Shown one piece after another: positions 1-50,836 of a stretch of DNA of 50,836 nucleotides (the first letter of the stretch is position 1; each line of letters begins with the position of its first letter). The translations under genes were made by a program, and so were the position numbers. Below the pieces are notes generated by a model that saw only the letters and a program-made list of their open reading frames with translations, had not been told where the DNA came from and did no database searches. This stretch comes from Actinomycetota bacterium (GTDB taxonomy: Bacteria; Actinomycetota; Thermoleophilia; Solirubrobacterales; 70-9). The stretch covers positions 1-50,836 of the forward strand of contig JAFDWC010000004.1 of the NCBI GenBank assembly GCA_018268655.1, read 5' to 3'.

Positions 1-25
1 CCAGGGTTTTGCCAGCGGGAGCGAC

Positions 26-90
26 GGCGTGCCCCTCCCGAAAACGCTCCGCCTTCGGCTCCGCTTGAGTGTTTTCGGGAGGGGCACGCC
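26..90. repeat. Long hairpin repeat, copy 1
   Basis: Inverted repeat with 24-nt arms (26-49 and 67-90), all paired except one G-U type position, and a 17-nt loop. The inner 37 nt (40-76) recur in inverted orientation at 375-411 with only three differences, while the outer arm sequence (GGCGTGCCCCTCCC and its complement) differs from the other copy yet stays self-complementary. There is no T-run, so a simple terminator is not obvious. Confidence 0.85.
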
Positions 91-149
91 ATCCCTCCCT
101 GACGAAAGCGCACGCGCCCCAGGGTTCGGGCCACCACATCTCTGTCTTT

Positions 150-306
150 AGCTGACAAGGGACGGGGGCTGGTCGGCCAGATCCGCTGGGCGTCCGGCCG
201 ACGGTCCCTCCGGCCGCTCCCTCTCGGCGAGCTGTTCCTTATGTATGCCATTCCGACATAAGGAACGGCTCGGCGAGCTACGGTGGACCTTCGTCCCTTG
301 TCAGCT
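150..306. repeat. 157-bp element with 15-bp perfect terminal inverted repeats
   Basis: The ends AGCTGACAAGGGACG (150-164) and CGTCCCTTGTCAGCT (292-306) are perfect inverted repeats, extendable to 19 pairs with two G-U. Inside lie a 7-bp stem (172-178 with 196-202) and a 16-bp stem with one wobble (229-244 with 256-271, GTTCCTTATGT/ACATAAGGAAC). The AT-richer inner stem stands out from the surrounding GC content. I see no target-site duplication and no ORF of quality. It could be a transposase-less mobile element or a multibranched structured RNA. Confidence 0.7.
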
Positions 307-362
307 CTGGAAGAGGGATGGGGGTCTGACCTCTGGCCGGCGGGTGTTGCGGGAGGGGTGTC

Positions 363-423
363 GGGGTGGGTCCTGAGAACACTCCAGCGGAGCCGCAGGC
401 GGAGCGTTTTCAGGACCCTCCCC
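363..423. repeat. Long hairpin repeat, copy 2 (inverted)
   Basis: Arms 363-385 and 401-423 pair over 23 nt with two mismatches and one wobble. Read on the minus strand, its 37-nt core (375-411) matches the core at 40-76 at 34 of 37 positions. The outer arms (GGGTCCT/AGGACCC) are unrelated to copy 1. Together the two copies bracket the 157-bp element. Confidence 0.8.
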
Positions 424-468
424 GGCGGCCCGCCCCCGGCCAACCCCGTCCCTCGCGCAACTGCGGGA

Positions 469-497
469 TTGACAACCTCCCTCCATGAGGCTAGTGT
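469..497 (+). promoter_or_regulatory. Promoter of the liv-amidase-molybdenum hydroxylase operon
   Basis: A consensus -35 TTGACA (469-474) is followed after exactly 17 bp by TAGTGT (492-497), a good TANNNT -10. It lies 70 bp before the first start codon at 567 and is the only strong promoter-like sequence in the 566-bp leader. No other start is needed until 11277, since all following genes are nearly contiguous. Confidence 0.65.
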
Positions 498-510
498 AAG
501 CTGTATACAG
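495..510. promoter_or_regulatory. Putative operator TGTAAGCTGTATACAG
   Basis: Contains the perfect 10-bp palindrome CTGTATACAG (501-510), placed at or just after the expected transcription start. The left part TGTAAGCTGT matches the decamer TGTANNCTGT also found at 12102-12111 (minus strand) and 15292-15301. The palindrome resembles operators of FadR-subfamily GntR repressors; that comparison is from general knowledge. No regulator gene lies nearby. Confidence 0.5.
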
Positions 511-566
511 TAGTCTCGATTTAAAAGAGGGCTTGGGAATCGGGGCCCGGGTCGGAAGGAGAGAGG

Positions 567-1763
567 ATGCGGAGTACAGCCAAGTTGGCGGTTGGTGCGG
601 CGCTTTTGGCGCTGGCCTTGGGTTTGGCGGCATGTGGCGGCCAGAGCGGCAGCGGTGGTGGCGGTGGTGGTGGCGGTAGTGAAACCAGCGCCAGCAGCGA
701 AGGTCTCACCGAACCGATCGTGATCGGCGCGACCAGTGAGAAGACCGGTCCGGTGCCTGTTCTCGGCGCCGAGGCGGAAGGCTACGAAGCGGCCGTCAAA
801 TGGATCAACTCGCACGGCGGCGTCGACGGTCACAAACTCGAACTGATCGTCCACGACAACGCAGGCGAACCGGCGAAGGCTGTCTCGGACCTGCGGACCT
901 TCGGCCAGGAAGGCATCAAACTCGTGGTCGGCGGCGCTTTCGGCCCCGACTGCGCGGCTGAGGCTCCGGTCTCCGCCGAAGCCGAAATGATCGTCTTCTG
1001 CGGCTCGACCGACAACCTGCCGGAACCGGACACCCACATGTTCGGCGTCGGCCTCGGTTACTCGCCGACGATCGTGGCGGCATCCGAAATGATCGCCAAA
1101 TACTCGAAAAAACCGGCGGTCTTCGCGGACAAGGACAAATCAGGTGACGACTCCGCCGCGGAAGCGCCGAAACGGCTCGAAGAACAGGGCCTGGAACCGA
1201 TCCTGATCCGGACCAGCCCGACCGAAGCGTCGTTCAAAGCGGCGATCCAGAACGCGATCTCCCAGGGCGCCGACGGCCTCTGGTTCACCGAGTGCACGCC
1301 GGCCGCGATCAGCGCCGTCGGCGACGCCAAGGCACTCGGCTTCACCGGAAAAATCTACCTGGAGAACTGCCTCGGCTCGTTCGAAGTGGCGGAAGCGCTG
1401 GCGCAGCTGGCCGGGACCGAACAGCAGATCATGATCCAGGTGCCGGCGATGCTGCTGCCGGGCAAAGCCCCGACGGAAGCGGAGCAGAAGGCGATCGAAA
1501 CGTTCAAGGAAGCGGTTCCGGGTAAGCCGAACCTCGTGGTCGGCTCCGGCTGGGACGCGATCTGGATCATCAAGCAGATGCTCGAACAGACGAAGACTCT
1601 CGACGTTCCGACCAACGTCAAGGCGCTCGAGAACAACTTCGGGTTCACCGGGGTCTGGCACAGCGGGACGTTCACCACCAGCGACCACCGAGGCGCGATC
1701 GCCGAAGGCTATGCAACGCCGGCCGCGATCACCAACAAGGGCACGTTCGAAGCAGTCGAATAG
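567..1763 (+). CDS. ABC transporter substrate-binding lipoprotein, Leu/Ile/Val type
   Basis: 398 aa. The N-terminus has Arg/Lys, a hydrophobic stretch and lipobox L20-A-A-C23, so it should be an extracytoplasmic lipoprotein. A Gly/Ser linker (about 24-46) precedes a periplasmic-binding-protein type I fold (VIGATSEKTGPV, then AVKWINSHGGVDG) typical of LivK/LivJ-like receptors that feed Liv importers. Start: ATG after GGAAGGAGAG. First gene of an operon continuing to 11277. Glu codons are mainly GAA and many Lys codons AAA, unlike the GAG-rich permease that follows, which suggests selection for high expression. The true ligand is unknown; the downstream enzymes argue for an aromatic or amide compound rather than an amino acid. 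Confidence 0.93.
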   Translation: MRSTAKLAVGAALLALALGLAACGGQSGSGGGGGGGGSETSASSEGLTEPIVIGATSEKTGPVPVLGAEAEGYEAAVKWINSHGGVDGHKLELIVHDNAGEPAKAVSDLRTFGQEGIKLVVGGAFGPDCAAEAPVSAEAEMIVFCGSTDNLPEPDTHMFGVGLGYSPTIVAASEMIAKYSKKPAVFADKDKSGDDSAAEAPKRLEEQGLEPILIRTSPTEASFKAAIQNAISQGADGLWFTECTPAAISAVGDAKALGFTGKIYLENCLGSFEVAEALAQLAGTEQQIMIQVPAMLLPGKAPTEAEQKAIETFKEAVPGKPNLVVGSGWDAIWIIKQMLEQTKTLDVPTNVKALENNFGFTGVWHSGTFTTSDHRGAIAEGYATPAAITNKGTFEAVE

Positions 1764-1766
1764 TCG

Positions 1767-3599
1767 ATGGCGTTCGGGATCGACCAGGGCACCAAGGGGG
1801 GTGGCGTCGGCGTTGCCGCCGCCACCCCCCAGCTTCAACCTGACGCCGCGCCGCGGCGGCGCCCGCCCTATGCGGGGCTGCTGCGGGTCGCGGCGGTGGT
1901 CGTCTTCATCTACCTCACCTGGTACCAGTCGACCAACTTCGTCAGCATCCTCAGCCTGACCGCGATCTGGGCGCTGGCGACGGTCGGGCTCGGCCTCGTG
2001 CTCGGTGCCGCCGGCCAGATCTCGCTCTGCCAGGCGTCGTTCGTCCTCGTCGGCGCCTACATGTACGGGACGATCGCCAAAGAATGGTCGGGCCCGACGA
2101 TCCTCGCGCTGATCGCCAGCGCCGGCGCCGGCGCCGTGATCGCGCTGCTGGTCTCGCCGGTGCTGCGAGCTCGCGGCTACTACCTGGCGATCGCGACGAT
2201 GGCGGTCAGCCTCCTGACTACCGCCGTGATCACCACCGGGAGCTGGATCCCCGGCGGCAACGCCGGCCTGATCGGGGTCCCCCGGCTGAGCGTCTTCGGC
2301 TACGAGTTCAGCACCGAAACCGCCTACCTCTGGCTGGCGGTGGCGCTCTTGGTCGTCTCGATCGCGATCCTCCACTACCGCTACGGGCGCGGTCATATGC
2401 GGCGCGCGATCCAGGCCCTCCACCACGACGAGGACCTGCTCGCCGGCTACGGCGGCCACTCCTCGCGGCTGAAGCTCGAGGTCTTCGTCGTCGGCGGGCT
2501 CCTCGCCGGCCTCTGCGGCGGCCTCTACGCCGGCGACTTCGGCTACGTCAGCGTCAACGGGTTCGGCCTGGTCGAGTCCTTCGCGCTGGCGCTGGCGGTC
2601 TTCATCGGCGGCGAGGGCCGGATGACGGGGGCCGTCCTCGGCGCCCTGATCTACCAGGCGAGCTTCATCATCCTCGGCGAACAGCTCGCCGAATACCGCT
2701 TCCTGCTGCTCGGCGCGATCGTCGTCCTCACCGTTCACTTCTTCCCGCGCGGGCTGATGCCCTCGCTGCACGACTTCGAGGGCTGGGTGCCGGCGCTGCC
2801 GTTCCGCCGCTCGACCGCGGTCGAGGCCGCGGCCGACCATCCCGAGCTGGCACCGGTCGAGCCGCTGGCGCTGCGCTGCGCCGCGGTGACCAAGTCCTTC
2901 GGCGCCCTCACCGCCGTCTCCGACGTCTCGGTGGCGGTGCGGCCGGGATCGCTGACCGCGCTGATCGGGCCCAACGGCGCCGGCAAGACGACCCTGCTCG
3001 ACATGATCGCCGGCGACCAGTACGTCAGCGGCGGCGAGATCCTCATCGACGACGACGACGTGACCGACGACAGCCGGGTCTCGCGGGCGCGGCTCGGGAT
3101 CGCCCGCACCTACCAGCGGGTGCGGCTGATCCCCAGCCTGACCGTGATCGACAACGTCCTGATCGGGGTCGACCAGGCCGCGCGCGGAGCCGGCATCGGC
3201 GAGCGCGAGCGCCGGCGGCGGGCCGAGGCGGCGCTGGTCGACGTCGGCCTCGGCGACCGCCACGAGGCCGAGGTCGGCTCGCTCACCTTCGGCCAGCGGC
3301 GGCTGGTCGAGATGGCGCGGGCGATCGCCAGCCATCCGCGGCTGGCGCTCCTCGACGAGCCCTCCTCCGGGCTCAACGACGCCGAGGTCGACGACTTCGC
3401 CGAGGTGATCCGGCGGCTGCACGGCAGCGGCTGCACGGTCCTGCTGGTCGAGCACAACCTGCCCTTCGTGCGGGCGCTGGCGGAGGACATCATCGCCCTC
3501 GACCGCGGCAAGCTGCTCGCCCACGGCAACACCGAGGAGGTCTTCGCGATGCCGGCCTTCCAGCGCTCCTACGTCGGCACGGTGGAGGCGGAGGCATGA
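1767..3599 (+). CDS. LivM-LivG fusion: branched-chain-type ABC permease plus ATPase
   Basis: 610 aa. Residues about 35-345 are a LivM-like multi-span permease; about 365-605 are a LivG-like ATPase with Walker A GPNGAGKTT (401-409), signature LTFGQRR (about 506-512) and Walker B LALLDEPSSGL. Joining permease and ATPase in one chain is common in actinobacterial Liv systems but not the textbook arrangement. It starts 3 nt after the receptor stop with no clear Shine-Dalgarno, consistent with coupled translation. It works with LivF (3660) and LivH (4388) to import the ligand caught by the lipoprotein at 567. Confidence 0.93.
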   Translation: MAFGIDQGTKGGGVGVAAATPQLQPDAAPRRRPPYAGLLRVAAVVVFIYLTWYQSTNFVSILSLTAIWALATVGLGLVLGAAGQISLCQASFVLVGAYMYGTIAKEWSGPTILALIASAGAGAVIALLVSPVLRARGYYLAIATMAVSLLTTAVITTGSWIPGGNAGLIGVPRLSVFGYEFSTETAYLWLAVALLVVSIAILHYRYGRGHMRRAIQALHHDEDLLAGYGGHSSRLKLEVFVVGGLLAGLCGGLYAGDFGYVSVNGFGLVESFALALAVFIGGEGRMTGAVLGALIYQASFIILGEQLAEYRFLLLGAIVVLTVHFFPRGLMPSLHDFEGWVPALPFRRSTAVEAAADHPELAPVEPLALRCAAVTKSFGALTAVSDVSVAVRPGSLTALIGPNGAGKTTLLDMIAGDQYVSGGEILIDDDDVTDDSRVSRARLGIARTYQRVRLIPSLTVIDNVLIGVDQAARGAGIGERERRRRAEAALVDVGLGDRHEAEVGSLTFGQRRLVEMARAIASHPRLALLDEPSSGLNDAEVDDFAEVIRRLHGSGCTVLLVEHNLPFVRALAEDIIALDRGKLLAHGNTEEVFAMPAFQRSYVGTVEAEA

Positions 3600-3659
3600 G
3601 CGCGGCGCGACCAAGCGTGCATATCTGGTGCTTCGCGCCGGGAGCGGAGCGGGAGATTC

Positions 3660-4391
3660 ATGTCTAGCGAGCTGCGGATCGAGGGGATCGTCGGCGGCTA
3701 CGGCGACCTGACCGTGCTTCGCGACGTCTCCTTCGCCGTCGAGGGCGGCCAGCTGCTGGTCCTCGCCGGCCCCAACGGCGCCGGCAAGACGACCCTGCTG
3801 TCGACCGTGATGGGGGCCTTGAAGCCGAGCGCCGGCAGCGTCAAGCTCGACGGCGAGGAGCTGCTCGGCCTGCCGATCCACCGCCGCACCCGGATGGGGG
3901 TCGGGCTGGTGCCGGAAGGGCGCGGCCTGTTCCCGTCCCTGACCGTGTGGGAGAACCTGCGGGTCGCCGCCCGCGCCGCGCGGCTGCACTCCGACCAGGC
4001 CGAGGAGGGGATCGAACGGGCGACCGCGGCCTTCCCGATCATCGGCGAGCGGCTGCAGCAGAAGGTCCAGTCGCTGTCCGGGGGAGAGCAGCAGATGGTG
4101 GCGATCGGCCGGGCGCTCCTGACCGATCCCAGCGTCCTCCTCCTCGACGAGCCCTCGATGGGACTGGCGCCGATCATCTGGCACCAGGTCCTCGACACCT
4201 GCCGCCGCCTCGCCGACGAGGGCCGGGTCGTGGTCGTCGTCGAGCAGCGGGTGCTGGAGGCGCTCCGGGTCGCCGATCGCTGTGTCGTCCTCCAGCACGG
4301 GCGGGTGGTCCGCGACGGCAGCGTCGAGGCCGGCTCCGAGCTGCCGGAGCTGGCCGAGTCCTACTTCAGCGCGGAGGCTGCGAAACCATGA
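3660..4391 (+). CDS. LivF-type ABC transporter ATPase
   Basis: 243 aa. Walker A GPNGAGKTT (37-45), Q-loop region, signature LSGGEQQM and Walker B VLLLDEPSMGLAP are all present and intact. Motif MGLAP after Walker B is typical of LivF. It is separated from the LivM-LivG gene by 60 bp with a purine-rich stretch (GGAGCGGAGCGGGAG) before the ATG, and its stop overlaps the LivH start (ATGA). It energises import together with the LivG half of the preceding fusion. Confidence 0.93.
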   Translation: MSSELRIEGIVGGYGDLTVLRDVSFAVEGGQLLVLAGPNGAGKTTLLSTVMGALKPSAGSVKLDGEELLGLPIHRRTRMGVGLVPEGRGLFPSLTVWENLRVAARAARLHSDQAEEGIERATAAFPIIGERLQQKVQSLSGGEQQMVAIGRALLTDPSVLLLDEPSMGLAPIIWHQVLDTCRRLADEGRVVVVVEQRVLEALRVADRCVVLQHGRVVRDGSVEAGSELPELAESYFSAEAAKP

Positions 4392-5299
4392 TCGACTTCC
4401 TGCAGACGACCGAGGGCGTGGTCACCGCGGCCGCCGCCTACCTCCTGATCGGGCTCGGCTGGAACCTGGTCTACAACACCTGCGGCTATCTCAACCTGGC
4501 GATGGGGACCTTCTACATCCTCGGCGCCGTCTTCTCCTGGAAGCTCGAGGCCGCGGGCCACATCCACTCGCCCTTCATCCTCGTGGTCCTGGTCTGCGCC
4601 GCGGTCGGGGCGATCGGGTTCGCCGCCGAGCGGCTGCTGCTGCGGCGGCTCGGCGGCAACGCGCTGAACGCGCTGATCGTGACGATCGGGCTCAACCTGA
4701 TGCTGCTGCAGCTGGCGATGAAGCTGAGCCCGGCGACGGTGATCAGGCCCGAACTGTTCATCTCCGGCGGGATCAGCCCCGGGGGCGTGCACATCTCCTA
4801 CCAGGAACTGATCGTCTGGGCGACGGCGGCCGCCGTCACCGCCGGCCTCTTCGTCTTCTTCACCCGCACCGACCTCGGCCGCACGATGCGCGCCTGCACC
4901 GACAACCGGCCGGCCGCCGAAGGCCTCGGGATCAAGGTGCCGACGCTGGCGACGATCGCCTTCACGGTCAGCGCCATCCTCGCCGCGCTCGCCGCATTCG
5001 TCGTCGCCCCGACCCAGGGCAGCGCCTACAACAGCGGCGACCTGATCGCGATCAAGGCCTTCATGGCGGTCTCGATCGTCGGCCTCGGGCGCAACGGCGG
5101 CGCCATCTTCGGCGCCTTCCTGGTCGCCGCGGTCGAAGGCTACGTGGCCCGCTACTGGAACCCGGAAATCAGCAACATCGTCGTCCTCTCCGGCTTCCTG
5201 GTGGTGCTCTACGTCTACGCGGTCCGCAGCACCGGCGGCCGCTTCGTCCCGAGCTGGATGCGGATTCGACGGCGGCCGACAGCGCCGCAGGGGGTGTGA
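4388..5299 (+). CDS. LivH-type ABC transporter permease
   Basis: 303 aa, about the family length of 290-300. Hydrophobic throughout with about eight membrane spans; GYLNLAMGTFYILGAVFSW matches the LivH N-terminal half and LGRTMRACTDNRPAAEGLGI the conserved cytoplasmic loop. Start ATG overlaps the LivF stop by 4 nt. The Liv gene order here is receptor, M-G, F, H, which departs from the usual H-M-G-F order. Pairs with the LivM half of the fusion to form the channel. Confidence 0.92.
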   Translation: MIDFLQTTEGVVTAAAAYLLIGLGWNLVYNTCGYLNLAMGTFYILGAVFSWKLEAAGHIHSPFILVVLVCAAVGAIGFAAERLLLRRLGGNALNALIVTIGLNLMLLQLAMKLSPATVIRPELFISGGISPGGVHISYQELIVWATAAAVTAGLFVFFTRTDLGRTMRACTDNRPAAEGLGIKVPTLATIAFTVSAILAALAAFVVAPTQGSAYNSGDLIAIKAFMAVSIVGLGRNGGAIFGAFLVAAVEGYVARYWNPEISNIVVLSGFLVVLYVYAVRSTGGRFVPSWMRIRRRPTAPQGV

Positions 5300-5301
5300 G
5301 G

Positions 5302-6786
5302 ATGGACCCGGGATTCACCACCGCGACCGAGCTGCTGCGGGCGCTGGACGCCCGCGAGGTCTCCAGCGCCGAGTTGCTCGACGGCCTGCTCGAGGCGGTC
5401 GCCCGCAACGACGGCGAGGTCAACGCCTTCGTCACCGTCGACGCCGACGGGGCGCGAGCGCGGGCCGCGGCGGCCGACGAGGCGCGGGCGCGGGGCGAGG
5501 ACCTGGGGCCGCTCGGGGGGCTGCCGATGACGATCAAGGACTGCTTCGAAACCGAGGGGATCCGGACCACGGTCGGCGCCCCGTTCCTGGCCGACTACGT
5601 GCCCGACCGCGACGCCGACGCGGTGGCGCGGCTGCGCGCCGCCGGCGCGATCGTCTACGGCAAGACCAACCTGCCGATGTTCACCGCCGACGGCCAGGCC
5701 TACAACGAGGTGGCGGGGACGACCAACAACCCCTGGGACCTGGCGCGGGCGCCGGGCGGCTCCTCGGGCGGCTCCGCCGCCGCCCTCGCCGCCGGGATGA
5801 CGCCGCTCGAGCTCGGCAGCGACATCGCCGGCTCGATCCGGATCCCGGCCGCCTTCTGCGGCGTCTTCGGGCTCAAGCCCTCCTACGGCCTGGTGCCGCT
5901 GCGCGGCCACATCCCCGGCCCGCCGGGGACGCTGGCGACCCCGGACATGAATGCGGCCGGGCCGCTCGCCCGCGACGTCGACGACCTCGAGCTGGCGCTG
6001 GACGTGCTGGCCGGGCCGGTCGAGGCCGACGCCGCCGCCTGGCGCCTCGAGCTGCCGCCGGCCCGCGCCGGCTCGCTGCGCGACCGCCGGCTCACGGTCT
6101 GGTTCGACGACGAGGCCTGCCCGGTCGACCGCGAGGTGGTCGCCGCCCTGCGCCGCGCCGCCGACGCGCTCGCCGACGCCGGCGCCCAGATCGAGGAGGC
6201 GCCGCCGCCGGTCTCGATGGCGGACAGCATCCGCCTGCACCGGATGCTGCTGAAGGGAGTCTCCTGCAGCGGGCTCAGCCCGGAGGAATTCGCCGAGCGC
6301 CAGGAGCTGGCGCGGACGGCGGCGGCCGACGACGACGGGGTGCGGGCCAACCACGCCCGCTGGCTGACGATGAGCAAGCGCGAGTGGAACTTCGCCAACG
6401 AGGAGCGGGCGCAGGCGCGGGCCCGCTGGGCGGAGTTCTTCGCCGGCCACGACGCCTTCCTCTCGCCGACGATCCTCTGCCCGGCGATCCCCCACGACCA
6501 TACGCCCGACATGGAGGCCAGGCTGATCGAGGTCAACGGCGAGCAGCGGCCCTACTGGGACCAGGTCTGCTGGATCGCCCCGGCCGGGGCCGCCTACCTG
6601 CCGGCGGTCTCGCTGCCGGCCGGGCTGACCGCGGCCGGGCTGCCGGTCGGGCTGCAGGTCACCGGCCCCTACCTCGAGGACCGGACCGCGCTCGAGCTCT
6701 CGCGCCGGATCTCCGAGGTGCTCGGCGGCTTCGTCCCGCCGCCGGCCTACGCGGTCACCGCCGCCAACCCGAGCCAGGAGGACTGA
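5302..6786 (+). CDS. Amidase signature family hydrolase
   Basis: 494 aa, full length for the family. The Ser-cisSer-Lys triad is visible: K79 in MTIKD, S154 in PGGSSGGS, nucleophile S178 in GSDIAGSIRIP. Family members hydrolyse amides to acid plus ammonia or amine in the cytoplasm. Begins 2 nt after livH and 0 nt before the next gene, so it is co-transcribed with the importer; an amide or acylated amine is a plausible imported or intermediate substrate. Homologues also include aryl-acylamidases and GatA, but there are no gatB/gatC neighbours, so tRNA amidation is unlikely. Confidence 0.92.
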   Translation: MDPGFTTATELLRALDAREVSSAELLDGLLEAVARNDGEVNAFVTVDADGARARAAAADEARARGEDLGPLGGLPMTIKDCFETEGIRTTVGAPFLADYVPDRDADAVARLRAAGAIVYGKTNLPMFTADGQAYNEVAGTTNNPWDLARAPGGSSGGSAAALAAGMTPLELGSDIAGSIRIPAAFCGVFGLKPSYGLVPLRGHIPGPPGTLATPDMNAAGPLARDVDDLELALDVLAGPVEADAAAWRLELPPARAGSLRDRRLTVWFDDEACPVDREVVAALRRAADALADAGAQIEEAPPPVSMADSIRLHRMLLKGVSCSGLSPEEFAERQELARTAAADDDGVRANHARWLTMSKREWNFANEERAQARARWAEFFAGHDAFLSPTILCPAIPHDHTPDMEARLIEVNGEQRPYWDQVCWIAPAGAAYLPAVSLPAGLTAAGLPVGLQVTGPYLEDRTALELSRRISEVLGGFVPPPAYAVTAANPSQED

Positions 6787-7626
6787 ATGGCGAGCACCGA
6801 GTCCAAGCTGCCGGCGGAGGCGGCCGGCGAGGCCCCCGGCCGGGGCCGCCTCGAGGGCCGCCGCGTGCTCGTCGTCGGCGCCGGCACCCGCCGGGTCGAG
6901 GGTATGGAGGGGGCGCCGGGCAACGGCCGCGCGATCTCGATCCTGGCCGCCCGCGAAGGCGCCAGCGTCGCCTGCGCCGACCTCTCCGAGGAGGCCGCGG
7001 CGGCGACCGCGGCGAGCATCGAGGCGGAGCGGGGCAGCGCCGCGGTCCTGGTCGCCGACGTCGCCGACCCCGACTCGTGCCGCGCGCTTGTCAGTGACGC
7101 CGCCGCCGCGCTCGGCGGCCTCGACGGGCTGGTCCTGAACGTCGGCATCCTCGCCCCGTTCGGCCTCCGCGGCACCGAGCCCGAGGCCTGGGACCGGGTC
7201 TTCGCCGTCAACGCCCGCTCGCACGGGATCGTCGCCGGCGAGGCGCTGGAGCTGGCCGACGACGGCTCCTCCTTCGTCTTCATGAGCTCGATGTCGGGGA
7301 TCCTGCCGGGGATCGGGATGCCGGCCTACGACGCGACCAAGGCGGCGGTGCTGGCGCTGGCCCGGCAGGCGGCGATGGAGGGGGCGCCGCGGGGAATCCG
7401 CGCCAACTCGGTCCTGCCGGGCGTGGTCGACACGCCGCTGGGGGCGGCGACCCCGCGCCCGGACGGGCCGGAGCGCGACCGCCTGCCGATCCCGCTGCGG
7501 CGCCGCGGCACCCCCTGGGACGTCGCCTACGCGACCGCCTTCCTGCTCTCCGGCGAGTCCGCCTACGTGACCGGGCAGTCGCTGGTCGTCGACGGCGGCA
7601 TCACCACCCTGATGCTGGGGGGCTGA
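6787..7626 (+). CDS. Short-chain dehydrogenase/reductase with altered nucleotide-binding loop
   Basis: 279 aa. Rossmann-type SDR with YDATK catalytic Tyr/Lys, SSMSG serine region and the C-terminal ITGQ-like segment VTGQSLVVDGG. The usual TGxxxGIG loop is replaced by GAGTRRVEGMEGAPGNGRAI, a longer Gly loop, and NAG is NVG. It starts immediately after the amidase stop. In this operon it could oxidise a diol or alcohol intermediate, but the substrate cannot be read from sequence. NAD(P) binding is expected, with altered loop geometry. Confidence 0.88.
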   Translation: MASTESKLPAEAAGEAPGRGRLEGRRVLVVGAGTRRVEGMEGAPGNGRAISILAAREGASVACADLSEEAAAATAASIEAERGSAAVLVADVADPDSCRALVSDAAAALGGLDGLVLNVGILAPFGLRGTEPEAWDRVFAVNARSHGIVAGEALELADDGSSFVFMSSMSGILPGIGMPAYDATKAAVLALARQAAMEGAPRGIRANSVLPGVVDTPLGAATPRPDGPERDRLPIPLRRRGTPWDVAYATAFLLSGESAYVTGQSLVVDGGITTLMLGG

Positions 7627-7644
7627 CGTGGTGGTCGAGCCCGG

Positions 7645-8445
7645 GTGAAGCCCGCGGCCTTCGATTACCACGCGCCGGAGTCGGTCGACGAGGCGCTCGA
7701 GCTGCTCGCCGACGAGGCGGTCGAGTCGCGGGTGCTGGCCGGCGGCCAGTCGCTGGTGCCGATGATGAACTTCCGCCTCGCGGTGCCGGAGGCGCTGGTC
7801 GACCTGCGTCGGATCGAGGAGCTGCGCTACCTGCGGATCGGCGCCGACGGTGCGCTCGAGGTCGGCGCCCGGACCACCCAGGCGGAGCTCCTGCGCGACC
7901 CTGCCGTCACCACCGGCTGGCCGCTGCTTCACGACGGCGTCACCCACATCGGCCACCCGCAGGTGCGCAGCCGCGGCACCGTCTGCGGCAGCCTCGCCCA
8001 CCACGATCCCCATGGCGAGCTGCCGGCGCTGGCGCTGGCGCTGGGGGCGACGATCACGGTGGCGGGGCCGGCCGGGCGCCGGCAGATTGCCGCCGAGGAC
8101 TTCTTCGTCTCCTTCTACGAGGTCGCGCTCGAGCCGGGCGAGCTGGTGGTCGAGGCGCGCTTCCCGGCGCCGCCGGCCGGTAGCGGCTGGTCCTTCCGCG
8201 AGATCGCCCGCCGCCACGGCGACTTCGCCCTGGTCGGCGTCGCCTGCCTGGTGACGCCGGCGCAGACGCGGCTGGTCGTCTTCGGCGCCGCCGAGCGGCC
8301 GCTGCTGCTGGCCGACCCGAGCGAGGTGGCGGCGGCGGTGCGGCCGCTCGACGACCTCCACGCCAGCGCCGAGTACCGGCGCCAGGTCGCGGTCCTGCTC
8401 GCCGGCGAGGCTCTGGCCGAGGCGCGGGAGCGGGCCGATGGCTGA
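7645..8445 (+). CDS. Molybdenum hydroxylase FAD-binding subunit (CoxM type)
   Basis: 266 aa. N-terminal FAD-binding region with AGGQSLVPMMNFR and a second FAD motif RGTVCGSLAHHDP, then the CoxM/CutM C-terminal domain. GTG start at 7645; an in-frame upstream extension is unlikely because the SDR ends at 7626. It passes electrons between the Fe-S subunit and the acceptor in the three-subunit xanthine dehydrogenase family. Overlaps the next gene by 8 nt. Gene order M-S-L is classic for this family. Confidence 0.92.
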   Translation: MKPAAFDYHAPESVDEALELLADEAVESRVLAGGQSLVPMMNFRLAVPEALVDLRRIEELRYLRIGADGALEVGARTTQAELLRDPAVTTGWPLLHDGVTHIGHPQVRSRGTVCGSLAHHDPHGELPALALALGATITVAGPAGRRQIAAEDFFVSFYEVALEPGELVVEARFPAPPAGSGWSFREIARRHGDFALVGVACLVTPAQTRLVVFGAAERPLLLADPSEVAAAVRPLDDLHASAEYRRQVAVLLAGEALAEARERADG

Positions 8446-8935
8446 CCCCGGCGCCGCGCGCGAGGTCCGGCTCAGCGTCAACGGCGTCGAGCGCGCCGGC
8501 ACGGCCGAGCCGCGGCTGCTGCTCTCCGACTTCCTCCGCCACCGGCTCGGCCTCACCGGCACCCACGTCGGCTGCGAGCACGGCGTCTGCGGTGCCTGCA
8601 CGGTCCTGCTCGACGGCGAGCCGGTCCGCTCCTGCCTCGTCTTCGCGGTCCAGGCCGACGGGGCGGCGCTGCGGACGGTCGAGGGCCTGGCCGGCGAGGA
8701 CGGCGAGCTGAGCCCGGTCCAGCAGGCCTTTCACGAGGCGCACGGGATGCAGTGCGGCTTCTGCACGCCGGGCTTCCTGATCTCGCTGACGGCGCTGCTC
8801 GAGGAGCGGCCGCAGGCGAGCGAGGAGGAGCTGGTCGACGCGCTCAGCGGCAACCTCTGCCGCTGCACCGGCTACGCCAACATCCTCGCCGCCGCTCGGG
8901 CGGCCCGCGACCGCGCCGCGGAGGGGCGGGCTTGA
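8438..8935 (+). CDS. Molybdenum hydroxylase [2Fe-2S] subunit (CoxS type)
   Basis: 165 aa, normal length. Plant-type ferredoxin cluster ligands C46, C51, C54 and C66 and the C-terminal cluster C106, C109, C141, C143 (CGFCTPGF, CRCTGY) are all present, so both clusters should form. It shuttles electrons from the molybdopterin site of the large subunit to FAD in CoxM. Start ATG lies within the end of the preceding gene and its stop overlaps the TTG start of the large subunit, indicating tight coupling. Confidence 0.95.
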   Translation: MADPGAAREVRLSVNGVERAGTAEPRLLLSDFLRHRLGLTGTHVGCEHGVCGACTVLLDGEPVRSCLVFAVQADGAALRTVEGLAGEDGELSPVQQAFHEAHGMQCGFCTPGFLISLTALLEERPQASEEELVDALSGNLCRCTGYANILAAARAARDRAAEGRA

Positions 8936-11277
8936 GCACGATCGGGGTCAGCGTGCCGCGGGTCGAGGACGAGCGGCTGCTGCGCGGCGAGGGCCGCTTC
9001 CTCGACGACCTGCGGCTCGAGGGGGCGCTCGAGGTGGCCTTCCTGCGCAGCCCCCACGCGCACGCGAAGATCGGCGCGATCGACGCCGCCGCGGCGCTGG
9101 CGCTGCCCGGGGTGGTGGCGGTGATCGACGGCCGCGAGACCGCGGCCGCGCTCGAGCCGATGGTCTTCGACATCGCCAAGATCGTCCCCGAGACGGTGCG
9201 CGAGGCGACCGCGCCGCAGGTCCGGGTCCACCCGATGCCGGCGCTGCCGGCCGAGCGGGTCACCTACGTCGGCCAGCCGGTGGTGATGGTCGTCGCCGAG
9301 AGCCGCTACCTGGCCGAGGACGCGGTCGATCTGGTCGCGGTCGAGTTCGAGCCGCTGCCCGCCGTGGTCGACGCCGAGCGCGCGCTGGAGCCGGGGGCGC
9401 CCCTGGTCGAACCGGACTGGGAGGACAACGAGGCGATCTCCTTCAGCTTCGAGCGCGGCGACGTCGACGCCGCCTTCGCCGCGGCGGCGGTGGTGGTCGA
9501 GGAGAGCTTCCGCAGCCACCGCCAGCACCCCTCGCCGATCGAGACCCGCGGCGTCGCCGCCGGCGTCGATCCCCAGGACGGCAGCCTCGCGGTCTGGTCC
9601 TCGACCCAGACCCCGCACCTGCTGCAGGACTTCCTCGCCCGCTGGCTGCACCGCGACCCGGAACGGATCCGGGTCCGCGCCCCCGACGTCGGCGGCGCCT
9701 TCGGGGTCAAGCACTCCTGCTACCCGGAGGACCTGCTGATCCCGTTCGCGGCGCTGCGGCTGGGGCGGGCGGTGAAGTGGGCCGAGGACCGCGCCGAGCA
9801 CCTCGCCGCCGCCACCCAGGGCCGCGACCAGCTCCACCGGATCGCCATCGCAGCCGACTCCGAGGGCCGGATCCTCGCCGTCCGCGACAGCGCCGTGATG
9901 AACGCCGGCGCCTTCAACCTGCTCGGCCTCGTCGTCCCCTACAACACCTTCACCCACCTGCTCGGGCCCTACGACGTCGGCGCTCTCGGCTTCGAGATGC
10001 GGGTCGCCGTCACCAACACGGTCCCGACCGCGCCCTACCGCGGGGCGGGCCGGCCGGAGGCGGTGTTCGCGATCGAGCGGGCGATCGACCGCCTCGCCCG
10101 GCAGCTCGGCGCCGACCCGGCGGACGTCCGCGCCCGCAACCTGATCGGCCCCGAGCAGATGCCGTACGAGACCGGGATCGTCTACCGCGACGGCAGCGAC
10201 CAGGTCTACGACTCCGGCGATTACCCGGAGCTGCTGCGCCGCGCCTGCGAGCTGGTCCAGCGCGAGCGCTTCGAGGCGACCGCCTCGGAGCGGCGGCGGA
10301 TCGGGGTCGGCTACGCGATCTACACCGAGGGCACCGGGGTCGGGCCGTTCGAGACGGCGCGGGTGCGGATCGAGCCCAGCGGCACGGTCAAGGTCTTCAC
10401 CGGCGCCAGCTCCCAGGGCCAGGGCCACAGGACGACGCTGGCCCAGGTCGCGGCCGAGGCGCTCGGGGTCGCGGTCGGCGACGTCGAGGTGGTCGGCGGC
10501 GACTCGGCGGCGGTCCCCAGCGGCTTCGGCACCCTCGCCTCGCGGACCCTGGTCGTCGCCGGCAACGCGGTCTCCGAGGCGGCCGCCGCGGTGCGGGCGC
10601 AGGCGCTCGAGGTGGCGGCCGGGATGCTCGCCGCCGCCGCCTACGAGCTCGAGGTCGAGGACGGGGTGATCTCGGTCCGCGGCCGCCCTGACGCGACCCT
10701 CCCGCTCGGCGCCGTCGCCGGCTTCCTCACCCCCTTCAACCCGGCCCGGCCCCGCGGCGCCCCGCCCGAGCTGGCGGCCGAATCCGTCTACCGGCCCGGG
10801 CCGGTGACCTGGGCGGCGGGCGTTCACGTCGCGGTCGTCGCCGTCGACCTGCCGACCGGGGTGGTCGAGGTCCTCCGCTTCGTCATCGCCCACGACTGCG
10901 GCCGCGTCGTCAACCCGGCGATCGCCGACGGCCAGATCGTCGGCGGCGTCATGCAGGGCATCGGCGGCGCCCTCCACGAGGAGATCGTCTACGACGAGAG
11001 CGGCCAGCTCCGCAGCGGCAACTTCATGGACTACATGCTGCCCACCGCCGGCGAGGCCCCCGAGTTCGAGCTGGTCCACCTCGACACCCCCTCGCCGCTC
11101 AACCCGCTCGGCGTCAAGGGGCTGGGGGAGGGCGGCGCGATCGGCCCGCCGGCGGCGATCGCCGGAGCCGTCGAAGACGCCCTCGCCGACCTCGGCGTCG
11201 TCGTCCACAGAGGCCCCCTCGGCCCGTCGCGGGTCCGCGACCTGATCGCGAGCGCGGCCTCGGCCGCGTCCCCCTAG
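8932..11277 (+). CDS. Molybdenum hydroxylase large subunit, form II (CoxL/XDH family)
   Basis: 781 aa from a TTG start in TTGA overlap with the Fe-S gene, preceded by GGAGGGGCGGG. The molybdopterin domains are complete; catalytic Glu is E733 in GLGEGG. The active-site loop reads PYRGAGR (368-374), the form II signature, not the AYRCSFR of genuine aerobic CO dehydrogenase, so hydroxylation of an N-heteroaromatic or related substrate is more likely than CO oxidation. No maturation genes (coxD/E/F, mobA-like) are in the window apart from the CoxG-like gene at 11410. Confidence 0.92.
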   Translation: MSTIGVSVPRVEDERLLRGEGRFLDDLRLEGALEVAFLRSPHAHAKIGAIDAAAALALPGVVAVIDGRETAAALEPMVFDIAKIVPETVREATAPQVRVHPMPALPAERVTYVGQPVVMVVAESRYLAEDAVDLVAVEFEPLPAVVDAERALEPGAPLVEPDWEDNEAISFSFERGDVDAAFAAAAVVVEESFRSHRQHPSPIETRGVAAGVDPQDGSLAVWSSTQTPHLLQDFLARWLHRDPERIRVRAPDVGGAFGVKHSCYPEDLLIPFAALRLGRAVKWAEDRAEHLAAATQGRDQLHRIAIAADSEGRILAVRDSAVMNAGAFNLLGLVVPYNTFTHLLGPYDVGALGFEMRVAVTNTVPTAPYRGAGRPEAVFAIERAIDRLARQLGADPADVRARNLIGPEQMPYETGIVYRDGSDQVYDSGDYPELLRRACELVQRERFEATASERRRIGVGYAIYTEGTGVGPFETARVRIEPSGTVKVFTGASSQGQGHRTTLAQVAAEALGVAVGDVEVVGGDSAAVPSGFGTLASRTLVVAGNAVSEAAAAVRAQALEVAAGMLAAAAYELEVEDGVISVRGRPDATLPLGAVAGFLTPFNPARPRGAPPELAAESVYRPGPVTWAAGVHVAVVAVDLPTGVVEVLRFVIAHDCGRVVNPAIADGQIVGGVMQGIGGALHEEIVYDESGQLRSGNFMDYMLPTAGEAPEFELVHLDTPSPLNPLGVKGLGEGGAIGPPAAIAGAVEDALADLGVVVHRGPLGPSRVRDLIASAASAASP

Positions 11278-11292
11278 ATCGGGCCCAGCCAT

Positions 11293-11385
11293 CGCGCTGC
11301 AACGTTTTCGGTCGCCATAGCGACACCAAGGACTGCAGCGCGTGGGACTTTTGGGTTGCCATGGCCCCCCAAAGGTCCAACGCGC
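11293..11385. terminator. Two tandem overlapping palindromes between convergent genes
   Basis: First hairpin: CGCGCTGCA (11293-11301) with TGCAGCGCG (11334-11342), plus inner GTCGC/GCGAC. Second: 18-nt arms 11338-11355 and 11368-11385, 16 of 18 paired, loop 11356-11367. The right arm of the first overlaps the left arm of the second, so they exclude each other. The two units also align as a degenerate tandem repeat (shared GGT.GCCAT.GC core). Lies between the convergent large-subunit gene and CoxG-like gene, so bidirectional termination is likely. Confidence 0.6.
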
Positions 11386-11409
11386 GTGCTCCGAGCCGCG
11401 CCGGGTGAC

Positions 11410-12096
11410 TCAGGCGCGGCGGCGGAGGAGGACGAGGACCGCGGCGAGGGCGGCGATGACCGCCGCGGCCGCGGCGAGGCGGGGGGCGAGGACCTGGCCG
11501 GCGATGCTGCCGAGATCGGCGGGCTCGGGCTCAGGCTCGTGGCGGTCGGGGGCCGCTGCGGCCGGCTCGCCGGCGCCTGCAACGGCTGCGGCCGGCCCGC
11601 TGGCGCCGGCGGGGGCCTCGGCGTTGATCGCCCCGTTCGCCGGCGCCTCCGCCTCCGTCGCCAGGTCCGCTTCCAGCCGCTCGGCGAACTGGCGCAGGAG
11701 TCGGTCGGCGACCTCGGTCATGACGCCGCCGCCGAACTGGGCCACCTTGCCGGTGACGGCGAGGTCGGTCTTGAGGTCGACGGTGGTGTGGTCGCCGTTG
11801 CCGCTCATCACCGCGGTAACCGTCGCCTCGACGGTGCCGGGGCCGCGGGCTTCGCGGCCGCGCGCCCGCAGCACCGCGGTCCGCGTCGCCTCGTCGAGGG
11901 ACTCGATCGCGATCTCGGTCCGGTAGGAGACGGTGACCGGGCCGACCTTGACCCGCATCGTCGCCTCGAGCCCGTCATCGTTGACAGACTCGACTCGGAC
12001 GCCGGGCATGCAGGGGGCGACGCGCTCGAGGTCGGTGAGGAGCGGCCAGGCATCCTCGACAGGCTTGGCGAGTTCGAAGCCCGTTGCGATATCCAT
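11410..12096 (-). CDS. CoxG-like SRPBCC protein with C-terminal membrane anchor
   Basis: 228 aa. Residues 1-145 match the CoxG/SRPBCC fold (MDIATGFELAKPVEDAW, then LTDLERVAPCMPG); then an Ala/Pro/Glu linker and a C-terminal hydrophobic helix ending LVLLRRRA. In carboxydotrophs CoxG recruits CO dehydrogenase to the membrane, so this may anchor the hydroxylase at 7645-11277. A longer frame runs to 12423, but ATG 12096 gives the family N-terminus and sits 7 nt after a TATACT -10, so the mRNA is probably leaderless. Transcribed towards the large-subunit gene, from its own promoter. Confidence 0.88.
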   Translation of the reverse strand: MDIATGFELAKPVEDAWPLLTDLERVAPCMPGVRVESVNDDGLEATMRVKVGPVTVSYRTEIAIESLDEATRTAVLRARGREARGPGTVEATVTAVMSGNGDHTTVDLKTDLAVTGKVAQFGGGVMTEVADRLLRQFAERLEADLATEAEAPANGAINAEAPAGASGPAAAVAGAGEPAAAAPDRHEPEPEPADLGSIAGQVLAPRLAAAAAVIAALAAVLVLLRRRA

Positions 12097-12120
12097 TGGC
12101 GACAGTATACACTCCATAGG
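12097..12120. promoter_or_regulatory. Compact divergent promoter with overlapping -10 boxes
   Basis: Only 24 bp separate two start codons. On the minus strand TATACT (12104-12109) is 7 nt from ATG 12096; on the plus strand TACACT (12108-12113) is 7 nt from GTG 12121, with TTGCGA 18 bp upstream (12084-12089). The two boxes overlap at GTATAC, so the polymerases must exclude each other. The decamer TGTATACTGT (12102-12111, minus) matches sites at 495 and 15292. Confidence 0.6.
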
Positions 12121-12375
12121 GTGAGCAGAGGGAACGGCAGCGGACCGGCCGACGAGCCCCGGCTCGAGCTCGAGAGCGAGTTCGCGGCGGTCGCGGTCGA
12201 GGTGGATCTGGCAGCCAACGGGCCGCGGCTGCGGATCGAAAACCGGCAGAACCGCAGGGTCGTCTACCTCGACCCGCTCGAGGTGGCGAGCCTGACCTGG
12301 CTCTCCCACGACCGGCTCGGACCCTTCCTGGACCCCAGCCAGACCGGCTGGAGCAGCAACGAAGAAGGAGCGTGA
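12121..12375 (+). CDS. Small conserved-looking protein upstream of Rieske dioxygenase
   Basis: 84 aa from GTG. Contains LRIENRQNRRVVYLDPLEVASLTWL and ends close to the Rieske alpha start, 4 nt away, with the alpha ribosome site inside its last codons. No signal peptide, membrane helix or Cys. I do not recognise a characterised family; small proteins of this size are found before ring-hydroxylating dioxygenases in actinobacteria, so an accessory role is a guess. Codon periodicity and tight operon fit support it being real. Confidence 0.7.
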   Translation: MSRGNGSGPADEPRLELESEFAAVAVEVDLAANGPRLRIENRQNRRVVYLDPLEVASLTWLSHDRLGPFLDPSQTGWSSNEEGA

Positions 12376-12379
12376 CCGT

Positions 12380-13588
12380 ATGACCACGACCACGGGATCG
12401 CCGTCCCCGGCGGACCTGATCACCGACGACTGGCGGCTGCACGGCAGCGTCTACACCTCGCCTGAGATCTTCGCCGCCGAGCAGAGGGCCCTCTTCCGCG
12501 GCCCCTGGCTCTATGTCGCCCACGAGAGCGAGCTGCGCGAGCCCGGTGACTACAAGACGACCTACGCCGGCACCCAGCCGGTGATCGTCGTCCGCGGCGC
12601 CGACGACGGCGAGGTCCGGGTCCTGCTCAACCGCTGCCGCCACCGAGGCGCCGCCGTCTGCCACGAAGAGCGCGGCAACGCCAACTACTTCCGCTGCCCC
12701 TACCACGGCTGGACCTACAAGAACTCGGGCGAGCTGCGGGGGATCACCTACGACGACGCCTACCCCGACCTCGACCGCGAGAGCCTCGGGCTGGTCGCCC
12801 TGCCCCGGGTCGAGAGCTTCGCCGGCTTCGTCTTCGCCAGCTTCGCGCCCGACGGCCCCTCGCTGGAGGAGTACCTCGGCAACGCCGGCCGCTACCTGCG
12901 GATCGTCTCCCAGCAGGGCCCGGATGGGATCCGGCTCTCGGCCGGCTCCCACAAGCTCACCTACCGCGGCAACTGGAAGCTCCAGGTCGAGAACACGATC
13001 GACAACTACCACTTCGGCTTCGTCCACCGCAGCTTCCTCGACGTCCTCGCCGACCGCATCGGCGAGGCGCCGCCGATCATGAAAAACGTGCTCCAGAACC
13101 CGGAGTGGCGGACGATCGACCTCGGCAACGGCCACTCGGTGCACGAGTTCGGCGACCCCGAGACCGGCAGCAACCAGGGTCAGCTCGGCGACCTCCCGTT
13201 CAACCTGATCATCTTCCCCAACCTCTGCTTCGTCGGCGCCCAGCTCCGCCACATCCTCCCCAAGGCGGCCGACGAGACCGAAGTCCGGCTCTACCCGATC
13301 CTGCACGAGGGCGAGTCCGACGCCGACAACGCGGCGATTCTGCGCGCCCACGAGGGCTTCTACGGCCCCGCCGGGATGGGCGGCGCCGACGACATCGAGG
13401 TCGCCTTCGACCGCGTCGGCGACGGCCTCAAGGCGGTCGAGGAGGACTGGCTGGTGATGAGCCGCGGCCTCCACCGCGAGCAGCCGGGCGAGAACGGCAC
13501 CGTGGTCGGCCGCGCCTCCGACGAGGTTCCGCAGCGCGCCTTCTATCGCCAGTGGAAGCGGCTGATGGCGGCCGGGGAGGCGGCATGA
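12380..13588 (+). CDS. Aromatic ring-hydroxylating dioxygenase, alpha subunit
   Basis: 402 aa. Rieske [2Fe-2S] ligands C86, H88, C106, H109 in CRHRG...CPYHGW; mononuclear iron ligands H211 and H216 in DNYHFGFVH, with the third carboxylate expected near the C-terminus. It inserts O2 into an aromatic or heteroaromatic ring as cis-diol, with the beta subunit at 13585. The stop overlaps the beta ATG by 4 nt. No ferredoxin or reductase gene is in the window, so electron donors must come from elsewhere. SD GAAGAAGGAG before ATG. Confidence 0.93.
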   Translation: MTTTTGSPSPADLITDDWRLHGSVYTSPEIFAAEQRALFRGPWLYVAHESELREPGDYKTTYAGTQPVIVVRGADDGEVRVLLNRCRHRGAAVCHEERGNANYFRCPYHGWTYKNSGELRGITYDDAYPDLDRESLGLVALPRVESFAGFVFASFAPDGPSLEEYLGNAGRYLRIVSQQGPDGIRLSAGSHKLTYRGNWKLQVENTIDNYHFGFVHRSFLDVLADRIGEAPPIMKNVLQNPEWRTIDLGNGHSVHEFGDPETGSNQGQLGDLPFNLIIFPNLCFVGAQLRHILPKAADETEVRLYPILHEGESDADNAAILRAHEGFYGPAGMGGADDIEVAFDRVGDGLKAVEEDWLVMSRGLHREQPGENGTVVGRASDEVPQRAFYRQWKRLMAAGEAA

Positions 13589-14043
13589 CCGCGGAGGAGA
13601 TCCTCTACCGCGAGGCGGCGCTGCTCGACGAGGGCCGCTTCGAGGAGTGGCTCGAGCTGTTCACCGACGACGCCGTCTACTGGGTCCCGCAGGGGGAGGG
13701 GGGAGACCCCGAGCACGAGGTCTCGATCGTCTACGACGACCGCCAGCGCATGCACGAGCGGGTGCTGCGGCTCGGCAGCGGCTTCGCCTACTCCCAGGAC
13801 CCGCCCTCGCGCACCTGCCACCTGGTCGGCAACGTGCTGGTCGAGCCCGGCGAGACGGAGGGCGAGCTGCGGGTCAGCTCGAAGCTGATCGTCGCCGAGG
13901 TCCGCCGCGACACCCAGAACCTCTTCGCCGGCACGGTCGAGCACGTCCTGGTCGCGGACGGCGAGGAGCTGCGGATCCGGCGCAAGGTCGTGCGCCTGGT
14001 CAGCAGCGACACCCCGCTTGGGAACGTCACCTTCCTGATCTGA
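13585..14043 (+). CDS. Aromatic ring-hydroxylating dioxygenase, beta subunit
   Basis: 152 aa, the usual beta-subunit size. SnoaL/NTF2-like fold with AALLDEGRFEEWLELFTDDAVYWVP at the N-terminus and RIRRKVVRLV near the end, typical of small subunits of benzoate/biphenyl/anthranilate-type dioxygenases, where it plays a structural role in the alpha3beta3 hexamer. ATG overlaps the alpha stop. Convergent with the next gene, with a shared hairpin over the stop codons. Confidence 0.93.
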   Translation: MTAEEILYREAALLDEGRFEEWLELFTDDAVYWVPQGEGGDPEHEVSIVYDDRQRMHERVLRLGSGFAYSQDPPSRTCHLVGNVLVEPGETEGELRVSSKLIVAEVRRDTQNLFAGTVEHVLVADGEELRIRRKVVRLVSSDTPLGNVTFLI

Positions 14044-14046
14044 GCG

Positions 14047-14066
14047 CTGAGCGCTCGGGCGCTCAG
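14047..14066. terminator. Bidirectional hairpin over convergent stop codons
   Basis: CTGAGCGC (14047-14054), 4-nt loop TCGG, GCGCTCAG (14059-14066): a perfect 8-bp stem. It spans the 19-bp gap between the beta-subunit stop and the stop of the minus-strand Rieske gene, whose stop codon lies in the right arm. No T-run on either side, as often in high-GC actinobacteria. Confidence 0.6.
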
Positions 14067-15265
14067 GCCGGCGCGGTAGCCGCGCCCGGCGCGGCGGCCC
14101 CGGCCGCCGCCCGGTAGCGCTCGAGCAGCCAGCGGTTCATCCCGATCACGACCTGCTCGCGGCCGGCGATCGGGCCGCGCGGCGCGAAGCCGGAGCGGAG
14201 GCCGCGCTGGACCCGCTCGAAGGCCCATTCGTCCTGGCCGACGAAGGTCCGCACCGCCTCCGTCTCTTCGCGGTGGCGGGCGACGAAGTCCGGCCGCGCC
14301 AGCGTCCGCGGCGGGTAGAGGCGGTGCCGCTTGACCCGCATCGAGGTCGGCCCGAGCGGGAAGTAGCCGAGTGAGATCACGCTGTCGGGCATCATCACGA
14401 GGAGGACGCCGGGGGCGATCGTCACCGTCTGGGTGACCCGCCGCTGCTCCTCGCTCAGCCCCGGGATCGGGTCGAAGATCGCCCGGCCGAGGTGGTTGAG
14501 GGTGACGTCGAGGTCGCGGTTGTGGAGCTCGTAGTGGAAGACGCCGTGCTCGGGCTCCATCACTCCGAAGGCGATCGAGTTGCAGTCGGTGTGCTGCATC
14601 AGCGGGGTCTCGCCGTGGAGCTTGTCGCAGTGGTAGCACTCGTTCTGCCCGTCGGCGTAGACCTTCCAGTTCCACTCGTGCTCGAATTCGAAGAGGTAGT
14701 CGGGGTCGACCGTGAACTCGCCCCGCAGCTCGGCCAGTTCGTAGGGGGCGACCAGCTCCGCCAGCGGCGCCAGCCGCGGCGCCAGCGGCTCGGCCGCGGG
14801 ATCGAAGTTGACGAAGAGGAAGCCGTTCCAGGCCTCGGTCCGCAGCCGCGGCAGCGCGATCCCGAGGCGGGTCATCTCGATCGCCTGCGGAGCGCCGATC
14901 AGGCGCCCGCCGCGGTCGTAGGCCCAGGAGTGGTACGGACAGACGAGGGCGCGGTCGCAGTGCCCGCGTCCCGACGCGACCAGCATCCCGCGGTGGCGGC
15001 AGACCGCCGACATCGCCGCGACCTCGCCGTCGTCGTCGCGGATCACCAGCAGTGGCTCGCCGGCGACCTCGATCGAGAAGTAGTCGCCCGGCTCGGGGAT
15101 CTCCTCGAGCCGCCCGACCAGCAGCCACTCGCGCCGCCAGATCGCCTCCAGCTCGAACTCGTGGAAGGCGGCGGAGGTGTAGGCCCAGGGCGGCAGGAAG
15201 AGCGGTCGCTCGGGGTCGCTGATCGACGCCTCCAGCTCCTCCAGCGGCAGTGGGCCTGCGGTCAT
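14063..15265 (-). CDS. Rieske [2Fe-2S] oxygenase alpha-type protein, orphan
   Basis: 400 aa. Rieske ligands C89, H91, C109, H112 (CRHRG, CPYHSW) and iron ligands H212 and H217 in ECYHCDKLH. No beta subunit follows, so it is probably an alpha-only oxygenase or demethylase-type enzyme. The frame is open further upstream, but ATG 15265 has a strong GAGGAGGAGGA ribosome site, so the longer MRATRRRTE start is rejected. Divergent from the NMT1-like gene. Substrate unknown; hydroxylation or O/N-dealkylation are both possible. Confidence 0.9.
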   Translation of the reverse strand: MTAGPLPLEELEASISDPERPLFLPPWAYTSAAFHEFELEAIWRREWLLVGRLEEIPEPGDYFSIEVAGEPLLVIRDDDGEVAAMSAVCRHRGMLVASGRGHCDRALVCPYHSWAYDRGGRLIGAPQAIEMTRLGIALPRLRTEAWNGFLFVNFDPAAEPLAPRLAPLAELVAPYELAELRGEFTVDPDYLFEFEHEWNWKVYADGQNECYHCDKLHGETPLMQHTDCNSIAFGVMEPEHGVFHYELHNRDLDVTLNHLGRAIFDPIPGLSEEQRRVTQTVTIAPGVLLVMMPDSVISLGYFPLGPTSMRVKRHRLYPPRTLARPDFVARHREETEAVRTFVGQDEWAFERVQRGLRSGFAPRGPIAGREQVVIGMNRWLLERYRAAAGAAAPGAATAPA

Positions 15266-15291
15266 CTCGGTCCTCCTCCTCGTCGCTCGCA

Positions 15292-15307
15292 TGTAAACTG
15301 TATCCCA
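15292..15307. promoter_or_regulatory. Putative operator TGTAAACTGTATCCCA in divergent promoter
   Basis: Lies between the divergent Rieske (15265, minus) and NMT1-like (15360, plus) genes. Thirteen of 16 positions match or fit the site at 495-510 (TGTAARCTGTATNC), and the decamer TGTANNCTGT is shared with 12102-12111. TAAACT (15294-15299, plus) and TACAGT (minus strand) are possible -10 boxes overlapping it. Confidence 0.5.
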
Positions 15308-15359
15308 AAATGGCGACCCCTCCGACGGACAACGAGCTGACAGAGAGGACGATCTGCGG

Positions 15360-16298
15360 ATGAGCGGAGCGAGCCTGCGCATGGTCGTCCCCGACCTGAT
15401 CTCCAACTCCTACTTCCCGGCGCTCGCCGCGGTCGAGCTCGGCTGTCTGCGCGAGGAGGGGATCGAGGCCGAGGTCGAGCTGCTGTTCCCGGTAGATGCC
15501 GCCTACCAGGCGCTGGCCGCCGGCGAGGTCGACGTCGTCGCCGGCTCCGCCCACTCCGCCCTCGCCGCCTTCCCGGAGTGGCGCGGGGTGAAGCTGCTGG
15601 CGGCGCAGGGGCAGGGGATGTACTGGTTCCTGGTGATGCGGGCCGACCTCGAGGCCGAGCGCGGCGAGCTGGCGGCGCTGCGGGGGTGCCGGATCGGCGC
15701 CGCCCCCTGGGTCGACCTCGGCCTCCAGCAGCTGCTGCTCGACGCCGGCATCGACCCGGAGCAGGAGGGGATCGAGATCGCGCCGGTGCCCGGTGCGGTC
15801 GGGGCCGGGACCAACTTCGGGCTGACCGCGGCACAGGCGCTCGCCGACGGCAAGGTCGACGGCTTCTGGGCCAACGGGATGGCGGCCGAGCTGGCGCTGC
15901 GCTCCGGGGCGGGGCGGCTGCTGCTCGACGTCCGCCGCGGCGACGGCCCGGCCGGCTGCTTCGACTACACCTTCGCCTCGCTGGCGGCGCGCGAGGACGC
16001 GCTCGCCGCCGAGCCCGAGCGCTTCGCCGCGGTGGTGCGGGCGCTGCGGCGGGCGCAGGCGCTGCTGGCCGAGGACCCCGAGCGGGCGACCGCGGTCGTC
16101 GAGGGGATCTTCCCGCCGCAGTGCGCGGAGCTGATCGCCGAGCTGGTCCGCCGCGACGTGCCGCTATACGAGGCGGCGATTGGCGAGGCGGCGGTCGCGG
16201 GGATGAACCGGTTCGCCCGCGAGCGCGGACTGCTCGACGGCGACCCCGCCTACGAGCAGGTGGTGGCAACCGAGCTGGCGCCGCTCTGGAACGAGTGA
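15360..16298 (+). CDS. NMT1/SsuA-like periplasmic-binding-fold protein without signal peptide
   Basis: 312 aa. ABC nitrate/sulfonate/taurine-receptor-like fold: SLRMVVPDLISNSYFPALAAVELG, then VDAAYQALAAGEVDVVAGSAHSA and WANGMAAELALRS. It starts directly with the first beta strand; I see no signal peptide or lipobox, and no upstream extension with one. No permease or ATPase adjoins it. It may therefore be a cytoplasmic ligand-binding protein or a THI5-like enzyme rather than a transporter receptor. SD GAGAGG 11 nt before ATG. First gene of a unit with cupin, amidase and DUF2848. Confidence 0.85.
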   Translation: MSGASLRMVVPDLISNSYFPALAAVELGCLREEGIEAEVELLFPVDAAYQALAAGEVDVVAGSAHSALAAFPEWRGVKLLAAQGQGMYWFLVMRADLEAERGELAALRGCRIGAAPWVDLGLQQLLLDAGIDPEQEGIEIAPVPGAVGAGTNFGLTAAQALADGKVDGFWANGMAAELALRSGAGRLLLDVRRGDGPAGCFDYTFASLAAREDALAAEPERFAAVVRALRRAQALLAEDPERATAVVEGIFPPQCAELIAELVRRDVPLYEAAIGEAAVAGMNRFARERGLLDGDPAYEQVVATELAPLWNE

Positions 16299-16320
16299 AA
16301 ACCGAGGGGGAGGAGGAGAG

Positions 16321-16701
16321 ATGCCGGTCGAAAAGGAGCACCTCGAGTTCCACGCCGTGGACCTCGACAGCGGCTGGGAGGTACCGCCCGGCTACCCCGA
16401 GGGGATCAAGCAGAAGATCCTCGCCGGGGCGCTCGACGAGGATGGTCGGCATGGGACCAGGACGCGATTGCTGCGGTTCGACCCCGGCGTCTTCACCACC
16501 GCGCCCTTCGTCCACGAGTACTGGGAGGAGGTCTACCTGGTCCGGGGCGACCTCACCGTCGGCAACGACGCCGAGGGCCAGGGCGGGGTCGCCTTCGACC
16601 CCGACACCTACGCCTGCCGGCCGCCCGGCGCCCACCACGGGCCGTTCCGCTCCGACGGCGGCTGCCTGCTGCTCGAGATCCACTACTTCGACCCGGTCTG
16701 A
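16321..16701 (+). CDS. Cupin-domain protein
   Basis: 126 aa single cupin barrel: VHEYWEEVYLVRGDL carries the first metal-binding His/Glu set and PPGAHHGPF the second His. Such small cupins can be dioxygenases, isomerases or sensors. Strong SD (GGGGGAGGAGGAGAG) before ATG. It lies between the NMT1-like protein and the amidase, with the amidase starting at the next base after its stop, so all should be co-expressed. Metal binding is likely; function not assigned. Confidence 0.87.
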   Translation: MPVEKEHLEFHAVDLDSGWEVPPGYPEGIKQKILAGALDEDGRHGTRTRLLRFDPGVFTTAPFVHEYWEEVYLVRGDLTVGNDAEGQGGVAFDPDTYACRPPGAHHGPFRSDGGCLLLEIHYFDPV

Positions 16702-18048
16702 GTGACCGTCGCTGCCGCCCCCACGGTCGCTGCCGCGGCGCGCGACCTCGCCAGTGGCCGGACCAGCTCCGAGCAGCTGGTCGAGGACTGCCTGGCGCGG
16801 ATCGAGGACCCCACCGGGGAGGGCGGGCGCGCCTTCCTCGAGATCGACGCCGAGGCGGCCCGGCGGGCGGCGCGGGCGCTCGACGCGATGCGCGCGGCGG
16901 GGGCCGAGCCCTCCCCGTACGCCGGCATCCCGGTCTCGGTCAAGGACCTCTTCGACGTTCGCGGCCAGCGCACCCGCGCCGGCTCGACCTTCCTCGACCG
17001 CGGCCCGGCGCCGGCCGACGCCGCCGCCGTCGCCCGCTGGCGGCGGGCGGGCCTGGTCCTGCTCGGCCGCACCAACATGACCGAGTTCGCCTACAGCGGC
17101 CTCGGCCTCAACCCCCACTTCGGGACCCCGGCCGGCCCCTGGGACCGCGAGCGCGGCCACATCCCCGGCGGCTCCTCCTCCGGCGCGGCGGTCTCGGTCG
17201 CCGACGCGATGGCGCTCGGCGCGCTCGGCTCCGACACCGGCGGCTCCTGCCGCATCCCCGCCGCCTTCTGCGGCCTCGCCGGCTTCAAGCCGACCCGCTC
17301 GCGGGTGCCGCGCGCCGGGATGGTGCCGCTGGCGCCGAGCCTCGACGCGGTCGGTGTGCTTGGTCGCAGCGCCGGCTGCTGCGCGGCCCTCTACGGGCTC
17401 CTGCGCGAGGACGCCGCCGCGGCGCCGCCGGCTCCCGCCTCTCGGCCGCCGCGGCTGGCGCTCGGCGGCGAGTACTTCCTCGCCGACGCCGACGCGACCG
17501 TCAGTGCCGCCTTCGACCGCGCCCTCGGCCGCCTCGCCGACGCCGGCGCCGAGCTGGTCGACGTCGCGATCCCCGAGCTCGAGGAGATCGCCGGAGCCAG
17601 CGCCGGCGGCGGCTTCCCGGCGGCGGAGAGCTTCGCCTGGCACCGTGAGCTGATCGCCGCCCACGGCGACGAGTACGACCCGCGGGTGATCTCCCGGATC
17701 CGCCGCGGCGAGGGGCAGTCGGCCGCCGACCTGCTCGACCTGCAGCGCTGGCGGCGGCGGTTCGAGGCGGCGCTCGGGTCGCGGCTGGAGGGCTGCGACG
17801 GCCTCGTCTGCCCGACCGTCCCGATCGTGCCGCCGCCGCTCGACGCCTTCGCCGACGACGGCGAGTACGCGCGGCTGAACCTGCTGGCGCTGCGCAACCC
17901 GACCGTCGTCAACCTCTTCGACGGCTGCGCGATCTCGCTGCCGATGCATGGCGCCGGCGAGCCGCCGAGCGGGCTGATGCTGGCCGCCCTCGGCGGCCGC
18001 GACGAGCGCCTGCTGGGCGCCGCCGCCTGGGTCGAGGAGCGACTGTGA
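16702..18048 (+). CDS. Amidase signature family hydrolase (second)
   Basis: 448 aa. Triad K81 (VSVKD), S158 (PGGSSSG) and nucleophile S182 (GSDTGGSCRIP). Closer in look to aspartyl/glutamyl-tRNA amidotransferase A-like and allophanate-type amidases than the one at 5302, but it stands in a catabolic operon and has no GatB/C. GTG start directly after the cupin stop; its own stop overlaps the DUF2848 GTG. Two different amidases in one catabolic region suggest two amide-bond steps or substrates. Confidence 0.91.
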   Translation: MTVAAAPTVAAAARDLASGRTSSEQLVEDCLARIEDPTGEGGRAFLEIDAEAARRAARALDAMRAAGAEPSPYAGIPVSVKDLFDVRGQRTRAGSTFLDRGPAPADAAAVARWRRAGLVLLGRTNMTEFAYSGLGLNPHFGTPAGPWDRERGHIPGGSSSGAAVSVADAMALGALGSDTGGSCRIPAAFCGLAGFKPTRSRVPRAGMVPLAPSLDAVGVLGRSAGCCAALYGLLREDAAAAPPAPASRPPRLALGGEYFLADADATVSAAFDRALGRLADAGAELVDVAIPELEEIAGASAGGGFPAAESFAWHRELIAAHGDEYDPRVISRIRRGEGQSAADLLDLQRWRRRFEAALGSRLEGCDGLVCPTVPIVPPPLDAFADDGEYARLNLLALRNPTVVNLFDGCAISLPMHGAGEPPSGLMLAALGGRDERLLGAAAWVEERL

Positions 18049-18713
18049 CCGCGCTGGCGCTGACCCTCGGCGACGCCGAGCCGCGGCCGATCGAGGTCGA
18101 GACGGCGATCGTCGCCGGTTGGACCGGGCGCGACCGGGCCGCGGTCGAGGCCCACATCGCCGAGCTCGCCGAGCTCGGGGTGCCGCGGCCCTCGGCGACG
18201 CCGATCTTCTACCGGGTCTCCGCCGCGCGGCTGACCACCGCGGCGGCGATCGAGTCGACCCCGGATTCCAGCGGCGAGGTCGAGGCGGTCCTGCTCCACG
18301 CCGGCGGCGAGCTCTGGGTCGGGGCCGGCTCCGACCACACCGACCGCCGGGTCGAGGGCTACGACGTCGCCGTCTCCAAGCAGATGTGCGAGAAGCCGAT
18401 CGCCCCTGACTTCTGGCGCTACGCCGAGGTCGCCGAGCACTGGGACGAGCTCGTGATCCGCTCCTGGATCGAGGAGGACGGGGCCGAGGTCCTCTACCAG
18501 GAGGGCACCCTGGCGGCGATCCTCCCCGCCGCCGAGCTGATCGAGCGGGCCGAGCCCGCGCTCGCCGACGGCACCGCGATGTTCCTCGGCACCCTCGCCG
18601 CCCGCGGCGGCATCCGCCCCTCGCCCGTCTTCCGCTACGAGCTCGAGGACCCGGTTCGCCGGCGGCGGATCGCCGGCCGCTACGCGATCCAGCCGCTGCC
18701 CCTGATCGCCTGA
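18045..18713 (+). CDS. DUF2848 family protein
   Basis: 222 aa. Recognised by the GAGSDHTDR and SKQMCEKPIAPDFW blocks of DUF2848, whose fold is related to fumarylacetoacetate-hydrolase-like proteins as far as I recall. GTG start overlaps the amidase stop (GTGA), indicating translational coupling. Members often adjoin amidases or decarboxylating catabolic genes, so it may act on the acid released by the amidase. No signal peptide. Function not established. Confidence 0.85.
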   Translation: MTALALTLGDAEPRPIEVETAIVAGWTGRDRAAVEAHIAELAELGVPRPSATPIFYRVSAARLTTAAAIESTPDSSGEVEAVLLHAGGELWVGAGSDHTDRRVEGYDVAVSKQMCEKPIAPDFWRYAEVAEHWDELVIRSWIEEDGAEVLYQEGTLAAILPAAELIERAEPALADGTAMFLGTLAARGGIRPSPVFRYELEDPVRRRRIAGRYAIQPLPLIA

Positions 18714-18765
18714 CCAGCGCAGCCGGCCCGCCGGCCCGATCCAGCGCCAGTCGAAATCATCGTTG

Positions 18766-18794
18766 TGCACTTGAGGTGGTCATGGCAACCTCAA
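18766..18794. promoter_or_regulatory. Inverted repeat and TGCACTTGAGGT motif before HOD-like operon
   Basis: Within the 243-bp gap before 18957: TTGAGGT (18771-18777), 10-bp spacer, ACCTCAA (18788-18794). The 12-mer TGCACTTGAGGT (18766-18777) recurs as TGCACTTGAAGT at 21829-21840 at the far end of this gene group. TTGAGG could also serve as a -35 with TTACAC at 18795-18800. The rest of the gap shows no ORF or strong structure. Confidence 0.45.
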
Positions 18795-18956
18795 TTACAC
18801 ACAGATCGCCTTGATCGATCGGAGGCCTGCTGGGGTGGCAACCGTGCGCCTGAGCACCCGTCGCCGCCGGCGATCACAATGTCGGCTGGTCCGCAGATCG
18901 GATCCGACTTCGCCAAGCCGAGGATTTCGCCAAGCCGAGCAAGGAGACGCCCCCCG

Positions 18957-19787
18957 ATGACCGCCGTTCAGCGCACGGAAGGAAGCCCCCGGATCGCCTT
19001 CACCGACGAAGGCGAGGGTGAGACCGCGCTGCTGCTCTTCACCGGCTGGTGCTCGAGCCGCCAGCGATGGTCGGAGGTGGCGCCGAGGTTGGCTCGCCAC
19101 CACCGTGTCGTCAGCTTCGAGTGGCGCGGGCATGGCGAGTCCGACCGCGCCCCCGGCGACTTCGGCAACGCGGACATGGTCGAGGACGCGCTCGCCGTGA
19201 TCGAGGCCACGGGCCTGTCGTCCTTCGTTCCCTGCACCGCCTCGCACTCGGGCTGGGTGGCGATCGAGCTCTTCCGCCGCTGCCCCGACCGCGTCCCGGC
19301 GCTGATCCACCTCGACTGGATGGTGGTCGAACCGTCGAGCCGCTACTCGGCGGTGATCGATCAGCTGACCTCACCGGAGGAATGGGCGCAGGCCCGCGAC
19401 ACGCTGTTCGAGATCTGGCGGGCGGGCGTGGAGGAGCCGCGGATCGATCGCGCGTTCGAGGCGATGGAGGGGCAGGGCGCCGAGATGTGGATGCGCTCCG
19501 GCCGTGAGATCGGGTCGGCGTACTCGCGCAACCAGAGCCCGCTCGCCGCCTGGTCCACGCTGCCGCCGCCACTGGAGCCGCCGCCGATCCTGCACCTCTA
19601 CGGCCAGCCCGTCGACCCCGAGTACCTCGCGGTGCAGCAGGAGTTCGCGGTCGAGCACCCCTGGTTCCAGGTGTCCCACCTCGAGGCGGTCTCCCATTTC
19701 TCGATGCTCGAGACGCCGGCGGCCGTCGAGGCCGCGATGGTCGGCTTCCTCGCCGAGCAAGGGCTCGACCGGGCGGAGGTGCGGTGA
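18957..19787 (+). CDS. Alpha/beta-hydrolase resembling cofactor-free 2,4-dioxygenases (HOD/QDO)
   Basis: 276 aa. From memory of 1H-3-hydroxy-4-oxoquinaldine 2,4-dioxygenase (HOD), the match runs over nearly the whole chain: GWC near 30, WRGHG at 56, DFG, SHSGWV at 96, LDWM at 119, FEIW at 151, SGREIGSAYSRN and EHPWF. HOD catalytic S101, D126 and H251 correspond to S96, D120 and H247, and W36/W160 to W31/W154. However HOD H38 and H100 appear replaced (S33 region, A95). HOD cleaves the N-heterocycle with O2 releasing CO. It could instead be a hydrolase. SD AAGGAG 10 nt before ATG; the next SDR overlaps its stop. Confidence 0.8.
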   Translation: MTAVQRTEGSPRIAFTDEGEGETALLLFTGWCSSRQRWSEVAPRLARHHRVVSFEWRGHGESDRAPGDFGNADMVEDALAVIEATGLSSFVPCTASHSGWVAIELFRRCPDRVPALIHLDWMVVEPSSRYSAVIDQLTSPEEWAQARDTLFEIWRAGVEEPRIDRAFEAMEGQGAEMWMRSGREIGSAYSRNQSPLAAWSTLPPPLEPPPILHLYGQPVDPEYLAVQQEFAVEHPWFQVSHLEAVSHFSMLETPAAVEAAMVGFLAEQGLDRAEVR

Positions 19788-20572
19788 GCATGCGATCGCT
19801 CGAGGAGCTGATCGATCTCGACGGCAAGGTGGTCGTGGTCACCGGCGCCGGCAGCGGCATCGGCCGCGGCATCGCCGTCGGACTGGCCGGGCTGGGAGCG
19901 GTGGTCTACGGCGGCGACGTCGACGCCGACGGCCTGCGGGGCACCGAGGCGGCGGCCGAGGAGGACGGGGTGGCGGTCCACGGCGTCGAGTGCGACGTCG
20001 CCGAGGAGGACTCGGTCGAGGCTCTGTTCGAGGCCGTCGCGGCGGGACACGGGCCGCCCGACGTCGCCTTCGCCAACGCGGGGATCTCCGGTCCGATGGG
20101 GCCGGTCGAGGAGCTGTCCACCGCCCAGTGGCACCGGGTCCTCGCCGTCAATCTCGACGGCGCCTTCTTCGTCGCCCGCGCCGCCTACCGGCGGATGCTG
20201 CCGCGGCGGCGCGGCAAGATCGTCCTCACCTCCTCCACCTGGGGGCTGCGGGCGGCGCCCGATCCCGGCTTCACCCCCTACGCCGCCTCCAAGGGCGCGA
20301 TCACCAACCTGACCCGGCAGCTGGCGATCGACATGGCCACCAACGGCGTCACCGTCAACGCGATCGCGCCCGGCGCCTTCCACACCAACATCGGCGATGG
20401 CTTCTATGACCAGCAGCCCGACGCGGTGGAGGCGCTGCGCCAGCGGACCCCGAGGGGGCGGATAGCCACGCCCGAGGAAGCGGTTGGACCGGCCGCCTTC
20501 CTCGCCTCCTCCGCTTCTGACCATGTCAACGGCCACGTCCTCGCCGTCGACGGCGGATATCTGGCGTGGTAG
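19784..20572 (+). CDS. Short-chain dehydrogenase/reductase
   Basis: 262 aa classical SDR: TGAGSGIGRG (cofactor loop), NAGISG, SSTWG serine region and YAASK catalytic Tyr/Lys, ending VNGHVLAVDGGY. The acidic D after beta-2 (GGDVDADG) favours NAD over NADP. GTG start overlaps the HOD-like stop; an ATG two codons later is an alternative. Likely oxidises or reduces an alcohol/ketone intermediate of the same pathway. Confidence 0.92.
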   Translation: MSMRSLEELIDLDGKVVVVTGAGSGIGRGIAVGLAGLGAVVYGGDVDADGLRGTEAAAEEDGVAVHGVECDVAEEDSVEALFEAVAAGHGPPDVAFANAGISGPMGPVEELSTAQWHRVLAVNLDGAFFVARAAYRRMLPRRRGKIVLTSSTWGLRAAPDPGFTPYAASKGAITNLTRQLAIDMATNGVTVNAIAPGAFHTNIGDGFYDQQPDAVEALRQRTPRGRIATPEEAVGPAAFLASSASDHVNGHVLAVDGGYLAW

Positions 20573-20597
20573 CGCCCGGCACGACGGAGGTGATCGG

Positions 20598-21371
20598 ATG
20601 AGCTCGCTCTGGAGCGAGGAGGCCCTGGCCGGCAGGGCCGGGGTGGTCACCGGCGCGGGGTCCGGCATCGGTCGTGCCGCGGCCCGGCTGCTCGTCGCCG
20701 CCGGCGCCGAGGTGGTGGTCGCCGATCTCGACCGCGAGGGAGGGGAGGAGACGGTGGCCCGGTGCCAGGGCCCCGGCCGGGCGACGTTCTTCGAAACCGA
20801 CATCGCCGATCCCGACGGGGCGCAGGCGATGGTCGATTTCGCCCTCGAGCGTTGCGGCCGACTGGACTTCGCCTACAACAACGCCGGGATCACCGCCGCC
20901 GGCATCCCCCTGGCCGAGGTCAGCGACGAGCTCTGGGCACGGGTGATCGGCGTCGATCTGACCGGAACCTTCAACTGCATGCGGGCCGAGATCAAGGCGA
21001 TGCTGCCGCGAGGCGGCGGCTCGATCGTCAACACCGCCTCGGCCCTCGGGCTGGTCGCAAACGCCGGCCAGTCCGCCTACATCACCGCCAAGCACGGCGT
21101 CGTCGGGCTCACCCGCGCCGCCGCGATGGACTACTCCGCCCAGGGCATTCGCGTCAACGCGCTCTGCCCCGGGGTGATCGAAACCCAGATGATGGAAGAC
21201 CTGGTCCGCGCCGACCCCGACCTCGGGCAGGAGCTGCAGCGCCTGCACCCGATCGGCCGCCTCGGCCTCCCCGAGGAGGTCGCCAACGCGATGCTCTGGC
21301 TCGTCTCCGACGCGGCGAGCTTCGTCACCGGGCAGGCAATCGCGGTCGACGGGGCCTATACGACGCAGTAG
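20598..21371 (+). CDS. Short-chain dehydrogenase/reductase
   Basis: 257 aa classical SDR: TGAGSGIGRA, NNAGITAAG, NTASALG and YITAK with Tyr/Lys, C-terminal VTGQAIAVDGAY. VADLDREG suggests NAD preference. The frame is open upstream, but ATG 20598 has GGAGG at 20586-20590 with a 7-nt spacer. Third gene of the HOD-like unit, 25 nt after the other SDR, with which it shares only family-level similarity, so it is not a fresh duplicate. Converges on the SnoaL-like gene with a 4-bp gap. Confidence 0.92.
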   Translation: MSSLWSEEALAGRAGVVTGAGSGIGRAAARLLVAAGAEVVVADLDREGGEETVARCQGPGRATFFETDIADPDGAQAMVDFALERCGRLDFAYNNAGITAAGIPLAEVSDELWARVIGVDLTGTFNCMRAEIKAMLPRGGGSIVNTASALGLVANAGQSAYITAKHGVVGLTRAAAMDYSAQGIRVNALCPGVIETQMMEDLVRADPDLGQELQRLHPIGRLGLPEEVANAMLWLVSDAASFVTGQAIAVDGAYTTQ

Positions 21372-21375
21372 TCGG

Positions 21376-21804
21376 TCAGGCGGCGACCGGCGTGTTCTGG
21401 CAAGCGGTCAGGAGCCACCTGCCCGCCTCCCTCGACATCACGTAGAGCGGGCTCCCCTCGCCGTCCGCCTCGATCGGGACGCCGGCGTCGGAGGCGTACA
21501 CCTGTCGCACCTTGACGGCCGCGACGTCCGCCCGGATGAAGAGGACGTCGCTGACCTCGTAGGTCGTTCCGCCCAGCCCCTGCATCGAGCCGGGGAGGGC
21601 CCTGGCGGTGAAGGCGGCGATCTCGTCGCGGCCCGTCAGAACCAGCCCGCGGGCGGTCGTCCAGACCGCGTCCTCGCGGAAGAGGGCGACGAACTCGTCG
21701 ACCGATTCCTCGCGTTGGGTGCGCTCGACGGTTGCCACCACCTCGGTGATCTCCTCGAGGGCGGTGGAATCGATAGCTGGGTCGTTGCTGCTGTCCTGTC
21801 TCAT
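21376..21804 (-). CDS. SnoaL-like (SgcJ/EcaC-type) protein
   Basis: 142 aa. NTF2/SnoaL-like fold: ERTQREESVDEFVALFREDAVW near the N-terminus, TGRDEIAAF, and LLTACQNT at the end, typical of the SgcJ/EcaC group. Such proteins are small cone-barrel enzymes or ligand binders. ATG 21804 chosen (MRQDSSND); the frame is open to 21843 but would include the palindromic operator. Convergent with the SDR at 20598 and probably regulated with it. Confidence 0.82.
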   Translation of the reverse strand: MRQDSSNDPAIDSTALEEITEVVATVERTQREESVDEFVALFREDAVWTTARGLVLTGRDEIAAFTARALPGSMQGLGGTTYEVSDVLFIRADVAAVKVRQVYASDAGVPIEADGEGSPLYVMSREAGRWLLTACQNTPVAA

Positions 21805-21821
21805 GGGTCCCAAGGATTGCG

Positions 21822-21840
21822 CTTCAACTGCACTTGAAGT
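21822..21840. promoter_or_regulatory. Palindrome CTTCAA-N6-TTGAAG before the SnoaL-like gene
   Basis: CTTCAA (21822-21827) and TTGAAG (21834-21839) form a perfect inverted repeat 18 nt before the minus-strand ATG at 21804. On the minus strand TTGACT just upstream could be the -35, putting the palindrome in the spacer. It contains TGCACTTGAAGT, shared 11 of 12 with 18766-18777. Confidence 0.5.
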
Positions 21841-21889
21841 CAACCCCGACAGGGTGCTTTCAGCCGGTCACGGCCGAGATCGGTCAGGG

Positions 21890-23821
21890 CTACCGGTGAG
21901 CTTTGCCCTGGAGCAGGACCGTGGCCCTGATCCTCACCACTTCGCCGGCGTCGTTGGTTGACTTCCCGGCGAGGGTGACGGTGAGCCTGTGGCCCGGGGC
22001 GGCGGCGAGCGCCGCGAGGCCCCTGGGGCTCAGGGCGACGGAGAGCTTGCCCTTCCTGCCGCCGCGGATCGTTCCGCTGACGCTGCCGAGCTTCTCGCCG
22101 CCTTTGCCCCTGCGCCCCTTCGACGACAGCACCAGCGCGGCCTTGCAGTGGCCGGCGGCGGCGTTGGGGCAGCTCGCGCCCAGCCGCCCCTTGCCGCTGC
22201 GCAGGTCGACCTTTGCCTTCCTGGCGAGGTGGAGTTCGGCCCCTTTCGGCGGCGGTGGCGGGGTTGGCGCCGGCGGTTTCGCGGGAACCAGCTCGAAGGC
22301 ACCGATGTCACAGCCGGCCCCCTGCGGCCGCGGGACGCCGCGCTGATCGGTCGGCGGGCAGCTGGCGTCGCCGGCGTCGATCGCCGGGCTCGAGGGGCTC
22401 AGCGCCATCGTCGCGGTCGGCCCGCCGTTGTCGGCCAGCGGCCCGAGCAGGGGGTTGGTGTTCACCCTGTCGCCGGCCGCATGGAAGTTGCACTGGTCGA
22501 GACCGTCGATGTTGTGACCGGCGGATTTGATGTTGGCGCCGAAGCAGTTTTCGAGCCCGGGGCTGCCGGCGCCGCCGGAGACGATCGAGTCCCGCAGCAG
22601 GGTGGCGCTGCCGCCGCTGCCCTCGTAGATGTTTCCGCCCCTCGATCCGCTCGGGTTGCCGGAGCCGGTGTTGGCGGCGATCGTCGATGAGAGGACTTCG
22701 AGCACGGTGCCGCCGAAGTGGTAAATGCCGCCGCCGCTGCCGCCGAATGGTGCCGTCGCCCGGTTGCCGGCGATCGTCGAGTTGACGATCAGCTCCTCCT
22801 CGGTCGTTTCGCCGTTGACGGCGAGCCCGCCGCCGTTGGCGAAGACGCCGCCTTCGGCGAGGTTGCCGGCGACGAGGCTCCGTTCGATGACCAGGTCGCC
22901 TTCGCGGAGGAACTCGATCCCGGCGCCTTCGCCGACCGCCCCGCCTTTGGCCGTATTGCCCGTGATCGCCGTTTCTTCAACGGTCAGGTCGGTGCGGAAG
23001 GCCCAGATCCCGCCGCCGTAGGGAACGCCGCCGGCGCTCGGGTCGACCGCCCGGTTCCCTTCGACCCGGCTGCGGAGGAGTGTCACCGTCGCTTCGTGGG
23101 GCGCGGAACCGGTGCTGTTCAGGCCGGCTCCCTGGGGGAGGGCTTCCGCGAGCGTGGTATTGCCGGTGATCGCCGAGTTGGTGATCGTCACCTCGCCGTT
23201 CGAGTTGGCGATGCCGCCGCCCGACGGGATGCCGCTACCGAAGGGGAAGGTCGTTGCTTCGTTGCCGCTGATCGTGCTGCCGGCGATCGCCAGGGTGCCG
23301 GAGTTGAAGATGCCGCCGCCTTCGGGAATGGTGCCGGTGTTGTCCGCCGGCGCGACCCGGTTGCCGCTCACCACGACGCCGTTCAGCGTCAGCCGGCCGG
23401 CGTTGAGGATTCCGCCCCCGTGAGCCTGGGCGGCACTGGTGCCGGTGACGCCGCCGCCTTCGACCGAGAGCCCGTCGACCTCGGCCACGACTCCGCCTTT
23501 GACGTTGAGCACGCGCGAGAGGCCGTTGCCGACCAGCCTCGTCGCGCCGGCGCCGGCGCCGTGGATGCTGACTCGCCGCGACAGGGTGAGTTCGCCGTTG
23601 ACCAGCGAGTAGGTCCCGGCCGGGACCAGGATCGCGTTGATGCCGCCGGTGGTGTTGGCGGCGCCGACCGCCTGTCGCAGGGTGCAGGAGCCGGGGGCGC
23701 AGCTGCCGGTGGTCGAGTCGGCGGTGGTCGTCACCTGGAAGCTGGCGGCACCGGCCGCGGTGGGGAAGAGCATCGCGCAGGCGAACAGGCAGAGAGCCGA
23801 CCGCCGGATCCCGTTGGTCAC
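21890..23821 (-). CDS. Secreted parallel beta-helix protein with CSLREA-type domain
   Basis: 643 aa. Signal peptide about 1-25 (ending TAAGAA). Residues about 28-60 hold a CSLREA-like motif (CAPGSCTLRQAVGAAN), followed by many parallel beta-helix turns of the form ISGN/ITGN with NSG or NSN, as in polymorphic outer-surface proteins. A Pro/Lys-rich hinge (about 515-530) precedes a C-terminal beta domain. Likely extracellular and structural or adhesive. GTG start; the SD is weak. A single large monocistronic gene. Confidence 0.87.
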   Translation of the reverse strand: MTNGIRRSALCLFACAMLFPTAAGAASFQVTTTADSTTGSCAPGSCTLRQAVGAANTTGGINAILVPAGTYSLVNGELTLSRRVSIHGAGAGATRLVGNGLSRVLNVKGGVVAEVDGLSVEGGGVTGTSAAQAHGGGILNAGRLTLNGVVVSGNRVAPADNTGTIPEGGGIFNSGTLAIAGSTISGNEATTFPFGSGIPSGGGIANSNGEVTITNSAITGNTTLAEALPQGAGLNSTGSAPHEATVTLLRSRVEGNRAVDPSAGGVPYGGGIWAFRTDLTVEETAITGNTAKGGAVGEGAGIEFLREGDLVIERSLVAGNLAEGGVFANGGGLAVNGETTEEELIVNSTIAGNRATAPFGGSGGGIYHFGGTVLEVLSSTIAANTGSGNPSGSRGGNIYEGSGGSATLLRDSIVSGGAGSPGLENCFGANIKSAGHNIDGLDQCNFHAAGDRVNTNPLLGPLADNGGPTATMALSPSSPAIDAGDASCPPTDQRGVPRPQGAGCDIGAFELVPAKPPAPTPPPPPKGAELHLARKAKVDLRSGKGRLGASCPNAAAGHCKAALVLSSKGRRGKGGEKLGSVSGTIRGGRKGKLSVALSPRGLAALAAAPGHRLTVTLAGKSTNDAGEVVRIRATVLLQGKAHR

Positions 23822-23959
23822 CTTCCGGTTCTATCCGGCGGTCCGCGCCGCGTCAAGGTATGAAAGTGCTACCGGGGCGCGAAGCTGGTCAGGTCCTGGC
23901 CGAAGATTGGACTCAGCGTCAGGCGCTGTCGCGCTCCCCTCGGTGCCCGTTTCATCGAA

Positions 23960-25792
23960 GTGATGTTCGGGATCCGGCGCCGCCGCGGATGCCGGGCGGG
24001 CATAGGATCGGCGGGTGGGAATCGGAAACGGGGCCTGGGCCTCGAGCGGGCGGGTCGAGGGCGCGAGAGGGTTGGTCCGCCTGAGTTGAACGCTCGCGAA
24101 TCCGTCGCCGGGCAGCGGCGGCGGCTGATTCCAATTCTCGACTGGCTGCCGAGGTACGACCGGCGCCTGCTGCGGGGCGATCTGGCGGCGGGCGTTGCCG
24201 TCACCGCGATGATCGTGCCGAAGGACCTCGGCTACGCGGGCATCGCCGGAGTGCCGATCCAAAACGGGCTCTACGCCGCCGCGGCGGGGGCGATCGTCTA
24301 CGCCCTCTTCTGCACCTCGAGGCAGATCTCGACCGGCCCCAGCTCCTCGCTGGCGGCGGTTGCCGGGGGAGCCGTCCTGGCGACCAGCCTCGGCGGCGCC
24401 GACGCCGCCCAGCTGGTCGCCGGCATCACCCTCCTCACCGGCGTCCTCTTCCTCCTGCTCGCGGTGCTGCGGATGGGTTGGATCGCGCAGTTCCTCTCGA
24501 AGGCGGTGGTGACCGGGTTCCTCGCCGGCTCGGCGGTCAGCGTCACGATCGGCGAGCTGTCGAAGCTGACCGGGACCGAAGCCGAAGGCGAGACCGCCTG
24601 GCGCGAGCTCGGGTCCTGGATCGGAGGCCTGGGGGAGATCCACTGGACGACGCTCCTGGTCGGCGCCGGCGCCCTCGCCGTGATCCTGATCCTGCGGTTC
24701 CGCTGGCCGAAGGCGCCGGGGGCGCTGGTCCTCGTCGTCGCCGGCCTTCTGGCCTCCCACCTCTTCGACCTCGGCGCGCACGGGGTGTCGCTGGTCGGGG
24801 CCGTGCCGCGCGGCCTGCCGGCGCCGGTGCTGCCGAGCATCGACGTGATGTCCGACCACATCTCGGCGATCGCGATCGCCTCGGTCGCCCTGCTCCTGAT
24901 CGGCTTCTCCCAGACCGCCGGCGACGCCCGCGCCTTCGCCGCCCGGCACCGCTACCGGATCGACGTCAACCAGGAGTCGGTCGCGCAGGGGATGGCGAAC
25001 GTCGGCTCCGGCTTCTTCCAGGGGATGCCGGTCTCGACCAGCCTCTCCGCCAGCTCCCTGAACGAGTCCTCCGGGGCGCGCACCCCGCTCGCCTCGCTGA
25101 CCACCGGCGCGCTCGTCCTCGCCACCCTCTTCGCCCTCGCCCCGCTCTTCTCCGAGCTGCCGAAGGCCGTGCTCGGCGCGATCATCATCGACGCCGTCGT
25201 CTTCGGGATGATCGACCTGCCGGAGCTCCGCCGGCTGCACCGGGTGGCCCGGTTCGACTTCCTCGTCGCCATCGCCGCGGTCGTCGCCGTGCTCTCGGCC
25301 GGGGTGCTGGCCGGCGTCGTGATCGGGGTCGCGCTCTCGCTCGGCTGGCTCGTCTACGTGACGACGCGCCCTTCGATCCCGTCCCTGGGCCGCGAGCCGG
25401 GAACCCAGGTGTTCCGCGACGTCACCGAAAACCCCGACGACGAGACCTTCCCCGGCTTCGCCGTGATCCGCCCCGACGGCGGCCTCTTCTTCGCCACCGC
25501 CGAGGCGCTCGAGGATCGGGTGCGGGAGCTGCGGGACTCCACCCGCCCGCGGCTGCGGGTGCTGGTGCTCGACCTCGAGGGGGTCAACTTCATCGACTCG
25601 CAGGGAGCGGCGAAGCTGACCGAAATCGAGGAGTTCGTCGGCATCGACGGCGCCGAGCTCCGCCTCGCCCGGGTCAAGCCGCCGGTCCTCGCAGTTCTGG
25701 AAGCGGAGGGCCTGATCGAGAAGATCGGGGCCGATCACCTGCACGGAAACGTCGACCGGGCCGTCGAGGCGGCCCTCGCCGCGCCCCGATGA
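23960..25792 (+). CDS. SulP/SLC26 anion transporter with STAS domain
   Basis: 610 aa as the longest frame. LPRYDRRLLRGDLAAGVAVTAMIVP opens the SulP core, which spans about ten to twelve helices (65-470); the C-terminal STAS domain (about 480-605) contains LDLEGVNFIDSQGAAKL, with the conserved DSQG. Transports sulfate, bicarbonate or other anions. The first 42 residues are Arg/Gly-rich and look non-coding; TTG 24086 is an alternative start, and TAGGAT (24003-24008) could be a -10 for it. Followed by a rho-independent terminator. Confidence 0.9.
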   Translation: MMFGIRRRRGCRAGIGSAGGNRKRGLGLERAGRGRERVGPPELNARESVAGQRRRLIPILDWLPRYDRRLLRGDLAAGVAVTAMIVPKDLGYAGIAGVPIQNGLYAAAAGAIVYALFCTSRQISTGPSSSLAAVAGGAVLATSLGGADAAQLVAGITLLTGVLFLLLAVLRMGWIAQFLSKAVVTGFLAGSAVSVTIGELSKLTGTEAEGETAWRELGSWIGGLGEIHWTTLLVGAGALAVILILRFRWPKAPGALVLVVAGLLASHLFDLGAHGVSLVGAVPRGLPAPVLPSIDVMSDHISAIAIASVALLLIGFSQTAGDARAFAARHRYRIDVNQESVAQGMANVGSGFFQGMPVSTSLSASSLNESSGARTPLASLTTGALVLATLFALAPLFSELPKAVLGAIIIDAVVFGMIDLPELRRLHRVARFDFLVAIAAVVAVLSAGVLAGVVIGVALSLGWLVYVTTRPSIPSLGREPGTQVFRDVTENPDDETFPGFAVIRPDGGLFFATAEALEDRVRELRDSTRPRLRVLVLDLEGVNFIDSQGAAKLTEIEEFVGIDGAELRLARVKPPVLAVLEAEGLIEKIGADHLHGNVDRAVEAALAAPR

Positions 25793-25796
25793 CCGG

Positions 25797-25827
25797 GGCG
25801 GGCGGAACTACTTCCCGCCCGCCTTTT
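25797..25827 (+). terminator. Rho-independent terminator after the SulP gene
   Basis: GGCGGGCGG (25797-25805), 9-nt loop, CCGCCCGCC (25815-25823), then TTTT. Perfect 9-bp stem starting 5 nt after the SulP stop. It overlaps the last codons of the opposing gene. Confidence 0.75.
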
Positions 25828-26284
25828 CCGCCTGCTTTTCGAGCTTGGCGAGGTCGGCTTCGAGCGCTTCGACCTGGCCTTCGAGCTTTTCCTTTTCGGC
25901 GCTGAGGCCGGAGACCGACTTTTCCAAGCTCTTGTCGGCGGCGGTGAGGGAGGCGGCTTCGCCTTCGAGCTTCTTCACCCGCCTGCCCAGCTTTTCGAGC
26001 TCGGCGCCGCCGCCGGCGACGACTTCTTCGACTTCCTTGCTGATCTGGTTGTGGTTCCGTTCCGCCTGCTTGCTGCTTTCCGCCTGCAATTCGTCGGCAG
26101 CCTTCAGCGCCTTGTCGAGGCCGGCGATTTCGCCCTCGATCTGAGCGGTAACTTCGTCGGCGATCTTCTTCTGGTCGACGCTTTCGTTGCTCGCCGAGAC
26201 GGCGATCACCAGCGCGGCGATCGCCACCACCGCGAGCGCGGCCACCAGGACCCAGAACCAGGGACGGGTTTCACGAATCTCCAT
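25808..26284 (-). CDS. Membrane-anchored coiled-coil protein
   Basis: 158 aa. A short cytoplasmic N-terminus, one membrane helix (about 9-31, WFWVLVAALAVVAIAALVIAV), then a long Lys/Glu/Ala-rich coiled coil (about 36-155) with regular leucine spacing and no globular domain. Many GAA codons. Last gene of a minus-strand run from 28109. It could act as a spacer or scaffold at the membrane. No family name recognised. Confidence 0.82.
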   Translation of the reverse strand: MEIRETRPWFWVLVAALAVVAIAALVIAVSASNESVDQKKIADEVTAQIEGEIAGLDKALKAADELQAESSKQAERNHNQISKEVEEVVAGGGAELEKLGRRVKKLEGEAASLTAADKSLEKSVSGLSAEKEKLEGQVEALEADLAKLEKQAEKAGGK

Positions 26285-26324
26285 CTCGGCCGGCCTTTCG
26301 GGTGCCCGCGCTCAGGCGAAGCGC

Positions 26325-26507
26325 TCAGTTGACCTCGTTGCGACGGATGAACCGGGCAAAGAGCCCGATCCCAAGCACGACGCAGACCAGCAGGACGATC
26401 ACGCCGACGACCGCGCCGACCAGGAAGAAGGCGGCGAGGATCGCGAGGACGCCGATGATCAGCGCCGCCGTGAACGGCAGGAGGGCGAGGTCGGAGTCTT
26501 GATTCAT
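26325..26507 (-). CDS. Small two-helix membrane protein
   Basis: 60 aa. Polar start MNQDSDLALLPF, then two hydrophobic segments (about 11-33 and 35-52) and a basic end ARFIRRNEVN. Of the DUF4175/DUF5670-like small membrane class, not assignable. It fits the operon: 16 nt after the PLDc_N-SHOCT gene stop. Without homology the call rests on composition and context. Confidence 0.65.
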   Translation of the reverse strand: MNQDSDLALLPFTAALIIGVLAILAAFFLVGAVVGVIVLLVCVVLGIGLFARFIRRNEVN

Positions 26508-26523
26508 GAAGTGGCCCCGGCCG

Positions 26524-26916
26524 CTAGGCGAGCAGCTTCGCCTTCGCGCTCTCGAACTCCTCGGCCGAGAGCGCCCCCTTGTCCTTCAGTTCCGAGAGCT
26601 TGTGGAGTTCGTCGGCGGGCGAGCCGGACTTGGCCTGTTCCCGGACGTAGCTGTCGAACTCCTTTTTCGCGTCGGCCTGCTCCTTGATCGTGCGGTCGCG
26701 CATCCCGCTGCCGCGGACGATCAGGTAGAGCAGCACCCCGAAGAAGGGGAGGAAGACGAGGAAGAAGACCCAGACCGCCTTCGCGATTCCGGACAGCTCG
26801 TGGTCGCGGAAGAGGTCGGCGATGATCCCGATCAGGATCCAGATCCAGGCGAAGAGGAGGAAGAACTCGAGGACGAGCAGCAGCCCTTCGCCGAAGTTGA
26901 CGTCTGCGAACGCCAT
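26524..26916 (-). CDS. PLDc_N-like membrane protein with SHOCT domain
   Basis: 130 aa. Two membrane helices (about 10-33 and 45-68) with WVFFLVFLPFFGVLLYLIVRG, the PLDc_N (cardiolipin synthase N-terminal) motif, then a charged linker and a C-terminal SHOCT helix hairpin (about 101-130, LSELKDKGALSAEEFESAKAKLL). SHOCT domains are thought to mediate oligomerisation. It lies 4 nt from the DUF7144 gene. Related SHOCT tails occur at 27365 and 29738. Confidence 0.87.
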   Translation of the reverse strand: MAFADVNFGEGLLLVLEFFLLFAWIWILIGIIADLFRDHELSGIAKAVWVFFLVFLPFFGVLLYLIVRGSGMRDRTIKEQADAKKEFDSYVREQAKSGSPADELHKLSELKDKGALSAEEFESAKAKLLA

Positions 26917-26920
26917 CAGA

Positions 26921-27322
26921 TCAGTCCTCCACCCAGTTGATGCAGAGCTGGTAGATCAGGATCACGTCGAGGATGATGATCAGGAACGCCCACAGCGGTG
27001 CCGCCGGGAACCAGACGACCTGCAGGACCGCGTTGACGCCGAGCAGGAAGACGCCGGCCCAGCGCGCCGCGGTGTTGCCGGTCAGCAGCCCGAGCCCGGT
27101 GAGGGCGATGACGGCGCCGAGGATCAGCTGCACCCAGCCCCAGGTGGTGATGTCGAAGACGATCACGCCGTGACCGCCGACCACGACCACTTCGTTGTTG
27201 GCGAGCGCGGCGATGCCCCAGATCACGTCCAGGCAGCCGATGATCAGCATCATCACTCCGGCGAACGCGATCCAGGTGGAGCCTTGCCCTCCCCTTGGCT
27301 TCGAACTCTGACCAGCCTCCAT
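26921..27322 (-). CDS. DUF7144-type four-helix membrane protein
   Basis: 133 aa, about four membrane helices. WIAFAGVMMLIIGCLDVIWGIAALAN matches the start of the actinobacterial DUF7144 family, and the end AFLIIILDVILIYQLCINW also fits. Function unknown; such proteins sit in the cytoplasmic membrane and often neighbour stress-related genes. Co-directional with the SHOCT genes on both sides. Confidence 0.82.
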   Translation of the reverse strand: MEAGQSSKPRGGQGSTWIAFAGVMMLIIGCLDVIWGIAALANNEVVVVGGHGVIVFDITTWGWVQLILGAVIALTGLGLLTGNTAARWAGVFLLGVNAVLQVVWFPAAPLWAFLIIILDVILIYQLCINWVED

Positions 27323-27364
27323 CTACCTCTCCTTCTCGTCGGGCCCCGCGGGCCCGGGATTAGC

Positions 27365-27655
27365 TCAGGAGAGCAGCTTCGCCTTCTGTTCGGCGAACTC
27401 CTGCTCGGTGAGGATGCCCTGGGCTTTCAGTTCCCCGAGCTCCTTCAGCTGGTCGATCGTCGAAGCGCTGCTCGGCGCCGGCGCGGCGGGTGCCGGCGGC
27501 GCCTGCTGGGCCGCGGCGGCCTGCTGCTGTTCGTACTGCTCGGCTTCCTGTTTCGCCCATTTCTGGTCCTGGCGATGGTGGACGCGTCCGGCGACGCCGC
27601 TGGCGGTGCCGGCGACGACCGCGGTACGGGCAATTCCTCGAAGTAGACCTGGCAT
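27365..27655 (-). CDS. Small SHOCT-domain protein
   Basis: 96 aa. MPGLLRGIARTAVVAGTASGVAGRV, then an Ala/Gln/Pro-rich linker (about 38-63) and a C-terminal SHOCT motif (about 67-96, LKELGELKAQGILTEQEFAEQKAKLL). Start 27655 is supported by AAAGGAG; the frame extends to 27700 but that start lacks a ribosome site. It lies 13 nt after the DUF6325 gene, a pair that recurs in altered form at 29738-30463. Confidence 0.88.
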   Translation of the reverse strand: MPGLLRGIARTAVVAGTASGVAGRVHHRQDQKWAKQEAEQYEQQQAAAAQQAPPAPAAPAPSSASTIDQLKELGELKAQGILTEQEFAEQKAKLLS

Positions 27656-27668
27656 CGACTTGCTCCTT

Positions 27669-28109
27669 TCAGGCTGCTTCCTCGGCCGCTTCGAGCGCAC
27701 CGAGGAGGGCTTGGACGGGGATCCTGCCGCTGGCGACGAGCTGGCCGCCCGAGCGCCGCACGGCGGCGGCGAAGGGGCCGGCCCAGGCGTTCTCGAAGAT
27801 CAGCAGCGCTGCCGAGGTTTCGGGCTCGAGCACCGAGGCCGCGTCGGAGCGGTCTTCGTCGCTGATCAGCCCCGACTCCGCTCCCTCGAAGATCGCCAGC
27901 TCGGCGACCGCTTCGCCGAGGTCGGCGATCGCCAGCTCGAGCACGTTGCCGTCGGCGTCCTTGGCGATGAAGGCGAGGTCGAGGATGCGGATCAGGCCGC
28001 GGTCGACCAGGTCGATCAGATAGGGGATCGCCTCGCCGGTCGGCTGGCGCCCGGGCCACTCGACGACCAGGTAGTCGATCGGTCCCATCTCGAAGTTGTC
28101 GGTGCTCAT
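27669..28109 (-). CDS. DUF6325 family protein
   Basis: 146 aa. MGPIDYLVVEWPG, GEAIPYLIDLVDRGLIRILDL and the C-terminal LLIFENAWAGPFAAAVRRSGG are characteristic of DUF6325; no membrane helix. Start ATG 28109, one codon after a GTG. Paralogous to the protein at 29966 on the opposite strand. Reported neighbours of this family are SHOCT proteins, as here. Biochemical function unknown. Confidence 0.85.
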   Translation of the reverse strand: MSTDNFEMGPIDYLVVEWPGRQPTGEAIPYLIDLVDRGLIRILDLAFIAKDADGNVLELAIADLGEAVAELAIFEGAESGLISDEDRSDAASVLEPETSAALLIFENAWAGPFAAAVRRSGGQLVASGRIPVQALLGALEAAEEAA

Positions 28110-28132
28110 CACGCTCTCGTTTCGTTTCGGGG

Positions 28133-29578
28133 CTAGATTCCGCGCTGCACGTCTATTTCGCCGGCCTGCTCGGCCTCGAGCAGACGCCGGTAGTCGGCCT
28201 CGTTCTGGTCGGCGTATGAGGCGGCGAACTCGACGATCGCGCGCTCGAAGGTCTCACTATTACCGAGGTAGGCGGCGATCGCCACCCGGTCGCCGCTGCG
28301 GGCGTGGGCGCGGGCCAGGGTCCAGCCGCAGAGCTCGGCGTAGCCTTCCATCGCCGCCGGGCTCAGCGACTCGATCTCGGCCGAGCCCTTGCCGTCCCAG
28401 AGCTGGCGGACGTAGAAATGGCGCTCGACTCCGTCGAGGCCGGGCCCGTCGAGCCAGCCGAGGAAGATGTCGCCGGCGGCCTGCATCAACCGCTGTCCGG
28501 CGACCACCCGCTCGCCGTGGTGGTCGTAGCCGCTCTCGCCCGCGTAGGGCTCGAGCACCGAGGCCGCCGCCTGCTTGACCTGGAGGAACAGCGGGTCGCC
28601 CTGCTCGCGCCCCATCATCAGGGCGATCCAGGCGCGGGTGCCGACGCTGCCGACCCCGACAACCTTGTGGCCGCCGTCGACGAACCGGAAGCGGTCGACG
28701 AGGGCGCGGCTCTGGTCGTCGAGGCTGTCGCGGTAGCGCTCGAGGAGCGCCCCCATCATCGCCTCAAGCTCCGCCTCACCGAGGTCGCCGGCGAGCTCGC
28801 TCAGCGGCACCAGGACCGGCGGGCGGCTGGCGATCCGGGGGCCGGCCTCGGTCTCTTCGGTCAGTTTCTCCAGCGCCCGCAGGCTGTCCTTGTTGCGGGC
28901 CTTGCGCAGGTTCTTCTGGAACCGCTTGCGGTCGGCCTCGGTCACCCTCGACTGCAGCCGGGAGGCGATCTCCTCGACGTCGAGTCGCGCGTACCAGACG
29001 CCGAGCTCGCTGGCCGCCGCGAACGAGCGCATCGCCAGCCGGTAGTGGCGGGCGGCCGCAAGCGTGCATTTGCGGCGCTGGCGGCTGCTGAAGCCGCGGT
29101 CGCGGCCGCCGATCTCGAAGCTCGCGGCGAGCCGCTTGACGTCCCACTCGAACGGCCCCGGCAGGGTCTCGTCGAAATCGTTGATGTCGAAGACCATGCG
29201 GCGATCCGGGGCCTGGAAGATGCCGAAGTTGGAGAGGTGGGCATCGCCGCAGAGCTGGGCGACCAGGCCGGTGTCCGGCGTCGAGCCGAGGTCGGCCGCC
29301 ATGATCGCCGCGGCGCCGCGGTAGAAGGTGAAGGCCGAGGCCAGCATCCGCCCGTAGCGGATCGGCACCAGCTCGGGGACCCGGGCCGCGTCCTGCTCGC
29401 GGAGGATCGCGGCGGGGTCGGTGCGGTCGGCGGGGGCCTGCCAGGTTTCGTGCGAGGAGCGGGGCGACGCCTTGCGGGCCGCTCGACCGGCGGCGCGCCC
29501 CCGCTCGGCGTCGGCAGTGGCCGGTGGCGAGGGCGTGGCGGTGGTCGTGGCTCGTGATGATTTAGTTGCGGTTGCCAT
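28133..29578 (-). CDS. DUF2252 family protein
   Basis: 481 aa, the family length. The N-terminal 40 residues are Ala/Thr/Arg-rich and probably flexible. Core motifs: VPIRYGRMLASAFTFYRG, CGDAHLSNFG and VFDINDFDET, the last two resembling the catalytic and metal loops of kinase-like/aminoglycoside phosphotransferase folds. It may be a cytoplasmic phosphotransferase-like enzyme; activity unproven. It lies between the two SHOCT/DUF6325 pairs and is divergent from the second, with palindromic operators in the gap. Confidence 0.9.
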   Translation of the reverse strand: MATATKSSRATTTATPSPPATADAERGRAAGRAARKASPRSSHETWQAPADRTDPAAILREQDAARVPELVPIRYGRMLASAFTFYRGAAAIMAADLGSTPDTGLVAQLCGDAHLSNFGIFQAPDRRMVFDINDFDETLPGPFEWDVKRLAASFEIGGRDRGFSSRQRRKCTLAAARHYRLAMRSFAAASELGVWYARLDVEEIASRLQSRVTEADRKRFQKNLRKARNKDSLRALEKLTEETEAGPRIASRPPVLVPLSELAGDLGEAELEAMMGALLERYRDSLDDQSRALVDRFRFVDGGHKVVGVGSVGTRAWIALMMGREQGDPLFLQVKQAAASVLEPYAGESGYDHHGERVVAGQRLMQAAGDIFLGWLDGPGLDGVERHFYVRQLWDGKGSAEIESLSPAAMEGYAELCGWTLARAHARSGDRVAIAAYLGNSETFERAIVEFAASYADQNEADYRRLLEAEQAGEIDVQRGI

Positions 29579-29614
29579 GAGGTCGAAGCTTTGCCCTCCG
29601 CCGTCGACCTCGCA

Positions 29615-29631
29615 TCATCCGGATTGGGTGA
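29615..29631. promoter_or_regulatory. Operator-like palindrome, site 1
   Basis: TCATCCGGATTGGGTGA, a near-perfect TCAYCC-N5-GGGTGA palindrome in the 159-bp gap between the divergent DUF2252 and SHOCT genes. The centre is 45 bp from site 2, and the match continues for eight more partly conserved bases (CGAA). Confidence 0.6.
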
Positions 29632-29659
29632 TCTACGAACGGTCGCCGACCTACTTATT

Positions 29660-29676
29660 TCACCCCGATTGCGTGA
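29660..29676. promoter_or_regulatory. Operator-like palindrome, site 2
   Basis: TCACCCCGATTGCGTGA. Shares CCCGATTG and GTGAT with site 1 and 15 of 17 bases with the minus-strand copy at 32754-32770. Lies 62 bp before the plus-strand SHOCT-like gene. Confidence 0.6.
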
Positions 29677-29737
29677 TGCGCGAACGCCATCGCCGCCGTG
29701 AAGATGCTTCGGGAACTCAAGAGGAGGACGGAGACCG

Positions 29738-29962
29738 ATGCTGAGGCGAAGGCCACTGACCCCGGCCTGGATGCTCGAAGGAGTGGGGCGGGAAAGCGCC
29801 TCGCGCGGCTCGCTGGCGCCACACGCGCCGCGGGAGGGGGCCGGCGGCCGGCGGGCCGAGACCCGGGCCGACGCGCTGAGCACGCTCGACGGCCTCTTCG
29901 ACTCCGGCCTCCTCACCCGGCAGCAGTTCCTCGACGAGCGCAGGCGCCTGCTCGGAGGCTGA
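29738..29962 (+). CDS. Small SHOCT-like protein
   Basis: 74 aa. A basic, disordered N-terminus is followed by a SHOCT-like C-terminal hairpin (about 49-74, LDGLFDSGLLTRQQFLDERRRLLGG). Good SD AGGAGG before ATG. It is followed after 3 nt by the DUF6325-like gene, giving a second SHOCT-DUF6325 pair, here with SHOCT first. No membrane helix. Confidence 0.78.
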   Translation: MLRRRPLTPAWMLEGVGRESASRGSLAPHAPREGAGGRRAETRADALSTLDGLFDSGLLTRQQFLDERRRLLGG

Positions 29963-29965
29963 TCG

Positions 29966-30463
29966 ATGACCGCAGCCGGGTTCGGCACGGAGGTTCTCGG
30001 GCCGGTGCAGGTACTGGTGATCGGGGTCGAGGAGGAGGGGGCCCGCGGTCGGATCGCCGCCGAGCTGGGCAGGCTGGCGGCGAGCGACGGCGTCCGCATC
30101 CTCGACCTGCTGAGCGCCCGGCGCCTGGCCGACGGCGAGTTCGCGCTGACCCGCCCATCCGGCCCGTTCCCGGCCGAAGGCAGGCTCGTCGAGGCCCTCC
30201 TCGGCGCCGATCGCGCCGGCTCCGGCGATGCCGGCGACCGGGCCACGGCGCGGCCGGCGCGGGAAGAGGTCTGGTACCTGGCCGACCGGGTGCCGCCCGG
30301 TCGCTCGGCGGAGATCGTCCTCGTCGAGCACCGCTGGGCGATCCCGTTGCGCGAAGCGGCGTCGGAGTTCGAGTCGGAGATCTTCGGCGACGCCTGGCTG
30401 CATCCGCAGGACCTGGCCAACGCGAGGTCAGCCGTCGGCGGGTCGGGGCCCGAGCCTTCCTAG
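29966..30463 (+). CDS. Divergent DUF6325-like protein
   Basis: 165 aa. LGPVQVLVIGVE and GVRILDLLSARR align with GPIDYLVVEWPG and LIRILDLAFIAK of the protein at 27669, and IVLVEHRWAIPLREA with LLIFENAWAGPFAAA. It carries an inserted Gly/Ala/Arg-rich loop (about 75-95) missing in its paralogue. Probably a cytoplasmic partner of the small SHOCT protein encoded just before it. Function unknown. Confidence 0.75.
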   Translation: MTAAGFGTEVLGPVQVLVIGVEEEGARGRIAAELGRLAASDGVRILDLLSARRLADGEFALTRPSGPFPAEGRLVEALLGADRAGSGDAGDRATARPAREEVWYLADRVPPGRSAEIVLVEHRWAIPLREAASEFESEIFGDAWLHPQDLANARSAVGGSGPEPS

Positions 30464-30512
30464 CCGCCAGCTCGTTAGCTCCAGGCGAGTCCCAGATAGG
30501 GTTCGCTCCCGA

Positions 30513-32795
30513 ATGCGCTCGAAGACTTCGGGTCCCGTGGATTCAGGTGGCGAGAGCGCGGTCGACCGCGGTTCGCGCCGGGTCGCGGGCATCGATCTGG
30601 GCGGGCCTGGCTGGCGCCGGCTGGTCGAGCGCGAGCGGCTCGTCGCGCGGCTGCGAGGCACCGACACGCCGTTGGCCCTCCTCCACGCGCCCGCCGGCTA
30701 CGGCAAGTCGGTGCTGCTCGCCCAGTGGTCGCGCCTCGACTCGCGGCCGTTCGCCTCGGTCACCCTGACCCGGTCGCACAACGATCCGGCCGTGCTGGTC
30801 GCTTCGGTGATCGAGGCGCTGGCAGCGGTCGAGCCCCTGCCGGACGCGGTCGCCGCCGCGATCCGAACCGCGCAGCCGAACCTCGACGTCGTCGTGCCCC
30901 GGCTCGAGGCGGGGCTCCGCGCCCGGCGGCTGGACTCGGTGCTCGTCCTCGACGAGCTCGAGCACCTCCGCTCGGACGCCAGCCTGCGGGTGCTCGAGGC
31001 GATCATGGCCGGGGTCGAGGGCGGCTCGCGGCTGGCGATGGCGACCCGTCGCACGCCGCCGATCCACGCCGCCCGGCTGCAGGCGGCCCGCCGCCTGATC
31101 TCGTTCGGCGCCTCGGACCTGGTGATGACGCCGGGGGAGGCGAGGCAGGTACTGGCCGAGGCGGGCCTGGATGCGCCGGAGCCTGAGGTCGAGGCGATCC
31201 TGGCCAAGACCGAGGGCTGGCCCGTCGCCCTCTACCTGGCGGGCCTCAGCGGCCGCAGTCGATCCGAGCCGCGGCTTCCGGAGGCCGGCCTCGGTGGCGA
31301 GGAGGGCAACCTGGTCGACTACATGCGCGAGGAGCTGATCGCCACGGCGGCCCCCGAGGACGTCGATTTCCTGGTTCGCGCATCGGTGCTCGATCGCCTC
31401 TCCGGACCGCTCTGCGACGAGCTGCTCGGGGTCGGCGATTCGGGATCCAGGCTCGCCGAGCTGTCGCGGGAGAACCTGCTGCTGATCCCGCTCGACCAGC
31501 ACGACGAGTGGTTCCGGATGCACTCGCTGCTGGCCGAGATGCTGCGGGCCGAGCTGCGCCGCCGCCACGGTGGCGAGGTGGGGGAGCTGAACGGGCGCGC
31601 GTCGCGCTGGTGGGAGTCGGCCGGCGACCCCGATCGCGCCGTCCGCTTCGCCCTCGAGGCCGCTGAATTCGCCCGTGCCGGGAGGCTGATCTGGGAAGCG
31701 GTGCCGGCCTTCAACACCACCGGCCGCTACGCGACGATCCAGCACTGGATCGAGGAGATCGGGCTCGAACGCGCCGCCCGCGACCCGCACCTGAGCCTGA
31801 CCGTCGCCCATGGCCTGCTGGCCGAAGGGGACGGGGGCGGGGCCGAGTACTGGGGCGAGGTCGCGCGGCCGTTGCTCGCCGGGCCCGGAGACGCCGCTGA
31901 TGATCTCGAGGCCGGGATGGCGATGCTCGACGCCGCGCTGGGGCGGGGGGGAACCGCGCAGATGGCCGCCTCGGCGGCGCTGGCGCGGACCTCCCTGGAC
32001 CACGACAGCCCCTGGGCGGCGATGGCGAGCCTGGTGGCCGGCCTCGCCGCGCACCTGGGCGGCGAGCGGGAAAAGGCCAGGCGCGAGCTCGCCGACGGCG
32101 CCCGCCGGGCGGCGGTCTGGAACGTGCCGCTGATCCAGGTGCTGGCGCTCGCCCAGCTGGCCCTCCTGCATGCGTCCGAAGGCGACTGGCAGAGCGCGCG
32201 GATCCTCTCCTCCCAGGCCCGGGCCCAGGTCGACCGCTCGGGGTTGATCGCCCGCCCCTCGATCGTCCTCGCCGTCGCCGTCTCGGCCTACGTGGCCGCG
32301 GCCGACGGCCGCCGCGAGGAGGCGAGGTCGGACCTCCGTACCGGCCGCAAGCTGCTCGCCAGGCTGCGCGAGTTCGCCCCCTGGTTCGAGGTCGAGACCG
32401 CCTCGGCGCTGGCCGCCGCCGCCACCGAGCTGAAGGCCCCGGGCGTCGCCGTCGAGCTCCTGGCCCAGGCCCGGGCGAAGCTCGCGCGCCAGCCCGACGC
32501 GCCGATGCTCGACGCCTGGGTGGCGAGCATCGGCGAAGCCAACGCGGCACTGGAGTCGGCCGGCGTCGCCGGGCTGACCGGGGCCGAGCTCCGGGTCCTG
32601 CGGCTGCTGCCGAGCCACCTCTCCCATCGCCAGATCGCGGCGGAGCTGATCGTCTCGCCGAACACGGTGAAGACGCAGATGCGCTCCGTCTACCGCAAGC
32701 TCGGAGTGTCGAGCCGGCACGAAGCGGTCGAGGTCTGCCTCAGCCTGGGCCTATCGCCCAATCGGGGTGATTCGTACCCGGTGACCCGCGAATAA
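30513..32795 (+). CDS. LuxR-family LAL (MalT-like) transcriptional regulator
   Basis: 760 aa from ATG 30513. ATPase with Walker A APAGYGKS (about 59-66) and LDELEHL as Walker B-like; WPVALYLAGL is typical of STAND/MalT regulators. A long helical repeat region follows, then a LuxR HTH (about 690-755, LTGAELRVLRLLPSHLSHRQIAAEL and VSPNTVKTQMRSVYRKLGVSSR). A TAGGGT -10 lies 10 nt before the ATG. It probably activates neighbours through the TCACCC-N5-GGGTGA sites; the last copy lies in its own final codons, upstream of the exporter gene. Confidence 0.92.
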   Translation: MRSKTSGPVDSGGESAVDRGSRRVAGIDLGGPGWRRLVERERLVARLRGTDTPLALLHAPAGYGKSVLLAQWSRLDSRPFASVTLTRSHNDPAVLVASVIEALAAVEPLPDAVAAAIRTAQPNLDVVVPRLEAGLRARRLDSVLVLDELEHLRSDASLRVLEAIMAGVEGGSRLAMATRRTPPIHAARLQAARRLISFGASDLVMTPGEARQVLAEAGLDAPEPEVEAILAKTEGWPVALYLAGLSGRSRSEPRLPEAGLGGEEGNLVDYMREELIATAAPEDVDFLVRASVLDRLSGPLCDELLGVGDSGSRLAELSRENLLLIPLDQHDEWFRMHSLLAEMLRAELRRRHGGEVGELNGRASRWWESAGDPDRAVRFALEAAEFARAGRLIWEAVPAFNTTGRYATIQHWIEEIGLERAARDPHLSLTVAHGLLAEGDGGGAEYWGEVARPLLAGPGDAADDLEAGMAMLDAALGRGGTAQMAASAALARTSLDHDSPWAAMASLVAGLAAHLGGEREKARRELADGARRAAVWNVPLIQVLALAQLALLHASEGDWQSARILSSQARAQVDRSGLIARPSIVLAVAVSAYVAAADGRREEARSDLRTGRKLLARLREFAPWFEVETASALAAAATELKAPGVAVELLAQARAKLARQPDAPMLDAWVASIGEANAALESAGVAGLTGAELRVLRLLPSHLSHRQIAAELIVSPNTVKTQMRSVYRKLGVSSRHEAVEVCLSLGLSPNRGDSYPVTRE
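32754..32770. promoter_or_regulatory. Operator-like palindrome, site 3
   Basis: TCGCCCAATCGGGGTGA; on the minus strand TCACCCCGATTGGGCGA. It lies within the last codons of the LuxR gene, directly upstream of the expected -35 of the MFS gene, whose TAATCT -10 (32793-32798) lies 9 nt before GTG 32808. Position fits a class II activator. Confidence 0.6.
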
Positions 32796-32807
32796 TCTCC
32801 GCCGACC

Positions 32808-34424
32808 GTGACCAAGTGGCCAGTCCTCCTCGTCCTCGGCGCCGCCCAGTTCCTGATGGTCCTCGACCAGGCGGTGATGAACGTCGCGATCTCCCAGCTG
32901 GTCGCCGACTTCGACACCACGGTGACCACGATCCAGGCGGTGATCGCGCTCTACGCCCTGGTGATGGCGGCGCTGATGCTGGTCGGGGGCAAGCTCGGCG
33001 ACCTGCTCGGACGCCGCCGCGCCTTCGCCATCGGCCTCTGCATCTACGCCGCCGGCTCCGGCCTCACCGCCGCCTCCTGGAGCGTCCCCAGCCTGACCCT
33101 GGGCTGGTCGGTGCTGGAGGGGATCGGCGCCGCCCTGGTGATGCCGGCGATGGTCGCCCTCGTCGCCTCCAACTTCCGCGACCAGGAGCGGGCGCTCGCC
33201 TACGGGGTCCTCGGCGGCGTCTCCGGGATCGGGATTGCGGTCGGGCCGATCCTCGGTGGCTGGGCGACGACCGAGCTCAGCTGGCGGGTCGTCTTCGCCG
33301 GTGAGGTCCTGGTCGCGATCGGGATCCTGATCGGGACCCGGCTGCTCGCCGACTCGAAGGACGAGCGGGCGCGGCCCCAGCTCGACTGGTTCGGCGGCGT
33401 CCTCTCCGCCGCCGGTCTCGGGCTGATCGTGCTCGGCGTGCTGGAGGCCAGCAACTGGGGCTGGCTCGCCCCCCGCAACTCGCCGCTGGAGCCGTTCGGC
33501 TTTGCCCTGACCCCGTTCGTGATCGCCGCCGGCGGCGCCCTGCTGGCGGCCTTCGCGAGCTGGCAGCGCCATCGCGAGGCGGCCGGCCGCGATCCCCTCG
33601 TCCATCTCGACCTGATCAAGCTGCCGCGGCTGCGGTCGGGGCTGACGATGCTGCTCTCCCAGAACCTGATCCTGATGGGGATCTTCTTCACCGTGCCGCT
33701 CTTCCTCCAGGTCGTGCAGGGGCTCGACGCGCTCGAAACCGGGGTGCGGATGCTCCCCGCCTCCGCCGGCCTCTTCATCAGCGCCCTTGCCGGCTCGGCG
33801 CTGGCCAAGCGGGTGCCGGCGCGGCGGATCGTCCGCGTCGGGCTGGTGATCGTCTTCGTCGCGACCCTGCTACTGCTCGACACGATCGAGCCCGAACTCG
33901 ACAACGCCAGCTTCCTGATCGCGATGGGCGTGCTCGGGGTCGGGATGGGGCTGGTCGTCTCCCAGCTCGGCAACGTCGTCCAGTCCTCGGTCGGGGACGA
34001 GGGGCGCAGCGAGGCCGGGGGCCTGCAGTTCACCGCCCAGCAGCTCGGCTCCTCGCTGGGGACCGCCTTCCTCGGCGCGGTCGTCATCACCGGCCTGATC
34101 GGAGCCTTCTCGGCCAGCGTCGAAGCCAACCCGAGGATCGACAACGCGGTCAAGGAACAGGTCCAGGTCCACCTCAGCTCCGGGGTCAGCTTCGTCCCGG
34201 CGAGCGAGGTCGAGGCCTCGGCGGAAAAGGCCGGGGTTCCGGCCGCGACCGCCGGCGAGCTCGTCTCCGCCTACGAAGGCGCCCAGCTCAGCGCGCTCAA
34301 GGTCGCCTTCCTCTTCGCCGCCGTGCTGGTGCTCGCCGCTCTGCTCGCGACCCGCAACCTGCCGACCAAGCTCTTCTCGGAGATCACCACCGGGGCCGAC
34401 CCGCCCCCGGCGACAACCAGTTAG
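32808..34424 (+). CDS. MFS transporter, DHA2 (14-helix) drug-exporter type
   Basis: 538 aa. LVLGAAQFLMVLDQAVMNVAI begins helix 1; motif A GGKLGDLLGRRR follows helix 2, and VLGGVSGIGIAVGPILGGW is motif C of proton antiporters. About 14 helices, with a large extracytoplasmic loop near 430-480. GTG start, 12 nt after the regulator stop, with a TAATCT -10 giving an almost leaderless mRNA. Exports unknown hydrophobic compounds, likely under the adjacent LAL regulator. Confidence 0.93.
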   Translation: MTKWPVLLVLGAAQFLMVLDQAVMNVAISQLVADFDTTVTTIQAVIALYALVMAALMLVGGKLGDLLGRRRAFAIGLCIYAAGSGLTAASWSVPSLTLGWSVLEGIGAALVMPAMVALVASNFRDQERALAYGVLGGVSGIGIAVGPILGGWATTELSWRVVFAGEVLVAIGILIGTRLLADSKDERARPQLDWFGGVLSAAGLGLIVLGVLEASNWGWLAPRNSPLEPFGFALTPFVIAAGGALLAAFASWQRHREAAGRDPLVHLDLIKLPRLRSGLTMLLSQNLILMGIFFTVPLFLQVVQGLDALETGVRMLPASAGLFISALAGSALAKRVPARRIVRVGLVIVFVATLLLLDTIEPELDNASFLIAMGVLGVGMGLVVSQLGNVVQSSVGDEGRSEAGGLQFTAQQLGSSLGTAFLGAVVITGLIGAFSASVEANPRIDNAVKEQVQVHLSSGVSFVPASEVEASAEKAGVPAATAGELVSAYEGAQLSALKVAFLFAAVLVLAALLATRNLPTKLFSEITTGADPPPATTS

Positions 34425-34437
34425 GAACGGAGGACAG

Positions 34438-34803
34438 ATGCTGAAGAGAATCGACGACATGCCCGCCGGGACGATCGGCTTCGAAGCCGTCGGCGAGGTC
34501 GAGGACGACGACTGGACGGACGACGTCGAACCGCTGCTGCGGGAGCTGATCGCCGGCGGCGGCAAGGTACGCATGCTCTACGTGCTCGGGCCGCGGAGCG
34601 GCGAGATCGAGGGCGACGCCTTCGGCGCCGACGCCAAGTTCAGGGCCCGGCACCTGAGCTCGTTCGAGCGCCTCGCGGTGGTCAGCGACGAGGACTGGAT
34701 GCGGCCGGCTCTGGCGGCGCTCTCGTTCCTGCTCCCAGGGCACGCCAAGGCGTTTCGGAACACCGAGCGCGAGGCGGCCAAGGCCTGGTTGGCGGCCGGG
34801 TAG
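34438..34803 (+). CDS. SpoIIAA-like (STAS/SEC14-type) protein
   Basis: 121 aa. MLKRIDDMPAGTIGFEAVGEV and the middle VRMLYVLGPRSGEIEGDAF match the SpoIIAA-like family (PF11964), alongside a C-terminal helix. Small cytoplasmic proteins of this family probably bind hydrophobic ligands or partners. SD GGAGGACAG before ATG, 13 nt after the MFS gene, so co-transcribed. Followed by a strong bidirectional hairpin. Confidence 0.87.
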   Translation: MLKRIDDMPAGTIGFEAVGEVEDDDWTDDVEPLLRELIAGGGKVRMLYVLGPRSGEIEGDAFGADAKFRARHLSSFERLAVVSDEDWMRPALAALSFLLPGHAKAFRNTEREAAKAWLAAG

Positions 34804-34854
34804 GGGCCGATTCGAAATCCCCGCCCGGTCCATACGGTCTCGCCGGGCCGCGGT

Positions 34855-34887
34855 CCTCGACCAGACCCTCAGGGAGTCTGGTCGAGG
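34855..34887. terminator. Bidirectional terminator hairpin
   Basis: CCTCGACCAGAC (34855-34866), 9-nt loop, GTCTGGTCGAGG (34876-34887): a perfect 12-bp stem between convergent genes, covering the stop codon of the minus-strand HesB-like gene. Confidence 0.7.
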
Positions 34888-35165
34888 AGGGTGAAGCGCA
34901 CCCCGTCGCCCGAGCGGTCGGCGTCGAGCAGTTTCTCCTCCAGCAGCGGTGCGGTCTCGGGCTCGATGAAGACCGGGGCGTTCTCCAGCACCTCGTCGCC
35001 GCTCTCCGGTTTCGGTGCCAGTTCCATCCGCAGCGAGAGGCTGTCGGCTCCGTCCTCGGTGCGTGAGGTCTCGGTCGTGAGTCGCACCCCGGCCTCGCTC
35101 GGCATCTCGCGCTGGGTCAGGACTTCGTCGATCGCGACCGCTGCGTCATCGGTGATCGCCAACAT
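34869..35165 (-). CDS. HesB-like small protein lacking cysteines
   Basis: 98 aa. MLAITDDAAVAIDEVLTQ and VFIEPETAPLLEEKLLDA resemble actinobacterial adhesin/HesB-like proteins with an Fe-S biogenesis fold, but there is no Cys, so it cannot hold a cluster in the A-type manner. Start 35165 has AAGGAG with a 6-nt spacer; a longer frame to 35417 is rejected. Monocistronic. TAGGTT (minus strand of 35224-35229) could be its -10. Confidence 0.82.
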   Translation of the reverse strand: MLAITDDAAVAIDEVLTQREMPSEAGVRLTTETSRTEDGADSLSLRMELAPKPESGDEVLENAPVFIEPETAPLLEEKLLDADRSGDGVRFTLLDQTP

Positions 35166-35321
35166 CGTCGGCTCCTTCCTGGTTTGGCCTTCCCCCGTCC
35201 GTTGCCCATCTGCGGCCGGTCCAAACCTAAAAGCGGCCAGTTCGCGGATTTCGGGCCAGGGGTCGCCGGGTACTAGGGGGGCGGGTGGCTCGTCCACGCG
35301 AGCGTGCAGAGAGGCTCGACC

Positions 35322-37388
35322 GTGGAGCAAGACCGAGACGCCAGCGGCGGTCACGGGTTCCGGACCGACGTCGAGGGGCTGCGCGCGGTCGCGATCGTCG
35401 CCGTCCTCCTCTGCCACGCCGGCGTCCCCTGGCTGGCCGGCGGGTTCATCGGCGTCGACGTCTTCTTCGTCATCTCCGGCTTCCTCATCACCGAGCTGCT
35501 GCTGACCGAGCTGCGCCGCCGCGGCACGATCTCGCTGCCCCGCTTCTACGCCAACCGCGCCAAACGGATCCTGCCCCTGGCGGCGCTGCTGCTGTCATCG
35601 GTCTCCGTCGTCTCGCTGCTGCTGCTGTCGCCGCTGCGGCGGCTCGAAGTCTCCGGCGACGTCGTCAGCTCGGCCCTCTACGTCGTCAACTGGCACTTCG
35701 CGGCGCAGTCGGTGAACTACTTCGCCCAGGGGGTCGAACCGAGCCCCGTCCTCCACCTCTGGTCGCTCTCGGTCGAGGAGCAGTTCTACCTCGTCTGGCC
35801 GACCATGCTGCTGATCGTCGGCTGGCTCTGCCGGCGCGCCGGCGGCTCGCTGCGGCTCGCGGTCGGGCTCACCGTCGCCGTCGTCTTCGCGGGGTCGCTG
35901 GCGCTGGCGAGCGTGCAGAGCGCAAGCGAGCCCGCCTTCGCCTACTTCTCGACCCTCGACCGCGGCTGGGAGCTGGCGCTCGGCGGCGGCCTCGCCGTGC
36001 TCGGGCCGCTGCGGCTGCCGCGGGCGCTCGCCGCCGCCGTCGGCTGGGCCGGGCTGGCGGCGATCGTCTACGCCGTCCTCGCCTTCGGCGCAAGGGTCCC
36101 GTTCCCGGGCCCGGCGGCGCTGGTGCCGACGCTGGGGGCGGCGGCGCTGATCGTCGCCGGCACCTCGGCCGGTGCCGAGGTGCGCGCCGCCCCGGCGGCG
36201 GCACTCTCGCTACCGCCGGTCCGCTACGTCGGCCGCATCTCCTACTCGTGGTACCTCTGGCACTGGCCGGCGCTGGTATTCGCCGCCCTCCTGCTCGGCC
36301 GGCTCTCGCCCCTCGGCGGCCTCGCGGTGGTGCTGGCGGCGCTGCTCCCGACCGTCGTCAGCCACCACCTGGTCGAGGACCCGGTGCGGTTCCGGCGCAG
36401 CCTCGTGCGGGTGCCGATCCGCGGCCTCGCGCTCGGCAGCGGCTGCATGGCGACGGCGCTCGCCGCCGGCCTGCTGCTGGTCCAGCTGCAGCCGAGCTGG
36501 CGCACGCTCCCGGCTGCGGAGGCGAAGGGCGCGACCCTGCTGCGCTACGAACCGCGGCCCGAGCAGCGGGCCTCGGCGATCAGCCCGTCGCCGACCGAGG
36601 CGCCCCAGGACCTGCCCGGTCCGGTTGCCGCCGGCTGCCTGGTCGGCATCCGCGGCACCGAATCGGGCCGCTGCGCCTACGGCGATCCCAGCGGCAGCCG
36701 CACCCTCGTCCTCTTCGGCGACTCGCACGCGATGCAGCAGTTCCCCGCCCTCGACCTGATCGCTGAGCGCAACGGCTGGCGGCTGCTGGTGCTGACCAAG
36801 CGCGAATGCAGCCCGGCCGAGGTCGCGATCGTCAACAGCGCCGAACGCCGCGAGTACTCGCAGTGCGACCTCTGGCGGCGCAACGCGCTGCGCCGGATCG
36901 AAGCCGGCCCGCACGCCTGGGCGGTGGCGATCAGCGGCGACAGCGCCGAGCGCGCGGCCGGCCCGAACGGCGCCGGGCTGAGCGGGCCGGCCGGCATCGC
37001 CGCGGTCGAATCGGGCTGGATGGCGACGCTGACCCGGCTGCGGCGGGCCGGCCTGCGGACGGTGGTGATCGGCGACACGCCGAAGGCGACGACCGACGTC
37101 CCCAGCTGCGTCTCGGAAAACATGGGCGACCTCGAAGCCTGCGGGTTCGGGCTGCCGCGGGGCCGCGCCCGCAGCGTCGAACTGCGGGCGGCCCGCCGGG
37201 TCGGCGCCGGCGCGATCTCGATCACGCCGGAGATCTGCCCCGGCGGCCGCTGCCGCGCGGTGATCGGCGGGGTCCTCGTCTACCGCGACAACGCCCACCT
37301 CACGGCGACCTACGCGCGCACCCTCAACCGCTGGCTCGAACCCCGTCTTAAGGAGGCCATTGAAAATGGAGAGAAGACTCCGGGGTGA
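35322..37388 (+). CDS. Acyltransferase-3/SGNH fusion (OafA-like)
   Basis: 688 aa. Residues about 13-375 are the acyltransferase-3 membrane domain with RTDVEGLRAVAIVAVLLCHAG (catalytic H32), GGFIGVDVFFVISGFLI and SLSVEEQFYLVWP. Residues about 440-680 are a periplasmic SGNH domain with LFGDSHAMQ and the DxxH motif DNAH. Such proteins O-acetylate cell-surface glycans. GTG 35322 is preferred over GTG 35304 because of GAGAGG 7 nt upstream. The next SGNH gene overlaps its 3' end by 23 nt. Confidence 0.9.
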   Translation: MEQDRDASGGHGFRTDVEGLRAVAIVAVLLCHAGVPWLAGGFIGVDVFFVISGFLITELLLTELRRRGTISLPRFYANRAKRILPLAALLLSSVSVVSLLLLSPLRRLEVSGDVVSSALYVVNWHFAAQSVNYFAQGVEPSPVLHLWSLSVEEQFYLVWPTMLLIVGWLCRRAGGSLRLAVGLTVAVVFAGSLALASVQSASEPAFAYFSTLDRGWELALGGGLAVLGPLRLPRALAAAVGWAGLAAIVYAVLAFGARVPFPGPAALVPTLGAAALIVAGTSAGAEVRAAPAAALSLPPVRYVGRISYSWYLWHWPALVFAALLLGRLSPLGGLAVVLAALLPTVVSHHLVEDPVRFRRSLVRVPIRGLALGSGCMATALAAGLLLVQLQPSWRTLPAAEAKGATLLRYEPRPEQRASAISPSPTEAPQDLPGPVAAGCLVGIRGTESGRCAYGDPSGSRTLVLFGDSHAMQQFPALDLIAERNGWRLLVLTKRECSPAEVAIVNSAERREYSQCDLWRRNALRRIEAGPHAWAVAISGDSAERAAGPNGAGLSGPAGIAAVESGWMATLTRLRRAGLRTVVIGDTPKATTDVPSCVSENMGDLEACGFGLPRGRARSVELRAARRVGAGAISITPEICPGGRCRAVIGGVLVYRDNAHLTATYARTLNRWLEPRLKEAIENGEKTPG

Positions 37389-38403
37389 GTTGTTCGGAGA
37401 CGGCGGAAAGCGGCGGTGGCGACGATGGCCGGAGCGGCCGCGGCGGGCGCTCCTCTACCTGTGGCTGTGGCCGATCCTGCTGGCGGCGCTGCTCAGCCTG
37501 GTCGCCGGCCACGTCCGCGGTCCGACCGCGGTGGCGGCGACCTCGAGCGGCGCCAGCGGCGTCAGGTTCGTGCCCGCGGCGGCGCACTCGAGCGCCCGCC
37601 CGCGGCCGATTCGCCCCGCCCCGCGACGGGCCGGCGCCAACGTGCCGCCGCCGCTGCGCCAGGGCTGCATGATCGGCGTCCATGGCACCAGGTCCGGCCG
37701 CTGCCTCTACGGCGATCCGCACGGCAAGCTCAGCATCTTCCTCTTCGGCGACTCCCACGCCCTCCAGTACTTCCCGGCGCTGGAGGCGATCGCCAAGCGG
37801 AACCGCTGGCGCCTCTACGTCCTCACCAAGCGCGAATGCACCCCCGCCGAGGTCACCGTGCTCGGCAAGGGAGGCGGCCCCTACCGGACCTGCGACGCCT
37901 GGCGCAACGCGAGCCTGAAGCGGATCGACGCGAGCGGGCGGCCGACCACCGTCGTCCTCAGCGGCGACGCCGCGACGATCGCGCTCGGCCCGGCCGGCGA
38001 AGCGCTCGGCGGCGTCGCCGACGCGGAAGCGCTCGAACGCGGCTACGTCCGAACCCTGAGGCGGATCCGCGGCGCCGGCATCGGCGGGGTCGTGATCCAC
38101 GACGACCCGCAGGCGCCGACCGACGTGCCCAGCTGCGTCGCCGCCAACCCGAGCCGACCGGCGGCCTGCAACTTCCCGCGGCCGCACTCCTTCGACCGCA
38201 ACTTCGACCTGCGGGCGGCGCGGAGGGTGGCCGGCACCAGGATCGTCAACCCCGATTCGCGGATCTGCCCGCACGGCGTCTGCCAGGCGGTGATCGGCGG
38301 CATCCTCGTCTACCGCGACGACGCCCACCTCACCGCCGACTTCGCGCGGACCCTGCAGTCGCTGCTGGAACCGGGCCTGAGGGCGGCGTCGGGCGGGCGC
38401 TAG
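37366..38403 (+). CDS. Membrane-anchored SGNH-domain protein
   Basis: 345 aa. One membrane helix (about 29-47), a Pro/Arg linker and an SGNH domain with LFGDSHALQYFPAL (S130), KRECTPAEV and RDDAHLT. It is clearly paralogous to the C-terminal domain of the preceding acyltransferase (same KREC, CDLWR/CDAWR, DVPSC and YRDxAHLT blocks) but lacks the acyltransferase domain. ATG 37366 has AGGAGG 9 nt upstream. It may add a second esterase or transferase site. Confidence 0.88.
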   Translation: MERRLRGELFGDGGKRRWRRWPERPRRALLYLWLWPILLAALLSLVAGHVRGPTAVAATSSGASGVRFVPAAAHSSARPRPIRPAPRRAGANVPPPLRQGCMIGVHGTRSGRCLYGDPHGKLSIFLFGDSHALQYFPALEAIAKRNRWRLYVLTKRECTPAEVTVLGKGGGPYRTCDAWRNASLKRIDASGRPTTVVLSGDAATIALGPAGEALGGVADAEALERGYVRTLRRIRGAGIGGVVIHDDPQAPTDVPSCVAANPSRPAACNFPRPHSFDRNFDLRAARRVAGTRIVNPDSRICPHGVCQAVIGGILVYRDDAHLTADFARTLQSLLEPGLRAASGGR

Positions 38404-38417
38404 AGTGCAGCCTGCTT

Positions 38418-38434
38418 ATACCCCCCACCCGTAT
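38418..38434. promoter_or_regulatory. CsoR-like box
   Basis: ATACCCCCCACCCGTAT resembles the pseudo-palindromic ATACCC..GGGTAT boxes bound by copper-sensing CsoR repressors in actinobacteria. It lies 12 nt before the ATG of the truncated copper-chaperone remnant, the expected position for such a site. Confidence 0.5.
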
Positions 38435-38446
38435 CGAGGAGGAACG

Positions 38447-38542
38447 ATGACCGGGCTCGCCAGCCGCACCTACACCTCCCGCCTCGACGAAGCGGCGGTT
38501 CGGGCCGCCGTCGCCGAGGCCGGCTACGAGCTGGTCGTCTGA
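38447..38542 (+). pseudogene. Internally deleted heavy-metal-associated (copper chaperone) gene
   Basis: An intact start with AGGAGG encodes 31 aa. The first 10 residues (MTGLASRTYT) look like the first strand of a CopZ/HMA chaperone and the last 18 (LDEAAVRAAVAEAGYELV) like its last helix and strand. The middle, which should carry the metal-binding CxxC and about 35 residues, is gone in frame. It cannot bind copper in the normal way. A real short peptide cannot be excluded, but the sequence and CsoR-like box favour a decayed chaperone. Confidence 0.65.
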
Positions 38543-38569
38543 CTGGGGCGGTGGCGCCGGCCGCCGTGG

Positions 38570-38896
38570 TCAGCGCGGCGCGTACATGATCGTCGCCACC
38601 CCGAGCAGGCAGACGGCGGCGCCGAGCAGGTCGTAGCGATCGGGGTGGAAGCCGTCGAAGGCCATCCCCCAGGCGATCGAGGCGACGATGAAGACGCCGC
38701 CGTAGGCGGCGAGCACGCGGCCGAACTCGTTGCTCGGCTGGAAGCTGGCGACGATGCCGTAGAGGCCGAGGGCGAGCACCCCGAGGACGACGAACATCGC
38801 GCCGCGACCCTCCTTCAAACCGATCCAGACCAGGTAGGCACCGCCGATCTCGGCGACCGCGGCGGCGGCGAAGAGGGCGATCGACCTCCCGGTCAC
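38570..38896 (-). CDS. ynfA: YnfA/UPF0060 family membrane protein
   Basis: 108 aa, the family size, with four membrane helices. [21 protein letters not shown] opens the protein, and [36 protein letters not shown] is the family core; it ends MYAPR. YnfA is related to small multidrug-resistance exporters. GTG start at 38896 (no nearer ATG). It faces the copper-chaperone remnant. Confidence 0.9.
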
Positions 38897-38940
38897 GCCA
38901 CGATCGTCTCAGCTGGCCGGGACGAGCGGCGTACGCTCGC

Positions 38941-39258
38941 TCAGGTCTCTCGGCCCGCTGCCTGGACGGCGGTGGTGCGCCGCTGCTCGCGGACCACCCA
39001 CCAGTCGACCACGTAGCCGCCGAACGGCAGCACCGCGCCGACCAGGATCCAGACCGTCTGCTTGCCGGTCCAGCCGGCGTCTTCGCGGATCGAGAGGGCG
39101 ATCGCCAGGTAGGCGATGAAGAGGACGCCGTGGATCGGCCCGAGGATCTGAACGCCGACCTCGTTGTCGGCGGTGCGTTTGACGACCGCGGCGACCAGCA
39201 GGGCGAGGAAGCTGGTGGCCTCGGCGAGGGCGACGTAGCGAAAAGTCCTCAGGTTCAT
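38941..39258 (-). CDS. DUF3817 family membrane protein
   Basis: 105 aa with three membrane helices. FRYVALAEATSFLALLVAAV and GPIHGVLFIAYL are the DUF3817 hallmarks; the end is basic and polar. ATG at 39258 is 9 nt from a TAGGGT -10 that lies within a TTAGGG-GA-CCCTAA palindrome. Function unknown, cytoplasmic membrane. Confidence 0.88.
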   Translation of the reverse strand: MNLRTFRYVALAEATSFLALLVAAVVKRTADNEVGVQILGPIHGVLFIAYLAIALSIREDAGWTGKQTVWILVGAVLPFGGYVVDWWVVREQRRTTAVQAAGRET

Positions 39259-39260
39259 CG

Positions 39261-39274
39261 TTAGGGGACCCTAA
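39261..39274. promoter_or_regulatory. TTAGGG-N2-CCCTAA palindrome at DUF3817 promoter
   Basis: Perfect 6+2+6 inverted repeat 2 nt before the minus-strand ATG 39258. Its right arm contains, on the minus strand, a TAGGGT -10 box spaced for a leaderless mRNA, so a bound repressor would block start. Confidence 0.5.
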
Positions 39275-39396
39275 TGCCTGGGCGGGCAGCCTGGGTGCGA
39301 CGTTGCTCACACAGCGCTCGGCGGCGCCGGCTCGCCCAGCGTCCCGGCGCGTCAACATAGGAAGCAAGCCAGGAACGATCAGCGAGGAGGTCAGGG

Positions 39397-39765
39397 ATGG
39401 ACGTTCGCCTGAAGCGAGCCTACGAGCCGGCCGCGCCCGACGACGGATACCGCGTCCTGGTCGATCGCCTCTGGCCGCGCGGGGTCTCGCGCGAGCGCGC
39501 GCAGCTCGACGAGTGGGATCGAGAGCTGGCGCCGAGCACGGAGCTGCGGAAGTGGTTCGGGCACGAGCCCGACCGCTTCGAGGGCTTCCGCCGTCGCTAC
39601 CGGGAGGAGCTGCGAGGCCACCGGGCGGCGCTGACCGCCCTCCGCCGCCGCGCCCGCGCAGGCACCGTCACCCTCGTCTACGCCGCCCGGGACAGCGACC
39701 ACAACGAGGCGGTGGTGCTGGCCGAAGCGCTGAAGCGGGGCCTGCCGTCCGCCGGCGGTGGATGA
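39397..39765 (+). CDS. DUF488 family protein
   Basis: 122 aa. MDVRLKRAYEPAAPDDGYRVLVDRLWPRG is the DUF488 signature, with LRKWFGHEP and RRYREEL following; full length for the family. Cytoplasmic, function unknown. Strong SD (GAGGAGG) before the ATG. The stop overlaps an in-frame ATG of the phosphatase gene, so the two are probably coupled. Confidence 0.92.
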   Translation: MDVRLKRAYEPAAPDDGYRVLVDRLWPRGVSRERAQLDEWDRELAPSTELRKWFGHEPDRFEGFRRRYREELRGHRAALTALRRRARAGTVTLVYAARDSDHNEAVVLAEALKRGLPSAGGG

Positions 39766-39779
39766 GAAGGTCGCGCCCG

Positions 39780-40493
39780 ATGGCCGACCGCAACCTCAGC
39801 TGGAGCGGCACCTACAACTCCCGTGACCTCGGCGGGCTGGCGGCGGCCGCCGGCCTCACCCGCCGCGGCGCCATCGTCCGCTCCGATTCGCTGCAGCGCC
39901 TGCACGGGCGGGGCTGGGAGGAAGTCGAGGCGCTCGGGGTGCGGACCGTGGTGGACCTCCGCAACGAGAGCGAAATCGGTCCCGACCTCGCCCCCCGGCC
40001 CGACTCGATCGAGACCGTGAACATCCCGCTCGACGTCAGCGAGGACCGCGAGTTCTGGGACGTCTGGGAAAACGGGCCCGAGTTCGCGACGCCGCTGTAC
40101 TACCGGCCGCACCTCGAACGCTTCCCCGAGCGCAGCGCCGAGGTGATCCGGGCGATCGCGCTGGCGCCTCCGGGAGGGGTGGTCTTCCACTGCCAGGGCG
40201 GGCGCGACCGCGCCGGCCAGGTCGCGATGCTGGTGCTGGCCCTGGCCGGGGTCGAGCCGGGGGAGATCGCCGCCGACTACGCGCTCAGCGACGAGCGGCT
40301 GCGCTCCTTCTACCTCGCCCAGGGCGAGGAGGACGAGGGCCCCAAGATCGCCGCCTTCCTGCGCGAGCGGGGGACGACCGCGAGCGAGCTGATCGTCGAG
40401 CTCCTCACCGGCTTCGACCTCGAAGCGGCCCTGCTTGTGGCCGGGCTCGAGGAGCGGGACCTCGAGGCGCTGCGACGGCGCCTGCTCCCGTGA
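39780..40493 (+). CDS. Tyrosine-protein phosphatase (Y_phosphatase3 type)
   Basis: 237 aa. The P-loop HCQGGRDRAG contains the CX5R motif (C138, R144); YNSRDLGGL and VVDLRNESE are typical of PtpB-like atypical phosphatases. ATG 39780 has GAGAAGG nine bases upstream; ATG 39762, overlapping the DUF488 stop, would add six residues. It likely dephosphorylates phosphotyrosine or phosphoinositides. Forms a two-gene unit with DUF488. Confidence 0.9.
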   Translation: MADRNLSWSGTYNSRDLGGLAAAAGLTRRGAIVRSDSLQRLHGRGWEEVEALGVRTVVDLRNESEIGPDLAPRPDSIETVNIPLDVSEDREFWDVWENGPEFATPLYYRPHLERFPERSAEVIRAIALAPPGGVVFHCQGGRDRAGQVAMLVLALAGVEPGEIAADYALSDERLRSFYLAQGEEDEGPKIAAFLRERGTTASELIVELLTGFDLEAALLVAGLEERDLEALRRRLLP

Positions 40494-40516
40494 AGGCGCC
40501 GCCGCGGTGCCGGTCG

Positions 40517-40798
40517 TCAGTGCGAGACGTGGTAGCAGGCGACGTCGTACTGCGAGCGTTCGCTGTAGTGCTGGCCGCCGGTACCGCCTTTTTCGGTGTT
40601 GATTTCGGGCTCGTTGAACGGCGACCCGGGCGAGGACGAGGCGTGGCCGGGGGTCATTCCACCTCCAGCCTCGATCGTCTGGCACGACTGGCTCGGTGGT
40701 CCGGTTCCGCTCGGATTGCCGCCGCCGGCGAGGGCCGCCGGGGCCAGGACCCCAAGCGCGAGTACGCCGGTGACGATGGCAGTGAGCAACCGTTTCAT
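40517..40798 (-). CDS. Small secreted protein
   Basis: 93 aa. Signal peptide about 1-24 (LTAIVTGVLALGVLAPAALA). The mature part begins GGGNPSGTGPPSQSC and ends SQYDVACYHVSH, features I recall from small actinobacterial secreted proteins. Two Cys could form a disulphide. Start 40798 is set by AAAGGAGAG; a longer frame to 40885 is rejected. No function known. Confidence 0.82.
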   Translation of the reverse strand: MKRLLTAIVTGVLALGVLAPAALAGGGNPSGTGPPSQSCQTIEAGGGMTPGHASSSPGSPFNEPEINTEKGGTGGQHYSERSQYDVACYHVSH

Positions 40799-40893
40799 GG
40801 CTCTCCTTTCCTGGGCGTTAATAGGCCCTACGCAGGGAGCGCCGGCGGCGTTCAGCCGCAACCTAAAGATTGGGCTGGCGCCCATAGAGAGTT

Positions 40894-40927
40894 GAATCCA
40901 CGACCAGGTGGGCCTGGTCGTGGATTC
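40894..40927. terminator. Terminator hairpin of the DsrE/methyltransferase unit
   Basis: GAATCCACGACCAGG (40894-40908), loop TGGG, CCTGGTCGTGGATTC (40913-40927): a perfect 15-bp stem starting 7 nt after the minus-strand DsrE stop. No T-run. Confidence 0.7.
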
Positions 40928-40933
40928 GGCCTC

Positions 40934-41299
40934 TCAGTAGCTGAACACCGTCGCCGGCTCCTCGCCGATCCACTCCCAGAGCGGGGTGGCTCCGGCGATC
41001 CGGGCGTTGGCGACGAGCGCGGCCTCGTCGAGGTGGCGGGCGTTGAAGCAGACGGGGCAGACCAGCAGCTCGCCGCCGCCCGTCGCGAACTGGTCGAAGA
41101 GCGTGGCGACCGGAGGGGCGCCGGCCGACTCGATCGCGTCGGCGTAGCCGTTGGTGCCGAGCCGGACCGCCTCCTTGGTCAGGAACATCGCGACCGGCCG
41201 GCCCTGGGCGAGGCCGGCGGTGGCGACGAGAAAGGCGACCGTGACCCGGTCGGCGTCCTCGTGGCCGGTGGCGAGGTTGACGACGACCCTGGCGCTCAT
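40934..41299 (-). CDS. DsrE-family protein with CxxC motif
   Basis: 121 aa. VVVNLATGHEDADRVTVAFLVATAGL and VAMFLTKEAV are typical of the DsrE/F-like fold; LLVCPVCFNAR holds a CxxC pair (C81, C84). Such proteins move sulfur or bind thiol ligands. The ATG overlaps the methyltransferase stop by 4 nt, so the pair is translated together and probably acts in one process. Confidence 0.9.
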   Translation of the reverse strand: MSARVVVNLATGHEDADRVTVAFLVATAGLAQGRPVAMFLTKEAVRLGTNGYADAIESAGAPPVATLFDQFATGGGELLVCPVCFNARHLDEAALVANARIAGATPLWEWIGEEPATVFSY

Positions 41300-42075
41300 G
41301 ACCGCACCGCCAGCAGGGAGACGCTCGTCACCCCGTATTTCGCGGTCGCGTTGTCGGCGCGTTCGGAGAGGAAGCGGTACTGGGAGTTGGTGCGCCAGAC
41401 GTCGAGCCGGAAGCCGGCGGCCGCGATCGCCCGGCGGCAGGCGTCGCGCTGCATCGCGCCGCCGATGCAGGCCGCCCAGAGGGCGGCGTCGCAGGTGACC
41501 CCCTCCGGCAGCTGGTGCTCGGTGACGATGTCGGCAATCGCCAGCCGGCCGCCGGGGCGGAGGACCCGCGCGGCGGCGGCGAAGACGGCGCCCTTGTCGG
41601 GCGCCAGGTTGAAGACGCCGTTGGAGATGACGCAGTCGACCGAGCCGTCCTCGACCGGCGGCGCCTCGATCCGGCCCTCGCGGAACTCGGTGTTGGCGAA
41701 GCCGCCGCCGGCGGCGAGGCGGGAGGACTTGGCGAGCTGGGCGGCGGTCATGTCGACCCCGACGACGCGCCCGGCCGCGCCGACCAGGTTGGCGGCGAGG
41801 AAGGCGTCGGTGCCCGAGCCGCTGCCGAGGTCGAGCACCGTCTCGCCCGCCTGCAGCTGCGCCAGGTCGAAGAAGTAGCCGACTCCGGCGTAGGAGTCGA
41901 TCGCGGCGGCGGGGACCCGGTCGAGGTCCGCCGCCGGGTAGCCGAGGCGCTCGGCCAGCGGCCGGCCGGTCTCGAAATGGAACTCGTGGTCGGGGGTGAG
42001 CGCGACCTCCTCGTACATTCGCCGCACCCGCTCCTCCAGCTCGCGCTGGTCCAGCTGCGCCGCCTGCGTAGTCAT
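41296..42075 (-). CDS. ArsM-like class I methyltransferase
   Basis: 259 aa. SAM motif VLDLGSGSGTD (80-90), GVDMT and DCVISNGVFNLAPDK resemble arsenite methyltransferases. C148 (SVDCVIS) and C203 (AACIGG) correspond to two of the three conserved arsenic-binding Cys, but the N-terminal GCG motif is GVG (64-66), so one is missing. Such variants may methylate trivalent organoarsenicals, or a different substrate. Co-translated with the DsrE protein. Confidence 0.85.
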   Translation of the reverse strand: MTTQAAQLDQRELEERVRRMYEEVALTPDHEFHFETGRPLAERLGYPAADLDRVPAAAIDSYAGVGYFFDLAQLQAGETVLDLGSGSGTDAFLAANLVGAAGRVVGVDMTAAQLAKSSRLAAGGGFANTEFREGRIEAPPVEDGSVDCVISNGVFNLAPDKGAVFAAAARVLRPGGRLAIADIVTEHQLPEGVTCDAALWAACIGGAMQRDACRRAIAAAGFRLDVWRTNSQYRFLSERADNATAKYGVTSVSLLAVRS

Positions 42076-42154
42076 CGTGTCCTCCTCTCGGTGGTGGTCG
42101 CGCCGAACCTACGCCGGCCGCGAGCGGCGGCAATCGGGAGGACTCCCCATCTTT

Positions 42155-42183
42155 TTGTCACCCCGCTCCGATCGCTCTAACGT
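42155..42183 (+). promoter_or_regulatory. Leaderless promoter of HD-GYP/LuxR gene
   Basis: TTGTCA (42155-42160), 17-bp spacer, TAACGT (42178-42183), then 7 nt to GTG 42191. The spacing matches the -10 to start-codon distance at both divergent promoters in 12097-12120. Confidence 0.65.
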
Positions 42184-42190
42184 TCGCCGT

Positions 42191-43750
42191 GTGCACGGAG
42201 CGGTTGGGAGCTCGGCGGTGCCGGAGCCGCGGCCGCGGCTGGTCGAAGTGGTCGCCGCGCTCTCGCTGGCCGCCGACCTCGGGCTCGGCCAGCCGATGGA
42301 GCACGGGCTCCGCGCCTGCCTGATCGCCACCCGCCTCGCCGACCGGGTCGGGGTCTCCGCCGAGGTCGCCGACGACGTCTTCTGGGTCAGCCTGCTGGCG
42401 ATGGTCGGCTGCAGCGCCGACTCCTACGAGGTGCACCTGGTCTGGGGCGACGACATCGCGCTGCGGGCGGGGATGTTCGAGGCCGGGCCCTCGCAGGCGG
42501 CGATGGCGCGCTACCTGCTCTCGCGGGCGGGATCCGACGGCGGGCCGGCGCGGCGGGCGACGGCCTCGGCGCGGTTGCTGGCGAGCGGGATGCGGGCCGC
42601 CGCCGAGTCGATGACCGCCCACTGCCAGGTGACCGGGCAGCTCGCCGAGCAGCTCCGGTTCGGGACCAGCGTCAGCGAGCCACTGCAGCACGCCTTCGCC
42701 CGCTGGGACGGCAAGGGGCTGCCGCGCGGCACCGGCGGCGAGGAGATCGAGCTGGCGGCGCGGGTGTTCACGGTCGCCAACTACGTCGAGGTCCAGCAGC
42801 GGCTGCACGGGGCGGAGGGAGCCATCGCCTTCCTGCGCCGGTGCGCGGGCTCGCTGATGGACCCGAGCCTGGTCGAGGCGCTGGCCTCGACCGTCGACGA
42901 GGTCTTCGGCGACCTCGGGGAGGAGAGCTGGGACGCGGTCATCACCGCCGAACCGGTGGGCCGGCCGCGCCTGGTCGGGGACGGGCTCGACGCCGCGCTG
43001 GCCGCGCTCGGCGACTTCGCCGACCTGAAGGCGCCGTGGTTCAGCGGCCGCTCGCGCCGTGTCGCCGAGCTCGCCGCCGCGGCGGCCGAGGGCCTGCGGC
43101 TGCCGGCGGCCGAGGTGGCCTGCCTGCGACGGGCGGCGCTCGTCCACGGCCTCGGCCGCACCGGCATCCCGAACACGATCTGGGACAAGCCCGGACCGCT
43201 GACCCCGACCGAGCAGGAGCGGATGCACCTCTACCCGTACTTCACCGACCGCATCCTGCGCCGGGGCAGCCTCCGCGAGCTCGCCGATCTCGCCTCCTCG
43301 CCGCACGAGCGGCTCGACGGCAGCGGCTACCCCCGCGGGCTGCAGGGCGCGGCGATCGGCCAGCCGGCGCGGGTCCTCGCCGCCGCCAGCGACTACGACG
43401 CGCTGACCAGCCTGCGGCCGCAGCGGCCGGCCCTCGGCGCCGAGCAGGCGGCCCGGCTGCTGCGCGAAGAGGCGGCCGCCGGCCGCCTCGACGGCGACGC
43501 GGTCGAGGCCGTCCTGGTCGCGGCCGGGCACGCGTCGCGTCGGCGCCGGCCGGCGCCGGCCGACCTGACGGCGAGGGAGGTCGAGGTCCTGCGGCTGATC
43601 GCGACCGGCCACACGACCGCCAGCGTCGCCGCCCAGCTCAACATCTCGCCGAAGACCGCCGACCGTCACATCCAGCACATCTACGGCAAGATCGGCGCCT
43701 CCAACCGCTCGCTGGCGACCCTGTTCGCAATGCGCAACGGCCTGCTCTGA
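42191..43750 (+). CDS. Tandem degenerate HD-GYP domains fused to LuxR HTH
   Basis: 519 aa from GTG. Two HD-GYP-like repeats: the first ends FARWDGKGLP (170-178), the second HERLDGSGYP (372-381). Metal ligands are lost: LVHGLGRTGIP (318-327) has HG instead of HD, and the early His and first His of HHER are also replaced. Residues 458-516 are a LuxR HTH (LTAREVEVLRLIATGHTTASVA). Probably a ligand-sensing regulator rather than a phosphodiesterase. Divergent from the ArsM-like gene. Confidence 0.88.
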   Translation: MHGAVGSSAVPEPRPRLVEVVAALSLAADLGLGQPMEHGLRACLIATRLADRVGVSAEVADDVFWVSLLAMVGCSADSYEVHLVWGDDIALRAGMFEAGPSQAAMARYLLSRAGSDGGPARRATASARLLASGMRAAAESMTAHCQVTGQLAEQLRFGTSVSEPLQHAFARWDGKGLPRGTGGEEIELAARVFTVANYVEVQQRLHGAEGAIAFLRRCAGSLMDPSLVEALASTVDEVFGDLGEESWDAVITAEPVGRPRLVGDGLDAALAALGDFADLKAPWFSGRSRRVAELAAAAAEGLRLPAAEVACLRRAALVHGLGRTGIPNTIWDKPGPLTPTEQERMHLYPYFTDRILRRGSLRELADLASSPHERLDGSGYPRGLQGAAIGQPARVLAAASDYDALTSLRPQRPALGAEQAARLLREEAAAGRLDGDAVEAVLVAAGHASRRRRPAPADLTAREVEVLRLIATGHTTASVAAQLNISPKTADRHIQHIYGKIGASNRSLATLFAMRNGLL

Positions 43751-43820
43751 CCCGCCGCCCTCGGCGCCGGGGCCAGGACTGCTCGCCGCCCCGGGCGCTC
43801 CGCAGCGACGGGTCGACCCA

Positions 43821-43839
43821 GACCCGCTTACCGCGGGTC
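43821..43839 (+). terminator. Short hairpin after the HD-GYP/LuxR gene
   Basis: GACCCGC (43821-43827), 5-nt loop, GCGGGTC (43833-43839), a perfect 7-bp stem in the 183-bp gap. No T-run. The remainder of the gap has no other clear feature. Confidence 0.4.
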
Positions 43840-43933
43840 CGGCATCGTGGTCACTCGTCCAGTCGTCCGTAGCTCTGGCCCGGTGCCCGTGGGCGCGATA
43901 CCTTCAGCCGGAGGTGATCTGGGGAGAGGCATC

Positions 43934-44752
43934 GTGACGTCGGGGAGACGAGCGCGCCGCAGCGCCGGCCTGGCGCTGGCAGTGGCGGCGATGCTGCTCG
44001 CGGGGACGACCGGGAAGGCCAGTGCGGCGCCGCTGATCTCGCCCCCCAGCAACGACTTCGGCAGCCAGACCGTCGGCACCGCCAGTGCCCCCGCGAGCTT
44101 CACGGTGAGCGTCACCTGCACTCTCACCCTCCCCGAAAACCCGGCCCTCTGCCTCGCCCCGGAAGTGCTGTCGACTTCGATCAGCGCCTCCGGCCCGTTC
44201 TCCGTTCAGAGCACGAGCTGTCCGGCCTCGCTGGTCGGCGTAATTCCCTTCGCGCCCACCACCTGCTCGATCGAAGTCGTCTTCAAGCCGACCGTGGCGG
44301 GCTCGGCCACCGGGGTTCTCAGCACCGGTGGGCCGACAGCGCAATTGCTCGGGACCGGGGTTGCCGTCAGCGGCGGTGGCAGCTCCGGCGGTGGCGCACC
44401 GCCAACCCCGCCGCCGCCTTTGCCCCCTGCCCCGGCCCAGCCCACCCTCAAGGGTGTGAAGCTCGACCGGCGCCGCGGGACCGCGACGGTCGCCGTCGTC
44501 GTCCCCGGGCCGGGCACCCTCACCCTGAGCGGCAAGGGCATCGCCCCGCTTCCGCATGCACCGGGCGCGGCGCCTCTGGCGACCGTCGGCGCCGCCGGTG
44601 TGGTGAAGCTGAAGATCGCCGTCAGAGGCGCCGCCGGGCGAGCGCTTGCGAAGACCGGTCGCGCCACGGTGAAAGCAACCATCACCTTCACCCCGAGCGG
44701 CGGCACTTCGACCAGCCTGGTGGTGACGGTCCACCTGAAGCGCGCCGGCTGA
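43934..44752 (+). CDS. Secreted protein with Ig-like/ASH-type domain
   Basis: 272 aa. Signal peptide about 1-32 ending ASA. Residues about 35-145 contain PPSNDFGSQTVGTAS and IEVVFKPTVAGSATGVLS, resembling ASH/choice-of-anchor beta-sandwiches; a Gly and Pro-rich hinge (about 148-170) precedes a second beta domain similar in style to the C-terminus of the beta-helix protein at 21890 (PGTLTLSGKG, LVVTVHLK). GTG start with GGAGAGG 5 nt upstream. Extracellular, role unknown. Confidence 0.82.
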   Translation: MTSGRRARRSAGLALAVAAMLLAGTTGKASAAPLISPPSNDFGSQTVGTASAPASFTVSVTCTLTLPENPALCLAPEVLSTSISASGPFSVQSTSCPASLVGVIPFAPTTCSIEVVFKPTVAGSATGVLSTGGPTAQLLGTGVAVSGGGSSGGGAPPTPPPPLPPAPAQPTLKGVKLDRRRGTATVAVVVPGPGTLTLSGKGIAPLPHAPGAAPLATVGAAGVVKLKIAVRGAAGRALAKTGRATVKATITFTPSGGTSTSLVVTVHLKRAG

Positions 44753-44756
44753 GGCT

Positions 44757-44762
44757 TATGAT
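44757..44762 (+). promoter_or_regulatory. Leaderless -10 box of GAF-LuxR gene
   Basis: TATGAT lies 6 nt before GTG 44769, immediately after the stop of the preceding gene. No convincing -35. Confidence 0.5.
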
Positions 44763-44768
44763 GCGGGC

Positions 44769-45563
44769 GTGGAGACTGGGACCGCGCTCCGCCTGCCGCT
44801 GAACTACTGGGAAGAGGTCACCCGGTTTGGCCTGCGTGTGTGCGCGTCCCTGAACGTCGATCGGGTCGAAGACGTGGTGCTGACCTCGTTCCCCGGGGTG
44901 GTCGGCGCCGATGCGGTCGGCCTCTACATCCTCGACGAGCGGCACATGCCGGTTCAGGTGACGCGGGTCGGGGCTTCGGATGCGCTGGTCCACGACATCG
45001 AGTCGCTGGGGCGGAGCACCGATCCGTTCCTGAAGCGGGTGCTGCGGACGCGCGAACCGGTCGACGATCAGCTCATGTACGGCGGCTCGGGGTGGCTGCG
45101 GCGCTCGCGCCACGGCAGGGTGCTGGCGGCCCACGGCTTCGCCCACAGCATGATCGTCCCCCTGTTCCAGGAGTCGCGGCTGGTGGGGACGATCAACCTG
45201 GCGCGGAAGAAGGGGTCGCCGTCGTTCCGGGCCGCCGAGGCGCGGGTCGGGATGGAGCTAGGCCGCTTCGCGGCGATCGGGATCTCCAACGCGCTGGTCC
45301 ACACCGGCTTCCGCCGCCGCGCCGAGGGGACGACGGTGCGCGCGGTCCCGATCGCGGCGGGCCCCGACGGCCACCGGGTCGAGTCGCTGACGGCGCGTGA
45401 GACCGAGGTGCTCGAGCTGGTCGCGGCGGGGTTGCGGAACGGCGAGATCGCCGGCGAGCTGAACGTGACCGTACACACCGTCAAGCAACACCTGAAGAAC
45501 GCGTACCAGAAGCTCGGGGTGAGCTCCCGGGTGCAGGCGATCCGCCACCTCGAGCGCGGGTAG
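44769..45563 (+). CDS. GAF-domain LuxR-type transcriptional regulator
   Basis: 264 aa from GTG. Residues about 20-175 form a GAF-like sensor (VGADAVGLYILDE, MIVPLFQESRLVGTINLARKK); residues about 205-262 a LuxR HTH (LTARETEVLELVAAGLRNGEIA and VHTVKQHLKNAYQKLGVSSR). It may sense a small molecule and control the cupin and Liv genes that follow; this is from position only. Confidence 0.9.
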   Translation: METGTALRLPLNYWEEVTRFGLRVCASLNVDRVEDVVLTSFPGVVGADAVGLYILDERHMPVQVTRVGASDALVHDIESLGRSTDPFLKRVLRTREPVDDQLMYGGSGWLRRSRHGRVLAAHGFAHSMIVPLFQESRLVGTINLARKKGSPSFRAAEARVGMELGRFAAIGISNALVHTGFRRRAEGTTVRAVPIAAGPDGHRVESLTARETEVLELVAAGLRNGEIAGELNVTVHTVKQHLKNAYQKLGVSSRVQAIRHLERG

Positions 45564-45677
45564 GCCACCCGCCTGGGGGCTTCACGTTTACTCCAAAGAG
45601 GAATGGCCCCTGCCCCAGGAGCGGGTCACGATGGCTCCGGTCAACGCCAGCCCGCACCGGGCGGAAGGGGGAGTCAG

Positions 45678-46097
45678 ATGGATGAAGCAAGCCGCAACCG
45701 CGGGGTCGTCGTGCCGACCGAGGAGGTTCCCTGGGCGCCGCTCTCCGAGGGTGTGCAGATGAAAGTCCTCTACATCGGCGACGAAAACCCGACCTGGACG
45801 GTGATGATCCAGCTCGAGCCGGGCGAACGGCTGCCGGCCCACGTTCACCACGCCGCCTCCGAGTTCCTGATCATCGAAGGAAGCGGACATCACCCCTCGG
45901 TCGGCGACTTCAAGCAGGGCGACTACGTGTACGAGTACGCCGGCGCCTACCACCCGCCGTCGCAGTACCACGAGCCGACCAAGCTGCTGATGGTCAGCTA
46001 CGGCGCCTGCAGCATGCTCGACGCCGAGGGCAACGTCGACTACGTCCTCGACGCGGCGCTGCTGCGCCGGCAGGCCGCGGCCGCGGCGCAGGGCTAG
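45678..46097 (+). CDS. Cupin-domain protein
   Basis: 139 aa. LPAHVHHAASEFLIIEGSGHH carries the HxHH...E metal site, and GAYHPPSQYHE the second His set, like ChrR-type or acetylacetone dioxygenase-like cupins. ATG 45678 has GGAAGGGGGAG upstream; the frame extends to 45603 but that start has no ribosome site. Lies before the second Liv operon, 48 nt from its first gene. Confidence 0.86.
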   Translation: MDEASRNRGVVVPTEEVPWAPLSEGVQMKVLYIGDENPTWTVMIQLEPGERLPAHVHHAASEFLIIEGSGHHPSVGDFKQGDYVYEYAGAYHPPSQYHEPTKLLMVSYGACSMLDAEGNVDYVLDAALLRRQAAAAAQG

Positions 46098-46145
46098 GGG
46101 CACCCGGCAGGCACCTGACCGCGGCGTGGCCCCCGGCCGGCGCTG

Positions 46146-48788
46146 ATGACCGAACTGATCCTGTTCATCCTGCTGGGCCTCGGCACCGGCGCCGTCTACG
46201 CGCTCTCGGCGCTCGGCGTCGTCGTCATCGCCCGCGGCTCGAACGTCCTCAGCTTCGCCCAGGGTGGGTTCGGCCTGGTCGGCGCCTACTGCTGGTACGA
46301 AGCGACCCGGGCGGGGGTCAGCCCGGCGGCGGCCACGATCATCGGCGTGGCCGCCGCCGGGCTAGTCGGGGTCCTCTGCTACCTGCTGGTGATGCGGCCG
46401 CTGCGGGGCGCCTCGGCCCTGACCAAGGCGGTCGCGACCCTCGGCGTGCTGGCGGTCCTGCGGGCGGTCGCCGACCTCGTCTACGGCGACTCGCTGAAGC
46501 TCGTCAGCGGCCCGCTGCCGCACGCCGTGGTCGAACCGCTGCACGGGGTCAGCCTCTCGGCCGACCGCCTCTGGCTGGTCGCGGTCGCGGTCGCGATCAC
46601 GGCCGGCGTCTGGGCGCTGCTGAGATTCACCCGCTTCGGGCTGGCGACCCGGGCGGTCGCCGAGAGCGAGCGCACAGCGTCCGCCGTCGGCCTGGCGCCG
46701 GACCGGGTGGCGGCGCTCAACTGGGGTCTCGGCGCCGCCCTCGGCGGCCTCGCCGGGGTGCTGGTCGCGCCGATCACCGGGCTCTCGGTCGCGGGGGTGG
46801 CGCTGCTCTCGTTGAGCGGCCTCGCCGCCGCCCTCTTCGGCCAGTTCCGCTCGCTGCCGCTGACCCTGCTCGGGGCGCTGCTGCTCGGCGTCGCCGAAAG
46901 CGTGCTCGGGCTCTACGTCGAAACCCCGGGCATCGCCAAAGCGGCGCCGTTCGCGGCGGTGATCGTGATCCTGGCGCTGCGCCCGGGCTCGATGGTCAGC
47001 CGCGCCCGCGTCCGCACCCGGCTGCCGCGGGTCGGCGCCGGCGAGATCCGCTGGCCGTGGCTGGCGGCGGCGCTCGCCGCGGCGGTCGTCCTCACCCTGG
47101 TCCTCGACGCGCAGTGGGCCGACGCGCTCACCACCACCTTCGTGGTCAGCGCGATCGCCCTCTCGCTGGTGGTGCTGACCGGCTACACCAACCAGCTCTC
47201 GCTCGCCCAGCACGCGATAGCCGGGGTCGGGGCGCTGGTCGCCGCCCGCGCCTCGCAGGACCTCGGGCTGCCGTTCCTGCTCTGTCTCACGGCGGGGATG
47301 TTGGCGGTGGTCCCGCTGGCGCTGGCGATGGCGCTGCCGGCGCTGCGCACCCGCGGGGTGGCGCTGGCGGTGGTCACGCTCGGGTTCGCCGTCGTCATCG
47401 AACAGGTGATCCTCAGCAACGACTCGCTCACCGGCGGCCTCGCCGGGACGGCGGTCGCGGCCCCGGCGATCGGGCCGCTGCGGTTCGATCCGGTCGCCGA
47501 CCCCAAGGCCTACGCGCTGCTCTGCCTCGCCTACCTGGCGCTGGCCTCGGTCGCCGTCGCCGGGCTCCGCCGCAGCCACCTCGGCCGCCAGATGATCGCC
47601 GTCCGCGACAACCCGGCGGCGGCTGAGGCGATCGGGGTCAACGCCGCCCGCGTCCGCGGCGCCGCCTTCTCGATCGCGGCGATGATCGCGGCCGGCGGTG
47701 GGGTCCTGGCCGCCTTCCGCACCCCCTCGGTCAGCTTCGAACAGTTCGGCCTCACCGCCTCGATCACCGACGTCATCGTCGCCGTCGTCGGCGGGGTCGG
47801 GTTCGTCGCCGGGCCGCTGGTCGGCAGCCTCGTGGTCGGGGTCGGCGCCGGCGGCAAGCTCCTCATCGATCTCTTCCCGAACCTCGAAGAAGCGATCCCG
47901 CTGCTCGGCGGGCTGGCGCTGCTGGCGGTCCTGATCGCCGCCCCGGATGGCGTCGCCGGCGCCGCCGCGGCGTGGCTGGGGCGGCGCCTGCCGGGCCGCA
48001 CCCGGGTCCCGGTGCTGCGGGTCGGGGAGGGGGAGGACGGCGGGGGCCAGGGGGCGGCCGGGGCCGAGCTCGCGGTGCGTGGGCTCGGCGCCTCCTTCGG
48101 CGGCGTCCGCGCGCTCGACGGGGTCTCCTTCGACGTCCGCCCCGGCGAGATCGTCGGCGTCGTCGGCGCCAACGGCGCCGGCAAGACCACCGCTATCGAC
48201 GTCATCGGCGGCCGCGTCGGCAGGCACGACGGCACCGTCACCCTCGGCGGCCGGGCGCTGCACGGCTGGCCCTCCTGGCGGCGGGCGCGGGCGGGGGTGG
48301 GTCGGAGCTTCCAGGCGCTGGAGCTGTTCGAGGGCCTGAGCGTGCTCGAGAACCTCCTGGTCGGCGCCGGCGGCTCCGGGGCCGAGCTCGCGGGCCCGGC
48401 GGCGCTGGCGGTGGAGGAGCTGCACCTCGAGGACGACCTGCCGCGGCGCCCGGACGAGCTCCCCTACGGCCGGCGGCGGCTGGTGGCGCTGGCGCGGGTG
48501 CTGGCGGCCGGCCCGGCGGTGCTGCTGCTCGACGAGCCGAGCGCCGGGCTCGACCGCCGCGCCAGCGCCGAGCTCGGGGAGCTGCTGCGGCGGCTGGCGA
48601 GCGAGTGGCGACTCGGCATCGTCCTCGTCGAGCACGACGTGAGGCTGGTGATGTCGGTCTGCGACCGGGTCGTAGCACTCGAGGCGGGGCGCGTGGTCGC
48701 CGCCGGCGAGCCGCGGGAGGTGCGGACGGACCAGCGTGTCGTCGCCTCGTTCCTCGGCCCCGCCGCCGGTCTCGAGGCGGCGCGATGA
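46146..48788 (+). CDS. LivH-LivM-LivG triple fusion ABC transporter
   Basis: 880 aa. Residues 1-285 are LivH-like (RGSNVLSFAQGGFGLVGAYCW, RAVAESERTASAVGL), about 300-620 LivM-like (TGYTNQLSLAQHAIAGVGA, GRQMIAVRDNPAAAEAIGVN) and about 640-875 a LivG ATPase with Walker A GANGAGKTT (674-682), signature LPYGRRRLV and Walker B VLLLDEPSAGLD. Two membrane domains and one ATPase in one chain; it needs only LivF (48785) and the receptor (49498). No frameshift or internal stop. Confidence 0.92.
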   Translation: MTELILFILLGLGTGAVYALSALGVVVIARGSNVLSFAQGGFGLVGAYCWYEATRAGVSPAAATIIGVAAAGLVGVLCYLLVMRPLRGASALTKAVATLGVLAVLRAVADLVYGDSLKLVSGPLPHAVVEPLHGVSLSADRLWLVAVAVAITAGVWALLRFTRFGLATRAVAESERTASAVGLAPDRVAALNWGLGAALGGLAGVLVAPITGLSVAGVALLSLSGLAAALFGQFRSLPLTLLGALLLGVAESVLGLYVETPGIAKAAPFAAVIVILALRPGSMVSRARVRTRLPRVGAGEIRWPWLAAALAAAVVLTLVLDAQWADALTTTFVVSAIALSLVVLTGYTNQLSLAQHAIAGVGALVAARASQDLGLPFLLCLTAGMLAVVPLALAMALPALRTRGVALAVVTLGFAVVIEQVILSNDSLTGGLAGTAVAAPAIGPLRFDPVADPKAYALLCLAYLALASVAVAGLRRSHLGRQMIAVRDNPAAAEAIGVNAARVRGAAFSIAAMIAAGGGVLAAFRTPSVSFEQFGLTASITDVIVAVVGGVGFVAGPLVGSLVVGVGAGGKLLIDLFPNLEEAIPLLGGLALLAVLIAAPDGVAGAAAAWLGRRLPGRTRVPVLRVGEGEDGGGQGAAGAELAVRGLGASFGGVRALDGVSFDVRPGEIVGVVGANGAGKTTAIDVIGGRVGRHDGTVTLGGRALHGWPSWRRARAGVGRSFQALELFEGLSVLENLLVGAGGSGAELAGPAALAVEELHLEDDLPRRPDELPYGRRRLVALARVLAAGPAVLLLDEPSAGLDRRASAELGELLRRLASEWRLGIVLVEHDVRLVMSVCDRVVALEAGRVVAAGEPREVRTDQRVVASFLGPAAGLEAAR

Positions 48789-49474
48789 GCGCCGCGCCGG
48801 CGCTGGCCGCGCGCGGGCTGGCGGCCGGCTACGCCGGGATGGCGGCGGTCCGCGGGCTCGAGCTCGAGGTCGGCGCCGGCGAGCTGGTGGCGCTGCTCGG
48901 CGCCAACGGCGCCGGCAAGACGACGACGGTCCTCGCCCTCGCCGGGGCGCTGGCGCCGATGGCGGGCAGCGTCGAGGTTGGCGGCGTCGCCACCAGGGCG
49001 CCGCTGCACCAACGGGTCCGCACCGGCACCGCGCTGGTCACCGACGACCGCACCGTGTTCATGGAGCTGACCGTCGCCGAGAACCTCCGGGTCGGCGGCG
49101 TCGCGCCCGCTGCCGCGCTGGCGCTCTTCCCCGAGCTCGAGCCGCACCTCGGCCGCCGCGTCGGCCTGCTCTCCGGCGGCCAGCAGCAGATGCTCTCGCT
49201 CGGCCGGGCGCTCGGCTCGGAGCCGCGGATCCTGCTCGTCGACGAGCTCTCGCTCGGCCTCGCCCCGGCGATCGTCGAGCGCCTGCTCGGCGCGGTCCGC
49301 GCCGCCGCCGACCGCGGCGTCGCGGTGCTGGTGGTCGAGCAGTTCGCGCGCAGCGCCCTCGCGGTCGCCGATCGCGCCCTGGTCTTGAGCCGCGGCGAGG
49401 CGGCGCTCGCCGGCAGCGGCGAGGAGTTGCTCAACCGCATCGATGAGGTCGAAGAAACGTACCTGGCCGCTTGA
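48785..49474 (+). CDS. LivF-type ABC transporter ATPase
   Basis: 229 aa. Walker A GANGAGKTT (39-47), signature LLSGGQQQML, Walker B RILLVDELSLGLAP. Slightly shorter than the LivF at 3660 owing to a shorter helical domain (ENLRVGGVAPAAALALFPELE). ATG overlaps the fusion stop (ATGA), so the two are coupled. Intact. Confidence 0.92.
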   Translation: MSAAPALAARGLAAGYAGMAAVRGLELEVGAGELVALLGANGAGKTTTVLALAGALAPMAGSVEVGGVATRAPLHQRVRTGTALVTDDRTVFMELTVAENLRVGGVAPAAALALFPELEPHLGRRVGLLSGGQQQMLSLGRALGSEPRILLVDELSLGLAPAIVERLLGAVRAAADRGVAVLVVEQFARSALAVADRALVLSRGEAALAGSGEELLNRIDEVEETYLAA

Positions 49475-49497
49475 GCCAGCAACTACAGGAGGGTGGG

Positions 49498-50805
49498 ATG
49501 TTCAGTCGGAAAGCCGCACGGGCGCGGTATGGCGCGCGCCGAATCGCATTGCTGGTGTGTGGGTCGCTGCTGGTCGCGCTCGGGCTCGCCGCCTGCGGGA
49601 GCGGCAGCAGCACTGGTACTGACAGCACCGCGGCCGCGGGCTCGGCCACCGAAGCGGCGGCGTCGAAGCCGGCGGGCGAACCGATCAAGCTGATGGCGAT
49701 GGAGGCCTATACCGAACCCGCCAGCGGCCTCGAAGACCCCCACTTCGACGCCGGCCAGGCCCGGGTCGAAGCGGTCAACGCGGCTGGCGGGATCGACGGG
49801 CGGCCGCTGGAGCTGATCAAGTGCGACACCAAATCCGACCCCAACCTGGCGGCGGCCTGCGCCCGCCAGGCGGTCGAAGAAGAAGTGGTGGCGGTGGTCG
49901 GCCCGGCGGTCTTCAACGCGACCTCGGCCTACCCGATCCTGGAGAAGGCCGGGATCTCGCAGGTCGGCGGCTCGGCGGCCGACCAGGTCGAGGGGAGCTC
50001 GCCGATCTCCTTCCCGTTCACCTCGACCGTGACCCAGATCGCCGGTGTCCCGCGGGCCCTGGTCCTCGACGGGGCCAAGAAGATGGGGGCGATCATCCCC
50101 AAGTTCCCCGGCAGCGAACAGGTGGTCCAGGGCCTCGAACAACTGGTTCCGCACCTCGGGATCGAACTCGGCGAAGTCGAGCAGCTCCCGTTCGACACCG
50201 TCGACTTCGCGCCCGCGGTCGCCAAGGCGCTCAGCGGAGGCGCCGACTCGGTCCTGGTCTTCTTCCCCGGGCCGAACCAGGCGACCGCGATCAAAGCAGT
50301 GAAGGAACGCGACCCGAGCGCCAAGGTCGGGACGCTCAACGTCTACGTCACCCCCGAAGTGATCGAAGCGCTAGGGCCGGACGCCGAAGGGCTGGTCGCC
50401 GCGGCCGCCGGGCTCCCGGCCAGCGCCTCCTCGCCGGGGATGGACGAATTCAACGCCGAGATGGACAAGTACGCGCCGGAAACGCCGCGGGTCGACGGCG
50501 CCGTCTTCCTCTGGGCGGCGGTCTACGCCGTCGAAGGGATCCTCAAGCAGGTGCAGACGATCGACGCGAAGGCGGTGACCGCGGCGCTGGGCAAGCAGGC
50601 CAAGCTCGAAACCGGCGGCATCATCCCGCCGCTCGACACCACCGTCCCCGGCCCGGTCCCCGGCTTCCCGCGGGTCTTCAACCCGACCACGGTGCCGGTC
50701 CGGATCGAAGCCGGCGAAGCCCAGATGATGGAACCGAAGAACCCGTTCTTCGACCCGTTCGGGGGCCCACCGCCGAGCGCGGGCGGGGCCAAGGGCGGCG
50801 CCTGA
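49498..50805 (+). CDS. ABC transporter substrate-binding lipoprotein, Leu/Ile/Val type
   Basis: 435 aa. Twin basic N-terminus, hydrophobic stretch, lipobox L30-A-A-C33 and a Ser/Thr/Ala linker, then a type I binding protein (EAVNAAGGIDGRPLELIKCD). ATG 49498 is set by AGGAGG five bases upstream; TTG 49471 is rejected. Glu codons are mostly GAA, as in the first receptor. Pro/Gly-rich C-terminal tail. Only distantly similar to the receptor at 567, so it probably binds a different ligand. Confidence 0.93.
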   Translation: MFSRKAARARYGARRIALLVCGSLLVALGLAACGSGSSTGTDSTAAAGSATEAAASKPAGEPIKLMAMEAYTEPASGLEDPHFDAGQARVEAVNAAGGIDGRPLELIKCDTKSDPNLAAACARQAVEEEVVAVVGPAVFNATSAYPILEKAGISQVGGSAADQVEGSSPISFPFTSTVTQIAGVPRALVLDGAKKMGAIIPKFPGSEQVVQGLEQLVPHLGIELGEVEQLPFDTVDFAPAVAKALSGGADSVLVFFPGPNQATAIKAVKERDPSAKVGTLNVYVTPEVIEALGPDAEGLVAAAAGLPASASSPGMDEFNAEMDKYAPETPRVDGAVFLWAAVYAVEGILKQVQTIDAKAVTAALGKQAKLETGGIIPPLDTTVPGPVPGFPRVFNPTTVPVRIEAGEAQMMEPKNPFFDPFGGPPPSAGGAKGGA

Positions 50806-50836
50806 GCGCCGTCGAGCCGTCGAGCCGTCGAGCCGT
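50806..50836. repeat. 8-bp tandem repeat at window end
   Basis: The unit CGTCGAGC is repeated a little over three times directly after the receptor stop and continues into the edge of the window, so its full length is not visible. Confidence 0.8.

What the first reader, a model, noticed from the sequence alone, without database searches (positions are those of the whole stretch)
26524..30463. Mirror-image SHOCT/DUF6325 pairs around DUF2252
A DUF6325-SHOCT pair (27365-28109, minus) and a diverged SHOCT-DUF6325 pair (29738-30463, plus) flank the DUF2252 gene, with PLDc_N-SHOCT, DUF7144 and a membrane coiled coil alongside. The repeated pairing implies physical or functional partnership. SHOCT tails could link the membrane and soluble components. 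All parts lack known functions, so this may be an undescribed envelope or stress system.
Basis: partly seen in the sequence, partly recalled or inferred. Interest (0 to 1): 0.7.

Follow-up and report, generated by a model that had tools for sequence, protein, structure and literature searches.

The report
DUF6325–SHOCT stress regulon with operator
Two gene clusters of uncharacterised small proteins (DUF6325, SHOCT, DUF2252, DUF7144) that run in opposite directions from one promoter region share a 17-base DNA control site that recurs, at a fixed distance from the start codon, in front of the same gene families in many soil actinobacteria, so they look like parts of one undescribed membrane/ion-stress regulon.

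Summary
Minus strand: DUF2252–DUF6325–SHOCT–DUF7144–PLDcN-SHOCT–two small membrane proteins. They are not mirror copies but old paralogues with opposite conserved gene orders: DUF6325→SHOCT in 70/80 actinobacterial loci, SHOCT→DUF6325-like in 26/30. The co-occurrence prediction passes: DUF7144, DUF2252 and PLDcN-SHOCT cluster within 3 kb of DUF6325.

Main new result: the 160-bp divergent promoter region carries a 17-bp inverted repeat, TCAYCC-N5-GGRTGA. In DUF6325-selected loci the motif is intergenic (50 versus 2 coding) and only at spacer 5. Searched by motif alone, it precedes DUF7144, DUF6325/DUF1269, PLDcN-SHOCT, DUF2252 and LuxR genes, plus glutamate decarboxylase, ClC, cytochrome bd, PPK2 and transporters. 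Its centre clusters 43–47 bp before start codons (DUF2252 45, MFS 46 in the window), as expected for an activator site at leaderless promoters. Likeliest reading: an undescribed membrane/acid-ion stress regulon driven by a GerE-type activator, perhaps the LuxR-MalT protein. The stress, the regulator and any protein complex remain unproven.

The parts
25808..26284 (-). membrane-anchored coiled-coil protein (158 aa, one N-terminal TM, P0008), last gene of the minus-strand series
   Evidence: hydropathy; homologue in congener locus L062 near the same module
26325..26507 (-). 60-aa membrane peptide (P0009)
   Evidence: homologues in L048 and L045 near the same module
26524..26916 (-). PLDc_N-SHOCT protein (2 TM, P0001)
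   Evidence: Pfam PF13396 and PF09851 over cut-off; hydropathy
26921..27322 (-). DUF7144 membrane protein (4 hydrophobic segments, P0002)
   Evidence: Pfam PF23636 118 bits; hydropathy
27365..27655 (-). SHOCT protein (P0003), partner of DUF6325
   Evidence: Pfam PF09851 35.3 bits
27669..28109 (-). DUF6325 protein (P0004)
   Evidence: Pfam PF19850 46.5 bits; AlphaFold model pLDDT 87
28133..29578 (-). DUF2252 protein (P0005; GDAHLSNFG and FDINDFDET motifs), first gene of the minus-strand series
   Evidence: Pfam PF10009 468.5 bits
29615..29631 (.). operator copy 1, TCATCCGGATTGGGTGA (0 mismatches to TCAYCC-N5-GGRTGA); centre 45 bp upstream of the DUF2252 ATG
   Evidence: only exact 17-bp copy found in this 3.37-Mb draft genome
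29660..29676 (.). operator copy 2, TCACCCCGATTGCGTGA (1 mismatch; followed by TGC); centre 70 bp upstream of the SHOCT2 ATG
29738..29962 (+). SHOCT2 (P0006), precedes the DUF6325-like gene by 3 bp
   Evidence: Pfam 23.2 bits, below cut-off; orthologue in L062 8009-8272
29966..30463 (+). DUF6325-like subfamily 'D6325b' (P0007, EHRWAI motif)
   Evidence: hhalign 98.4% to DUF6325; strong relatives across the class
30513..32795 (+). MalT/LAL-type LuxR regulator (P0010): AAA ATPase, TPR-like and GerE HTH; candidate regulator
   Evidence: Pfam GerE and AAA_22 over cut-off, weak TPR_MalT; MalT model 220 bits, below its cut-off 537
32754..32770 (.). operator copy 3, TCGCCCAATCGGGGTGA (1 mismatch); centre 46 bp upstream of the MFS GTG, inside the end of the LuxR gene
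32808..34424 (+). MFS exporter (DHA2/EmrB-like)
   Evidence: Pfam MFS_1 169.6 bits; NCBIfam TIGR00711 182 bits, below cut-off 230
34438..34803 (+). SpoIIAA-like protein, possibly co-transcribed with the MFS gene
   Evidence: Pfam PF11964 78 bits; 13-bp gap

Best explanation
The locus is one unit of an undescribed actinobacterial stress regulon. A GerE-type (LuxR/NarL superfamily) activator, most likely the linked MalT-type LuxR protein, binds the 17-bp inverted repeat TCAYCC-N5-GGRTGA. It switches on the DUF2252-DUF6325-SHOCT-DUF7144-PLDcN-SHOCT series to one side and the SHOCT2-D6325b-LuxR(-MFS) series to the other. Where the site centre is 43-47 bp before the start codon, it would overlap the -35 region of a leaderless promoter, as in class II activation. 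The products are membrane proteins (DUF7144, PLDcN-SHOCT, small TM and coiled-coil proteins), small soluble proteins of the DUF6325/DUF1269 superfamily paired with SHOCT proteins, and a kinase-clan DUF2252. Together they would form or service a membrane-associated complex during envelope, acid/ion or energy stress. SHOWN computationally: gene families, conserved pairings, operator and its rigid spacing, its position and its gene associations. INFERRED: the regulator's identity, activation rather than repression, the inducing stress, and any physical complex.
For: Pairing: SHOCT in the next gene after DUF6325 in 70/80 named-genome loci and 25/28 phylum loci; SHOCT directly before D6325b in 26/30. 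Co-location of DUF7144, DUF2252, PLDcN and LuxR-MalT from Solirubrobacterales to Streptomyces. Operator: in loci chosen only for DUF6325, 50 intergenic vs 2 coding sites at spacer 5 and at most 1 intergenic site at every other spacer 0-10. In 14 genomes, up to 26 sites vs a control at or near zero, and none in 4 genomes without DUF6325. In a class-wide motif search (399 genomes) strict sites associate with the DUF6325 superfamily (28/39 vs 92/360, odds ratio 7.4, p 1.7e-8), degenerate sites do not (OR 1.2, p 0.6). 82/87 sites intergenic, preceding DUF7144 (11), DUF6325/DUF1269 superfamily (13), PLDcN-SHOCT/SHOCT (5), LuxR (4), DUF2252 (3). Promoter enrichment in DUF6325 loci 31/176 core vs 16/535 other, p 7e-10. 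Distance peak at 43-47 bp, 31 of about 121, with weak TANNNT-like -10 sequences about 22 bp after the site; window DUF2252 at 45 and MFS at 46 bp. Regulator: sites in LuxR-MalT promoters in L062, L058 and L144 and before two long LuxR genes in G608; none at 11 short LuxR promoters. Stress flavour: operator genes include glutamate decarboxylase, ClC, cytochrome bd, PPK2, Ca-type P-ATPase, AI-2E and Bestrophin-like.
Against: No expression, binding or phenotype data. Only a minority of DUF6325 promoters carry a strict site (9/78), so in many lineages, including most Streptomyces loci, the module is regulated otherwise or by diverged sites. The window has one perfect and two one-mismatch copies, and the genome is a fragmentary MAG. 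A NarL-type response regulator could own the site: BldM of Streptomyces has the same half-site with a 4-bp spacer (PMC4125116), and one operator flanks a histidine kinase/response-regulator pair (L275). The enrichment tests do not correct for shared ancestry. Gene starts come from my own codon-usage caller. Some operator genes (sulfatase, aldose epimerase) do not suggest one stress.
Confidence: 0.62

Rival explanations
1. The regulon is real but its regulator is a NarL/BldM-type response regulator with a cognate HisKA_3 kinase, not the MalT-type LuxR; the LuxR gene is only a neighbour or a target.
For: The BldM Group I site TCACcCgnncGgGTGA has the same half-sites (PMC4125116). A short LuxR response regulator with a HisKA_3 kinase is flanked by operators in G738 (L274/L275). 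Short LuxR genes of 220-232 aa recur near the module.
Against: Spacer is 5, never 4, in these loci. No operator in 11 short-LuxR promoters vs 8-9 of 21 MalT-type LuxR promoters. The MalT-type gene is next to or in the module in the window, L062, L144, L146, L154, L143, L058 and L068.
Confidence: 0.3
2. DUF6325-SHOCT is a conserved protein pair, but the rest (DUF2252, DUF7144, PLDcN-SHOCT, LuxR) is a loose gathering of accessory genes in a variable genome region with no shared regulation.
For: Neighbourhoods vary greatly between loci. DUF2252 is near DUF6325 in only 12-16 of 80 loci. Strict operator sites at DUF6325 promoters are a minority.
Against: Density falls from near to far flanks for each family. 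The operator, searched without regard to gene content, recovers the same families.
Confidence: 0.13
3. The cluster is an anti-phage or other conflict system (kinase-like DUF2252 plus SHOCT/TM effectors under a STAND regulator).
For: SHOCT, membrane effectors and STAND-type ATPases are used in conflict systems (general knowledge); weak Pfam hit of P0001 to the S_4TM effector domain, E 0.006.
Against: Regulon members include housekeeping stress enzymes such as glutamate decarboxylase, cytochrome bd and PPK2. No defence-family library was searched.
Confidence: 0.04

Closest known systems
BldM Group I regulon of Streptomyces (Al-Bassam et al. 2014, PMC4125116)
   Same: Inverted repeat with TCACCC/GGGTGA half-sites; GerE-type DNA-binding family; activator; intergenic sites
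   Different: Spacer 4 there, 5 here; BldM controls sporulation genes, here DUF6325/SHOCT/DUF7144 and ion/acid-type genes
Phage-shock (PSP) and PSP-like envelope systems with SHOCT-like domains (PMC11237479)
   Same: SHOCT-type domains with small TM proteins and a transcription regulator, proposed to assemble at the membrane
   Different: No PspA, PspC, Toastrack or LiaI-LiaF domain was found among the module genes scanned
DUF1269 family (PF06897)
   Same: Homologous to DUF6325 (hhalign 96.3%, E 1.7e-9), found next to the same genes and under the same operator
   Different: DUF1269 usually carries a glycine-rich membrane insert that DUF6325 and D6325b lack
E. coli glutamate-dependent acid resistance (GAD plus ClC antiporter; general knowledge)
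   Same: Glutamate decarboxylase and ClC genes carry the operator and lie next to DUF6325
   Different: Different regulator type, operator and accessory proteins; acid induction not tested
MalT / LAL-type LuxR regulators
   Same: P0010 has an AAA ATPase, a weak TPR-like stretch and a GerE domain
   Different: Far below the MalT equivalog cut-off (220 vs 537 bits); target site is an inverted repeat, not the MalT box

Membership tests
DUF6325 (PF19850) | Pfam score at or above 23.4 bits: P0004 | tested here: met
   46.5 bits
DUF6325 (PF19850) | Pfam score at or above 23.4 bits: P0007 | tested here: not met
   15.9 bits; homologous by hhalign 98.4%, E 9e-15, so a related subfamily, not a PF19850 member by Pfam's rule
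SHOCT (PF09851) | Score at or above 27 bits: P0003, P0001 | tested here: met
   35.3 and 34.4 bits
SHOCT (PF09851) | Score at or above 27 bits: P0006 | tested here: not met
   23.2 bits; aligns over the whole domain and has a clear orthologue in L062
DUF2252 (PF10009) | Score above cut-off and kinase-like GDxHxxN / DxD-type motifs | tested here: met
   468.5 bits; GDAHLSNFG and FDINDFDET; clan placement from PMC9758233
BldM Group I operator | TCACCC-N4-GGGTGA (4-bp spacer) | tested here: not met
   0 intergenic sites with spacer 4 vs 50 with spacer 5
PSP system | PspA, PspC or Toastrack protein in the cluster | tested here: not met
   no such Pfam hit over cut-off among the ten module proteins; PspA-like coiled-coil similarity of P0008 is only a sub-threshold hit
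MalT (NCBIfam PRK04841 equivalog) | score at or above 537 bits | tested here: not met
   220.3 bits
LuxR/GerE transcription regulators | GerE HTH over cut-off | tested here: met
   PF00196 41.5 bits, cut-off 23.5
Class II activator site at a leaderless promoter | site centre about 42-46 bp upstream of the transcription start | tested here: inconclusive
   centre 43-47 bp before start codons in 31 genes, weak -10-like hexamers; transcription starts not mapped

The most novel reading that the evidence does not exclude
A previously undescribed actinobacterial stress regulon in which a MalT-type STAND ATPase of the LuxR class senses an acid/ion or energy stress and, through the 17-bp operator TCAYCC-N5-GGRTGA, switches on a SHOCT-organised membrane module (DUF6325/DUF1269, DUF7144, PLDcN-SHOCT, kinase-clan DUF2252) together with glutamate decarboxylase, ion channels and alternative respiration, giving several widespread unknown families one shared physiological role.
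Probability: 0.33. Interest if true: 0.8.

Novelty: new variant of a known kind. Interest (0 to 1): 0.68.

Why it matters
DUF6325, DUF7144, DUF1269, DUF2252 and SHOCT are widespread in soil actinobacteria and practically absent from the literature (no paper in the held library mentions DUF6325 or DUF7144). A short operator that predicts which genes belong together turns them from separate unknowns into one testable regulon, and gives an exact sequence to mutate, a candidate regulator to purify and a set of stresses to try. It also gives SHOCT, whose role is a long-standing open question, a reproducible partner in DUF6325.

Tried and rejected
Recent inverted duplication (true mirror image): rejected, about 22% identity, opposite gene order, no long inverted repeat. 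Fold-based function for DUF6325: AlphaFold models are good for P0004 (pLDDT 87) and fair for P0007 (76), with beta-alpha-beta-beta-alpha-beta topology reminiscent of ferredoxin-like domains, but no PDB match reaches E 0.001, so no function was read from the fold. Solved-structure sequence search for DUF6325 and DUF2252: nothing; hits for the small DUF1269 alignment were judged chance. The first motif form, TCACCC-N8-TGATGC, was too loose: sites without GG[AG] before TGA tend to lie inside genes and do not track DUF6325, and the TGC extension is not general, so the motif was redefined as TCAYCC-N5-GGRTGA. Sigma-70 and terminator scans gave nothing. A literature search for the motif gave only BldM as a relevant parallel.
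Full report
WHAT IS THERE. The window comes from a draft genome of 3.37 Mb in 335 contigs; its nearest named relatives are Solirubrobacterales metagenome genomes. On the minus strand from 29578 to 25808 lie DUF2252, DUF6325, SHOCT, DUF7144, PLDc_N-SHOCT, a 60-aa membrane peptide and a membrane-anchored coiled coil, with gaps of 4 to about 42 bp. All five named families are over their Pfam cut-offs. On the plus strand from 29738 lie a short SHOCT protein, 3 bp later a DUF6325-like protein, then a 760-aa regulator with an AAA ATPase, a weak TPR-MalT stretch and a GerE helix-turn-helix, then a DHA2-type MFS exporter and a SpoIIAA-like protein. The plus-strand SHOCT and DUF6325-like proteins fall below Pfam's cut-offs, but profile comparison (98.4%, E 9e-15) and orthologues in a congener confirm them.

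NOT A MIRROR COPY. The two DUF6325 proteins share about 22% identity. A model of the plus-strand type ('D6325b') found strong relatives (over 70 bits) in at least six families of the class. In 26 of 30 such loci a SHOCT domain ends directly upstream on the same strand; for the classical DUF6325, a SHOCT domain lies in the next downstream gene in 25 of 28 phylum-wide loci and in 70 of 80 loci from named genomes, at 188-332 bp. So each subfamily keeps its own SHOCT partner and its own gene order. DUF6325 is also homologous to DUF1269 (96.3%, E 1.7e-9), which recurs in the same neighbourhoods.

CO-OCCURRENCE. In the 80 named-genome loci, DUF7144, PLDcN and DUF2252 lie within 3 kb of DUF6325 in 23, 16 and 12 cases, and their density falls to near zero 8-10 kb away; LuxR-MalT lies within 3 kb in 16, 11 of them within 1 kb. 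The combination is seen in Streptomyces as well as Solirubrobacterales (e.g. L168, L205, L176).

THE OPERATOR. The region between the DUF2252 and SHOCT2 start codons holds two copies of TCACCC-N8-TGATGC; only three exact copies exist in the whole genome, and the third is just upstream of a DUF1269 gene. Refining on independent sites gave a 17-bp inverted repeat, TCAYCC-N5-GGRTGA. In loci fetched only because they encode DUF6325, this motif has 50 intergenic and 2 coding occurrences although about 84% of that DNA was called coding; every other spacer from 0 to 10 gives at most one intergenic site. In 14 genomes it has 26, 11, 6, 5, 4 ... sites against controls at or near zero, and none in four genomes without DUF6325. 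Across 399 genomes of the class, genomes with strict sites carry DUF6325-superfamily genes more often (28/39 vs 92/360, p 1.7e-8), while genomes with only degenerate sites do not (p 0.6). These tests do not correct for shared ancestry.

WHAT THE OPERATOR CONTROLS. Others are glutamate decarboxylase (5; confirmed by the NCBIfam equivalog and PDB relatives), sulfatase, MFS, AI-2E transporter, glucose-6-phosphate dehydrogenase, Bestrophin-like, ClC, cytochrome bd, PPK2 and a Ca-type P-ATPase. In DUF6325 loci, 31 of 176 promoter regions of core genes have a site vs 16 of 535 others (p 7e-10); by a weight matrix, 15/38 DUF7144, 9/19 PLDcN-SHOCT and 8/21 LuxR-MalT promoters vs 37/879 others.

HOW IT PROBABLY WORKS. 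Site centres pile up 43-47 bp before start codons (31 of about 121); in the window DUF2252 is at 45 and the MFS gene at 46 bp. Weak TANNNT-like hexamers sit about 22 bp after the site, close before the start codon. This is the geometry of a class II activator at leaderless promoters. It is inference: no transcription start is mapped. The best candidate regulator is the MalT-type LuxR: its own promoter carries the site in several genomes and it is a frequent neighbour. A BldM/NarL-type regulator is the main rival because BldM's site has the same half-sites, with a 4-bp spacer (PMC4125116). The products look membrane-associated (hydropathy); SHOCT-like domains have been proposed to bring proteins to the membrane (PMC11237479), although the original SHOCT study found no oligomerisation (PMC3581485).

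NOVELTY. No paper in the held library mentions DUF6325 or DUF7144, and none pairs SHOCT with glutamate decarboxylase or with a Streptomyces regulon. Operator-controlled stress regulons are a known kind; this one, with its operator and membership, appears undescribed.

LIMITS. Draft metagenome genomes, own gene caller, shared ancestry not modelled, no expression or binding data. Only a minority of DUF6325 promoters carry a strict site, so the module is not everywhere under this control.

Noticed in passing
L155 (CAMCUD010000010.1): A record titled 'Bifidobacterium breve isolate TrH-03may19-71' carries a Solirubrobacterales-like DUF6325 locus and matches a contig (G626:C10, 137206 bp) placed in the window's own order, so the title looks wrong.
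   Followed up: partly
G608:C1:3895500-3941500: About 45 kb of one complete genome holds eight or more operator sites: LuxR-MalT, DUF6325, D6325b, glutamate decarboxylase, DUF7144, sulfatase and DUF2252, i.e. most of the regulon as an island.
   Followed up: partly
L166:8460-9791 and relatives: A 444-aa membrane protein family without a Pfam hit is a frequent gene directly upstream of DUF6325, mainly in Streptomyces (20 of 80 loci, mostly at position -1).
   Followed up: no
window 24209-25792 and 34438-34803: A SulP permease with STAS domain and a SpoIIAA-like protein flank the module on either side.
   Followed up: no
L043:4671-5138 and L061:1057-1479: DUF1269-like proteins that have lost the glycine-rich membrane insert lie in the same neighbourhood, a possible intermediate between DUF1269 and DUF6325.
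   Followed up: no
window 35304-38403: Acyltransferase-3/SGNH protein followed directly by a second SGNH protein: possible cell-surface acyl-modification pair.
   Followed up: no
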